NCBI GenBank assembly: GCA_030272155.1
Contig: CP126192.1
Location: forward strand, 6,730,501-6,794,500
Direction: 5' to 3'
Length of the DNA: 64,000 nt
DNA from: Tetradesmus obliquus
Taxonomy: Eukaryota > Chlorophyta > Chlorophyceae > Sphaeropleales > Scenedesmaceae
This document shows positions 1 to 64,000 of the stretch, piece by piece. A model generated the notes under the pieces. The model was not told the origin of the DNA. It saw only the letters and a list, made by a program, of their open reading frames with translations, and searched no databases. A program made the position numbers and the translations under genes. Each line of letters starts with the position of its first letter. The first letter of the stretch is position 1.

Positions 1-1359
1 TGCAGCCTCAGCAGCAGCTGAAAGAAGCATGGGGCCTGCTGCGCTCCAGCTGCAGCTATTTGCATGCATTGGTGAGGGGTCTGTGGCGTGATGGTCAGTG
101 CCAGCAGCTGCTGCAGCTGGTGCAGCAGCAGGGTGGGCAGCCGCTGCTGCAAGGCCTGACACTGACTGTGCACTGCACCAGGAGTGACAGGGATTTTGGG
201 TTGCAGCAGCAGCGGCAAGCCAAGAGTGCTGTCACAGCAGCGGCACAACTTGCGCTGTTTTTCGCAGGTATGTTTGGAAGCGTGTGCTGTGAACGCTAAG
301 CATGCAGACGTGCTTGCATGGCTTCAAAGTGCAACATATGCGCAATTTGCAACGATTGATGCGTCTCACCTGACCTCCCTTCCTGCTGCAGCAGCAGCAG
401 CAGCAGCAGCAGCAGCACCAGCAGCGCAGGAGCATACCTGTGCATGCTGTCTGCCACTGTGTCTCTTGTGAGGAGTGCCTGTGTCCGCCTATCACATGTG
501 CATGTTACCTGCCGCTGCAACCAGCAGCTGCCGTGCATAAAGCCGCCATGGCCGAGTTGAGTAATGCAGCTGGATCAATGCAGCCGGATCGTTGCAGCTT
601 GGTCAATGCAGCTGGATCAATGCAGCCGGATCAATGCAGCTTGGTCAATGCAGCTGGATAAGCGCTGCTGAATCCATGCAGCTGGATCCATGCAGCTGGA
701 TCCATGCAGCTAGATCCATGCAGCCAAACAGCCTGTGTACATCCATGTTTGTCAGCATTGTGTTGCGTTGTACATGGCAGGTGGCTATCCTGCAACTCTC
801 CATGCATGCTGTGTATGCCTCATGCGCTTCAGGAGAAGGCGACGACACTGCGTGCAGCACGCGCCGCGCTCTGTTTGTGTGCCAGCTGGCGCGCAAGCAC
901 CCGGTGCCCTTCTTCCAGTTCCTGGACACCTGCGCACGCTCAGGCGGGCTGGAGGGACCTGACATAATGCGCCTGTGCACTCTAGCAGTCACTGGCAGCA
1001 CCAGGATCGGCAGCAGAGGCCTGCTTGATCTGCTGAGCAGCCCGGCAGCAACAGCAGCGCTGGCGTCTGCACTGGCCAGCATACTCAAGCTGTGCATGCA
1101 GCAGCTGCATCGGTGCGGAGCAGCTGCTGCGGCTGCAGGGGAGGCTGGGGAGCAGCAGCAGCAGCAGCAGCAGCAGCTGCAGCAGGCCTGTGCGCTGGTG
1201 GTACCTGCTGCAGGGGAGGCTCAGGATGCGCCACGGGAGCAAGCAGGGGCTTTGAAGCAGCCACTGCTGCTACTGATACCGCTGAGCAGCAGCCTGCGCC
1301 AGCTAGCGCTGGATCGGCTGAAAAGGGGCGCAGATCTGCTAGACTCAAACACGCACGGA

Positions 1360-1396
<37 letters not shown>

Positions 1397-2250
1397 GTAC
1401 AAGTGAGCAGCTGGGCCCAAGCATCATGCTGCTGCTGGTGCTCATCTGCCGTGGGCTGGTGGCGTTGCACGAGGCAGCACAGCACCTGCCTGTTTTGTCA
1501 GCGCTAGGTGCAGCACGTGAAGCTCTGCCTGCTGGCCTGGCACCTGATGTGGCTGCTGTAGTAAAGCTGTCCCAAGCAGCAGATGAGCTGCAGGTTGCGG
1601 CAAATGCGTGGGGCACCATGCGCGCTTGCTTCATGGCCCAGCAAGCAGCAGCGTCAGCAGATGGTGCAAGCAGCTCTCAAACAGCAGCAGCGGCGGCGGC
1701 GGCAGCAGCAGCAGCAGGGTGTACAGTCAAACAGTGTGCCAGCAGCATCAACTGCAGCAGCAGTGACAGCCGCCCGAGCAGCAGCAGCAGCAGCAGACCT
1801 GTGCGCTGGCGATACCTGCTGCGGCTGCACGAGTCACGCAAGCTGATGGCTGCCTCTGAACATATGGCTGATCTGTCGCGCACTGCGGCGTCTGCAGCTG
1901 CGATCAGCCGTGCTGCTGGTGGTGCAGAAGCCATAGTCAGCCAGCCTCCTGCAGCAGCAGCGGATGAAGCAGCAGCTTCGAGCATCAAGCAGCCAGCACA
2001 CATACAGCAGGGCTACCATGCGGGCATTAGCTTCTGCCGGGCGCTTGCAGCTGTGGCACCGCTGCCTGTGGTGTGCAACAACCCCGGGTGTGTTGAGCTG
2101 CATGATGCAACGGAGGCAGCAGCTGCGCGCTTCGTGTGTGCTGGCTGCGGCTGCCGCTACTGCAGCGCTGCCTGCCAGGCTGCTGGCTGGAGGAGCCACA
2201 AGAAGGCCTGCAGGCGCATGCAGCACTACGGCCTGAGCGTGCAGGGCTGA
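1..2250 (+). CDS. MYND-type zinc-finger protein, 3' part (5' end outside window)
   Basis: Two exons are visible: 3-267 (continuing from upstream) and 833-2250, joined in phase 1; the stop is TGA at 2248. The last ~60 residues hold the MYND zinc-binding pattern: CNNPGC, CAGCGCRYCSAAC, then HKKAC. MYND fingers usually mediate protein-protein contact; the partner is unknown. The body is helical and broken by poly-Ala, poly-Gln and poly-Ser tracts coded by CAG/GCA repeats. The exon model is supported by a second gene at 50944-54998, which aligns along both exons (shared LLQLVQQQGG, ARKHPVPFFQFLD, DLLSSPAATAALAS) and has its intron at the same codon position. The intron at 268-832 carries a minisatellite. 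The part matching exons 1-2 of the second gene must lie upstream. Family membership is secure; cellular role is not. Confidence 0.85.
570..728 (+). repeat. Intronic minisatellite based on ATGCAGCTGGATC
   Basis: Inside the intron of the first MYND gene, a unit of about 13-15 bases (ATGCAGCTGGATC, with CCGGATC and TTGGTC variants) recurs about ten times. It is absent from the matching intron of the second MYND gene, so it arose after the two separated. Confidence 0.75.
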
Positions 2251-3033
2251 ACTTGCTCAGCACCACAATTGTGGCAGCTGCTGCTGCATGGGTGGTGGCA
2301 CCACCAGCAGTACAACGGCAGTAGCCACACAGGCAGCAATTGTTGGGTCACACGAGTCGCCCAGGCAGCTGTCCGGCTCTTGTTCAAAGCAGTTATTTTT
2401 CTTGGGTTTGCTCCTGTGGGCCGCGGGTCTAATTGCGGTCAACAAATTGTTGCTGTGGTTGGGGTAACATAATATTATGTTGATAGCGATGATGGTTCAG
2501 GCTGTCAGAGGCAAACGTTCATATGGAAGGGAACCTACATGTGGGCCTACAAGGCCCATGTATGTCAGGTCTGTGTAACACTTCTCCACTAAGGCTACTG
2601 ATGCTGACATCATGATCAGCAAAACAGCACCAGACGATTGCCAGTTACCACAGCAGGGCCGCAGGCCCCCGCGCTAAGAAGGCTAACAAGACTGATCATT
2701 GGTCATGAAAAGAGAAAACACAAGGCTCGTGCAGTCGACAAAACATTGAAAAAAACGTGTCATATCAAGCACGTCCACCTTCCTACAAGTCAAAACCTAA
2801 GCGCGTGTTTGCATGTGGTTGTCCTATGCATATGCGTGCATGCAGCACATCATGTGTGTGATGCAAGTCCAGTCAATGCCGCAGAACCGTATGCTGCACT
2901 GGTACAATGTGCATGTCAAGGGGACCGTAATTAAGTCGTGAACAACACAGCAGAACAGCCAGGAACACCCAACGACAACGACTGCCAGCTTCGTTGCCAT
3001 GGCAGAGCTGATGAGCACTGGTGACGGGACAGC
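2251..3033. other. Intergenic region between convergent genes
   Basis: This holds the 3' UTR of the MYND gene and the 3' flank of the coiled-coil gene on the other strand. I see no further gene. Confidence 0.5.
2574..2578 (+). terminator. TGTAA polyadenylation signal
   Basis: TGTAA, the usual green-algal poly(A) signal, lies 324 bases after the stop of the first MYND gene. It is the first copy on this strand after that stop in my reading. Confidence 0.5.
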
Positions 3034-5373
3034 TCAAGCTGCCTGCATCTGCTGATCTGTCGGCGCCTGCAAGTCATCATCTGCCAGCTGCACCGCAGCA
3101 CCCTCGCCACTGCTTGCATGCACCGCGTGGTAAGCCACGTGCCTGGGCTCCACATCCATACCTGCTGCATCCGCAGCGTCTGCATCTGCAGCAGCAGTGC
3201 TGGCCTGCAGCGCCCGCTGCAGCTTTGCAACATGCTCCTGCTGCTCCTGCAGGTGCTGCTGGTAGAAGGCCCTGCAGCAGCGCAGGCAGAGGCCGACAAA
3301 GTGTGAGGCTACAGTGATGATGGATTGCAAGGCAGGAGAAGCATACTAGCAGCAGCAGCGTATGCCTTACGCGCATCATATTCAGGCATGAGTGTGGATG
3401 TCACCGCTGTCCTGCATCTCAACTTCCCCGTTACGCGTTGCTGATGATGCATCATGCATAGGCTAGACTATGAGCTGTGCAGCAGGATTGTTACTCAGTG
3501 CTCCAGATGTGCATGTACTTGAAGCCTAAGCGTTTTCCTAAACTGGCACGAGAGACTCATCATTAATAGGCAAGCAGAACAGCAGCAAACTCACTGCTTC
3601 TCGTCAAACGCCTTCTGGTCTGCTGTAAGGCCCTCCTGCTCCTGCAGCAGCTGCTGTGCCAGCATCACACGGTCCTGCTCAAGCGCCCGCCACTGTAGCT
3701 CATAGTCCTGCAAGAGGAAAAGGTAAAGGCATCCCGTGATTCTCAGCACACCATGTGCCAGACGTTGCAGCTGCAGTGGCGTGCAAGTGCCTACAGGGAG
3801 CGGGGTTTAACATGTGTAGATTCTGGCATCGCAAACCCATGTTAGCAGATGTTTTGGCTAGTGTGGGCACACAAATGTGCTGCAACTGATGCTGTACGCC
3901 TGCTCTGCAAGGTGAACGATCAAGCATCTCCTGTAACTGTTCCTGCAAGCTGTCCTGCAAGCTGTCCTGCAAGCTGCTTGCTACTTCTGCTGTCACCTGC
4001 CGCTTTTTGAACGCCTCAAGCGTTGCCCTGCCCAAGCTGAGGCTGGTTGCCTCGCAGTCCTGGCTGTCTGCATAGTTGCAAGAATGTGCACAAAAGTACA
4101 AAAGTGTGAGCCAGCAAATCAGGGCAGGCACATGCAGGCCCTGGAGGAGGCAGTCTACTTCCCTGTGCAATTGTGCAAAGGATAACACAAGCGAGTTGGG
4201 CAGAGCAGCACTTGCAGGAGTACACGTCAGCTACAGCTGCCAGCTGGCAGGATGTCCAGTTGCAGTTTGAGGGGTGAGAACCATATGTCGTCCTAGATGA
4301 AATGAAGCGCATGTATACAAAAGCAGTACACCTTCAGCTGTGCAGCACCGATGAGTCATCGGCTCAAGCGCTTACTGCCAAAAGTATGTGGGGTAGGAAG
4401 CAGCGGCTCTATGCAGATAATGTTGCTGCATATCAACACATATGTTGATGGCAGACTGCATATACCAAAGAATGCTGTTATTGAGCCTGCGTGCTGTGTT
4501 TCCTGCAAGCCTAACAACATATTTGGCTGCCGCCTGGAGGTGGGCGCCTGGTAGCAACCAGCAACAGCACTGCTGATGTGCTTGTTCTGCTTGCAGGAAG
4601 CCCTGCAGTGAGCTGTACAGTGTAACTGCCTCCAGCAGTAGAGCAGACAGCACGGTGGCTGTGACAGCTGCTGGCAATGCCTTTGTCTACTGCTGCTGCT
4701 GCTGCTGCTGCTGTGCTTCTGCTGCTCACCCTTTGTTGTCTGGCGCAGGTCAAGCTTGAGCGCCTCTACTGCATTGACTTTCTGCTGGTAGTCAAACTGC
4801 AGGTCCAGCAGCCGCTGCTCAGCGCCTGCAGGACATCAGCCACGGCAGCAGAGAAGCAGCAGCAGCAGCAGTTGCAGTATGCAAAACACCAGGAGTTATT
4901 GTTGTTTGTTATGGCAGAGTGCTTGAAATCGTCAAGCACATATGAAACCTTGATTGTTGCTGCAGGCGAAGCGTCTGAGCCCTAACAAGTATGGTCTGGG
5001 TGTGCTACACTATGCTCAAGCCAGGACTGCATGCAGTCTGTTGTGCAGTAAACATCCGAGGTTATCTGCTGCTCAAGCATGTACAGCTCCACAACTGCTG
5101 CTGGAAAGCTGCAGGCACCTCATACCGCGAACACGAGAACAAGTAACTATTTGAATCGGCTGAAGTTGCATCAACAGCGGGCAATTTGTGCTGGGCATCC
5201 GTATTCATGGTCAGCAGCAGCTCTGGCCCAGCGCTGGCTGATTTGCCTGCTGGTGCATGGCTGGATCTCTTGTGCAGCTGCTGGTGCTCACGGTGAATGT
5301 GCTCCCTGACTTGTTTCCATTGCTCCCTTTGTGCTTCCGGCCCACATCCAGAAGCGGGCGTGTCTGAGGCCAT
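3034..5373 (-). CDS. Multi-exon coiled-coil protein
   Basis: Well-supported exons in transcript order: 4825-4730, a segment ending at 3997 (starting near 4064-4069), 3707-3595 and 3271-3034 (stop). The joins 3997/3707 and 3595/3271 keep frame and give one continuous heptad-like Gln/Glu/Leu/Lys-rich helix (ATLEAFKKRQ, DYELQWRALEQDR, AFYQQHLQEQQEH). The probable start is the ATG at 5373, which opens a charged, Gln-rich segment (REQWKQVREHIHREH). The exons between 5060 and 4830 and between 4729 and 4070 are not resolved; candidate pieces encode VVELYMLEQQ and REVDCLLQGLH. No enzyme motif, signal peptide or membrane segment was seen. A cytoskeletal or scaffold role would be a guess from the coiled coil alone. 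Confidence 0.55.
3939..3980. repeat. 12-bp tandem repeat TGTCCTGCAAGC
   Basis: Three to four copies of TGTCCTGCAAGC in an intron of the coiled-coil gene. The same core (CCTGCAAGCTG) recurs in introns of both beta-helix genes near 39960-40070 and 44810-44895. Confidence 0.7.
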
Positions 5374-8079
5374 GACTATTGGGACTGATGCTTGCTGAAT
5401 TGTTCACCGGGACGGGCTTTGGCGCAGATGAGAACTCTCAGAAATTCAACACCTCTGTGCGACCAGTTTCAGTAATGCTGTCTCCTATTCGCAGCAAAAC
5501 GTGTGAGGCAATTTAAACAGGTTGGCGCTCTGATCCACCAAAACCGCACGAGATGAGAACGCTTGCGTGGAAACCTCAAAAGCATTAGTTTGTGTCTGTG
5601 ACGTCTGATCTGTTGAAAATACGGCGTCCGAGGCTGTCAACGATGCAATTGGCCACGCAGTTCAAGACAGTTGAAGCTGTGATTGCCCAGCAGCTGCCCT
5701 GCATCATTTTGAGGACACTAGTCAACGCAGTACTTTGTGCTGGCCGCAGAATATAAGCACCTCAAGCAGCTTTCACCTTGTGCATGGCAGCCGGTTTGCA
5801 GCTAAGATGTGCCACATCATGTGACATGAGCAGCACCTGTTGCAATTCTGGCTCGTTTGCCTAGCTGGAAGCACTGCTGCCACTTGCTTGACAACACACT
5901 GTTCCAGGCCATAGCACTGCTGCTATTCAGCTGATCGGCCAGAGGTGCAGATAGCTTTGCGGGACAAGAATGAAAGCGCCGTGCCTTATTTACATAAGAA
6001 TGGCACAACCTGCGGATGAATGCCACTGTTCAAAGTACAGCAGCTGCTGGGACAGCCCGCCTTTGCAGGCAGGCCTGCCCTTATGTACATGAAACAATAC
6101 TGCGTTACCAACATATGCTGCAACACACCAGTCCGGTTCAAAGCATAGTAAAGCAAGGGTGAGGCGCCCGGACTTGCTGCCGCTGCCCGTCAAGTTGCGC
6201 CTGATCATGCATTCAATAAAAACTCGTCCGAGTGTGTCGGTCCAACACAAGGTTCTGCTGCATGCACGCTGTGCAGAGCATGGTTCATGCCAGCTGTGCC
6301 ATGCCACGTGCAGCACTGTGGTGCATGATGAACTGCCACCACAGCTTCCCAGGGATAACCCAGCGGGCTTGTACCCCAGTATGCCATGTATTTCAACTGC
6401 AAGCATAACAAGTAGCTTCTTCCATTCTAGACAAACAAGCATAATAGCACGTGCTGCAACAAACCTAGTAGTACCTTGAACCGCCAACAGTACATGCCGT
6501 TCCATTGCTGCCGGAACGCTAGCCTGGCCAAGTGATGCATGCTGAAGGCCCTCACCAGCAGTTTAACCCAGTGACTTGCTGCAGTCACGTGCTCATCCCA
6601 CATTCTCTTGGAACCCACGGTCTCTCCCAAGGCGCACAAACGCTGGGGCTACGCGCGCCACAGGCGCATCAGTGAGCCACACATCATGATAACAGCTCCC
6701 GCCATCATGCATCGCAGCGCAATGCAGTTCATGCGACGAGCCTTCTCTGTAACCACACACAGCGCTGCTGCAGCCGAGTGCCCGAGACCAGCAAAGGGTC
6801 ACATCTCTGTGAGGCAGCGCCTGCCAGAGCAGCAGAGCGCAGGAAACTCTTCGCAGCTGAGACTACAACATGCACGCGAGTCTGGGTACGCTATGGACTC
6901 ATGCGTAGGAGGGAGGCAATGCACTCTGACACGAAAAGCCAAGCTGGAGAGCAGCTGTGGGCTAGAACAACCAATATGGAGCGCTAGGGAAAGTGGAGAT
7001 GGGGTGGAAAATTGGTGCAGGAGTGGAAAAACACAGGGCACAATGGCGTGCCCTGCACGAAAAAAATGGACGGGGATGGGTTTGTATGGAAAAATAGGAG
7101 GAACATGCTCGCTGGCCAATAATGCCAGGAGCGGGATGAGAGGATCCTGAAAGAGTCCTGCTGAATGACAGTCCAGCAAGGACCAGGCATAGAAAGCCCT
7201 TGCAACCTGACCGCATATAAGGGTGCAGGAATGCATCAGCGCCAGGTCATCACAACGGCAGCACCTTGCTTGCAGGAACAACCACAGCAGGCGTAAAGAC
7301 ACACGTAACGACACAACACACACTTTCGGTCATGCCTGCTGGGCGTCCATAACTGCAACACAGCAAGGTGCCATGTACCGCACCGCTTGAATCCAACCAC
7401 ATAGATCCTGGGCTTGCTAGAATCGAACAATAACACAAACCAAAGGCAAGAAGCCAAACTCCTTTCCTTGCTAGGTGTGGCACGCCTGATACTGTACTGA
7501 TGCTGCAACTGTCCTATGCCCAAATGAATGCGAATACAAGCACTCAACAGCAAGGCACATGAAGCAGATTGATGTGTAAGGGTAGCAGAGCAGCCCCACT
7601 TCCACTCAGTCAGTAAGGTCCAACACGAAGCACATGCACATGCATTGCGGTGAACAACCATGTATGTTGCAGGAGCGCAGCACACACTCCTGGATGCGAA
7701 AAATCAGTGAGGCAAAACTGAAATGAAGGCAACTTTCTCTACACGCTAGCGCCACGGACGGCGGGGCCTGCTGATGTACTGTACAACTGCCGGGGCGGGG
7801 ACGCCGCCATGGGTGCAAGGCGCGAGCAAGGGCACGGCCCTGCTGCATGGCAGCTGCTGCTGTTCGCAGCAGCAGCTGCCAACATGCTGCTGAAGACATA
7901 GCCATTGCTGTCCATGTCTACCCTGCACTGCCACGGACGCCTGCTACGCACATGCGCACGCGCTGGCGACAGCAGTCGGCTGCTGTGCTACTGCTGCTGC
8001 TGCAGCCAGGCGGCGCCCCCAGCCCGACACAACAAAGGTTGTTCGGGAGCATCAAATATTGGGTTCTAAGGGGCGCCGC
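5374..8079. other. No convincing gene (2.7 kb)
   Basis: The upstream side should hold the promoter of the coiled-coil gene and the downstream side the 3' UTR of the secreted-protein gene at 8080. Several open frames of 60-180 codons exist on both strands between 6000 and 7700, but none shows a recognisable motif, a consistent splice pattern or a believable composition. Confidence 0.4.
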
Positions 8080-9510
8080 CTAGCTCAGCTGCGGCTTCTG
8101 CACCAGCAGCTTGCGGCCGCTGCGCTGCAGCGCAAACATCTGCTGCTGCAGCATTGCGTAATCGGTGGCGGCGTCTGCTGCATCAACCTCGGCGTTGTAC
8201 TGCAGTGGCTCCACAGACACCTGCAGGTTCTTGCTACGCCACTTGTTGAGGCCGTTGTTGATCATGTTGGGCACGGGGATGGTGCCGATCTTCATCTTGG
8301 CTGGCTCAACGCGGAAGTAGCCGCACATCTGCAGGACGGGGTGGGGCACAGCAGCAGATGGACAGGCAGCGCACATGTCAGCAACGGCCAGGGTGGCTGT
8401 GCACAGCTGTGCAATGCTACGCAGCGCATGTGGTGCAGCAGGACATGCGCATGCTGCAGGAGAAGGTGCACACGAGCCATCATGAGGAAACTGCATGGGT
8501 TCCTGCAAGCAAACATGAAGACAATACCCCAGCTGCTGCTGTTCTGCTGCTGCCGAACGCCAACACTCGAGCTACTGCCTAGGCAGCAAAAGCTGCTGCT
8601 GCCTCACATGCCTCGCAGTGTTGCAGCTGCAACACCCTTCTTGCAGGAACACCATCCTGCAAGCCCCCTGCACTTGCTGGTCTTCTCTACTGCAGTGCAA
8701 CACCCCCCTGCCCCCTGCAGGACTGCCAGGCATCACATCACAGCTCACAGCTCTCACAACAGTTGCTGGGTAACAACGCACCTGCGTGTACTGGCCCTGC
8801 AGCTTGGCTGCCTGTGGGTCCTTGATAAGCTGGCCCTGCGCGTCACGGTTGGTGGCTGGGCTCTCGCCGCCCTTCTGGCTCCACAGGCCGTTGGCGTCCT
8901 TGCGCAGGAAATGGAAGTCCGGCTGGCAGCGCGCAAAGTTGCAGCTGCTCTGGGGGCGCAGGAACATGGCGATGAAGTGGCCGGCAGCAGGCTGGCTGTT
9001 GAGCGCAACCTGGCGGGTGACCTCCACGGCGCCGTCTGCGAGCACGGCCTTCTTCAGCTGCGCGCAGGTCATGCTGTTCTGCTCCAGTGGCACGCCGGAC
9101 GCGGCGCCTGGCTGGCACCAGCCGCCCTTGAAGGTGTCCAGGGCGTAGCAGTAGCAGTTGCTGAGGCGGGACCAGTCTCCTGGCTGCTTCTCCCAGTAGG
9201 TGAAGGTGCCGTCCTTGTTGGGCTTGTACTGGCAGGTGCCCAGCTTGGCCTGCACGGGGTTCACTGCTGCCTTGGGGCCCTTGCACTGGCGCTGCACGTC
9301 GTAGCCCTGCAGGGGGAACATGGGCTCCACGTAGCTGTCGTGGCTGGCACTGCCGCCATCATACATGGCTGCGTTGCTCTGCGACAGCAGCGCTGCAGGC
9401 ACCTGCTTGGCAGTGTACTTGTAGGCACGGTTCCACCTGGCAAGGTCCAGCTGTGGAGGGCCATTTGCTGAGGCCAGGGGGGCGCAGATCAGCGCCAGGA
9501 GAGCCAGCAT
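8080..9510 (-). CDS. Secreted protein with NCYxYA motif, possible cysteine-peptidase-like fold
   Basis: Two exons, 9510-8782 and 8328-8080, join in phase 0 to give about 325 residues. The ATG opens a typical signal peptide (LALLALICAPLASA). The mature part contains NCYCYALD, then WCQPGAASG, then GHFIAMFLRP and DFHFLRKDANGLWSQKGG, and the second exon opens with CGYFRVEP. I recall the order NCYxYA ... QPGxxSG ... H ... D(F/Y)H(F/W)xRxxxxGxWSxKxG ... CGxF from unnamed bacterial and fungal proteins. That memory is unverified, and the reading of Cys and His as a catalytic pair is inference. At least ten Cys residues suit an extracellular protein. The matching open frame on the other strand at 8059-9471 is a shadow. 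Confidence 0.8.
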
Positions 9511-12500
9511 TGCTGCTGCGTGGTAGTGGCCTGCAGGAGGAAGGACAGCAGAACAACAGGTGCAGGGCAGTCAGCAGCCACCACAATGGGGCACGCATGC
9601 GCCGCGCTCATAGGCCTATTCATGCTAAACTAATCAGTCACACAGCCATCTGCTGATTGTGCAGCACAGTCGTGCGAATGATGTTGAGGTGATTCAACGC
9701 TATGCGCCGGACACGCCCGACCATGAAAGCCATCACGGCACCACAGCTGCAGCCAGCTGTGCACAAGCACAGCCATCAACCAATGGCATATGATCATGTG
9801 GCGTGGGGCCTAGATGCGTCAAGATCAGCCACAGCCAGCTGTGAAGGCGGTTAGCTTGGCGCTAGCCTGTCCCATCTGTGCCCTCGTCAAGAACAACAGC
9901 CCAGGAAAGAAGCAATTATCTGCTTATCTAGCCCAATCTCTGCTGTTCTAAGCGCTGAAAGCTCTGACGCATACAAGCGTTTCGGGCGGACTCATCACGA
10001 CTCCCACCTGCCATCTCAGTTGCTCTGACGACCTTTAATGTTCTCCTCGTTGCTTTGACACCAGCTACGGCTGCAGAAGGTGCACTTTGGTAGCTCCGGA
10101 GTCTAGAGTCAGCGTGGTCTAATTAGACTATGAATAATCGCTTTGGATAAATGGGTGCGAGAAAAATATAGCCGAAGAATGAAGAGCCAAGGCGGTGGCG
10201 CTGGCTATAAGGTCTGCCTGTGCAGGCATAGCCAAGACCCAAACCCGGTCCACCCAGTCACCGTCGTCGGGAACCTGCGATCACTTGCCATCTCCGCCTG
10301 TCGCATTGTACTGTATATTAGCTGATCGTCACCATTCATGCCCCGGATGCGCTGCCCATCATTCATGCCGTCAGTGGTGATGGCGAGCTTTTTTCCTGGG
10401 TTGATTATGCAGCAGCAGCCTGTGCTGCCTAGCTCGCGTATCCTTGCACTACGTTCGTGGCCAACACAAATACAGCCTGCCTCCATCAAGTGTGCTGAAG
10501 CATGCATACCTCCTGGAGCACTGAAGGGTGTGGCAGGTGGTTGAGGGAGTTGGCAGGTGCATACTTGGCAAGCAACATTGCGTGCATCACTCTTATTCTT
10601 CTGGGACTTGTGTATGTTCAGTAAACTGTAAGACTGGCCGCACAGCAACCTCAGATTGTGTGGCGTGGAACCATGTCGCACTGGGGTCTTGTTGACAGCA
10701 AGTACAGGCCATGTGCGCTGATCACGTAGCTGGTCCTGAATTGCTTCAGGTGAGAGAGCATCAGGGGCCCTGCTTGGTGACCAGCAGCAAATTTCAACGG
10801 CTGAGCACTGTACACCTTGCATGCCGCAACGTGACATGCAGCCACTGCAGCAGTGCTGTGAAGCATGCCTCAGCCGGGCACTTCTGGCTGATCTGTGTCC
10901 CACACCAGCCCACACTGTGGACATCGGCAACGTCCTGCAAGTGTTTTTTGCCCAGGAGATTCCTTCTGTGAATATGGCGCTGTTCACTTGCCAACGGTGT
11001 TTAGGATGGCTGAAATTTATCATGGCCTTGCTACGGCGGGCCCGTGCGTTTTGAGACGTTGCCGTGTTTCCTTGCAGGACAGCGGGTGCAGCAAGGCACA
11101 TGCATGGGCAAGCTTACTCATTGCTGTGATGCATGCGCTTTCCGCAGCATGCATCGCATCGTAGGTATCCTGCAAGCACCAGCAACAGCAGCATCGCATG
11201 CAGGCATGGCATGCAGGTCTGTTACGTTTGGTGGCTTGTCTTGCAATGCGCAGCTGGCCACTGTGGTACACTGTGCAGGCAGCATCACACTGTGCAGACA
11301 GCATCTTCGTTGCATTCGCCGCAAAAGTGACTGGGCATTTGAGGACAGGGCGCAGCATTTAGAATGGTTGCAGCGCTCCTGCATTGTACATCTGGTGGAC
11401 TTTATCCCTTGCATGCACTTCTTGAAATTCCCATTGTCAACATATGAGTGGCGGGCAGGCGCCTCCTGCCCAGGCTGGGCTCCTGCCAGTCTAGGCAACT
11501 TGCCTTGAAGGGGCAGTACCGGGCAGTACAGGTACAGTGCTTGATGCAACAGCTGATGCATGTTTGCGGCAGAGCTTGAGATGCAACGTCGAGTATTGTG
11601 CGGTGGTGACGTCCTGTTCAGGCCGTAGGCCTCGGGATCCACTCGCAGGGTGCTCCCCTTCCAGCTGCTGCTCTTCTTCAATCTAAGACTCCTCAGATCC
11701 TACTACACCAGGTATCGCTGGCGACGCATCTCATGTATGAGCATAAGTTACTTTGGGTGTTTGATGAGGATGCTCTGGTATAGTTTGGATGCTTGTGGAA
11801 ACCGAAGGTCTTCTGCCGGTGGTGTCACCGCACCGGCATTCATACCTTCCTCTGCCTCAACTTTCATCCCGTGTCATGGGCCTTCAGCAGCTGTAAGTCT
11901 TCAGTAACATCGATAGGTAGTGATTAAAATCGTTTAAGTTTGAAAACGTCACTGCGGGCGGCATGTCTTTGCTAATCCAACACTGTCACTGCTGGTCACT
12001 TGGCTTGACCAGTACCTGGGTGCTTCGATACCTGCTCAACGACAGTCTTTTGGTCAAAGCTATGTACCGAGAGTGCACTGCATGTGTTGCGTGAACCAAG
12101 AAACCAACAGTATTCGCCACTGCACCGACTTGATACGATCATACAATCGTGCCGTCAAATAGTACAGACTGTCTTTTCTGCTACGATTCAGGACTCAGCT
12201 GCAGTCTTCAGCATCCTGGTATCTTGCACACGCTTTGGCCGTGCCGATGCCTGCACGGGCAAAGCAGGCCGGCCTGCCACCAAAGCTGTGGTTATCCATT
12301 GCAGCAGGTAACGGGAACAACCGGGGCGGTGCTCGTGGTCACGCGGACCAGCAAGCCCCATCAGCTGTGGCTTGTTCTGGTGGGGTGGTGGACTGCGACA
12401 GCTGCTGATATTCCAAACAGTTTCAAATAGTTCAACAGCATTGTGGGTGTGCTGTGATCGGGTTGGATGTGGCTTGCGATACATGAGCTTCCTGCCTGGA

Positions 12501-12627
12501 AACTGGCCACGGCAGCTCATTGCTCATGCACTGATTGCTCAAGCAACCCGCAAAATGATACAATTCGAATCCTCAACGCTATTTGCTTGCGGGCACGCTT
12601 GCGTGCGCAGCGTGTCTGCTGTTGCAG
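9511..12627. other. Intergenic region, unresolved
   Basis: It contains the promoter side of the secreted-protein gene and must contain the first exon and promoter of the modular gene that follows. I could not identify a signal-peptide exon joining in phase 0 to 12628. A 298-codon open frame on the minus strand (11101-10205) has no motif and looks random. Confidence 0.4.
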
Positions 12628-15600
12628 GGGGTGCTGCAGGTAGCAGGCCAGGTACAGGTCACCACTGCCTCTGGGGATGCATCTGTGCGCTGGACATGGT
12701 CTCAGCCAACCCTCACAGTCGATCCTGAGGCCGTCAACGTGAGCATGCACTCTGCTGGCACACCAGGCACAGCTGCCAGCATTGCACAAGGCAATCCAGG
12801 CACAGCTGCCAGCATTGCACAGCTGCAGCTGCACAGCAGAATCGCAGCAGCAGCACAGCCTGGCGCAGAGTGTTTGAGGCGAACACACCGCTGAATGCCT
12901 TGGTTACACACAGCATGCTGAGCAGCGCGTGCCGGAGCTGCATGCTGGGCACTGGCACGCGCTGCACTAGCAGCAGCAGAAGCAGCAGCACCCACTGGCA
13001 GGCGCGCCAGTGCTGCAGCAGCGCTGCTGATGCACACCTATGCCACCCGCACAGGCAGCAGCGCTGCACACTTAACGCCGTCAAGGACTAGGTTGCAGGT
13101 TGCATGCTTTGTCTTGCTGCCGACAGCGTCTTGTTTTACAGCAGCAACTGCAACAGCAACAACTGAACTCCGTGCTCCTGTTGCTGTCCTCCGCAGCGCT
13201 CGACCTAGTGCTTCTGCTGCCTGCTGCTTGCCTGGCTGCCTTTCAGATTGAGCGAGGCGATGACGTGGTGCTTACCTTTGCATCATCAGCAACAGCCGTA
13301 CGGGAGTTGAACGCTTTAGTGGTCAAGGGCACTGTCAACGTCGCCGGCCGCAACGGGACAGGCCCGTGTGACACCAGCGCCTCAACCGGATTGCTGGTGC
13401 AGCTGCGCGTCACAATCGATGGCCAGAGCATGTTTGTGCCAGCTGCACGGCAGGGGCAGCCGTCTCCAAACTGTGAAGCAGATGAGTCCCGGCCCGCAGA
13501 CCCTCTGTGCTCCAGCATCCCTTTCAGCATGCCGCTGAACTCATTTACCGCGCTGCCTACTCAAGTCACAGTCGCAGCGTTCTGGGAGCCAAGCACTTTT
13601 GGGGCGCCTGTTGAACTGGTTGGCTGCCCCTCTGCATCTCTCCCGATCACATACGACGCTGAACAAGCAGTCGGCGAGACTGCCGCAATCAACCAAAAGC
13701 TGGCTTACCCCGATTGGAGCAGCATGACCATATCACCATGGCTGGTCATGCAGCCGTCTGCCAGCACTGCTACAGTTGAAGGCACCATGCCTACTGTTGT
13801 CACCACCGCCAGCAGCAACAGCGGCGCAACAATCCGGGCCAGTGATGGCACCTGGTCGGCACGGTGGACTGTGACAATCAGCAACATTCAGTTCTGTCTC
13901 AACCAGCCGCAGCCGGTGAGCTGCAGCAGTTGGGCGGCGATGCCATAGCTGAGGTGCAGAGGTTGTTGAGGGAGCAGATGCAACCAGCCAGCGAGATTAC
14001 GATGCAGAAGGCGATATTCAGAATGCAGGAAGACGGCTTGACTGGGGTGCCGGGAGCGCAATGGAATTCATTTAACAACTAGCAGCAGATGCTCTTGAGC
14101 TGCATGATGAAGTGAGATTGGCAGCTGCCCCAGAGTCTGCTGATATGGCTGGGATGATGCTAGCTGATGAGGGTAGGTCACATGTTGTCTTCCTTACGTT
14201 GCATGTTGACCTGCTGCTGCGCTGCCGCAGATCACCAACGTCGTCACCCTGTCGCCTGCGAATGGTGGCGGCACACTGCAATCTCAAAGTGTGTCAGTCC
14301 CGCTGCAAGTCAAGGGCTGCAACCTTCCCTTGGGTCTTGTCTTCAACAACCCTTTCACGCGCACCGACATCACTTACTCCTGGACTCATTCCATTCAAGC
14401 AACCGGGGCTACGTCTCCACAAGTCAACTGGGGTGCCAGCGCGGTTGTGCCTGCGCGTGCAGTCTTCCAGCGCACCGTGACAAGCGCTACATTCCTGCTG
14501 ACCGGAGAGATGCAGCTCACAAACCCGGAAAACGCACCAGTCTGGGTTCAAGCCCTGCAGATTCAATGCCCCTGGACCACCACATTTGTCATCCAGTGCG
14601 GCGTATCGGGGGTCGGCGGTCTAGGTGTAGGGTTTGTCATCCCTGCAAGGGGCACAATGAACTGCCCGGTGAACCAGCAGATCCCCGGGGTGTGGGGCGC
14701 TGACATGACGCAACCCTGCAGGATCTACGCGCAGAACTACTGGAACATCGAGACGATCCGCAACGACCAGGTGCTAAATTTTGCGGCGCCGAAGCAGTGG
14801 GTGCGCATCAACGACTGCGTGCAGTGGAGCATGTTCTGCAGTTCACCCACCGGCGGCTCTCCTCGCTGGCAGGCTCGCATGACTGGCGGGCCGACTGGCG
14901 GCGGCGTGCGCATCTGCGGCAATGACAACAATGCGCCGATCCCTGATCAAGATGCCTCCATTGCGATCGGCGGCACGTGGACTGGCAGCGGCAATCAGCC
15001 AGGCGACTGCGGCAACGCCGTGACGGTAAGGGAGCCTGGTGTGTGTGCTGTTCTGCATGCTGTGCTGCTGTTGGGAGGTGCCCAGGCAGCTGGCTGGAAC
15101 TGTGTGCACCAGCTAGCTCTGCGCTGCCATCAGCTACCAGTGCACCGCCCTCCAACCTGCTGCTGCTCCTCCCTCCATGGACTTGCTTATGTACGGGTGT
15201 GCTTCTTCTCCTGCCGTTGCCATGCTGCAGGCCACCTGCACGTCGCAGCTGTCGATGCAAAACTCAGGCGCATGGACGCAGGGCTCAACAGGAGGCGGCA
15301 CAAGTACCCAAATCTCAGTCACTGCCACCCCAACCAACTGCCCGCCACTTGAGGTCAAGCAGGACACCAATGTTGTTCCATCTCCTAGCCCAGCTGACCT
15401 GGGTCCAGGATACCGAGGCGTCAACCGCATGACGCCTGTCACAACCATCCGGGTGACAAACACCAAGATCCAAGGCGCGTTTGGGTGGGACGTCAGCGCT
15501 GCAGTCGAGCCTGCGTCCCAGTCCATCGTCATGGGCAGCAGCGCCAGCGCCAAGTACACAGTAATCGCGACGCGGGGTGACGCTGAGGAGGGGCCGCCTG

Positions 15601-17069
15601 TCAAATACATAATTGAGGGCGAGATTACGCTGCAAAACACGTACGACAAGATCCTGCCAATCTCCAGCGTCAACGTGCTGCTCGGCAGTGCGAAAGTTCC
15701 TGCAAGCTGTGCATATCCCAATGCTGGCTTGGACCCCCGGTCAACCGTTAAATGCACCTTTGCGCTGCTGTACAGTCTGGGTCCCACGCCAGGTTCCCTC
15801 GATGTCGAGGTGGCGTACCCAGACACACCGGTGCGGTCAAACGCAGACGCGCAGGCGCCGTTTGACTTTTCGAACGCTGACGTCAGCGTCGCAAGCGGGC
15901 TCTGCGCCTCGGTCAACATGTCATTTGCCGCGAATGAAGGCATGGGGCTTGTGAAGAGCAATGATGTGGGGGCTACGCCACTGGGGGTGGATGGGCAGGG
16001 GGTGCGAGTGTGTGGCACCACGCAGTTTGGGTTTGATGTGGCGTACAACCCCAACCTGCCGCTCAGCTGTGGGCCGCAGCTGGTGAGCAAGAGTGGCAGC
16101 GCACAGCTTGCATGTGTTTGATTGCATGCATGTATGTGTTTGTTTGATGTGGCGTACAACCCCAACCTGCCGCTCAGCTGTGGGCCGCAGCTGGTGAGTA
16201 TGCAACAGCAGCAACTGCTGCAGCACGCTGCCTGCATGGGGCATGGACGCAGAAAAAGCAGCAGCAGCAGCTGCAGCTGCTGCCAGAGAGTGATGTGTGC
16301 TGTGCATGCTATGGCTGACTGCACTAGCCTACTGTTCAAAGGGCTGTAGATTTGGATTGCAGTGCAGAACAGTGGAGCGACAGCGCTGAGTGGAGTCTGC
16401 TTGGCATGCTTGCTGATTGTTAGGTGCTGCAGCTGCCTCAACCTCTGCCGCGACCGCTGCTGCTGCTGCTGCTGCTGCCGCCGCTGCTGCTGCTGCTATC
16501 AACGTCACTACAACAGGTGCTGGGGACAGCCATGGTCATGGAGGATGAGACAGGCAAGATCCCGCCACACTCTGCTGTCGCTATCGCCACCATCAACGTC
16601 ACCTGCGGCGGCTCCTTGCTCGACAGCAACAACGGCGGCAGCGCTGCTTCAGCACCTGTGCCACCTGGCGAAACTGGCGGCGGCGTAACTGTTACTTTGG
16701 GTGACGTAAACACCAAGCCGGTGGAGAACGTGGTGTGGACGCTGCGGCTCAACCCTAATGGGCTCACAGGCAACAAGGTCACAAAGCCTGCTGATGGAAG
16801 CGTGGACCTGAAGTTCGATGTTGTGCACTCGCGCTCTGTGGAGACGGTGAGTTTGTGGACGTGATACCATACTTCCAGCGAGATCGTTTGTGTTGAAGGA
16901 CTGGAAGTGGTACGCGTGTGCGGGCTTATCACTGCTTGCAGGAAGCCAGTTTTAGAAGCGCGCACAACTGCTTTGCTGTCATCATCAGTCGTCAAGTGGC
17001 TGCATCGCTTCATGCTGCTGCTCAGCTGTCTATCATACTTAAGCCGCTACCTGCTGCTGCTGCTGCCGC

Positions 17070-17110
<41 letters not shown>

Positions 17111-19149
17111 CATACAGATGACGGGTTACTCCGGTGACGTCCGCATCGTCAACGGCGGCAGCACACCCCTCAAAGTTGACAGCGTCACTGTCGAACTCAT
17201 CGACCAGCTGTCCGGTGACTCCAACACAGTCGCACAGATTGCTGGCTCATGCTCTGTGGGCGAAGCCAGCTCCAACAACCTGCTGGAGGTCGCGCCTGGC
17301 GCAACTGCCACTTGCAGCTATGAGCTGAAGGCGAAACTGGGAGGCCAAGTTGTGGCTACGATCACAGCAATAGATGTGCCAGATGCGATTCAAAGTGCAG
17401 GCAAGGGGGTGCAATCCTTGATGTCAAATGGGGTGACAGAAGGCTGCGCTCAGCTGGTGACAGGGCTGGGAGCAAGTACGCTGGTACCAGATGGCAGGGT
17501 AATGGCAGGAGGCGGCGAGTTGCTGCAGAGTGAGGTTTGCCAGACTGGCCGAACTCAGGTGCTGTACACCATTGGCGCTACGGAGGCGCCCTGCGGCACT
17601 TACCCGGTGAGTTTTTGCTTTACCTACAGGAACTTAGTTTGTGCAGCATGCTGTAGCAGTAGTAGTGGCGAGCTCTCTTGTACGCGTTAGCAGCTGTGTA
17701 TGGCAGGCACTTGCCAGCTACCACAACGGGGCAGCCGTATCTGGTGTGTAACATTGACCTGGTTTTGACACAACCCCAGCTCAGCAGCTGCCCCAGCAGG
17801 TGGTAGCTGCAACAGCAGGGGATACAGATCCATCATGTTTGTTTGACCTGGTTCGCATGCAGCCTCGGCTCAGCACCTGCCCTGGCTGTGACTGTTGGCA
17901 TCTACGCCTGCTCACCGAACACTTGCTTGCCCTCCTTCCCTGCAACTGCTGCCCTGCCCGCATCCCTGCTTCGTTGTGCTTGTGCAGTTCCTGGCGGCTG
18001 CTGCCGTCATGCAGTCTGCGGACACCACAGCTCCGATTGTCACAGCCTCCGCAGCAGTCGATATTGAGGTCACAGGCTGCAGCGGCGCGGCACCTGAGGC
18101 AGCCTCCCTCAGTTTAGTCAGGTCCTACAAGACTCGACTAATGCAGTGGAGCGTCAAGAAGCAGGCGACACCGCCGATTGATGGGGCATTCAAGTACGTG
18201 GCTGGCAGCGACAACACAGTGAATGTCACGGTGCTGTTTTCACGGCAGTTGAAGACAGGGCAGCAGGTGTCGGTGGCGGGCACCGGCAGTGTCAACACCG
18301 GCAGCCGCAAGCCTGTTTTCGGGAGGTCCAGGGTGAGTTGCTGCTTTGGGTTTTTCAAATCAGAGTGTTGCCAGCTGGCTGAAGTTGCTGCGCCTTGAGC
18401 ATTGTCGGGTTGATGTTTCAGTTGTGTTCTGGTTGCTGCTTCTGTACAGCTGACGTGGAAAGCGCCATCACATCACATGCATAGACGCTGCACAGAGCTG
18501 CTTGCGGGTGCCTTACAGTTGTTGTGGGTCTGGTTCTTGCTGCTCGCGCTGCTGCTACTAACACACGCTCCACAGCGTCTTACTCCAACCCCTGCTGCTG
18601 CCGCCCCTGCCTGCAACCGCTTTTCCTGTGCTGCTGCAGGTTGTGCTGATGCCGCTGTGCACAGAAGACTCCTGCGTGCCAATCCAAATCACACCCTCCT
18701 GCAACCCCAATGTCACCGAAGGCGCATTCAGCTGCCGTTTCCAGGCAGACAAGCTGCCAGTGGCACCAGGCCTAGTACTGCCGCTCATGTACGCAGCAGC
18801 AGACCAGGCCTGGCCACACACAGCCAAGGCAGTGGTGTATGACCCCAGCAATTCAAGCGGCCGCCGCACTCTGGGGCGCTGCGCGGTGCTCACTGACTCG
18901 CTGGGTATCACCGGAGGGCCGTTTGACAAGCCTCCTGCAGCTGTTCGCAAGCAGAATGAGGTCAATCCATTGCCAACGACCCCGGTGTGTGCATCGTCCT
19001 TCCTGTATTCGTATGAGGCACAGTTTTCAGGTGTTTCTTGTGGTGACGCTACTGTTGACTACAGCTTCACGAGCCAAGCGAAGGCTGCGCCGTCGGACAC
19101 TGCAGGTGGCGTGGCAATTGGCAGCCTGGACTTCACCGTGAGCTGCTAA
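12628..19149 (+). CDS. Large extracellular modular protein with repeated Ig-like, Cys-containing units (5' end missing)
   Basis: Exons 12628-12738, 13247-13915, 14231-15025, 15231-16082, 16517-16846, 17118-17606, 18015-18332 and 18640-19149 all join in phase 0 and give about 1357 residues. The first exon is missing. At least four stretches share one beta-sandwich-like pattern: Trp-Thr/Ser near a Pro, then V..G....V.Y/F, then G.(I/V).(V/L).N. Examples are RWTWSQPTLTVDP, FGWDVSAAVEP with YIIEGEITLQN, and LMQWSVKKQATPP. The pattern recalls repeated surface-protein Ig-like units, but I cannot name the family. Many paired Cys and NxT/S sites fit a wall or secreted glycoprotein. Exons between 17607 and 18014 are uncertain: two related candidates (IDLVLTQPQLSSC near 17752-17794; FDLVRMQPRLSTC near 17841-17879) are present. 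The uniform phase 0 favours exon shuffling. Confidence 0.75.
12763..12821 (+). repeat. 33-bp direct repeat in first intron
   Basis: A 26-base block beginning CCAGGCACAGCTGCC occurs twice, 33 bases apart, just behind the donor at 12739. Confidence 0.85.
16029..16199 (+). repeat. Duplicate of exon end plus donor site
   Basis: The last ~53 bases of exon 15231-16082 and its GTGAG donor (16029-16087) recur almost unchanged at 16140-16198, in the intron, offset by 111 bases. Both copies end in CCGCAGCTG followed by GTGAG, so both are plausible donors. Confidence 0.9.
17716..17880 (+). repeat. Two related candidate exons in the gap between exons at 17606 and 18015
   Basis: The stretches 17752-17794 and 17841-17879 translate, in different frames, to IDLVLTQPQLSSCP and FDLVRMQPRLSTCP. 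They look like a diverged duplication of one coding segment. Which, if either, is spliced into the mRNA is not clear. Confidence 0.5.
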
Positions 19150-22100
19150 GCTCATAGTGGAAGTTCAGGGTGATGTGTGGTGCTGGAGCACAAAGTTCAC
19201 AGTAGGTTCTCCGCCGTCGCGGAGGCGCTTCTTCGTGCTGTGATGTGGTGGTGGTGCAGTGTGAGCTCGCTGCAGCACGGGAAGGATGAGAGCGTGGTTC
19301 TTAGGGGCATGTTGTGTACTGCCTGCTGCCCTGGCGGCAGCAGCAGCAGCAGCAGCAGGGAAGTTTGTACTGCCTGCTTGCCTGGTAGCGCGTGCAGTGT
19401 ACTGCCTGCTGGTTTGGCAGCGGCAGCAGGCAGGTCTGTACTGCCTGCTTGCCTAGCAGCGCATGCACTGTACTGCCTGCTGGCTTGGCAGCGGCAGCAG
19501 CAGCAGAGAGCTTTGTACTACCTGCTTGCCTGGCAGCGCGTGCAGTGTACTGCCTGCTGACCTGGCAGCAGCAGCAGCAGCAGCAGCAGGGATGCTTGTA
19601 CTGCCTGCTTTTCTGGCAGCGCGTGCAGTGTACTGCCTGCTGACTAGGCAGTTGCTGCCGTGGTACTGCCTGCTGGCCTGGCAACCTGCTCTCTGTGCCC
19701 TGCGGCAGCACGCAAGCCCCGCATAGCCACACAAAATGATGTTGTTGCAATTTACAGCACTGCTGCTGGTTGAGCAGGAGGAGCAGGCAGCTTGCGTAGC
19801 CGGGCCCGGCATGTTGCGTGCGCACCCAGCGACTGTGTCACTTTGATCTTGGCAGGACTGTGAGCCTGTGAGGAGGTGTCTTGTTGTTGCAGCGACTTGC
19901 TCAGCATGCAAACCGGCGGTTGAGTGGTTAAGCTAATGCGGCGATTTAAAGGTTTACATAGCGTATGGCATGGTGCCTCTGTACCCCTTGAGGATCGGGG
20001 ATGCCACCTATACGATGATTGTGCAGGTGCCTCCTGTGGAGTAGTTGCTTCTGTGCGCGGCTGCTTTGAGATGCGGCCGAGCAGCGATTTCATTCTAGCA
20101 GTCTGTGCTGCAAGCGGCAGCTGTACCCATGCTTGCACTGCACACCTGTGCACGCTGTAGCTGACGCCAATGCACGGCTCTGCCCTGCAGAGGCCTTGTG
20201 ATCAGCCGCACTGACACACGCGACTTGTCTTGTGGAAGGTGCAGGAGTGTGCAGCGCTCATTGATTGATTTCCTGCAGTGTGTGAGCTTTCGAGCTCTCA
20301 AAAGGTTGTTGTAGCAGCCACCAGGCGACTCAGCATGCGCTGCGTTATGTTGCTGCTGTTTGCTTGCTGGCGCAGCAAGCGAGCACGTGCCTGTGCAACA
20401 GGCAGCTCAGCATCGTGGCTACCCAGCTTCCTGTTAAGTTGCAGCCCCTGGTTGGGTTTGGTCAGCGCACATCATCACCATCATACACATACCGCGTCCA
20501 AGCATTAGCTAACACACATACACATGTACTGCGAAGCAGCTGAAAGAGTGTTGCAGGCAGAGAGACAGCGCCTGGTTCCCTTCTGCTGCCGTGCAGGATG
20601 TTTGTTGCTGGCATTAGCCAGCTGGCTTGCTGCATGCCGCACTGCTTCATACCTGTGGTGTGTTGCCCGCAGTTAGCACTGCCTGCATGCATGTTTCATC
20701 ACCCCTAGCACGGTCGTCACAGCACGCTGCGCTAGGCGGATGCATTGCTGTTAGCTGCTGCGCGCGGTGTCGTTCTCTCCACGGCCACACAACTACGTAG
20801 CAGTAGGCCCCTGTTGCGTGCCGCGCTGCGCAGCAGCGACCGTTGACTCTGATTCTGTTCAGCTGATCGTGTTACTGCATGTGTGTGGTGGTTGGAATTA
20901 TCCGGCTGGGATTGCAGCGGGCCCCCTCTTTCTTCGCTGTGCTTGCTTTGACACTCGCAGTGGCAGTTGAGCAATTGCTATCTCGCCGACGCTAGGTTTC
21001 TTGCTCTCATGTTGTGACCGCTGCTCAGCTGTGACCTCCGCTCTGTTTGCTGTCTGCGTCTTTTTGATGCTGCAGCCCCGCTTTTTGAGCAGCGTCTTTT
21101 GGTGTGTTTGTCAAAGGTTGGGTTCCCACTGGTGGCGTCAGCACTGGCAGCAGCACAACCCACCCAAAACACAACCTAGACTGTCCATCTTTACAACCCC
21201 GCATCATAAATTTACAGGAAGAGTACTTGCCTGTTACTGTACCGCTGAGGGTCTGTACTGAATTTTATGCATGTGTCTCCACGTGGTTGTGTTTCACTAT
21301 AGCGTCGCTATTAAAAGGGTTGGTTGTGCTGTGTCTGGAGAGATGCCGTCAGTTCTTGTTGTGACGCCCCCGCCTTGGTCGTGTGTGCCAGTTTCTTGCT
21401 GCTGGGTTGCTGTCTGGTTAAAGCAGGCAGCACACACCTGGCCCTGTGCTGCAGCACTGGAGAGTGTGTTGATTGGAGATGCAGCGGCAGCAGTTGGCGG
21501 CTGGTCCTAGCAGGGGGCTGCAACTGCACAATGTGTGTCGCTGTGTGCGTGTTCGTGCAGCGCCAGAGCATGCGATCCTGCCATATCATGCTGCGGGTGC
21601 CGCAATTGTTCGTGGTGGTTAGCTCAATCGCTTTAAGGTTCTGCACGCATGGCTCTGACTTTGACACGCTGTTGAGGCCAATACACGCATGTACCTGCGT
21701 GCACAGGTTACTTTTTTGGCGTGTAGATTGTGTCAACTCGGGCAGAGCAACAGGTTGGAGAGGGTGCAACCGGTGTGGGCAACGTGCAGCAGGCTGTGAG
21801 TACAGGCTGTACATACTTGCTTTGTGACCAATGTGCATGCAATTATTGTTGTTGACGTCTGAGGCCTTGTTTAAGCTTCTCTATGGACGTGAACAGCTCG
21901 AGTTTGGGTGTCTTTGGGCTGCTGCAGCCAGTTCCAAGGAGCAGCATCTTCTGCTACGTTGAGTGCGGTGGTTGTGTCGCTGCCCTCCTGCACTCAACCA
22001 ACCTGTAACTTGACATATACATCATCAATGTTGCCAGCAGTTGTTTCGGCTGTCCTGCAACTCACTTCCGCAGTACGGCGCGCATTTGAATGCCGGGGTG

Positions 22101-22495
22101 CAGGTCTGCCGACATGCAGCGGAGGCAGGTTGGTGTTACAATCCCCTGTCGTCTTGGAGTTTGTATGCAATGCTTTTGTTGCTCAATGAAGATTCAGTCA
22201 AGCTGGTTTCACCCGTCCAGCACGGCGATCGGGGCCTTCTCTCCCAAGGTGCAGTGCAGGTGATCCCAATTCGACAGCGGAAAGATACTCTCATGTGCTT
22301 GAAAGCTCTCATAAGCGTTTAATCGCGCGCAAATAGAGAGCTGTCGAGGGAAGGGCGCAAAGCCTAGGTAAGTGAGCTTGCTCTTCTACATTCCAGTACT
22401 CGCTGAGCCAGCTGCACGCCTCAAAACATGTCGCGAACGTCCAAGAATCCTAGTTACTTAATCTCCCAGCATTCTGCAGGTCTCTGGAAGCAGAG
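19150..22495. other. Repeat-rich region between two plus-strand genes
   Basis: No gene could be supported. The stop of the modular gene lies inside a donor-like ACC|GTGAGC at 19138, and I found no TGTAA until about 22005. The gene may therefore run further than annotated. The segment from about 22010 to 22495 is the likely promoter and 5' UTR of the channel gene. Confidence 0.4.
19310..19680 (+). repeat. Tandem repeat of a GTACTGCCTGC unit with (CAG)n
   Basis: About nine copies of a 30-60 base unit, GTACTGCCTGCT(T/G)GCCTGGCAGC with a variable CAG run and a CGTGCAGT variant, follow the modular gene. The pieces GTACTGCC and GGCAGG also recur in the channel-gene and alpha-2-macroglobulin-gene introns. 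Confidence 0.8.
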
Positions 22496-23263
22496 ATGCA
22501 GCCAAGCCCTGGGGCTTCTGCAGACGTCCAGTCTGCAGCAGAAGACCTGCTGGGCAAGCTCCAGCAGGCACGAACAGACCTGCAACGCACAGCCTCAGCC
22601 CAACAGCAGCATCATGCAGCATCTGGTGGTCATCTACAGGCCCCCACTGCAGCTGATGGCACACTGAGCCCTGACATTGCCAGGTAAGATGCACAGATGC
22701 TTCAAGCACACATGCAGATGCTCGCATGTTAGTAGTGCCTTGATGCACAGGTTTCGAGCATTGATTGGAATTTTTGCTGCAGCAGCATGCAGTGCGGACA
22801 GCCGTCAGAATTCCTATTGTTCAGCCAAGGCTAGCCATACTGCTGCGCATAGCTTGCAGGAATCAAACAGCAAGTAGGCAGCCACATAGCACTGTGAGGA
22901 GATCCTCTCAGGTCTGTTGCCAGAGTTGATAGGCTTGTGTGCTACCAGGTGCACACGGTTGAGCTTTTACCCCGCTGGGTTTGCAGACGCAAGCAATCCA
23001 CGCCATAACCAAGGTCTGTGTTGTATGCTTGCTGTACACGTTGCAATGCACCACATTGTGGCATGAACTTACGTGTTGTGCGTTGTGACCTGCAGGGACA
23101 TGGCAAGCAGGGACGTGAAAGATGACAGCAACGAGCTCTCGCCCTTTGCCACCCACCCGCCAGTTCACCAGCGCACTGACAGCAACTACACTTCAGCGGC
23201 ATCAAGCGCGGATGCAAGCAACCTGCTTGCTGCTGCTGCTGCTGCTGCTCCAAATCAACCTGG

Positions 23264-23298
<35 letters not shown>

Positions 23299-26200
23299 CG
23301 GCAGCACCAGCAGCAGCAGCGGCGCCAGCAGGGGCACCAGCTGATGATGTGCCGCTGGGTGGCAGCGTGTGTGGCGATGACGTGAAAACCGCAGCTGACA
23401 ACAACGCAGCAGCAGCAGCAGCAGCAGCAGGTGGTGCTGGTGATGGCAAGGCAGCACGGGAGCGCCCGCCCAGCTCCAATGGGCAGCAGGGCGGCAAGAG
23501 GCTCATCCCTCTGAGAGCGGTAGGTGTTATCGCTTTGTCATTGCAACAGCAGCAGCAGCAGCAGCACTAGTAAGCCTGCGGGTGCAGCAAGCAGCTGCTA
23601 TCGCAGGAGCAGTACGGCAGGAGCTGCAGCACAGCTGGAGCTATGGATGCTGCTGTCATTGTCTTTTGCATTGCATCCATCGCACACATACAGTGTGCTG
23701 CAGTGTCTTTGCAGCAGGAGCATTCTGTTGGTTGGTGTACGGCTTGCAGGCAGGCTGCAGCCCATTCCTAGGCAGTACAGGTCCCGAGGCAGTACATGCA
23801 TGATGCCTAAGGATGGCAGTTCATGCAGTAGATGATATTTTGCACGTGCTGGCTCAATATTTGGCCTGCCTAACAACATGCCTTCATGAGCAACAGGACT
23901 GCTGCATTGTTATGCACATTCACACATGTACTGCCTTGCACTTTCCCAGATGTACTGCCACATGTACTGCCTGTGTACCACCTCTGCACCACCTTGCTAC
24001 CGCAGGTGCTGCAGCACTCGTATGAGTTCCACGGCCTGAACGAGCTCGCCATGTTTCGCTCACCCCCACCTGAAATGTCTCATACATTTGTACCGCCTCA
24101 CACATCTGTGCTGCCTCACACATTTGTACCGCCTTTCATACCGCAGGTGCTGCAGCACTCTTACGAAAATTGCAGCCTGAACAAGCTCACTTGCCATGTT
24201 CTGCTCACCTCCACCTGTAACCGCCTTGCATATGCCCTGTCTCACACGTTTGTATCGCCTTTTGTACCGCAGGTGCTGCAGCACTCGTACGATCACCATG
24301 GCCTAAACGAGCTCGCCATGTTCTGCTCGCCCCCTCTGTACTGCCTCACACATATGTACTGCCTTACACAACTGCCTCAAACATGTGTACTTGCCTTCGT
24401 ACCGCAGGTGCTGCAGCACTCGTACGAGTACCACCACCTGGACGAGCTCGCCATGTTCCGCACACCGTCAACTGTACTGCCTAACACATATGCACTGTCT
24501 CACACATTTGTACCGCCTTTCATACCGCAGGTGCTGCAGCACTCGTACGAGTACCACGGCCTCAACGAGCTCGCCATGTTCTGTGTAACCGCATTGGCTG
24601 TCACACTTGTGCTGTACTGGCACTGGGGCAGCTTCACTGCGATCTTCAAGGCGGGCGTGCAGCGCAGCTTCTCCAGCTACGGCAACCCCGACTGGCAGAG
24701 CCAGACGATGGTGAATGTGGACACCATGCACGATGCTGTGGAGTACAGCATGGGGTGGAGCGAGTTCTGGCTGCAGCGCGCCGAGGATGTGGGTGAGTGT
24801 GTGAAGTTTGATGTCAAGGGTTGTGTGTAGGGGCAGGGGCTGATGCTGATGTAGGAGGGGTGCTTGCTCCTGAATGTTGTTGATTGACCTGCACTGATTA
24901 GCCTGCTGTGCACTTGTATGCGGCATAGTCAATTTTCACAGCCGTTCAAATGCACTTTAGCGCGTGCCATGCGCGCACTGCTGCTCAGAGTGCAGCACAC
25001 GCACATGCGCGCACGCGCGAATGTGAGCACCTCCGTTATGCTTGAATCTTGAGAACAGTGAGTCTGTCGGTATCCTTCTTCTCTCAAATGCAGACTGGAG
25101 CAACACGCTGATTCGTGCGGGCGAGTACGGCGACGTGCGCTACTCGCGCATGATCGTCAACATCCAGCGCAACTGCGATGAGCGGCTGTCCCCAAACCTC
25201 GAGTGCTACACAGATGACCCGCTCACGCAGCAGCTGCGCAACGGCACAATTGGAAAGCAGCTCGGCATACCTGGCAACAAGACATGGGACAATCTGCTGG
25301 AGTATGCGGGCTGGGAGCGGCTGGCGCTGCCTTCGGTGCGGGACTCGACGAAAACCCAGTCGCCGTGGTGGGCTTATACGCTGGTGGCGCCCAAGTGAGT
25401 CTGATGCATAAGCACGAATGCACACATCATGATGTTTTGTGGAGTACGAATGTGCGGCCTGTGTGTACATGCTTGCGCGTGCGATTGCTTGTTGGGTAGC
25501 GTGGTAGGTGAGGCTTGCTGTAGCTTCTGCTTTGTGTCATATAGATAGGTTGCGTGTGTTGCAAAGCGTAACGCTCCTTGACAGCAGCAACTCCTACAGC
25601 ATGCGCGGCACGCCTGCTGGACTCGCACACTTGCACACACGAATGTGGCGGCACGGGGTGACGTGCCCAATGCGTTCACTGTCTGCCTGTCTCTTGGTCT
25701 GCCGGTCTACCTGTCTGATGTATATCCGCCGCGTGTTACGCTATCTTGCTTGCAGGTACGGCGGCGCCCCTGCCAACCGCAGCCAGTTCCTTGGCAGGCT
25801 CTACAACATCACTCGCGCCACCAGCCTCAACATAAACAACTGCGACTGGCTGGCAACCGACTGCAGCAACAGCAGCGACAAGAACCCCTGCGAAAAACAA
25901 AACGTGCCGAACAATGTATGGTTTGAAAAGATCTGCAACAGCAGCGGCAGCAGCAGGGATGTGGCAATTGGGTCGTTCATTCGGCGCGGCAGCGGCTCTT
26001 TTGTGCGGGACCCGCAGCCACAAGCCGATGGGTGAGCCTGCGCTGAAACACATCTGGCTGTTCTGGCTATTGTTCATGTGACACTGTGGTGTAAAGCAAC
26101 GGATGTGTTTCACAGGCGCGCAGGCGAAGCTAGCAGCTGTGCGGTGCAGGGTGCGCCTTGTGTGAAGATGTAGCAACCCACCTGTCTTTATATCTCTTGC

Positions 26201-27760
26201 GTACTGGCTCTCCTTCCCTGCCCTGCAGACCTACCGTGCTGGATCTGTTATCTAACATGTTAGTCTTGTCATGTTGGTGCTTGCAGCCCGGCCGTGCTTG
26301 ACCTCAAGCCCTGGCTGTCCAAGCTTGCCTACTCCACCGGCTTGTTATTATCGTGTTACTGATGTTCCTTGTGAGCTCGCAGCCCTACCCTGCTGGACCT
26401 CAAGCCCTGGATGTCCCAAGTTTGCCTACTCCCCCGCTTGTTACTAACGCGTCACTTTGTCACTTTGGTTCTTGCAGCGCCGCCGTGCTTGACCTCAAGC
26501 CCTGGCTGTCCAAGTTTGCCTACTCCATCGGCCTTGACGTGCTGGCTGCGAATGCAATGGACGACACGCGGGACAAGAAGCACAAGCGCACCGACCGCGA
26601 CCGCGCCGTGTTCAGCATGCTGTTCCAGCGCTCCGCAGGGGCTGAGGAGAAGCCGGACCGCGTGCTGTGGCAGGTGCGGTGCGGTGTGGTGCATTCGTTT
26701 CAGAGGAGCGAAAGCAGCTGCAGTGACTGCGCAGGCAAGGCCCATGGTGCCTGGCATTCGCACACGTACTCAACCTCCACTTAGTCTGTCTGGCTGTCAC
26801 CGCCTCTTCGCATTGCTGTTCACAGATCACGAGCACCGTGCCTGTGCGCACCAGCTTCTACACCTACAGCGTGGACTGGGAGCGCATCGGCTTCGAGGCG
26901 CTGCTGTACCTGTGCATGATCTTCGTGATGGCATCACAGGTGCGTGTGTGTTTGGCAGGAGGCTGGAAGCTGCTTTGTGTGTGAATCATGCTGGCCTCAC
27001 AGGTGCAAAAGCAGCTTCTGTGTTGTGTGGTGGTGTGCCGTTTGTGTTGTGCCGGCACCACAGCTTGTGTGGCAGGGGCGGATGTGCTGCTGTACCTGTG
27101 CATGATCTGATGGCCTCGCAGGTGCGTGAGGGTGTGTGGAGTGGGGTGCTGATCTGTGATGATTGTATTGTGCTGGCTCTGTAGGTGTGTCACAGTTGGG
27201 TGTGCGCTGATGGGTTGCGCTGCTGTAGCTGTGCATGATCTTCGTGAGGGCCTCACAGGTGGAGCTGCTTGGCTTGCTGCACACGGGCGTTGTTGCTGCT
27301 TGCTTCAAGAGTACGGCAGGAGTGATCACAGCTTAAGGGGTAAACCCTTACGCATTCAAGCATGCATGCAGTTCTGTGCTGCATGCCGCAAGTGCGGCGC
27401 CTCCCTGTGTGTTTTGCCGTTTGGTGTATGGCTATCGCTTGTCAGCTGACACGTGCATGCGCATGCTGTGCTGTGCTGTGCCCCATGCTGCAGGTGTGGC
27501 AGTTCCGAGTGTGCCAGATCCAGTTCAAGTCCGGCTGGAAGTTCTTCTCTCAGTACTGGAACATCTACGAAGTGATGAGGTGCGGCCCCTGCCTTTCGCT
27601 GTCTTTGCTCGGTGCTGCCTCTGCTTGCTGCTGGGCTTGTGGCACGTGATTACGCTCGTGCATAGATTGTTTGCTACTGGGTGCTCTACTTGATGCTGCT
27701 GCTGAACCTGCAGCTGTGCCATTGCTGACCTGGCTGCATTGCTTCTTTCAGCGCCGTCTC

Positions 27761-27806
<46 letters not shown>

Positions 27807-27900
27807 GTTTCACTACTGTGTGCTCTACTTCATGCTGCTGCTGAGTCTGCTGCTGCACCATTGCTGACCTAGCTGCATTGCTATTTTTTTGCGCCCTCTC

Positions 27901-27937
<37 letters not shown>

Positions 27938-30900
27938 TGCTGCTGCTGCGTTCACCCCCCGCAGCACGGTGCTCACGCTGGCGTGGATTGTGTTCTACTG
28001 GGTGCTCTACTTCACGCTGCTGCGGCAGCACAGCAACTGGGACTTTGACTCGTGCGACATTGCGGCAGGCTCAGCCGGGCACGCGCAGCTGAATGACGTC
28101 ATGACGTGGAGCTACTACTATGGCGCCTGGCTGTACTTTGGGATCGTGGTGGATTTTGTGATCTTCCTGCGTATCGCGCGCTACATGAGGATCCACAGGG
28201 GTTTGAAGGCCTTTTATCAGGTGGGTTTTGAGGGTTCACAAAGTCTGGGAGTTGGAGTTATGGTGTGGTGTACATGTTTGGTATGGCGCCTGGTGTACAT
28301 AAGCACTGTGGTGGACCTCCTTGTCTTCATGCGCATCGCGTGCTCCATGCGTATCCACAAGATTTTAAACGCCTTCTCCACAATGGTTCCAGGTTCCTTG
28401 TTTGCATTGACTGCTTGAAATGCAGGTTTTCATCATCGCCGCGCGCGAGTTCCTGGACTTTGCGGTGTTCCTGCTGTTCATCCTGGTGCTGCTGGGCAGC
28501 GCCGTCTTTGCCTTCTTCCAGCTCACGGGCGGAAACTTCCAGTTCCTGCGCTTCGCGGACGGCCTCAGCCTCATGTCGCGCCTCACGTTTGGTAAGTGTA
28601 CGGCTGTAGCATCATGTGTTTCAACGCTCTGTACTATGCTGATGGTCCGAGCCGTGTCTCTTTTTGCATGTCGTGCCTTTGCATGTCGTGCCTCAGGTAT
28701 GTTGGGTCTGCGGCTGCAGCCTGATGGCTGCCCAGCGGTGCCGCAGCAACACCGCCGCATCACTCTTTGCATGTGAAACCGCCATGCCCAGCCTGCTTCC
28801 TGCTCCCATGCAGCTAGTTCAACCTAGTCCAACCTAGTCCAACCTACACATGCCACTTTGTGGCGCTGCTGCCGCAGGCTTTTTGTCCTATGAGGACTTT
28901 CAGAGCCAGGCGCTGGGCGTGGGCGCTGCAGTGTCTGCAGTCACGCTGCTGTTTTGGGTGGCGGTGCTCCTGCTGGTGGTGAGTCTGGCGGCATTGCTGG
29001 GCACTGCTGCGCATTGCTGGGCACTGCTGCGCATTGCTGGGCACTGCTGCGCATTGCTGGGCACTGCTGCGCATTGCTGGGCACTGCTGCGCATTGCTGG
29101 GCACTGCTGCGCATTGCTGGGCACTGCTGCGCATTGCTCCAGCAGCATGAGTTGTGCCATTACATGCAGTACAAGTAGGAGTGCAGCTCAGCATATGTAA
29201 GTGCCTGGCAGCAGGCTTAGCCAGATGCAGCCCTACAATCTGTCCTGTAACATTTTAGTCGCAGCAAAGCGGCAATGCATTGAAGCCCAACCTTGGACAA
29301 CCACAGTCCTAAGTAGGAGCTGTTGCACTATTTCACAGTCAGCTTCTCATACGTTTCACACCCAACATCACATCCCATCTCACACCCAACTTCCCACCCA
29401 ACTTCACGGCCACCTGCAGGTCTACACCCAGAACATCATCCTCGCCATTGTGGCAGAAGCGTATGAGGAGGCAGAAGTCAAGCCTAGGCACAGCTAAACT
29501 TCACAGTCAACCTCTAACAACTTCACACTCAACTTCACGCCCAACTTCACGCCCTGTCGCAGGCCTACACCCAGAACATCATCCTTGCCATTGTGGCAGA
29601 GGCCTATGAGGAGGCCAAGTTAAGCCTGGGCACAGCAGAACTTCAAAGTCAACCTCTAACAACTTCACACTCAACTCGCACCAAACTTCACACCCTGCCG
29701 CAGGTCTACACCCAGAACATCATCCTCGCCATCGTGGCAGAGGCCTATGAGGAGGCAAAGTCAAGCCTAGGGACAGCCGAGACGTCCTTCCTGATGCTGG
29801 TCATCATGCGCATCATCTTCAGCTGCCTGTTTGTCATCTACCGCGCGCGCATGTTCTGCAAAGACATGCTGGAGCTCGTATTTGGCAGGCAATTCTGTGC
29901 GGGGAGCCAGGCCAGCCGCACGGTGAGACAACAGCTTTGATGCAGACCCAGCAGTGTAACTGCTGCTCCAGTGAAGCGCGGGGCTGCTTGCTTTCGCTAT
30001 ATGGCGTGATGAGTAGTTTGATCATGAAACAGCAGCGCATGCATGGCAGATGCGGGCGGCTGAGTGCCTGCAGCCTTCCCATGCTGCTCCTGGTCACTTT
30101 GTTATGCTTTCGCGCACATGGCCCAATCACGCTACGACGTCAACACACAAATGCGCAGGCTGCTACCTTATCTTATAATGCTGCATATATGTTTCTTGCA
30201 GATGTCTGGCTTCCTTGGTGGCTCGGCGCCCGACTTTGGCAGCAATGGTGGCAGCGGCGCTGGCCACGCCTTTAGCAGCAGCACCTCCCCACGGGCAGTA
30301 ACATCCTACGCGTCTGCCGCCAGCGGCGCCAACGCACCTCGCAGCAGCTTTGCAGCATCAGATGCAATGGCGAGCCCCTTCGAAGGCGATGCTGGCAGCA
30401 ACAACACGCTTGCAGTAGACAGCCAATTGCTGGCCCCGACAATGAGCTACATGCCGCTGCCCCCAGATGTGGAAAGCGGCCTGCGGCGCAGCCAGCACTC
30501 TTTTGTGCCTGCGCGGCAGCTCACCGGCAGCCGAACCGGCAGCAAGATCGTCAGCAGGAACGGCGGCAGCAGGCTGCGCACCTTCCAGGTGCTGTCTGGA
30601 AAGGTGGCCACGCACAATAGCTTGCAGGAGATTGCAGATACAGCTGCGGCTGTAGATGCAGAGGCTGGGGCGGGCTGCGGCGGTGCTGCAGATGGCGCAG
30701 ATGATGATCAGCAGTGTACGATTTTGGAGCAGCAGCTGCAGGTGCCGAGCTTGCGGCAGCGGGCGCGCAACTTGTGGAACGGGCTGTTTGGAGAGCGGCA
30801 TGATGTGCGCATGTACAAGGACCTGCTGGTCAAGCAGCACAAGGTGAGCAGGGCTGCTTCTGCAAACATGACGAGAGTATTCCTATGGGCGGGATTACAG

Positions 30901-31262
30901 CTGCTGCCTTTGATGCCTGATGTGCTTGTACAAGGACCTGCTGGTGAAGCAACACAATGTGAGCAGGACAGGCTTTGCGTATCTGTCGGGTGTTGCGCTG
31001 GGGGGATTACTGCTGCTGGCCCCGTTCCGGTTGCGGCTTTACACGGACCTGCTGGTCAAGCAGCACAAGGTGAGCAGGGTAGGTTCTTTCTTCAAGGCGT
31101 CGTCTTCAGGTGCGGATGCTGCTGCTGCTTTCGTGCTGATGCGCATAAAAGGACCTTCCAGGGGTGGACCGCCACCTGGGCGGGTCGCTACTGACCGCCT
31201 TCTCTTGTCTCCCCGCGCCGCCGCCGCTGCTGCTGCTGGTGGTGGAGCTCTTGTTGACTTCA

Positions 31263-31298
<36 letters not shown>

Positions 31299-31999
31299 CG
31301 TTACATCTGCTGCAGCATGACCAAGGCTGGATCGCCTCCTACAAGGCTCGCTACTGGCTGCCGTGGTGTGTGGCGCGCACGCGGCCCGTGCTCAACCTGG
31401 TGCACCTGTACCAGGAGTTCACCAGCTACAAGCTGCGCTACACATGCACATGGGAGGAGGTGCGGGCCTCTGGTTGCAAGGGATTCCTTGCTTTTGTTTG
31501 CCTTGCTTTGCGTTTTTGATATGCCAGCTACAAGCTGCGCTACACATGCACATGGGGGAGGTGCGGGCCTGGTCTGAATGCATGGTTGCGATAGTTTGTC
31601 TTGCTCTGCTTTTGTGGTTCACTAGCTGCAAACTGCGCTACATGAGCACCAGGGAGGAGGTGCTTACACGACAGTGGTTCTACTGCCTGTTTGCTTGAAT
31701 GCTTTGCCCCCTTGTGGTATTGAAGTCACCAGCTGCAAGCTGCGCTATGCCAGAGTCAAGCTGCACATTCGCCTGTTACGGCACGAGGGCTCTGCCTGAT
31801 GCCTGGCTTGGTGCATGCTGCGCTTCGTGCACCTGTAGAACACAACAGCGCTGACCTGTCAGCACATAACAACTGCATTCAACGCATCCCAACACCACCA
31901 CTCGCAGCTGCTGCTGACATCCTCAGACACACATCGCTGCTGCTCTCTCACCAAACCCTGCAGGCCGACAAGCTGGGGCAGAAGATCTTTGCGCCCGAC

Positions 32000-32030
<31 letters not shown>

Positions 32031-34779
32031 GCTCAGGCCACCTGCTGGCCGCGCAGCAGCACAGCGTGCTACCCACAGTGCCCTCTTCAAAAGATGCTTC
32101 AGCCGCCGGCGGCAGCACAGCCTGCTGCACCTCGCCGGCAGCAGCAGCAGCAGCGGCGCGCATGGGGCCCAGCAGCTTGCCGCCGCTGAATGAGGACACG
32201 TATGTGGACAAGGACACGCTGTCGAGGCTGTTCCTGGTGTCCAGCCAGGTGGCCAAGGAGGTGCAGGTGAGGCGCTGGTTGGCTTAAAGCTGACAAGGAA
32301 TGGTTTACTACAGCCAAACCCAGCCAAACCCAGCAGGGCTGTTCATGTCTAGGGCAGAAGGGGAGGATGTTGGCTGTGTGCAGATGTAGACCGGTTTTGT
32401 GGCGTTTTGTGGTGTTCTGCGATGTGCGGTGTGCGGATGTAATTGGTTGTGGCTGGCAGCTGATGCCGCCGAGGTTGCTGCTGCTACACGCTCCGCAGCA
32501 TGCTGCCTTTGCTGGCTGATATGTCACTGGGCCCTTCCGCGAGCTCACCGGGCCCTCTTTGTACCTCTTGTCTGATTGGTGCTGCTGCTGCTGCTGCTGC
32601 TGCTGCTTCGGCTGCTGCTGCTGCTGCTGCTGATTCCCTGCAGGTGTTTGGCTGGTTTGGGCCCTTCCGCGAGCTCACTGGGCACTCCGTGGGCTACCTG
32701 ATGGATGGCATAGCGCAGGTACACACATGTTGCAAACATGCAGCCTTTACACTTTAGCTTACTTTGTGTAGAGCAACCATCCTGATGGATGGACGAAGGC
32801 TCCGCAGCATGTTGCTGTTTGTCTCTCAGTGGTTGCTAGCAGCAGGCAAGTCCTGACAACTGTTATTGACCAGTGACAAGACGCACCCCAGCTTAGATAT
32901 GGCTACATACCCACCAGCTACTCAATGCATGGCATGGATGGAACCTGCATGTGTCCTTGCAGGTGCACGGCATAGACGAAGACGAAGCGCAGCGCATTGG
33001 CGCTGTGGCATGGACCAGCGACGGCAGCAGCAGCGGCGGTGCCGGAGGCTTGGGCTACGCGCTGGCTGCGGCTGGCAGCAGCGGCATGCGCAGCGGCAGC
33101 GTTGACCTGGGTGGTGGGCAGGTGGGTGGCCGTCTGCTGTGGTAGCTGCCGCGCATTGGGTGGATCTTGGCTGGCATGCTGTTGGCAGGCAGTGCTCGGG
33201 TTGCTGTTGTGGGCCACTGGTATGTATTCTCGCTGCGCTGTGAATTTGCTTGACTATCGAGGCCTGTGCCATTTTTTAGTGTTTGTGCTTTCATGTTTGC
33301 GCTGCTCACTGCTGCCAGTCACGCCAGCTTGCTGCTGCTGCCACTCACTGCCTGCACGCTTGCTGCTGCTGCTGCAGAGGGAGCGGCGTGGCTTTGTGGC
33401 GGGGCTGAACGCCAAGCGGCGTGGCGGCGACAAGATGGAGCTGCTCATGCGGGCACAGCGCCGCATGGAAGAGAACGGCATCAAGTGAGGCTGCTGATCT
33501 CGCTGATGGCTGATCTCGCTTATGGCTGATCACTTGATTTGTAGTGGTGATAGTGGTGTTTTCGTAGAGATTCATAGTGATGTGTATATACGCAGCGCGC
33601 GCAGCGGCGCATGGAGGAGAACGGCATCATGTGAGGCCCGCTGCTTGTGATTGTGTCTGTGTGTTGCTCTCATATAACGAAGCTGTCGCTGAGCGGAATC
33701 GCTGTTACAGCAAAGAGAAGAACGGCTTCGTAAGTGAGCGGGCGTGCTGGGCTATTGCTTGCTGTGCTGGGTAAGGCATGCAGCTGTTCCACATTGGTTG
33801 TCATTTCTTGACCAAGAGCTGCGTTGTTCAGCCATGGCTGCTTACAACTGGCTTTTGGCTGCAGTATAGTGCGGGACACATCATCTGCGACTCCATACCC
33901 ACGCGCCTTCTTTTTTGTAATTGTGCAATCCTTGCTGCTTGCTTCTGCTGCTGTTGCTGCTGCTGCTGTTTTGCTTCGTGCCACAGGCTGCAGAACCAGC
34001 TGGCAATGCAGCTGGCCAACTACCAGCAGCGTGTCAACCACACCGAGAGCAAGTTGGGGGAGCAGCTGAGGGCCATGTCACAAAAGCTTGAGGCAATCAG
34101 CCACCAAACTGCTGCTGCAGTGGCGGCAGCAGCAGCGCCTGCAGCAGCAACAGCATCCTTGGCCCCAGGCCAACCCCCAGCAGCAGCAGAGCGGGGGCTG
34201 TCATCTAGCCAGCGTGTGAACACCCTCAGCAAAGCAGCGCATGCGATCAGTCCGGCAATTAAATGGGCCACCAGCAGCCGCAGGGGCAGCTCCTTTGCAG
34301 GAGCAGCCAAAGGCAGCAGGCAGTCGGCGCCAGGCACGGCAGCAGCAGCGGCGGCTGCAGTGGCGGCTGCTGGACCTACTGCTGCTGCTGAGCAGCACCC
34401 GCTGCTGGCAGCGCCGGCAGCAGCAGCAGCAGCAGCAAGCGCAGACGACCTTCAGGGACTGAATGCAGTAGCTGAAGGTGGCGACGCTGCTGCATTTGAT
34501 GCTGCTGCTAACGCTGGCCCTGGACCTGACTTTGGATCTGCATCAGATATGGCTGCATTTGCAGCAGCAGGAGGAGGCCCCGGCCGCAGTGCATTCTCCA
34601 GATCTGCTTCTGCAGCATCCCGTGCGTCTGCTGCAAGCGGAGCGTCAGTGACAAGTTGCGGCGACCAGCAGCCGGCGGCTGAGGGTGAGGTGCTGCAGCA
34701 GATGCAGGCCATGCAGCAGCAGATGCAGGCCATGATGCAGATGCTGCAGCAGATGCAGCCGCAGCAGCAGCAGCAGTGA
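22496..34779 (+). CDS. Polycystin-2 / TRP-type cation channel, 19 exons
   Basis: Exons: 22496-22683, 23096-23519, 24531-24792, 25094-25394, 25756-26031, 26478-26673, 26826-26939, 27494-27579, 27965-28220, 28426-28591, 28878-28978, 29704-29922, 30202-30843, 31316-31459, 31964-32266, 32644-32718, 32963-33121, 33378-33484, 33987-34779. All phases agree, giving about 1603 residues. Order: low-complexity N-terminus; S1 near 218-238 (FCVTALAVTLVLYW); a large extracellular loop (240-545) with Cys and several NxT/S sites, as in the polycystin domain; S2 (560-587); S3 (617-637); S4 (662-690, VDFVIFLRIARYMRIHR); S5 (702-738); pore (739-765, FLRFADGLSLMSRLTFG); S6 ending in NIILAIVAEAYEEAK, close to the PKD2 NMFLAIINDTY signature. 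A further hydrophobic stretch follows (LMLVIMRIIFSCLFVIY). The C-terminus has a short coiled coil (LQNQLAMQLANYQQRV). In green algae, polycystins act in cilia; here location is inference. Many exon edges have extra intronic copies. Confidence 0.88.
24006..24600 (+). repeat. Five-fold tandem array of the exon 3 start with its 3' splice site
   Basis: The segment CCGCAG|GTGCTGCAGCACTC and about 50 further coding bases start at 24006, 24147, 24273, 24408 and 24531. The offsets 141, 126, 135 and 123 are all multiples of three. The frame is open from 23886 to 24830. Each copy reads VLQHSYE..GLNELAMF or a variant, followed by a HTFVPPFIPQ-like linker. The fifth copy leads into S1 and is taken as the real exon. 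Confidence 0.92.
26229..26540 (+). repeat. Copies of the exon 6 start and acceptor
   Basis: The true acceptor is at 26478 (GCCGTGCTTGACCTCAAGCC). Clear copies with their own CAG begin at 26287 and 26383, and a shorter eroded one at 26229. The offset is about 95 bases. The copies carry frame-disturbing changes, for example one extra base in CCCAAGTTTG. Confidence 0.9.
26905..27262 (+). repeat. Copies of the exon 7 end and donor
   Basis: The exon 7 end (CTGTACCTGTGCATGATCTT ... CACAG|GTGCG, donor at 26940) recurs around 27085-27125 and 27218-27260, each ending in CCTC(G/A)CAG|GTG. A stub, GGCCTCACAG|GTG, sits at 26994-27005. The copies have internal stops. Confidence 0.88.
27660..28005 (+). 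repeat. Copies of the exon 9 start between CTG tracts
   Basis: The exon 9 piece TACTGGGTGCTCTACTTC (27996-28013) has two diverged intronic copies near 27674-27705 and 27812-27845. Each is followed by GCTGACCT(G/A)GCTGCATTGC and a (CTG)n tract, so the repeated unit is about 140-160 bases. Confidence 0.85.
28118..28395 (+). repeat. Copy of the exon 9 end in the following intron
   Basis: Bases 28120-28220 of exon 9 (TATGGCGCCTGG through ATCCACAGG, S4 region) recur at 28281-28390 with many substitutions. The copy still reads as hydrophobic VYISTVVDLLVFMRIACSM but ends without a good donor. Confidence 0.8.
28991..29138 (+). repeat. 20-bp tandem repeat, seven copies
   Basis: GCATTGCTGGGCACTGCTGC is repeated seven times without change plus 8 bases, starting 12 bases after the exon 11 donor (28979). 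The perfect identity points to very recent expansion. Confidence 0.97.
29420..29765 (+). repeat. Three copies of the exon 12 start and acceptor
   Basis: GCAG|G(T/C)CTACACCCAGAAC starts at 29420, 29563 and 29704. The offset from the second to the third copy is 141 bases and the frame between them stays open. The first copy ends in a stop after about 25 codons. This block encodes the NIILAIVAEAYEEAK end of S6. Confidence 0.93.
30810..31080 (+). repeat. Three copies of the exon 13 end and donor
   Basis: Donors at 30844, 30959 and 31070 each follow TACA(A/C)GGACCTGCTGGT and a CAGCACAAG-like end, and each continues GTGAGCAGG. The spacing is 115 and 111 bases. Confidence 0.92.
31415..31775 (+). 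repeat. Four copies of the exon 14 end
   Basis: AGCT(A/G)CAAGCTGCGCTA begins at 31424, 31526, 31624 (one change) and 31731. The first three run to a GAGGAG|GTGC or GGGGAG|GTGC donor; the fourth drifts away. The spacing is 98-107 bases. Confidence 0.9.
32505..32690 (+). repeat. Copy of the exon 16 start upstream of the exon
   Basis: GGGCCCTTCCGCGAGCTCAC in exon 16 (from 32659) is found unchanged from 32529. A (CTG)n tract at 32581-32630 separates the two. Confidence 0.88.
33430..33740 (+). repeat. Copies of the exon 18 end and donor
   Basis: The exon 18 end (CGCCGCATGGAAGAGAACGG, donor 33485) recurs at 33595-33634 with its own GTGAGG. A weaker copy (AAAGAGAAGAACGGCTTCG) lies at 33712-33736 with GTAAGTGAG. 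Confidence 0.85.
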
Positions 34780-37700
34780 AAATGCTGTGGCTGTGCATTC
34801 GTGCTGTTGGATGTGTGTTGCTTGGACAGTGTGCAGTGCTACCAGGGGATTTTTTGGCTGGGCTTGGGAGGGGTCGTCTGTGTTGGCAGTTGAGTAGCAG
34901 GGTATGTAGGGGCAGCATCTGAGTTTGAGTCACAAAGAGCATTGTTCACAGCAGAGCCCTGTTACACAAATTTGTTGGACTTTGTTTCAATGCTGTGCCT
35001 GGAAGGTTGTGTGGAAAGGATACATGGCATTCTGTGCCTTGCCGATTGCAACGACGTTGCGACGATGGCGGTTGCACGTGTAGGTCGGCCGCAGGGGTCC
35101 CATGTCGTGTGTAGGTGGGGTTTAGCGGTTACTTCTTCTGTGGGGGTTCAGGCAGTTGCCAGAGATACAGCAGGTGGGAAGTCAAGCAGCAGTGTCGAAC
35201 AAGTGGTTTGTGTGCTCGAACGTGTGTTGCGGTGTACACTCCTGTGGTGCGCTGCACCGTGTCAGTGTTGCCCCTCGCCTGAAGCATGTTGCAGGTGTGT
35301 GCAGGGCCATGAGTTTTGGCTGTAGGCCAGCTAGCTAGATGGTGCAGCACATCACAAACGGCAGGTGTGTTCAGTACAAGCCACAGGGCATGGCTGTAGT
35401 TCAGCTGGCTTTCTGGTGCAGCGGGACGGGTTCACAGAGTAGTGCAGTTCAGGCAGATCAACGTGACTAGTGTGTCATTGGGTGATAGAGGGTGTCTTCC
35501 CGTGTGTGGGCTCTTGTTCAATTAGCAGCATCAGCACAATTGCTTTGCTTGCAGAAACATCTTGCTGCGCCTGCCTAAGCAGCAGCAGCATGCTGCAGAA
35601 GTCGTTGCTGCTGCACTTACAGTATAATGGTTGTTTTGGATTAGCAGCCCTGCAGGGAAAGTCTGCCATGCCTGCACCTGTAGGCCAATGAAACGAGGTC
35701 CGCAGTTGCACATGCAATAGGCTGATCTTTTCTCAGCAGCTCCTGGGCATCACTTTCACGATCTGGCACACCCTGCTTTCTTGCGCTTGCACAGTTGGTA
35801 GCACATGGGTTGGGCAGGTTGGCAGCTTGTACAAAGAAGAGACATACATGAGGCCACACAGCGGCTTATGCTGAGCAGCCGTCAAGTCCCTGGACTTGTA
35901 CCGCAGCTGCTGTACATGCAGCGTTGCTTTGCATGCGATTGCTGTGCTACTTTCGTGTGAGGTGGGTGGCAGGATTAGGGGGGCGAGGTGCATGAGCGAT
36001 TCGCCATGTTGGTAGTGTGTGTGGCGGGGGCGGTGCAGGGTGTATTTGACGTGCTGTTATGCTCAGCGTTGCATTGGTAGGTTTTTCTTTGCACAGCCTC
36101 TGTCTGGAATGCAGATCAACGCAGCAAAGTGGCGTGCTGCACCTGTTGCAGTAGAGTTGCTGGGGGGCCAGTGAGAGCTACATGCACATCCACTGCACCC
36201 CTGCTGCCTGTTGTTTGGCTGCCATCAGGACTGCTGCAGCTGCTGCAGCGGTGCGTGTTGCTGAAAACGTTAAGCTGGTGGTCTCATATGCTGGTTGTGA
36301 GATGCCCCTATATCGCATTCTTTGTTGTGGCCTATATATGCGTGCACACAGCAGCAATTGCACTGGTGGGTGTGGCTTGCATCGTGTGCAGGCACAGGCC
36401 GGTTGCTTGCTGCATGTGGCATGCTGTTCGCCATGATGCGCGTGCTTCAAAATTGCAGCCATTAGGCTTGCAGGTGTTGCAGGCTGGCATCAACTGCAGC
36501 TGCATTCAAGTGGTCATCCCAGTATCATGGCTGAGTGCGGATTCATCAACATGTGCGTCTGCTGTTGCTGTGGTGGTGGCACATAATGGTTTGATGAGCA
36601 TGACCACATGCAGCGAGCACATGTTTGTCCTTCTGGTGCCGGCTTGGTGGTGGTGGTTGCAGCTGCGCGTGCAGCGCTTGTTTTCAGTCTGTGCAGAAGC
36701 AGTAGCCACGCATTCTACAATCTGCAGTAGCGCAGTCGATTTTCGTCACATGCTTTGGCATACGCGGTTCTTGCAATCAGAACATTCCTGAGAAGTGCGC
36801 AGACAGGCTGTTTTTGGCTACACAGCATCCGCATGCGCATGCCGCAAAGCACTCGTGCTGCTCCAGGCACAAGCACGCAGCAATGTTGAGTTGCCATGCT
36901 GGTTGGGCAAAAATGCTCCATGTTGGTGAATGCTCTGCTGTCAGTCAAGGTGGTGTGGTAGCTGTTGTAGCACTGATGACTGATGTCCCTGCCAGCGCTG
37001 TTGATTGGCCGAAAGGCAGGGATTAGGCAGCAAGGGTGCTTCGTACAGTGTATGATGGTGCCAAGTTGATAGTGTAGCGTGCGACAGGCACGCCAATGCA
37101 GGCTGCCATGAAGACAGCAGTCGCGTGCAATGCAGGCTGCCATGAAGACAGCAGTCGCGTGCAATGCAGGCTGCCATGAAGACAGCAGTCGCGTGCAATG
37201 CAGGCTGCCATGAAGACAGCAGTCGCGTGCAATGCAGGCTGCCATGAAGACAGCAGTCGCGTGCAATGCAGGCTGCCATGAAGACAGCAGTCGCGTGCAA
37301 TGCAGGCTGCCATGAAGACAGCAGTCGCGTGCAATGCACGCTGCCATGAAGATAGCAGTCGCGTGCAATGCAGGCTGCCATGAAGACAGCAGTCGCGTGC
37401 AATGCAGGCTGCCATGAAGACAGCAGTCGCGTGCAATGCAGGCTGCCATGAAGACAGCAGTCGCGTGCAATGCAGGCTGCCATGAAGACAGCAGTCGCGT
37501 GCAATGCAGGCTGCCATGAAGATAGCAGTCGCGTGCAATGCAGGCTGCCATGAAGACAGCAGTCGCGTGCAATGCAGGCTGCCATGAAGACAGCAGTCGC
37601 GTGCAACAAGTGCTGCAGCAAGACGCACGCATGATGCGGCATGCTCGTGGCTTGCAGAACAGGCCATAGCTGGACAGTCGATGGAGGTGAAATCATGCTC

Positions 37701-38788
37701 AGCAGGCACAAGATATTGCATTGGGGCAAGTTGCTCTGTGCACACATAACTCAGGCACAGGTCACCTCACTTGGATGCTGAAGCACTTGTATTCAACAAG
37801 CACGCATGTGGCTGCTGATGTCTAACGTGTGCGTAGCTGGTGCTTATCTGTGTCCAATGTAAAAAAGCGATCTCACGTATGGCCACTGGAGTTGCTACGC
37901 CTTTGCATGCCGCAGGCACTCCTGAAGTATGGCAGGTGCACGCACAAGATGCCGTACATGCACAGACGATGTGGAAGGATCTGTGAATGGCCACGCAAAT
38001 GCCGGATTTTGGTGCGTTGAAACCACTGAAGGACTGTAAGCTGAGCAGGCTGAAGACGCACCATGCAGCGCTTGCATGTGTGCACCTGATCACAACATGC
38101 TGACAGATCCCCGATCAACAGAGCATTTCCCCAACACCATAGCAGCAGTCTTGCAAGTTCTGTGTGCCTGATACTGTTATGCAACGCGTAGAAAGGCCGA
38201 CCATGCAGTGCTAGACCGCAGGAGGCATCACAGAGATTGACTGCATAACGAACGCTTGCCTCCAGCCGCTTGGCAGATAGGAAGCCAACAACGGGGTGCA
38301 TGTGCTGGCTCCAGAACGACAATGAGTTTTATGCGGCAGAACAGATGGCAGCAAGCGCTGCTTTGATGGCTGTTGTGCAGCGCTGCCGCTGCTGCAAATA
38401 GCTATCGTTGCGAAAAAAGGCCTAGCAGGGCCTGTGACGGCTTCGATCACCAAGCAAAGCACGCAGACGATAATGCAAGTGGTGCAAGTCCCTAAACAAC
38501 AAGCAGAGATGGCAATGTACAGCATCGGGCAATTATCAACAACGGTACATGTACGCTAGCAGTAGAGGCAAGACCAACGAACCATATGGCGCATGCATGT
38601 GCAGCTGCGGCAGAGAAGCTGAGCTAATGATAAGTTTGCTGCGGTAGCATAACAATTTAACTAACCAGGGACCAGCTGCAGCAGCAGCTGCTGCGGCTGT
38701 CCACGGCCCGGCAGTCCAACCTTTCTGGGTATACCTGAACACGGCGTGTTGTGGTAGACGGCACTATTTTGAAACGGCAGCTGTCAGG
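34780..38788. other. Intergenic region between convergent genes
   Basis: This is the 3' flank of the channel gene on one side and of the shorter beta-helix gene on the other. No supported gene was found. The 220-codon open frame at 36129-36791 (+) is Cys/Val-rich without motif or splice support. The main feature is the 34-bp minisatellite. Confidence 0.45.
37095..37604 (-). repeat. 34-bp minisatellite, 15 copies
   Basis: A 34-base unit (it contains AATGCAGGCTGCCATGAAGA and ends AGCAGTCGCGTGC) is repeated exactly fifteen times over 510 bases, with a few single-base variants (GATAGCAG, CACGCTGCC). Because 34 is not a multiple of three and the unit lacks minus-strand stops, all three minus frames stay open through the array and cycle through one 34-residue peptide repeat. 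Confidence 0.97.
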
Positions 38789-39551
38789 CTAGCCCATAGT
38801 GCTAGCCAACCTCTGGTCAAGCATGGCCTGGTACAGATCCTTAGGCACCAGCTGGCCATTCGGAATGTCCTCCTTGAACCAGTTGTACTTCGACTTGACA
38901 GGCGAAGACGAGTTGATTGAAACAAAATTGAGGTCGGGCCCAAACTCCTCATCAGGCAGGGAGATGGCCGTGTTTCCGCGCAGGTTCCAAAACGTGTGCC
39001 AGCTGCCGGCATATGGGCCGCGGCTCTTGGAGCCGCCGGATTCAAAAGGCCGCTTGGCGGCGCCGAGGTGGCAGTCTGTGAATATATACAGCAGGGCAGC
39101 AAGGATAGCAGTTGTGCGTCAGAGGTCATTTCCAATGGGGTGAGGCGCAGCAGGCGAGTGCTGCCAGCAGGTGGCCTCAGCGACAACTGGCACAACATCT
39201 TAATAAAATGTGTTGTAGTATTACCACTGCATGCAGCGCGACACCTATGCACCTGATATCAATTGCTGCCAGCAGCAAGCTGTGTGCAAGCCAGCTGCCC
39301 TCACCAGTAACGAGGTTGCCGTAGGACGCGGCGCGGTGGAAGTCAAGATTGACGTCTGTGCCGCTGGCGCGCCGCACAACGGCTGCTGTCGTGTACCATT
39401 CAAAGGTGACATCATGAACCTGCAGCAGCATGCAGAGGAGGCAGCATGCCTTGTATAGTTGCTGCGCTCTCTGTGGGTAGCAGTGATGCATGTGAATGCA
39501 AGCACTGAAGCTGGCACTAGCGCAGCACCCCAGCAGCAGCAGCAGCACCAC

Positions 39552-39600
<49 letters not shown>

Positions 39601-41232
39601 GAGGCGTTCCGCCTAGCTGTACCTGAGGGGCCTTGAAGACGCAGTCAGTAATCAAGTTGTCTCTGCCACGAGCGATTGAGATGCCATGGTGTCCCGCGTC
39701 ACCGCCCCTGTTGTAGGTTGTGTCGATGACGATGTTGCTCATCGTGCAGAAGTAGCTGCGCTGCAGCGACAGAGAATAGTCTGCAGCAGACAACAGCGAA
39801 TGGCGTCGGCCAGTGGCATGTGCAGCATGATGACGCCTGCACAGCAGGCACTCCCTCGTGGAAGGCCACCTATGAAGGATAGCCACAATCTGATGCTGTT
39901 CCAAAACGGGGATGAACAGCATGGCCGCATATGATGTTGACCTTGCCTGCCAGCTCCCCACGCCTGTCCTGCAAGCTGCCAGCACCCGTCAAGCAAGCTG
40001 CCAGCACCTTCCTTGCAGGATGCCAGCACTTTCCTGCAAGCTGCCAGCACCTGTCCTGCAAGTTGCCAGCCGCAAGTGCATGCTCCGAGCTCCCGCACAG
40101 TGATTCAATGCTTACATCCAACAGGGCCTCAGCTGCCGCACCTGCATTGAGGACGCGCACGTTTCTTGCGAAGCTGTTGGCAACCATATTGAAGAAGAGT
40201 GCGTTGTAGCCCTTCTCTTTGAAATGCCCCGGGTAGGGCCCGCTGTTGGGGAACTCAATGGTTAGGTCAGCCATACCCATCTCTTGGGACTGCAGGCAAA
40301 CAGATGGTCGAAGCAGAAGTAACGCGTCACCTGTTTGTCTCAGGGTTGCACATGTCTGCAGCCTAGCTTGCCATGTTCGGCTAGCACAGCTGAAGGTGCT
40401 GTCTGCAACCCAGTATACACGTAAACACACAGTGCTTTTGACAGCAACTGGAGCCCTGCTTTGCTGGCGCTTGCATCAAGTCGACAGAGCATGCCTCTAT
40501 AACTGTTCAGGCCAAGATGCAGGTTGTAACAGGATTGACCGTTGGTCAACTGCAATCGGTCAAAACTTCTGCTCACCGCTGCTGCAGGGCTCCAGTCATG
40601 CACAGACAGCGCCCTCCACTCGGTCCTCAGATCATATGGCAACTCCCGGTCCAATGTTATGGCCATGTTGGGTGTTATTCCTGTTACTTTTGCCAGAAAC
40701 TGAATCATATGGTCCTTTCCAACCAGGTCAGACCAGCTGCTCTTGAGTTTGTCTCCATATAGGTATGCAACAAGCTTTCCCTTTGCACTACCTTTGGATT
40801 GGTCACTGGCGGTGATGCGCACCCTGCAGGAAACGTCAAGAGCTGTGTTCGTGAGTCCTGGCCACAGCATGCGCACCATCCACGCATGATCCCAGCTGCC
40901 CTGCTGCAGAGATACAGCGCGGGGTGTGACGCCACGCAAACCACGCAGCTGTTTTGTAGCTGGCTGGTCAAACCACAGCAGAAGTGTGTGATGCAGGCAT
41001 GTACAGCACCGCAGCATCACCCAACACTACAAGCATGTCACACTAAATAGCCAGGCAGCTGCTTGAAGATTGCTCTGTGCCGAGCAGCATCCCTCACCAT
41101 TGGTCTACTTGCAGCCCGCTGGTTACGTTGACGCTGACTGTGTTGCTGCCGCGCTCAGCGTTGGCGGTGATGTAGGAGCGCAGCGTGGCTCCTGAGCCAC
41201 TGTAGCTGATGGGGTCTGCAGGGATGGTTGTT

Positions 41233-41310
<78 letters not shown>

Positions 41311-42103
41311 GCAACAGCAGGCAGGTGCTGAACAATGGCAGTTGTGTGGGCTTGGCCACAAGCGGCTGCTTCAGCTGCTATGCTTTGCACACAAAGCAGC
41401 TGCTTCAGTGAACTGTTTTGCTGGCTGGAGCATGGCATTTATGCACATCACGCATCACACATGTTTTCATGTCAACACAGTAAGATGACCTTGAGCCGCA
41501 AAACTCTTGCTGCTCACCTTCTCCAACAAAGTTCATCATGCCTGCATACACAGACAGCAACAAAGCATCGTGCAGAGGCACAGCATTGGATTGTCAACGG
41601 GCACTTGCAACAATGCTATGTGAAAGCCAAGGTAGGGCATGCATAGCACTGGATCACACTGTTGTTCAAATCAAACGGCACGCACACATCCTGGGCCGCC
41701 CCCTTCAGACACAGTCCGCACTGTGCCGTAGAGAGGGACTGTTTGGCATTGGTTAAAATATTTGTCGCCCTCTCAAGCTGCATTAGCAGTCAAGGCATGA
41801 CTGAAGGTGCAAGTGGCAGTCCATCTGCGACCATTTTGCCGCATGCTGCAGCTGCACTGTACACCTCAGCCAAAGGGCCACTGTGATTGCCCACACTAAA
41901 ACATTATATTACAGAGCTGTCCTGTTGCATATGGGCTGCAATCACAAACCTGGGCCGAAGGACCACTGTGATTGCCCAGCGCTATTCTTCTTGTTGCCAT
42001 ACAAGTCCTGCAGTGACTTGCTGAAGTAGAGAGTGGTGGCATCCATGCCTGCCCCCAGCAGCACCAGGCTCTTGCTGATGGTGAAGTTGGAGCTCAGCAG
42101 GTA

Positions 42104-42146
<43 letters not shown>

Positions 42147-43072
42147 GCAGCACATGAGCGTGTCAGCAGCAACGACGGCTGCAGCAGCAAATGACAACAA
42201 GGAGGGGCAGCAGCAGCCGCGCGTGCTGCAATGGCAGTTTAGAAATTGCGGCAGGCACAGACGCGTGTCCACGCATGTGCGTCGGATCTGTGAGAAGCAG
42301 GGCACTTTCTGTGGTTGCTGGCACTGGCTAGTGGTGCGCTCAATGCGATTGATGCAGGATATGCAAGTGCAGTGCACTACCAGCAGCATTTCCCAAGACC
42401 AGGCCCAGCCACTCACCTTCCCGCAGGAAAGAACAGCGCGCATGGTGCTCCTGCTGCGCAGTTAGTGGCAGCAATCGCCGCCCTGACAGCAGCAGTGTCA
42501 TCAGCGACACCATCTCCCTTAGCTCCAAAATCTGTCACAGAGACCTGCACAGGTATGTTTTCAGGGATGGTCTGTCCCTGGCGGTATCCGGCATAGGAGA
42601 AGTCCAGCAGGCGGGGGCTGGGGTTTGAGCCGTCAGTGCCCCATAGAGTAGAGGTGATGTCGCCAGTGCTGGGGTAAGGGCTGCGATCAGCAGTGGAGCA
42701 AAGCGCAAGCAAAAGTTGAGGGATTTGGACAGGAAAGCTGTTTGATTGAGTGCGCTTAGGGGGTAACACTGATCGTGATGGCTGTGAGTGAGCTCTGCAG
42801 CAACAGTGCTCAGCACAGCAGTGCTGTTGCTGCTGCTGCCAGCTGGTCGTTGCTGCAGATACAGCAGCTAGCTCTCCGCAAAGCGAGCACCAAGAGCTTT
42901 AACTGCTTCTTGATTAGCCGTTCGATCGCTGTACGCACCTAGGAGACGGCGAGGGCGATGGTCTGGGTCGCCTTGCTGCACTGAGCATTGTTCTGTCGCG
43001 GGCGTTGGACGATCCAGTCAGTACAATTAGTACAGCTAGCAGCCACGCACACTTTGCGAGCAATTGCTGCAT
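38789..43072 (-). CDS. Secreted pectate-lyase-superfamily (right-handed beta-helix) protein, shorter paralogue
   Basis: Ten exons: 43072-42939, 42680-42417, 42104-41950, 41541-41518, 41215-41098, 40823-40577, 40289-40142, 39780-39623, 39419-39305, 39075-38789, about 549 residues, all phases agreeing. The signal peptide is MQQLLAKCAWLLAVLIVLTG, followed by a short RPRPSPSPSPR linker. Exon 2 has the hallmark N-cap of the family: VTDFGAKGDGVADDTAAVRA, then ALFFPAGRYLLSSNFTI. Later parts suit beta-helix coils (SNIVIDTTYNRGG, DNLITDCVF). Family members are polysaccharide lyases, hydrolases or epimerases; the activity here is unknown. A 24-base exon (41541-41518) is shared with the neighbour gene. 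An extra intron at 39304-39076 is absent from the neighbour. The gene follows its paralogue head to tail. Confidence 0.9.
39958..40072 (-). repeat. Intronic ~20-bp repeats of CCTGCAAGCTGCCAGCACC
   Basis: Five to six diverged copies of a unit around CCTGCAAGCTGCCAGCACC lie in the intron between exons 7 and 8 of the shorter beta-helix gene. The longer paralogue has a smaller, differently diverged array in the same intron. Confidence 0.8.
41233..41302 (-). repeat. (CTG)n tract before a 3' splice site
   Basis: About 23 uninterrupted CAG units on the plus strand (CTG in the transcript) lie about 17 bases upstream of the acceptor at 41216 of exon 5 in the shorter beta-helix gene. They stand in the polypyrimidine-tract area. 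Confidence 0.95.
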
Positions 43073-43896
43073 CTTGGCTGGTCTGTGCCTGGGAATCAAC
43101 GTGCTGCGACGAGCTCTGGCAGCAGCAGCTGTGCTGGCTTCTGCATACGCGACGTGCAACGTCGACTGGCACGCAATACTGATCAAATGTCTAATCTGTG
43201 ATGTATCATGTCAATATAGGGCGCACCAGTACGTGTTTGGCTGTGACAGCTGGATTCTCGTCACTTTGTCAGCACGACGAACGCGCTGCAGGCCAGTTGC
43301 ACAAGGCTTGGTAGGCGTCAGTACAGATCAAACTCATCTGTTACGGTATACATGTAGTGCCAAGCACCAAAGCCAGCCAGGCCGAGCACTGCGTATATAA
43401 ACGCAGAATTCGTGGAGAGTTCTCACCAAGCTGCGGAGTTATTCAAAAGCGCTGTTACATGCAGTGCTTGATCTAATTTGCTTGAAAGTGGTTGTGCTCT
43501 TTGTGTGCATCATTGTGTATGTTGAGTGCGAGATGCTTCGACAAGGCACCGAACCACGAACCTCTGAGAAAGTCCTAGGGCTTGGGAACAGCCAAACACC
43601 ACCCGCTGCTGCTGCCGCTGCTGAGTGAGCCAAACTGTGCAAAACACAGCAGTCCACCCGATGCATTTGTCACCGCAACTCATGCGGCAACCCAATTATT
43701 GCAACGTCCTGCTGCATGTCACACATGCGTACAATGGTGCCCGCCGGCGGGCTGCTCGAGCAGCAGGAGCTCCTGCACCCACTGCAGCGCAGCACCACAG
43801 CAACAAGCACAGTGCGATTCCCCACAAAGACACAGCTGGGCATGCATTGACCTCAAGTAACCACCCACGTGCTTGAATAAATCAGCAGCTGCTTGG
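43073..43896 (-). other. Spacer between the two beta-helix genes
   Basis: It holds the 3' UTR of the longer paralogue and the promoter of the shorter one. A near-palindromic TATA-like motif, CTGCGTATATAAACGCAG (43385-43402), sits about 315 bases before the ATG at 43072; as it is almost symmetrical it could serve either strand. Confidence 0.4.
43455..43459 (-). terminator. TGTAA polyadenylation signal
   Basis: TTACA on the plus strand is TGTAA on the minus strand, about 440 bases behind the stop of the longer beta-helix gene. Confidence 0.35.
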
Positions 43897-46800
43897 TTAA
43901 CCGGATGTGCCCGCCAGCCGCTTGTCAAGCATTGCCTGGTGCAGATCCCGCGGTACCAGCTGGCCATTCGGGATGTCCTCCTTGAACCAGTTGTACGGCG
44001 AAGTAACAACAGAAGTCGAGTTGACCGCCACAAAGTTGAGATCCGGCCCGAAAACATTTGCAGGCAGAGAGATGCTCCTCGCTCCCTGCAAGTTCCAGAA
44101 TGTTTGCCAGCTGCCTGCATTGGGGCCTCTGTTGGAAGATCCTCCAGAGTCAAATGGCCGGGTGGCAGCACCAAGGTGGCAGTTTGTGACGAGGTTTCCG
44201 TATGGGGCTGAGCGGTGGAAGTCAAAGTTCACGTCAGTGCCGCTGGCGCGCCGCACGACTGCTGCTGTGGTGAACCAGCCGAATGTGAAGTCATGGACCT
44301 GCAGCAGTACGTGAGGTAGCAGCGCTTTCAACGAAAGAATGCTGCTTGAGACACTGGCTTCATGCGCGTAGCGACACCACCCAGGATGCGCATGGGATTG
44401 TAAAAATGCACTACACGGCAGCTGGTACAGCTGGAGCACATTAGCAGCAGCAGCAGCATTACTAATGCTAGTAGCAGCAGCAGCAGCAGCAGCGAGGTTG
44501 TCTGCATGGTTATACCTGAGGGGCCTTGAAGACACAGTCGGTGACCAGGTTGTCTCTCCCTCGTGACACTTCAATACCATGGTGGCCTGACTCAGCGCCC
44601 CTGTTGTAGGTTGTGTCGATTATGATGTTGCTGAGCGTGCAGAAGTAGCTGCGCAGCAGCGCCAGCGAGTAGTCTACAGCAGGCAAGCAGAAAACAACGC
44701 AAGTGAGCCGAGAGGCACAGGTGGACAGCTTCAAAAATTTATATCCTGCATCACAGTGCTGACACAGTTGAGATCAGCATCTGCCAACAACCAATCAATG
44801 TGACGGACGCTTTCCTGCAAGCTGCTAGGGGTTTCCTGCAAGCCGTTAGCACTTTTCCTGCAAGCTACCAGCACATCTCCTGCAGGCTGCCAGCTGTCTT
44901 TTTGAGCTTTCATCCACCAGTGCACGATATGCAAACTCAAGCATTGTAACGGGCACATCAGCACCCAGCACAGGTCCTGCTGCCACACCTGCATTGAGGA
45001 TGCGCAGGTTCCTTGCAAAGCAGTTTGCGGCATTGTTGATGAACAGTGCGTTGTAGCCCTTCTCTTTGAAGTGCCCCGGGTAAGGGCCGCTGTTGGGAAA
45101 CTCAATGGACAGGTCAGCCACACCCAGCTCCTGGGACTGCAGGCAAGCACACACACAGCAATGCTTTTATAGATCCGTGTAAAGCTGTTTCATAAACAAA
45201 TGAGCTCCGTTGGGACAACTGTGCAGCATTGACGTCATGGCTGTGGGATAGCCTGCATCAGTTGGTTGCATTACAGGACCAGCCCTGCTGTTGTGTATCA
45301 TACAACAGTTGCCAGGGATGTCCGCGCAAGACTGCTTGCCCTTTTTGCTCGTGCTAAAATCACCCCCAAATTCAACACCTCACAAAAAATGCAATACCTG
45401 TTGGTGTGGTTTGCACTTAGAGCAAGCTGCCGGTGAGGTGGGGTGCCGTTGCGCACCGCAGTAAGACGTCTCTGGATATAACATGAGAGATTTGGTGCTC
45501 AAGGGTGTGCAGTGTGTTTTACGGTGCTCACTCTCCTTTTCTGGTCTCAGACCTGTGTTCAACCTGGTGTGGCTCATACCATCCAAGATGGTGCCAGGAC
45601 CCACATGTAACTATCCTCTCTCAATACAGCGTTTCACTCACAGTGCTCGCAGGACTCCAAGAATGCACGCTGACGTTCTGCCATTTAATGTCCAGATCGT
45701 ACGGCAGCGGCCTGTCCAAGGTTATGCTTGCGTTGGGTGAGATCGCAGTGATCTTGCCCAGATATTGGATCATGATGGGATCTCCCACCAGATCAGACCA
45801 GTCAGACACCAGCTTGTTGCCGTACAGGTAAGCAGGGAGTTTGCCGGCATACGGGTGGCCCAGCGGCTGATCATTGGCAGTGATGCGGATCCTGCGAGCA
45901 CAGGCACAAACACACAAGGTGGATTGCTTGATGGAACATAACAAAATAGCTGTCTTGAAATGCGAATTGTATCTTGGCAGCTGACAGCAGCTGCAGGCAG
46001 GCACATGCTCCATCAATGACACACACTGCTGCAATGCATGCATGAAACATACCAGGGCTGCAGCGCTAGCACAGTCATGCAGCAAAGCCGGTCCCTCCTG
46101 ACATAGCAAATCTGCATGCAGAACGCAGCATTGTTTGCGGCGGACGATGGCCTGGGCCAGCTGCCTTCCTACTCACCACTGCGCAACGCTGAGCCTGCTT
46201 GTGTTGTTCACGCTGACCGTGTAACTGCCCCGCGTGGCGTTTGCTGTGATGAAGGAGCGCAGGGTGGCGGAAGTGCTGCTGGTGTAGCTGATGGAGTCTG
46301 CAAGCAAGGAAAACACATTTGCGTCAGGTTATGAGGAAGTATTGCTGAACTATGTCTACTAGGACCGCTGCCGCTGCTGTGGATCGAGGGTGACTGCAGG
46401 CATACGGCTCTGCCCTGTGAGGCACAGCCGAGGCATGTGCTTGCTGTGGCAGACCAAGCAGTAACCTGACCTGTGTTTGTGATGCGCTCAGCAGCGAGCG
46501 AGGTGCTAGGCAGTACATTTGTGCAGCCAAGGTGCTTAAGCAATGGCTTGGCAGCAGGCCGGCTCACCTGACACCTTGAAGTTGATCATGCCTGCAGAGT
46601 AAGCAGCCACAGCAGCACCAGCATGAGCGCAAACCGCAAAACAGCAGGCGAAACACTCAACACGGACCAACAGCAGCTGGCGCCTGCTGCGAAATGCAGC
46701 TTGCGCTGTGGCATGTGCTGTAGCTTACGCTGTTCTAACACATGCTGACTCCAGCTTGTGCATCCTACCCTCATACCATGCACAGCACTCTGCAAACTCC

Positions 46801-47020
46801 ATGTATACAGCGGTATTTGATTTTATATGCGCAGCACTGCTGTGACCATGCACCACGCACCTGGTCCAAAAGCGTAGTCTGACTGCTGGCCGGCTGCATA
46901 GTTGGCTGTGTTGCCGTACAGGTCCTCGAAGGACTTGCTGAAGTAGAGAGTGGTGCTGTCCATGCCTGCGCCAAGCAGCACTAGGTTCTTGGTGATGGTG
47001 AAGTTGGAGCTCAGCAGGTA

Positions 47021-47057
<37 letters not shown>

Positions 47058-47792
47058 CATGTGGTGGAGTCGGGATCAGCACGGTGGAATGGCGACCACA
47101 ACCTTCATACAGAAGCAGCATGCACAGCCATCACATTGGCCATGGAATACTTGGCTGTTGTGTCCTCGCATCACCAGCACACCATACCTACTTTTGCATT
47201 GCGCTGCTGTACTAAAGTAGTCACTTCTTTCGATTCACCTGCCAGGTGGGAAGTACAGAGCACACGGCGCCCCCGCAGTGCAGTTGGTGGCAGCAATCGC
47301 AGCTCGGACAGCCGCAGTATCATCAGTGACACCGTCCCCTGCGGCTCCAAAGTCTGTCACTGAGCTCTTTATGCTTATGTTTTCAGGGATGGGCTGTCCC
47401 TGACGGTAGCCGGCATAGGAGAAGTCCAGCAGGCGGGGGCTGGGGTTCGAGCCATCAGCACCCCATAGAGTGGAATAGGTGGGGTTGTTTGCAGGACTGG
47501 GGCTGCAAGGATGGGCCGGCAGTACAAGCCAAGGGATGAGGCAGTACATGCTGGTTAGAAAGGCGACACATGTCAGGTATAGGGCAGTACGCATTAGCAG
47601 AAGGGCAGGACACATAAAGGTGGAAACTTGCACGATAGAACCGGCACATGGTGCTTGAGGCACGCTGCTGCTTGTGCACCTGCCGCATGCAAGCAGAGCA
47701 GCTGCTCCTTGCCACAGCCTGCAAGTTCTGCTGCTGAACGTCGTGTTGCAGGCAGCAGCACCAGCAGCAGCAGAACTGCCAGCACTGCTGCT

Positions 47793-47862
<70 letters not shown>

Positions 47863-48226
47863 ACAGCAGCAGCATAACAGCAGCAGCAGCAGCAGCAGCC
47901 TCAGGCCATCATCCCTGCCATCACCTGGGTGATGGGCTTGGGCTTAGGCTTGGGCTGGGTGAGGGGCTTGGGCTAGGGGAAGGGCTGGGGCTGGGTGATG
48001 GGCTGGGCGATGGGCTGGGTGAAGGGCTGGGTGATGGCGATGGCGAGGGAGATGGGCTGGGTTTAGGGCTGGCTGACGGCGACGGTGACGGTTTTGGCGA
48101 TGGTTTAGGGGAAGGAGAGGGCGATCTGGCCGGCGCAGGTGGGGGCTTGGCACTCGTGGCGTACGACAAGCTCAGCAGGAGAAGTACAGCGACTATGGTG
48201 ATGCGTGCTTCCGTGAGTGACTTCAT
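43897..48226 (-). CDS. Secreted pectate-lyase-superfamily (right-handed beta-helix) protein with Ser-Pro linker, longer paralogue
   Basis: Nine exons: 48226-47925, 47502-47239, 47021-46861, 46591-46568, 46297-46177, 45891-45642, 45136-44989, 44673-44516, 44298-43897, giving about 609 residues in consistent phase. The start is the ATG at 48226, with signal peptide ITIVAVLLLLSLSYATSA, then PPPAPARSP and about 35 Ser-Pro repeats. This is a hydroxyproline-rich, wall-type linker. The catalytic-fold N-cap is VTDFGAAGDGVTDDTAAVRA with ALYFPPGRYLLSSNFTI, typical of the pectate-lyase-3 group. The C-terminal half reads SNIIIDTTYNRGAESGHHGI, DNLVTDCVF and WFTTAAVVRRASGTDVNF. Exons 2 to 8 match the shorter paralogue one for one, including the 24-base exon 4. 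The paralogue's final intron is missing here. A wall-remodelling role is likely but the substrate is unknown. Confidence 0.92.
44808..44897 (-). repeat. Intronic repeats related to CCTGCAAGCTG
   Basis: Four diverged ~20-bp copies (TTTCCTGCAAGC(T/C)G...AGCAC) in the intron between exons 7 and 8. The shorter paralogue has its array in the same intron. Confidence 0.75.
47794..47860 (-). repeat. (CTG)n tract in intron 1
   Basis: About 22 CAG units on the plus strand lie in the first intron of the longer beta-helix gene, some 65 bases behind the donor of the Ser-Pro exon. Another short run precedes it at 47870-47899. Confidence 0.95.
47925..48140 (-). repeat. Ser-Pro coding repeat
   Basis: Within exon 1 of the longer beta-helix gene the code alternates Ser and Pro codons (plus strand GGGCTT, GGGCTG and GGCGAT units). 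The shorter paralogue retains only three Ser-Pro pairs, so this linker expanded or shrank by repeat slippage. Confidence 0.9.
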
Positions 48227-49413
48227 ATAGTGACGGTTTAGAAGCTCATTATTGCTGCTGAAGGGTGTTTATCGGCGAGTTGAGCCACCAGCTTGCGGGT
48301 GTTGATGTCGCAAGTTGAACGCAGGTTGTTTCAGGTTGTAATCAAATTCACGAAGTTGTGATGCAGCTACAATTGATGCTTTGGTTGCGAGCACGATGCA
48401 TCCATGCAGCTCGGCGGAATGCCTGTCAAAAACCACTTCTGCTCATGTTCCTGACGTGTCGCTGCAGCACTGCTTATGCACGGAATCCTCTGCAACAATG
48501 ACCCAATATCGTTCAAGGGCGGTGCCGAATGAATCTGCGGGCTACTAAGAGTTCGCACTACCAAGATTCTGACGCACAGTACTGCAGTCACTGGATCCAC
48601 GGAGGCGCGTTTACTGCACTGCATTGCATCCCTGTGCAGCTGGCCTGCAGGCACAGCAGCAAGGTACTTGGAGACATGTGCGTGGCAGCAGGCACAGTAG
48701 CTGTTTGCGAAGCGTTGGCGCATGCGAGAGGAGGCATGTGCAACACAACAGGCTGCCGCAGCCTGTTGTGACAACAGGCTGCAGCCATGAACAGCTGTTC
48801 ATGAACAGCTGCAGCCAGGCCGAAGATGATGTGTTCAACAGGCGGCTCCTTAAAAGTTGTTGCGCTCAGTGCGTATTTGCACAGCGAGAATCACACCCAC
48901 GTCACCATCTGCTGGCACTGCCGAACACTGCCAGTGTGTTGTCTTGGGCTGCCGGCCCGGACCGCCCGTCACGTTATCCAAGCTTCAAACCTTGGTCCCT
49001 TGAATCAGCCAAAAACGATTCTGTCGAGTACTGCATCCTCATTCATAGGCCGCTGCGCAACATGGGGCTCCGCAATTGAATCAGTACGATGAACCACCTC
49101 ATCAGCCACCCTTACACCCTTTTACCTGCTGCATGCCCAGATCGTGGTCCGACTGGCACCTCGCACTCGCGTTCTCAGCACCTTTTGTGTGAGGTTTAGT
49201 GCAGGAGTTAGCTTTGCAGGTCCTTGAGTGCATCCTCCGCAGCACTTCAATGCCTATGACGTGGGTTTCTGCCTGAGGCACTGTGTCAGTAAACGCACTG
49301 AAATTAAGGAGATTCCTTGGCGTGATTGTGCTGAAATACCTGCAGCGCCAGCGACGGGATCGCAGAGCAGTCTACGGCACAGCCGCAGAGGCAACAGCCG
49401 CAGTGAGTCCGCA
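48227..49413. other. Divergent intergenic region
   Basis: Presumed promoters of the longer beta-helix gene (-) and the truncated MYND-like gene (+). No other gene is supported. It contains a cluster of short inverted repeats at 48748-48815. Confidence 0.45.
48748..48815. repeat. Cluster of nested inverted repeats
   Basis: CAACAGGCTGC and GCAGCCTGTTG flank a single base. CAACAGGCTG then recurs, and CTGCAGCCATGAACAGCTG is followed by TTCATGAACAGCTGCAGC. Several stem-loops are possible. Confidence 0.7.
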
Positions 49414-50362
49414 ATGCAGCAGCAGGGCAACCAACCAGGGCCTGCAAGCACTGCTCTGGACCACAAACCTGAAGCTGTTGATGATTCAAATACATCTGAT
49501 CCAACTCTCGATGCGGTGAGCTTAGGTGCAGCCAAACATCGGCAGCTGGGTATGCTGCATGCTGTGTCCTTCCGCACTTGTGTGCTGATCAGCTGAGTGC
49601 CAGCACCTAATGTGCTGGCTCATCTAGGAGTGAATTGGGTATCTCCAATGTTTCCACATGTATGAACTGTGCTTTGGAGCAGCAGCAGCAGCAGCGGCAG
49701 TAGCTACAACGAGTCCGGCACCACCAGCAATCACAGCTGCTCGCGCTCGAGACAGCAATTCAGGAGTACCAAATGTGCTCAAACGCTGCAATGCTGCCGT
49801 GCCGCTGCCTCCTGTGTCTGCATTGTCGCCCGCCACCATCTGGCAGCCGGTCACCCGCTGTGCTGCCGCAGCTGCTGAGCTGAGCAGCTACTGGAAGCAG
49901 CCAGCACACGCCAAGCTGCTGGCGCGGCCGATCACACACAAGATCAGCAAAGAACAGGCAGAGGCCTGCTGCTTAGGCAGTGACCGCATCAGTGACCTAC
50001 ACACAGCGATTGATGAAGCGGAGCAGGGGTGTGCAAATGCGCACGAGGAGGGGCGATCGGGGCCGCCTAATCTAGAGGACGCGCTGCTGCAAGCCACCTT
50101 TGCTGCTCACCAGCCGGTGGCAATACTCGCACGGCTGCTGGTGTGGCTGCAGAAGCAGCCAGATCTACTGCACCTGCCTTTTAGAGCGCAACAGCTGGCC
50201 GGCACAGCTGCAGACGGCAGCAGCCCTGCAGATCTGCTGCCATTCACAGCGATGTGGCTGAGCGCTGCCTCAGGTGCGTCTGCAGCAAGCGCAGCACCAC
50301 CCAGCTCGGCAGGCATGATCCAATGTGTTTGGTGTGAGCAGCACACAAGTGCCGGAACATAG
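49414..50362 (+). pseudogene. Truncated paralogue of the MYND protein N-terminus
   Basis: A probable first exon is 49414-49515 (ATG, MQQQGNQPGP..., donor GTGAGC). The second exon starts somewhere near 49680 and is open to the stop at 50360. From about 49850 it aligns with exon 1 of the MYND gene at 54998-54529 on the other strand: TRCAAAAAELSSYWKQPAHA against TRCADAAASLSSFWRQPAHA, FAAHQPV, LARLLVWLQKQP, and LLPFTAMWLSAASG against ALPHAELWMRAAAG. At the point where the MYND gene has its exon 1 donor, this copy has TCAG|GTGCGT, but no homologue of exons 2-4 and no MYND finger follows. Either a gene fragment or a short expressed protein; pseudogene is the safer call. Confidence 0.6.
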
Positions 50363-50548
50363 CCAGCAGCTGCAACAGCAGCAGCAGCAGGCTATATCAG
50401 CGAGGTTTGAAGCAGGTGGAGTGCAGATAGCAAACTCTGAAAACTCCTTGTTAATAGCAGATGCTGAAGGTTTGAGCTCTTACACAGTTGTGAGGAGGCA
50501 ATCGGCGCCGCCTGCAGCTTGTCATGTGACCTGCTACCACACCGCCGT

Positions 50549-50553
50549 TGTAA
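50549..50553 (+). terminator. TGTAA polyadenylation signal
   Basis: TGTAA lies 187 bases after the stop at 50362. It suggests that the truncated copy may still make a polyadenylated transcript. Confidence 0.35.
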
Positions 50554-50723
50554 TGTTACAGCCAATTGCGCGCAAGCACTGAATTGGTTACAGCACCCTG
50601 CTTTTCATATCAACATCAGGGAGAGGTGCTTGCATGCTGTGTCAACTTGGTGTTGCATAAACCTCATCACATCAGCCAAGTGGTGCCGTGTTTACCTCAC
50701 TAGAGCGCAATCATTATGTTGCG

Positions 50724-50728
50724 TTACA
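50724..50728 (-). terminator. TGTAA polyadenylation signal (TTACA on plus strand)
   Basis: Lies 216 bases behind the stop of the minus-strand MYND gene, a usual distance for a chlorophyte 3' UTR. Confidence 0.45.
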
Positions 50729-50943
50729 CGAGTGGGAAACCGGTTTAGGAGCCAACAAAAGGCTCACATTGGCCAACCTCTAAATAGCGTAAGCCGCGCT
50801 CAAGCATCGTGGCAAGCTACCCCAGGGCAGCCGCCTGCCTGATGCTGCCAGTCCTGCTGCTTCCGGTGTCGCTGGCAGCAGCAGCGCTGCTGATGCCTTG
50901 GCCACTGCTGCTGCTTTGCACACACGCCGCATGTCTATCAGTG

Positions 50944-51422
50944 CTAGCCATGCACCTTCAGGCCGTAGTGCTGCATGCGCCTGCACGCCTTCTTGTGGCT
51001 CCTCCAGCCAGCAGCCTGGCAGGCAGCGCTGCAGTAGCTGCAGCCGCAGCCAGCACACACGAAGCGCGTAGCTGCCGCCTCTGACACACCATGCAGCTGC
51101 ACACACCCGTGGTTGTTGCACACCACAGGCAGCGGCGCCACAGCCGCAAGCGTGCGGTAGAAGTTGACAGCAGCACGGTAGCCAAGCTGCTGCTGCACCA
51201 GCTGCCTGCTGCTCACAGCTGCTGCACTTCCCTCTGCTACTGCCAAAGGGCTGCTAGTCACGAACTGCGCATCATCAACAGCGCTGCTGCTCGCGACCTG
51301 CGCAGCGTCATTGAGCGCATCAATAGCAGCCATCAGCTTGCATGACTCCTTCAGCCGCAGCAGGTACCGCCAACGCACAGGTGCGCTGCTGCTGCTGCGG
51401 CTGATTTCCTTGCCAGGGCAGC

Positions 51423-51455
<33 letters not shown>

Positions 51456-51778
51456 CCGCCTCAGCCACAGGACAGCCTGATGCTACTTGCGAGCCGCAAG
51501 AATCAGCTGCTGCTGCTGCTGCTGCTGCTCGCTGGGCCTTCAAGCAAGCTTTCATGGCACTACACACACTTGGCAGCGCCTGCAGTGCGCCTGTCAGGCA
51601 CACCTTCACTACAGCAGCCTCTGCAGCTGCCATGGGGGCAACACATGCCTCAGGCGCTGCGCCCAGTACTGCCAAGCCAGGGACTTGCAGCGCTGCCTCG
51701 TGCAATGCTGCCAGCCCACGGGCAATCAGCACTAGCAGGAGCATAATGCTGGGGCCTAACTGCTCGCTGCTGCTGCTT

Positions 51779-51810
<32 letters not shown>

Positions 51811-53660
51811 TTGCGTGGATGATGATGCGGCCGCAGCCAGCGTCTGTTGCGCAATGTGGCGCAACCCGCTGCTCAGCGCCAGCAGCAGCAGCAGTGGCTG
51901 CTTCACCACGAGCTCCAACTGCTGCCATGACAATGCTGCCTCCTCAGCAGGTCCTGCAGGCCCTGAAGCTGCTGCTGCTGCACCAACCTCGCGCACCTGC
52001 TGCATGCACAGCTTGAGTATGCTGGCCACAGCCGATGCCAGTGCTGCTGTTGCTGCCGGGCTGCTGAGCAGGTCAACAAAACCTTTTGTGCCAGTCCTGG
52101 TGCTGCCAGAGAGCACCAGACTGCTGAGGCGGCTGATGTCGACTGAGTTCAGCTGGCCTGAGCGTGCGCAGCAGTCCAGGAACTGGAAGAACGGCACCGG
52201 GTGCTTGCGCGCCAGCTGGGTGGCAAACAGCTCGCGGCGGGCGCAGCGCGCATTGTCATCAGTTTCGCCTGATGAACACGGGTAATCGAAGAGAAGGCGC
52301 GCAGGCAACACCACAGGCAGCAGCAGCAGGAAGCAGGAAGCAGGCAGCAGCAGTCAGACGTAGGGAAGTTGGAGGCAATGTGCATGTGATGGTTGCGGCA
52401 AATATATGCATAACGGCAGCCGTGACTTGGAGCTTGCTGTCTACAAATGCTAGCGCCACAGGCGGATGTTGGCAAAACTCTGCTGGAAGTTGATGAGTGG
52501 CCGTGAAAGGCAGCAGCTGTAGTGCTGCTCTCTGGACTGCTGCTGCTGCTGTTGCTGTTGCTGCAGGAGACCAGAGATGTATGGTGAGCGGCACCACTGC
52601 TGCAGAGCACACATCAGAGCCACATAATGAAGCCTGCAGACCTGATGCATGCACCCTAAAGACCCTTGGACACAAGCCTACCTGGTGCAAACAGCGCAAG
52701 CTGTGTCGCTGCTGTGATGACGTTGCCCTGCTCCCGCTCCTGATCTATTCTGAAGCGCTTGTCCAGGCGCGTGCAGTGCAGCGCCAGAGTGAGGCCTTGC
52801 AGCAGCGCATGCCCGCCCTGCTGCTGCACCAGCTGCAGCAGCTGCTGCCACTGCTGGAGGGGCCACACATACTGCATCACATTCTTCAGGTAGTTGCTGC
52901 TGCTGCTGCTGAGCGCGTGCTGTGCCTCTTTCAGCTGCTGCCGGTAAGGCTGCGGCAGTATAGGCTCAGCTGCAGTGCCCGCTGCTGCATCTGGCCGGTC
53001 CAAATCATCATCACCATGCAGCAGCGCCTGCTGCTGCTGCTCAGGCAAGCTGTGGTAGACCCACTGCCAGCGCACAGCGTACAGCAGCACCAGCTGCACT
53101 GGCAGCTGCAGTGCAGCAGCAGAGAAGCCGAGTGACGTCTGGGCGCTGAAAGTGCTCAGCGCAAGACTCTCCACAAGGGGCGCAAAGTTCTTCACATAGC
53201 TGCTGCTGCTGCTGCTGCTGCTGCTGGAGTGGTTGGCTGCAACAGCAGCATCAGCAGCCAGGAATGCCTCCCCTGGCAGCAGCTGCACAAGCCGCTGCCG
53301 CGGGTCTGGCAGCAGCAGCAGGTCGCCGCGCATGCGCCTGCCCAGCTGTGGGGAGAGCCGAAGCGCCGCACCTTGCTGCTGCTGCTGCTGCCGCTTGTGG
53401 TCTTGGTGCAGCAGCAGACAGCGCGGCGACAGCAGTTGGAGCAAGAACTCGACAACAAACGGCCGCGACAGGAGGTGCCTGCGCAGTTTTGTCAAGAAGG
53501 CATGCGCTGCTGCTGCTTGCGCTGCTGGGGTCGCTTCTGTCTTTGCTTTGCCCAGTGCGAATGATGCCTGCCGCATAACGAGGGTCCCAGCGTCTATAAC
53601 TGCAGCACATATGCCCTTTGGTGGCGCGTACCCATCTATGCTGCTGCTGCTATACCCAAA

Positions 53661-53704
<44 letters not shown>

Positions 53705-54383
53705 CTGCTTCTGCCGCTGCTGCCGCTGCTGCTGCCGGAGCTGCATCCAAGATGCGCATCAGGCCTGCAGCCTGTGTGCACTGCACAAGCTGCTGCAGCA
53801 CCTGCATGACATTCACCGCCAGCCGAAATGCTGCATGCACTGGCAGGCAGATCAACGGCTGCTGCTTCACTTGGAAGATGGTAACCACCTGCTGCAAGAA
53901 TTTGGGCAGCTGCTCCAGCAGGCCTGCAGCAGCAGCAGCAGCAGCAGCAGTCCAGGCGGCACAGACAGGCGAGCACGCACTTTGTTGCATCATCGCCTAA
54001 GATTATTATGACAAGCGCTGCTGCAGGGCGTACAACTGGCTAGGCAGGTAGGTTGAATGCAAACCTTTCGCAGGCGGCCTCAGTACATCATCACTCACCG
54101 TGCTTTGTCAGCTGCTGCTGTATCTGCTGCAGCACAGTGCCGCCGCTGCCGCTGCGGTCATGCCAGGTCACTGCAAGCTCCAAAAGCTGACTGAGGACTG
54201 CAGGCAGCAACAGAAGCAGCAGCGGCATTGTGCCCAGGCTGTACAGGTTCCGCCTCTTGCCTCGGGCCAAAGCTTGGGTGTCAAAACATCTGCATGCGTG
54301 CAACTGCTGCAACACGCTGAATGGTGACTTCCTTGGATCTGCAGGGCATGCTGCAGAGCCTGGCCGGGTAATCAGGCACAGCC

Positions 54384-54417
<34 letters not shown>

Positions 54418-54998
54418 ACTCTTGCTGCTGTTGTTGCGTGGGTTGCTGCAGTGTCAAATCAGACAAGCAGAACGCTCAGGGTGACCTGAGCTTGTTTAGA
54501 ATTCATCTTTATATTTTTGCAGGCCCACCTGCTGCTGCTCTCATCCACAGCTCAGCATGAGGCAGCGCATCCGACTCCTGCTGCTGCTGCGCTGGCTTGC
54601 TCGGCTGCCATTTTTGGTAAGCCCAGCATCAATGGCTGCTTCTGTAGCCAAACCAGTATCCGCGCGAGGGTGTCCACTGGCTGGTGAGCGGCAAAGGTGG
54701 ACAGCAGCAGCTGCTCTGAAGGGCAAAGCAGCTCCTCCTCGCTCTCACACATGTCTTCAATCGCATGCTCTGCTTTGACTGCTGCTAGCCTCAGGTCACA
54801 TATACGGCAGCTGCCTTGGTACATGATCATGACCTGTTCGCCTTTAATCTTGAGCGGCAGCGGCTTAGCCAGCAGCGTGGCGTGTGCTGGCTGCCGCCAG
54901 AAGCTGCTCAGGCTGGCAGCTGCGTCTGCACAGCGGGTGAGGACCTGCGAGGTGGCGGCGGTTGACATTGCAGCACATTGCGTCAGTGCAGCTGGCAT
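50944..54998 (-). CDS. MYND-type zinc-finger protein, second copy, with frame break in exon 1
   Basis: Exons: 54998-54529, 54338-54099, 53923-52682, 52268-50944. Exons 2-4 join in consistent phase and align with the copy at 1-2250 over its two visible exons. The C-terminus carries the MYND pattern (CNNHGC, CAGCGCSYCSAAC, HKKAC). Exon 1 reads LSSFWRQPAHATLLAKPL ... LARILVWLQKQP, then passes a GCA repeat (about 54574-54590). After it only the frame one base on (SDALPHAELWMRAAAG) matches the plus-strand copy and reaches the donor at 54528. Taken literally, exon 1 is one base too long, and translation from 54998 would stop near 54552. A sequencing slip in the repeat or a true frameshift are both possible. 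The middle holds poly-Ser and poly-Ala runs. The role is unknown beyond a likely protein-binding finger. Confidence 0.82.
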
Positions 54999-55140
54999 AA
55001 AGCTATGGAGTGATGGCAGGGTGGCAGTGCAAGGAGATGACGGTCAACATGCAAGACAAGGGAAGATTGCCACTCAAGGCACACAGGAGGCAGCACAGCA
55101 GCAGAGCGCTTGTTGCAGAGTAGCTGGGCCCTCATGAAGC

Positions 55141-55186
<46 letters not shown>

Positions 55187-55208
55187 CTTCCTGCATCTCT
55201 GCAGGTGC

Positions 55209-55294
55209 TTTTGCCGCTGTGCAGGCACAGCTGCTGCACTGATGGATGTCATGACATCCATCAGTGCAGCAGCTGTGCCTGCACAGCGGCAAAA
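55209..55294. repeat. Perfect 86-bp palindrome, no spacer
   Basis: The left arm 55209-55251 (starting TTTTGCCGCTGTG) is the exact reverse complement of 55252-55294, with its centre at TCA|TGA. A (CTG)n tract lies just before it (55142-55182). Confidence 0.97.
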
Positions 55295-55529
55295 AGTGTC
55301 TGATCAGACACTGCCCATGCACTTCAAGCGTATGCAGGCATACTTGTGCTGATACTGAGTGTTCGCAAACGTTGTGCACAGAAAACACCTCATCAAAATG
55401 TGGTTCTCCATAACAAGTGCTATCGGAACCTTCTGATTCGTGTTCCATAGCAGCTGCAGACGGCTCCTGTTGCACTGTGTAGGCACTGCTGCTGCTGCTG
55501 CCGCTGCTGCTTCTGACGGGATGAAGCTG

Positions 55530-56245
55530 TTACCAAGCAGCGCCGGTAACGGCTGGTGACGGTAACGCGTGGCGGGGGGAGCAGCCGGTAGCGAATGGTA
55601 ACAGTTGTAACGGTGCAGCGGCTGGCAACAGGCGGTAACAGCTGGTAACGGGCAGCGGCGGCGGTAGGCGGCACCATGGTATACACTGCACCAACGGGCG
55701 AATTCGCAAAACCGACAAGTAACACCGACACGCTCCCAATGTGGCTGACGCTGCAGTTACAACTGGCACGAGCCCTGAATGTGGCTGACGCTGCAGTTAC
55801 AACTGGCACGAGCCCAGCTCATTGAGCTTTGAATGCCGGCACACAATGCCATGTTTTGCACCTGGTTGTTAACCGAACATGTGCCAGTGTTATTGCGGGG
55901 CCGAACGCAACTTCCGCGCCCTGTTATTTGGGGTAGCAACTCGGCGGGGGGTCCAGGGGGGGGGCGGCGGTAGCCCCCCTGGTGGGGCCTGGGGCGCAGC
56001 CCTAGAACCTGGCGAGACTTCAAGGTTTGCAGTGCCCAATTCCACTGCATTTTTAAGCAACTCATCAGTGAAATCAGTCAAAGAGGGGGCAGCCGCAGCC
56101 GACCGGCAGACGCACCACAGCCACCCCTGGTAAAGGTAACGGGTCTTGGGGGCCGCTGCGGCAGCCGGTAACGGGCGGTAACGGTAACGCACTCGCCGCC
56201 TGGCGGCCGGTAACGGGCGGTAACGGTAACGGTGGTAACAGCTTT
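55530..56245. repeat. Dispersed GGTAACGG / CGGTAACG motif cluster
   Basis: GGTAAC or close variants occur some 20 times in two blocks (55540-55680 and 56135-56240), on the same strand, with irregular spacing. The stretch between them has long G and C runs (55945-55980). It could be a decayed mobile element or a simple-repeat field; I see no coding core. Confidence 0.65.
55738..55815 (+). repeat. 40-bp direct duplication
   Basis: A 38-base block starting AATGTGGCTGACGCTGC is repeated without change after two bases (55738-55775 and 55778-55815). Confidence 0.95.
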
Positions 56246-56685
56246 TTCCTGTCATGCTTCTGCTGTGCTAAGCCGTGCTATGCTGTGCAGCGTCGTTGTC
56301 AATGCTCTAAGTTGTCACGTTAGTCTACTCGGAGCATAGCAGCGGACACAGCATGTCCAAGAAGGAGCCGCGGCATGGAAAGGGCAAATTTGCAGAGGAT
56401 GGGTGGACACAGCTGGTGCATTGAACACGTATGCCAGTGCACTGCATTCAACTGCCGAACAAAAACATCACGTGTCTGTGCAAACAACAGCCGGGTCGAA
56501 TTGTGGTCTTCGAGTTTGTTTCAAAACAGCTGTACATGTACCTCGGCGGTCCAGGTGTCACCCGCCACAGCTACTTCGTCAGCCAGTAAACATCCACGCA
56601 CAGCCGAATTCAAAGCAGATGATTGTACTAGCTGTATATAAGCACAAGTAGCCGCGGCGTAGTCAGTCTGCATCAGGAGAATCGC

Positions 56686-56732
56686 TGACACCCAACGGTA
56701 CTGTCATGCATGACACCCAACGGTACTGTCAT
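56686..56732 (+). repeat. 22-bp direct repeat
   Basis: TGACACCCAACGGTACTGTC followed by AT occurs at 56686-56707 and 56711-56732. Confidence 0.95.
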
Positions 56733-57781
56733 ATGACAGCGAACGCTGTTTGTTAGTGCTCACCGCGTGGGGCTAAGATTGTCCTGATTAGCCATATTTA
56801 CTTTTTACGCCTGCTCATCGATATTTCAGCTCAAGCCTGGAGTACGGTGCTGCTGGTTCAGCCTGAACTGCGGCAGTGCTGAATCAGCACATGTGAACAG
56901 CCTGTGCGCGGCGCAGGACACTGGCGCAGCATGTCTAAATGACAGATTTAGTGTGAGCATCATCACGTTACCTTTCAAGCCACCTTATGTGCTATGTGTG
57001 AGTCGCAGACCATGACTTGACATGCAATGGCTGTGTCAGTGAAATTGCTGTCTGCACGCATTGAGCACATTGTGAGAATCCTTGGAAACCTAAAGTCTGC
57101 CTTTGGGAATGACAAGCCACAACAAGGCGTGCTTTCAGGCATAATGCTGCTTCAATTAACCACGAAGATGTGTTTGCTCGGCCGCTATCAGTGATGTTTG
57201 CCAAGCCCAAAGCCACAGAACCATCCACTGCCATGTAGTAAAACCCCAACATCTTGTAGGAGGCAAATACCAGATGACTCATCTGCGTCGGACTTATCTG
57301 TGTCGGATGCATTGCTGCAGAACAAAGACCCCAATCTGATGCAGCTGCCTTAAACGCAAGATGCTTGCAGGCTAATCCTGCGAGCAGTAGCAGTGCTGCC
57401 GACGTACCATGGTACTGTGGTAATCAGCGTTTATATGTCCAGATAAACCCCTTGTACAGAGTACCCTTCTGTGGAACCAGCTGCCTCTCGTATCCATCCC
57501 AGCATGAACGCTGTTGCAGCGTCATCCGTTTAACAGCATACCTAGCCCAGACATGCATGACTATGCAGAGTAATCATGTGCAGAATCGGCTGCGCAGCTG
57601 CTCTGACAATTTGATGTATCTTGTATGCACAGCATGCTCTGCTGCTAACTGCTGCCTCCAGTAACCAAACTACCACCACGTGCATGCTGCTTTCAAATAA
57701 TATGTACATGTGTAAACCCTCCAAGACCTTCATTATGCATTCACTAAAGGCATTACCCGAGCCACTGAGCTCCAACTGCAT

Positions 57782-60700
57782 TCAAACAGCAGCAGAACTG
57801 TACACATTGCAGGACGCCCCAGTGAACCCTGCATTGCACAGGCACACCCCGCTCAACAGGTTGCACACGCCATTGCTGCTGCAGTTGCCAGGGCAGCTCT
57901 TCGCAGCTGGCAGTGGCTGCTGCGCGGCACCTGCAGCGCCGCACACAGCCAAAGCTGCCGCACCCTGCGTCTTCACAGCGCCGGTGGTTGCTGCTGCTGC
58001 ATTCGCACCCCGCCGGTTAGGGCACACAGTGAAATCCCCAGCTGCACTCAGACCCATTAGCTCTGGCTGCTGCACAGAATAAGCCTTGACTGGCGGCAGC
58101 ACAAAGGTACCTGGCGTTGCTGCAATCGCCTTGAACTTCAGGTTCACTGTGCCAGCACCCAGATATCCAAAATTGAATATAACAGCAGAGCGCAGCGTAG
58201 ACTGTGCAGGACACCACCACCTCGAGAAGTAGCTGTCTCCAAAGTCGCACTGCGTTGCTGCTGCAGCATCTTGATACACCAGTGGATCGATCGGCTCCAA
58301 TCCTCCTGGCATTAGTACCTCAACTACCACCCCAGACTGTAATGCATCTGGTGTTGTGAGCTGCACAGTGACAGTCACAACATCTGCTAGCGCTGCTGCA
58401 GCCAGATTGCCCTGGCCAGCTTCTGACTGGATCACCCGCTCCACCCAGAGGCCGCGGTAAGATGGGAAAGGCAGCAGCTGCGCAGGAATGAAGTCCAGTC
58501 CAGCTGCCACAGACACCTCTCCAGCAGAGCCCTGAACCTCAAATTGCAGCTTAGGATTGGCTGGTAGTGCAGACCAAGGGGTGCTACTGTTTGCCAGCGC
58601 ACCTGCTGTGGTAGGTGTGAAGGACGCACTCAGCAGCTGCGCCTGCTTAGGTGCTGCAGTAGACCCCACAGCCGCACTACTGCTGCTGCTGCCGCTGATT
58701 GCGCTGACTACGAGCTTGGCATCTGGGCTTGTACTGCCTCTCGACTTGTCATATGCAGACAGTGCAGCCGCCACTGTGCCAGGTGCCGTGCCGCCGACGC
58801 TCACACTCGTCGCTGCAATACCGCTGCGTGCAATGCTTGCCTGACCTCCCGAAACATACGCAGCCAGCTTTGGCAGTACCTCCCGGGCACCTGGCAGATC
58901 TTGCTGCACTAGGAATGCAAGCGCAAGCGCCTGATCCTCCTGCATAGCTGCTGACGCTGATCCAGGGTCCGAAGTTAGGTATGCAGTGCGCCCCGACACC
59001 CGCACATTCCCCAGCATCTGCTTAACCAGCTTGCCGATGCCTGCCTTCGCCTCTGCAACTGTCACGCCAGATGTGGATTTGCTGTTCGCTGCGACGACTT
59101 GCGTCAGCAACAATCCCGTGCGGGCCTGGCAACCGAGGCTGGTATTCTTGGGGGTTGTGGCTGCAGTGACGAGGCGGGAGAGTGACAGGTCGTGCGTGAC
59201 GTTGCTGCTGACGCCCTTGGGGGCCCAGTCGGGGCCAAGGGCCAGCCGGCCCCAGCTGAGCTCCTCAAAATCCATGTACCTGTGCAGCAAAGCAGCCGGG
59301 CAGGAAAGTTGATCAGCACAGCCAGCCTCTCAAATGGCGGTTGTTGCATGTACCTGCAGCCAGGCAGGCAATAGGCAGGCAGGCAGGGCAGGTAACACAT
59401 CAGCCCATATGGGCTGCGCAACGATGCTTGTTGCATGCCCAGCTGAGCTCTTCAAAGTCCATGTACCTGTGCAGCCAGCCAGGCAGATAGGCAGACATGT
59501 GACACTTCAGCACATAAGGGCTATTCTACGTGGCTATGCTATGGTTGTATGGTAGTGCCAGCCGCCCCCAGCTGAGCTCCTCATAGTCCATGTACCTGTG
59601 CAGCAAAGCAGCCGGGCAGGAAAGCGGATCAGCACAGCTAGCCTCTCAAATGGCGGTCGTTGCATGCATCTGCAGACAGACAGGCAGACAGCCAGGCAGG
59701 CAGGCAGCCAGGCAGGCAGGCAGGCACACATCAGCACAGCTGGGCTGCATGAGGCTGCTCAAAAACATCACATGCTGTTTTTTAGAAACAAGCACGCCTG
59801 TTCCTGGCGTTAGTAGACTTTCAGATGTATCCACACAGCTACTCCACTGCTGCCATAACACTGGACTTACATGTTCAGCGGCTTTCCTCCATAGTACGCC
59901 CTCAAAGAGGCAGGGCTGGGCTCTCTCGCCTCCTTTGCATTCTTCACTAGCTGCTCCTCTGCCGCTGCTTTCCAGGTAACTGCAGCAGCCTTGATGCTGC
60001 TACTGAATGCCAGCCCCTGCAGGGTGTTACTCTGCTGCGCCTGCTCTGCTAGCCACACAGCCCATGAGTTCAGCTCCACAGATGGAGAGCTGTAATACTC
60101 CCCATCTGGCACATAGTACATCAAGCCAAGCGACGGCCTTGTCAGCTTTGTCTTCAAAACATTAGCTGCTGCCGCGCTTGCATTCAGCTGAGCTAGCGTG
60201 ACCAGGGGTGTTGTGCCAGGCTTGCTGCTGCTGGCACTGGCAAGCATTGCTGCAGTGGAAGGGCTGTAACGGGCGAGGTAGGCTGGCAGAAGTGCAGTGC
60301 AGACTGCATCAGGACCCCAAGGGATGTAGCTGTCAGACTCTGCAGCTCGGCGAGCCTGCTGCTGCACAAAGGCGTTGTAAGAGGTCTGCACACGCAAAGG
60401 CAGCAGCAGCCGCAGCAGCAGCAGCAGCAGAGTGATGGTGAGTTAAAAACCACCAGCACAGTGCCACGCGGGCACAGAAGACACCCGTTGCTGCGCCTGC
60501 CTCTGCTGCCGGCAGACCTGGTGCACTCCTAAGCGTCCGGCGGCACAGCAGTGGTACAACTGGGCGCCACAGCTGTGCTGTCATGCAACATACAAACCAC
60601 CAGCCACTGTCAAAACCAAAGCTGTACAAAGCACGCCAGCACTCACCTTGATGGCTGGCAAGTAGCCCACTCCTGCAAGCAGATCGACTGTGCCGGAGCC

Positions 60701-62510
60701 AGGTGTAGCATCTGGCAGCTCCAAGCCCTCCTGCCTGCCGCTGCTGCCATTCACACTGCTGCCAGCTTGCAGCGCAAAGGATGTTGCGATGAACACCCCA
60801 CCCTGCTGCCCCTGGACTGTCACATCTTGCTGCGTTGCATCTGCAGCGTCTGCAGACGCGATGCTTGGTACCCGCGCATCAAAGCGAAGACCTGACATGC
60901 CGATGGATTTGGCTTGATACCTGAAGCGCACCTCCACCTGCTGCTGCTGCGGTGTTATGCTGACTGTCTGGACCACAGGGTCCTTTGGAAGCAGCACCAG
61001 TGAGCCATCATCTGCTACTGCGCTTGTGGCGTTGCTGCTGGTGTCAACGCCAGTGGTTGCGGCCGCCATCTGTGCAGTGATCTCGACTGTGATCGGCGCA
61101 GCAGCATCGGGGGAAGACACAATAACGCCTGCTTCGAAGTCGTCTCCGACCCTCACACTCTGCGGCGTTGACGCAATCAAACTGATGGGACGGCGTACGA
61201 TGACCTGTGTCTCATTTGCACCATACTTGCTGGGCTTGTCCGTGCTTCCCTTGCTCACTGCGTACGCACGCACGTTGAACGTGCCGAGGTTGGGCGGCGA
61301 CTTGAAGCGAACGCTTGCAGAACCATCTGTTTTGGTTTGCACGATGGTGAACACCGGCACTGTTTTGAACTCTGAAGACAGGCGCAGCTGCGCGCTGGCG
61401 TCGCCGCCAGCCTTGGAGCCTGCATATCCACAAGCCACAACAGAAACATGTTGCAAAGGCATGCGGCCAGACAGGTGACACATGGGCCTGCATGCAGCCG
61501 ATCGCACCGCAGCAGTGCTGTGTTGCTGTGTAACAGCAGCAATTGTTGGAACAGCGGTGACCAGCAACACAATTCAGGTGTACACTGTGTCACTCTATCG
61601 GACACCAAATGTATGTCGCACCTGATGGGTAGCGCTGTGATAGGCCCCAAGAGTAGAAGGGTGTCACTGTGAGGGAGTTGGTAAAGCCTCGCAGGTATGT
61701 TGCATCGCTGCTGTCAACTGGCGAGGCAGCAGGGTACCTTGTACGGGAGCCCCAGCTGGCATAGTCGACATACTGCAAGCCATCACAGCAGCAACAGCAG
61801 CCACACCGCCAGCAGCAGCAAGAGCACATTTGCTTAGCACAAGATGACGATTGGCAAACATGTGCTGCTGCAGGCGCCGCAAGCGAGCAAATCAAGTGAT
61901 TGCGCATGCTGACTTGCATGAGGGATGGTACAACATCTGCGCAGCCACCAGAACCACAGGCTCGTGTTGATCTCTATTTCACCGCGGAGGGCGTGACCGT
62001 TGTCACCAGGGGCAGCCAGTGGTCCACGGGTCAGCGTCTTGTACTGACCGCTCACAGTGACTGATAGCTGGTGACAGCAACACCCACCTAACTCCCCAAT
62101 GCAACTCACCGCAGAGGGTGTAATCGTCACCAGGGGCAGCCAGGGGTCATATACTCTGCTCACAGTGACTGGCAGGTGACGATCAACCACACCCAACACT
62201 CCAACACTTGCCAAAACCCATTCAATCTCACCGCGGAGGGAGTCACTGTCGTGACCAGGGGCAGCCAGGGGTCCAGCGCCAGACGGCGCGCCAGCGTGGC
62301 AAACGTGATGTTGATGTTGGAGCGGCTGGTGCGGCATTCGTTGATCTCCTTTATGTATGAAGATACATAAGGGTACGCCACCAGGCCCGCCGGCACATCC
62401 GGTAGCGGGTAAGGCAACAGCGCCAGGATGGACTCATCCACCACCACCACTGTGACCTCTGCATCAACAGCAGGCCTGCCAGTCAGCGCGTCAGTGACCT
62501 GCGGCAACAC

Positions 62511-62562
<52 letters not shown>

Positions 62563-63951
62563 GTCAATGCTTAGAGCTAGACATTGCCCGACAGACGACA
62601 CATGTGCAGTGTGCCGCCAACAAGTCAGCCGTCAAAGGACCCAGCATTGTTGCACTGCTGCTGTTTGCAATACACTTGATTTGATCGATGTCTGCCCAAG
62701 ATTGTACATTTAACAGGTGCGGGCGCCCAGCTGTCAACATGCCCTTGCTGGCACGGCTGCTGCTGCTGCTGCCGCTGCTGCAACTGCTGCTGCCGCATCT
62801 CCTCACCTTGACCTCAGTATCTGCTTCCGCATCCGACTTCATAACAGGCACCTCCTGCCCTCCAATACCCACAGCACTCGTCTTGAACAATCCCTTTGGC
62901 AGCCCAGCAGCAGCTGCAGCAGCAGCGGCTGGCACCACCTTGACGGTCACATTGAGCCGGTTGTCCTCATACACTGTGAGGTCAACCACGGCACTCGCTG
63001 TCGCAGGGGCCAGCGGATTGAAAAGCTTGCTCTTCGGCAGCTTGAGCTGCATGGGGGTCATGTTAGGTCCAATGTTTGCTGTTTCAGCAGCAGAAGGACG
63101 CGGCAGGGACAGCACGAGGTGTGCTTTGCAGCCTCCTAGGCACTCCTCGCCGACAGTTATGCTGATGCTGTTGGCACCTTTGGGGATGTTTGATAGGGCC
63201 TTTTGCTTCTGCAGGCGCATATTGCCCCACACCAGGAGGCCGCTGGCAGGGCGCCAGTAGGGGTTCATGAAGCTGAGCACTGCTGTGGAGCCGATGGTGT
63301 AGTTCTGCATTTCAGCAAACAAGCGCAGCAGTGTTGTTAAGTTTGTGCATACATGGTGCTGCACAGAAGGAATTGATGAAGTGCCGCACAAAAACAACAG
63401 CAGAATTTTTTGAAACGCCCAAGCATCTGCAAAATTCTGAACGCCTGACAAACAGCTGCTGCTGCTCTCCCAGTTTGGTGTACTCATCACAGCCGTCACC
63501 TACCTGCCTATCCTTCAGCAGACCCAAGTCAGGCAGGAACGCCCAGGGTGCGGCTTCCCAGTCACTCTGGTTCCTTCCAATCGGTGTCTCGCTGCATGCG
63601 GGCTGCCCACCAACACCCAGCACCTGACTGCCATTTGCATATGACACCGCACAGGCCACCAGCTTCAAATCCGCCGCACAAGGCAGCGTGATAGCACACG
63701 GCTTGGCAGTTGCAGGCTTGCCGCTGATGATCTGGCAGCGCTGCGCGCGCAGCTGCGCATTAGCGGATGCCGAGCAGTTGGCGAGGCTCTCGGAGGTGTT
63801 AGGTTTCAGGTAAACCTCGACTGTAACACCTTCAAGCTGGCTGCCGTCTTTGTCATTGAGCCAGGTTCGAGCTGACATTATGAAAGGTATGCCGGGCACG
63901 TCTGTGTTGGGGGAACGAGACAGCTCCACGCGCACAGGGCCGTTGGCAATC
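57782..63951 (-). CDS. Alpha-2-macroglobulin-like secreted protein with C-terminal EGF module (5' end outside window)
   Basis: Exons: 63951-63504, 63304-62807, 62498-62232, 61772-61622, 61419-60647, 60385-59871, 59279-57782, giving the last 1382 residues in consistent phase. Macroglobulin domains: PFIMSARTWLNDKDGSQLEG, then QNYTIGSTAVLSFMNPYW. The family landmark before the bait region is VDAEVTVVVVDESILAL, followed by TKTDGSASVRFKSPPNLGTF. The helical thioester domain follows, but where the family has (Y)PxGCxEQ this protein reads YIPWGPDAVCTALLPAYL, so the thioester Cys and Gln are gone. The end has the receptor-binding-like part (LMPGGLEPIDP, GTFVLPPVKAYSVQQPE) and an EGF module (CPGNCSSNGVC...CLCNAGFTGASC). 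Family members trap proteases; without a thioester, covalent trapping is unlikely. Its overall style resembles bacterial macroglobulins. Confidence 0.88.
59245..59606 (-). repeat. Three copies of the last exon's start and acceptor
   Basis: CCAGCTGAGCTCCTCAAAAT and the junction ATGTAC|CTGTGCAG (plus strand; junction 59279/59280) recur at junctions 59466/59467 and 59595/59596. A further intron block (AGCAGCCGGGCAGGAAAG ... ATGGCGGT) is shared by 59286-59345 and 59604-59660. Confidence 0.92.
61975..62280 (-). repeat. Three copies of an exon end and donor
   Basis: The end of exon 62498-62232 (plus strand CTCACCGCGGAGGG then CCAGGGGCAGCCAGGGGTC) recurs with donors at 62108 and 61981. The spacing is 122 and 127 bases; the second copy has GTGAG kept, the third GTGAA. 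Confidence 0.9.
62513..62561 (-). repeat. (CTG)n tract before a 3' splice site
   Basis: About 16 CAG units on the plus strand (CTG in the transcript) lie immediately before the acceptor at 62499 of the alpha-2-macroglobulin-like gene. Confidence 0.95.
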
Positions 63952-64000
63952 CTGCAGGAGAGCAACGCAAGACACCGTATCAATAGCAGCTACTGTTGTA

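What the first reader, a model, noticed from the sequence alone, without database searches (positions are those of the whole stretch)
22496..34779. Exon-edge 'stutter': most exon borders of the channel gene have ghost copies in the adjoining intron
At least nine borders (exons 3, 6, 7, 9 start and end, 12, 13, 14, 16, 18) have one to four diverged copies of 30-100 exon bases plus the splice site, spaced 95-160 bases. Start-side copies lie upstream and end-side copies downstream, as tandem duplication across a border would give. This looks like a recurrent process rather than single events. It bears on the model in which tandem duplication of AGGT-containing exon sequence creates new introns, and supplies decoy or alternative splice sites.
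Basis: partly seen in the sequence, partly recalled or inferred. Interest (0 to 1): 0.9.

Follow-up and report, generated by a model that had tools for sequence, protein, structure and literature searches.

The report
Exon-edge echoes lengthening algal introns
In this green alga, introns repeatedly pick up decayed copies of the ends of their neighbouring exons, splice site included, which lets us watch introns grow by short duplications across exon borders.

Summary
The gene encodes a Tetradesmus channel-like protein. In a sample of this genome, 73 of 386 predicted exon edges match the adjacent intron on the expected side, against 1 of 230 on the wrong side, 6 of 186 mid-exon and 0 of 3,630 unrelated introns. 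A hold-out gave 16 of 84 against 0 of 42. Each ghost goes with about 115 bp more intron; at that size ghosts fill about 20% of sampled intron bases. They do not code.

Best explanation: recurrent tandem duplication of units of about 125 bp across borders, tolerated because splicing keeps using the first donor or last acceptor. Intron growth is supported; intron creation by AGGT duplication is not shown.

Two features exceed a neutral model. Intron-internal duplications are too rare (5 of 71; 19-40% expected). Ghost exon parts change about three times slower than expected. No RNA and no relative's DNA was available.

The parts
22496..34779 (+). Coding span of the channel gene, 19 coding exons (my exons 2-20)
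   Evidence: open frame of 1,603 aa; first 17 junctions agree with P0001 and P0002
24531..24583 (+).
24006..24458 (+). Four ghosts of exon 4 start: 24006-24055, 24147-24199, 24273-24325, 24408-24458 (83-94% identity)
   Evidence: TRF array 23998-24583
26287..26431 (+). Two ghosts of exon 7 start (real border 26478): 26287-26345, 26383-26431
   Evidence: TRF period 96
27082..27258 (+). Two ghosts of exon 8 end (real border 26939): 27082-27121, 27217-27258
27643..27841 (+). Two ghosts of exon 10 start (real border 27965): 27643-27701, 27783-27841; the nearer one aligns only from 30 nt inside the exon
28308..28382 (+). Ghost of exon 10 end (real border 28220), 75% identity, the most diverged of the 20
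29420..29639 (+). Two ghosts of exon 13 start (real border 29704): 29420-29493, 29563-29639; full head-to-tail array, period 141
30913..31069 (+). Two ghosts of exon 14 end (real border 30843): 30913-30958, 31032-31069; period 115
31523..31766 (+). Three ghosts of exon 15 end (real border 31459): 31523-31560, 31617-31659, 31726-31766
32514..32557 (+). Ghost of exon 17 start (real border 32644); alignment stops 14 nt short of the junction
33595..33630 (+). Ghost of exon 19 end (real border 33484)
16031..16198 (+). Same feature in another predicted gene: exon end 16031-16087 repeated without change at 16142-16198, with an unrelated 54-bp spacer

Best explanation
In this Tetradesmus genome, DNA straddling exon-intron borders is recurrently duplicated in tandem, in units of mostly 85-155 bp (median 125). 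A unit across a donor leaves a second exon end plus GT downstream; a unit across an acceptor leaves a second AG plus exon start upstream. The protein stays intact as long as splicing uses the first donor or the last acceptor, so the outer copy becomes intron. Each event lengthens the intron by about one unit, and further rounds give arrays with up to five ghosts. The outer copies then decay as noncoding DNA. SHOWN: position, side rule, frequency, association with intron length, noncoding decay. INFERRED: that the events are DNA-level duplications (for example fill-in of staggered breaks followed by end joining, or unequal exchange), and that splicing ignores the ghosts. OPEN: why border units outnumber intron-internal ones, and why the exonic part of ghosts changes about three times slower than neutral expectation.
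For: Side rule: 32/195 starts and 41/191 ends match the adjacent intron at SW>=40; wrong side 1/111 and 0/119; mid-exon 1/95 and 5/91; unrelated introns 0/3,630. Hold-out: 8/43 and 8/41 vs 0/42 controls and 0/816. Local repeats are direct: 268 direct pairs at offsets 60-700 against 1 inverted pair at 40-700 (31 inverted hits with centres under 40 bp apart set aside); hold-out 2 inverted in that range. Full head-to-tail units with near-identical intron parts exist, e.g. L002 2627-2959 at 100% and L015 3505-3837 at 97.5%. Median intron length for 0-5 ghosts: 280.5, 382, 551, 573.5, 702, 891; slope 103+-12 bp. Ghost decay: 46 of 49 indels are not multiples of three. Of 42 amino-acid differences in channel ghosts, 3 occur in any of five orthologues, and two are stops.
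Against: Neutral tandem duplication predicts 36-40% intron-internal cases, or 19-23% if ghost exon parts are given a slower rate; 5 of 71 were seen. Several young ghosts (95-100% in the exon part) have intron flanks no more alike than shuffled sequence: W 16031, L009, L011, L012. Exon-ghost differences show a third-position ratio of 3.0, against 1.6 in simulation. Simulations with ghost exon parts at 0.2-0.33 of the neutral rate come close to both, but not exactly, and I have no demonstrated cause for that rate. Longer introns could in principle also offer more room for ghosts, so the length trend is association.
Confidence: 0.62

Rival explanations
1. Ordinary: tandem duplications fall at random. 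Border cases dominate only because introns are short relative to the unit, duplications inside exons are purged, and copies of a conserved exon stay recognisable longer. No border preference and no function.
For: Geometry and differential decay do favour borders: neutral simulations of random events give 60-64% border cases. For ghosts with 80-90% exon identity, the simulated flank profile is close to the observed one.
Against: 5 of 71 introns with repeats are internal-only, vs 36-40% expected under neutrality and 19-23% with a slower ghost rate (P=0.0004 at 23%, treating introns as independent). Codon-position ratio 3.0 vs 1.6. Aligned exonic part shorter than simulated (median 49 vs 59 nt).
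Confidence: 0.2
2. Ghosts are kept by selection as functional decoy or alternative splice sites with their exon context.
For: The exon part changes about 3 times slower than expected by two measures. Among ghosts that keep AG or GT, splice signals score far above random intronic AG/GT even where the flanks are unrelated (acceptor tract 2.2 vs -4.9, n=24, p=1e-8; donor +3..+8 2.9 vs -4.3, n=30, p=1e-14). Acceptor signal does not fall with divergence (p=0.21).
Against: Ghost GT is lost in 11 of 56 (2 of them GC), no better kept than the exon body. Donor signal falls with divergence (p=0.04). Spacing modulo 3 is flat (35, 40, 39). Frameshifts and stops accumulate.
Confidence: 0.15
3. The exon block with its splice consensus is copied on its own (templated insertion), or two diverged haplotypes are joined at an offset, so that intron flanks differ from birth.
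For: 92 of 133 ghost alignments reach the junction exactly. Identity drops at about +6 and about -5, sharply so in the hold-out. Young ghosts with unrelated flanks. Coding-like exon-ghost differences.
Against: Introns with ghosts are longer by a whole unit per ghost, not only by the exon block. Ghosts have their own polypyrimidine tracts, which insertion at a random intron site would not give. In two loci searched against the whole genome, no second full copy was found. Channel ghost residues do not match other strains (1 of 42 in P0001/P0002).
Confidence: 0.15
4. Assembly or polishing artefact.
For: No second assembly could be inspected.
Against: Copies are mostly diverged, carry private changes, form ordered arrays, and occur in 15 of 21 discovery regions with predicted introns and again in the hold-out.
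Confidence: 0.03

Closest known systems
[quoted passage not shown] Hellsten 2011 ATP2A1, both seen only as cited; potato RdRp case, PMC4974935)
   Same: Short direct duplication of exon or intron-exon sequence, with splice signals inherited from the parent copy (potato case).
   Different: There a new intron is created, from an AGGT exon segment or (potato) from a duplicated intron-exon stretch. Here existing introns are lengthened, recurrently and on both exon sides, across a genome sample.
Tandem-duplication introns in Drosophila (PMC2891723)
   Same: Regional tandem duplication with proto-splice sites and tolerated duplicated exon sequence.
   Different: Seven inferred cases not supported by conservation of the duplicated exon sequence; here 133 recognisable copies at 74 borders.
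Small tandem duplications at staggered breaks (Pol alpha-primase/CST plus end joining, PMC8355091)
   Same: Direct, local, short duplications; a plausible mutational source.
   Different: That paper's introduction speaks of short insertions under 100 bp in humans; here units are mostly 85-155 bp and border-anchored. The mechanism was not tested.
Introner-like elements (features recalled, not from a call)
   Same: Recurrent change of intron content.
   Different: Introners are families shared between loci; ghosts resemble only their own exon.

Membership tests
Tandem genomic duplication | Direct local copy of identifiable source sequence | tested here: met
Tandem genomic duplication | Head-to-tail unit including the intron part | tested here: inconclusive
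   Clear in arrays such as exon 13, L002, L015; not visible in many ghosts with unrelated flanks; added length favours whole units
Intron gain by tandem duplication (Rogers) | Duplicated segment holds AGGT that supplies both splice sites | tested here: inconclusive
   AG|GT enrichment not significant
Intron gain by tandem duplication (Rogers) | New intron at a position lacking one in relatives | not testable with these tools
   No relative's DNA was available; only proteins
Intron gain by tandem duplication (Rogers) | Encoded peptide unchanged | tested here: met
   Channel gene only: its exons join to a protein like that of relatives, which carry no ghost sequence; predicted proteins, no RNA
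Introner-like elements | Same sequence family inserted in many loci | tested here: not met
   Of 24 spacers, matches longer than 24 bp in the 264 kb arose for three only, each within its own locus; no edge matched an unrelated intron at SW>=40 (0/3,630)
Functional alternative splice sites | Ghost sites spliced in mRNA | not testable with these tools
   No RNA reads available

The most novel reading that the evidence does not exclude
Duplication in this lineage is targeted to exon-intron borders (units reaching about 45-50 nt into the exon and, by subtraction, about 70-80 nt into the intron), making exon-edge echoing a standing, splice-site-anchored engine of intron growth. In addition, the exon part of each echo is shielded from change about three-fold, by weak function or by some exchange that involves the exon.
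Probability: 0.3. Interest if true: 0.85.

Novelty: new variant of a known kind. Interest (0 to 1): 0.62.

Why it matters
How introns grow and arise is an old question with few dated cases. Here a third of sampled introns carry duplication remnants whose divergence can be measured (64 of 193), so rate, size, decay and splice-site choice can be studied in one genome. At 115 bp each, they amount to about 20% of intron bases. Published mean intron length is 462 bp in T. obliquus against 230-302 in four other green algae (PMC5966456, Table 1 passage), so ghosts may explain part of that excess. They also mislead gene prediction.

Tried and rejected
Rejected: chance similarity (0/3,630). Ghosts as coding alternative exons (frameshifts, spacing modulo 3, orthologues). 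Spacers as a mobile family. Gene conversion alone: by my reasoning, not simulated, it leaves the codon-position ratio at or below about 2, against 3.0 seen. A distinct 'copy-paste' class, which I first read into the sharp boundaries, was weakened. Allelic replacement could by my reasoning mimic the codon ratio, but a simulation with faster exon third positions raised the internal fraction to 45%, against 5 of 71 seen. First-round self-training of the gene finder drifted and was discarded. The L019 protein search found no homologue.

Limits: only the channel gene is checked junction by junction. Gene models elsewhere are my own self-trained predictions; 14 of 18 channel exons were exact, and that gene seeded the training. 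P0008 (82%) supports the L014 gene as a whole, but I did not align it exon by exon. In one search the end of channel exon 19 was 2 nt off; corrected. Border-versus-internal counts concern introns up to 1,000 bp and units of roughly 60 bp and more; short-period minisatellites exist in introns and were not counted, and the absence of offsets under 60 is partly a limit of method (the 20-bp array at 28991 appears there at offset 60). Four introns with other exon-involving repeats are left out of the 71. P values treat introns as independent. No paper describing these ghosts appeared in searches (listings and abstract starts only, except the papers named); organism searches were 5, 18, 61.
Full report
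Setting. The window lies on contig C2 of a 104.7-Mb, 17-contig genome. The gene's product matches T. obliquus proteins at 97% over the searched part, so the organism is Tetradesmus obliquus or a very close relative. The product carries a weak ion-transport domain match (PF00520, 23.4 bits, cut-off 25); no PDB sequence matched. Calling it polycystin-like is my recollection, not a result.

Observation. I placed exons by frame and splice signals. For the first 18 coding exons I checked every junction against five relatives: P0001 and P0002 agree at all 17 junctions, the more distant ones where they align. Ghosts of exon edges occur at exactly the ten borders named: 20 ghosts, 10 of 18 introns, the nearest 95-182 bp from each border. 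In one search nine of these scored 50-123, against a maximum of 27 over 664 non-adjacent comparisons.

Genome sample. I fetched 20 stretches of 10 kb and built a self-trained gene finder (249 exons, 204 introns in 264 kb). At a Smith-Waterman score of 40 or more: starts vs upstream intron 32 of 195; ends vs downstream intron 41 of 191; wrong side 1 of 111 and 0 of 119; mid-exon 1 of 95 and 5 of 91; unrelated introns 0 of 3,630. Five further stretches with the model frozen gave 8 of 43 and 8 of 41, controls 0 of 42, unrelated 0 of 816. An iterative search at score 36 found 133 ghosts at 74 borders, out of 388 borders of exons of 40 nt or more.

Anatomy. Of 133 ghosts, 92 align to the very junction and 114 to within 6 nt. 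Of those 114, AG is kept in 55 of 58 and GT in 45 of 56. Successive spacing (114 values) has median 125; 91 lie at 85-155 and the rest run from 65 to 339, with no preference for multiples of three. Annotation-blind comparison gives 268 direct pairs at offsets 60-700, most often 100-140, and 1 inverted pair at 40-700. Median intron length rises by about one unit per ghost: 280.5 (n=116), 382 (25), 551 (16), 573.5 (6), 702 (6), 891 (4). Taking 115 bp per ghost, ghosts amount to 20% of intron bases in 193 introns.

Decay. In ghost exon parts, differences from the exon are 0.051, 0.049 and 0.151 at codon positions 1-3, and 46 of 49 indels shift the frame. In the channel, 42 codons differ in amino acid; one ghost residue occurs in P0001/P0002 and three in any of five relatives; two are stops. 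So ghosts do not code. Identity falls beyond about +6 (donor) or about -5 (acceptor), most abruptly in the hold-out, and some young copies have unrelated flanks (W 16031-16087 vs 16142-16198 is 57 of 57). I first took this as a separate kind of copying. Simulated head-to-tail duplication with decay also gives a falling profile, though a slower one for young ghosts. If the ghost exon part is given 0.2-0.33 of the neutral rate, the share of unrelated flanks in three age classes (observed 0.35, 0.65, 0.75; simulated 0.21-0.29, 0.53-0.67, 0.86-0.93) and the codon ratio (observed 3.0; simulated 2.8-3.7) are roughly matched. Ghost splice signals stay well above random intronic sites, but ghost GT is no better conserved than the exon body and donor strength falls with divergence, while acceptor strength does not. 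Function is not shown.

Border excess. Of 170 introns of up to 1,000 bp, 55 had border repeats, 4 internal-only, 4 other exon-involving repeats, 107 none; hold-out 11, 1, 0 and 25. Simulated random duplication with decay expects 36-40% internal-only, and 19-23% even with the slower ghost rate. Pooled, 5 of 71 is below this. Misplaced exons and uncounted short-period repeats could inflate the gap, so I call the excess likely rather than settled. Aligned exonic parts are somewhat shorter than simulated (median 49 vs 59 nt).

Mechanism. Shown: direct copies, outward order, longer introns by whole units, noncoding decay. Inferred: border-spanning tandem duplication, tolerated because the first donor or last acceptor rebuilds the old exon. 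Break-repair fill-in (PMC8355091, abstract and introduction read) or unequal exchange could produce the units; neither was tested.

Literature. PMC4974935 (passages, including part of the abstract) describes a potato intron gained by duplication of an intron-exon stretch, and reviews the AGGT model. PMC2891723 (abstract, section 10) infers seven tandem-duplication introns. PMC5966456 (passages) lists the longest mean introns for T. obliquus among five green algae. PMC3488318 was seen in passages only. Nothing in my seven searches on the subject describes recurrent exon-edge ghosts across a genome; Zhuo 2007, Rogers 1989 and Hellsten 2011 were seen only as cited.

Noticed in passing
L019 gene model (predicted protein): Ghosts can fool gene prediction: my model for L019 includes a peptide twice (QRPMAREALLPSLQLLDSL), most likely because a ghost was called an exon. 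Public annotations of this species may hold such errors.
   Followed up: partly
window 37094-37606: A 34-bp minisatellite, 15 copies at 98% match.
   Followed up: no
window 28991-29138: A perfect 20-bp tandem array of 7.4 copies inside intron 12 of the channel gene, 13 bp after the end of exon 12.
   Followed up: no
L017 1-6039: Two long tandem arrays (smallest offsets 274 and 351 bp) span about 6 kb, likely a satellite region.
   Followed up: no
L003 (whole, C2:1000001-1010000): GC 0.649, the highest of the 20 first stretches, with predicted genes on one strand and no ghosts in 7 introns; perhaps a different kind of region.
   Followed up: no
border ghosts, discovery set: No successive spacing under 65 bp on the donor side or 77 bp on the acceptor side; no cause established.
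   Followed up: partly
window 1-64000: CpG is depleted (observed/expected 0.42-0.85 per 2 kb) and GCA/CTG trinucleotide runs are very common.
   Followed up: no
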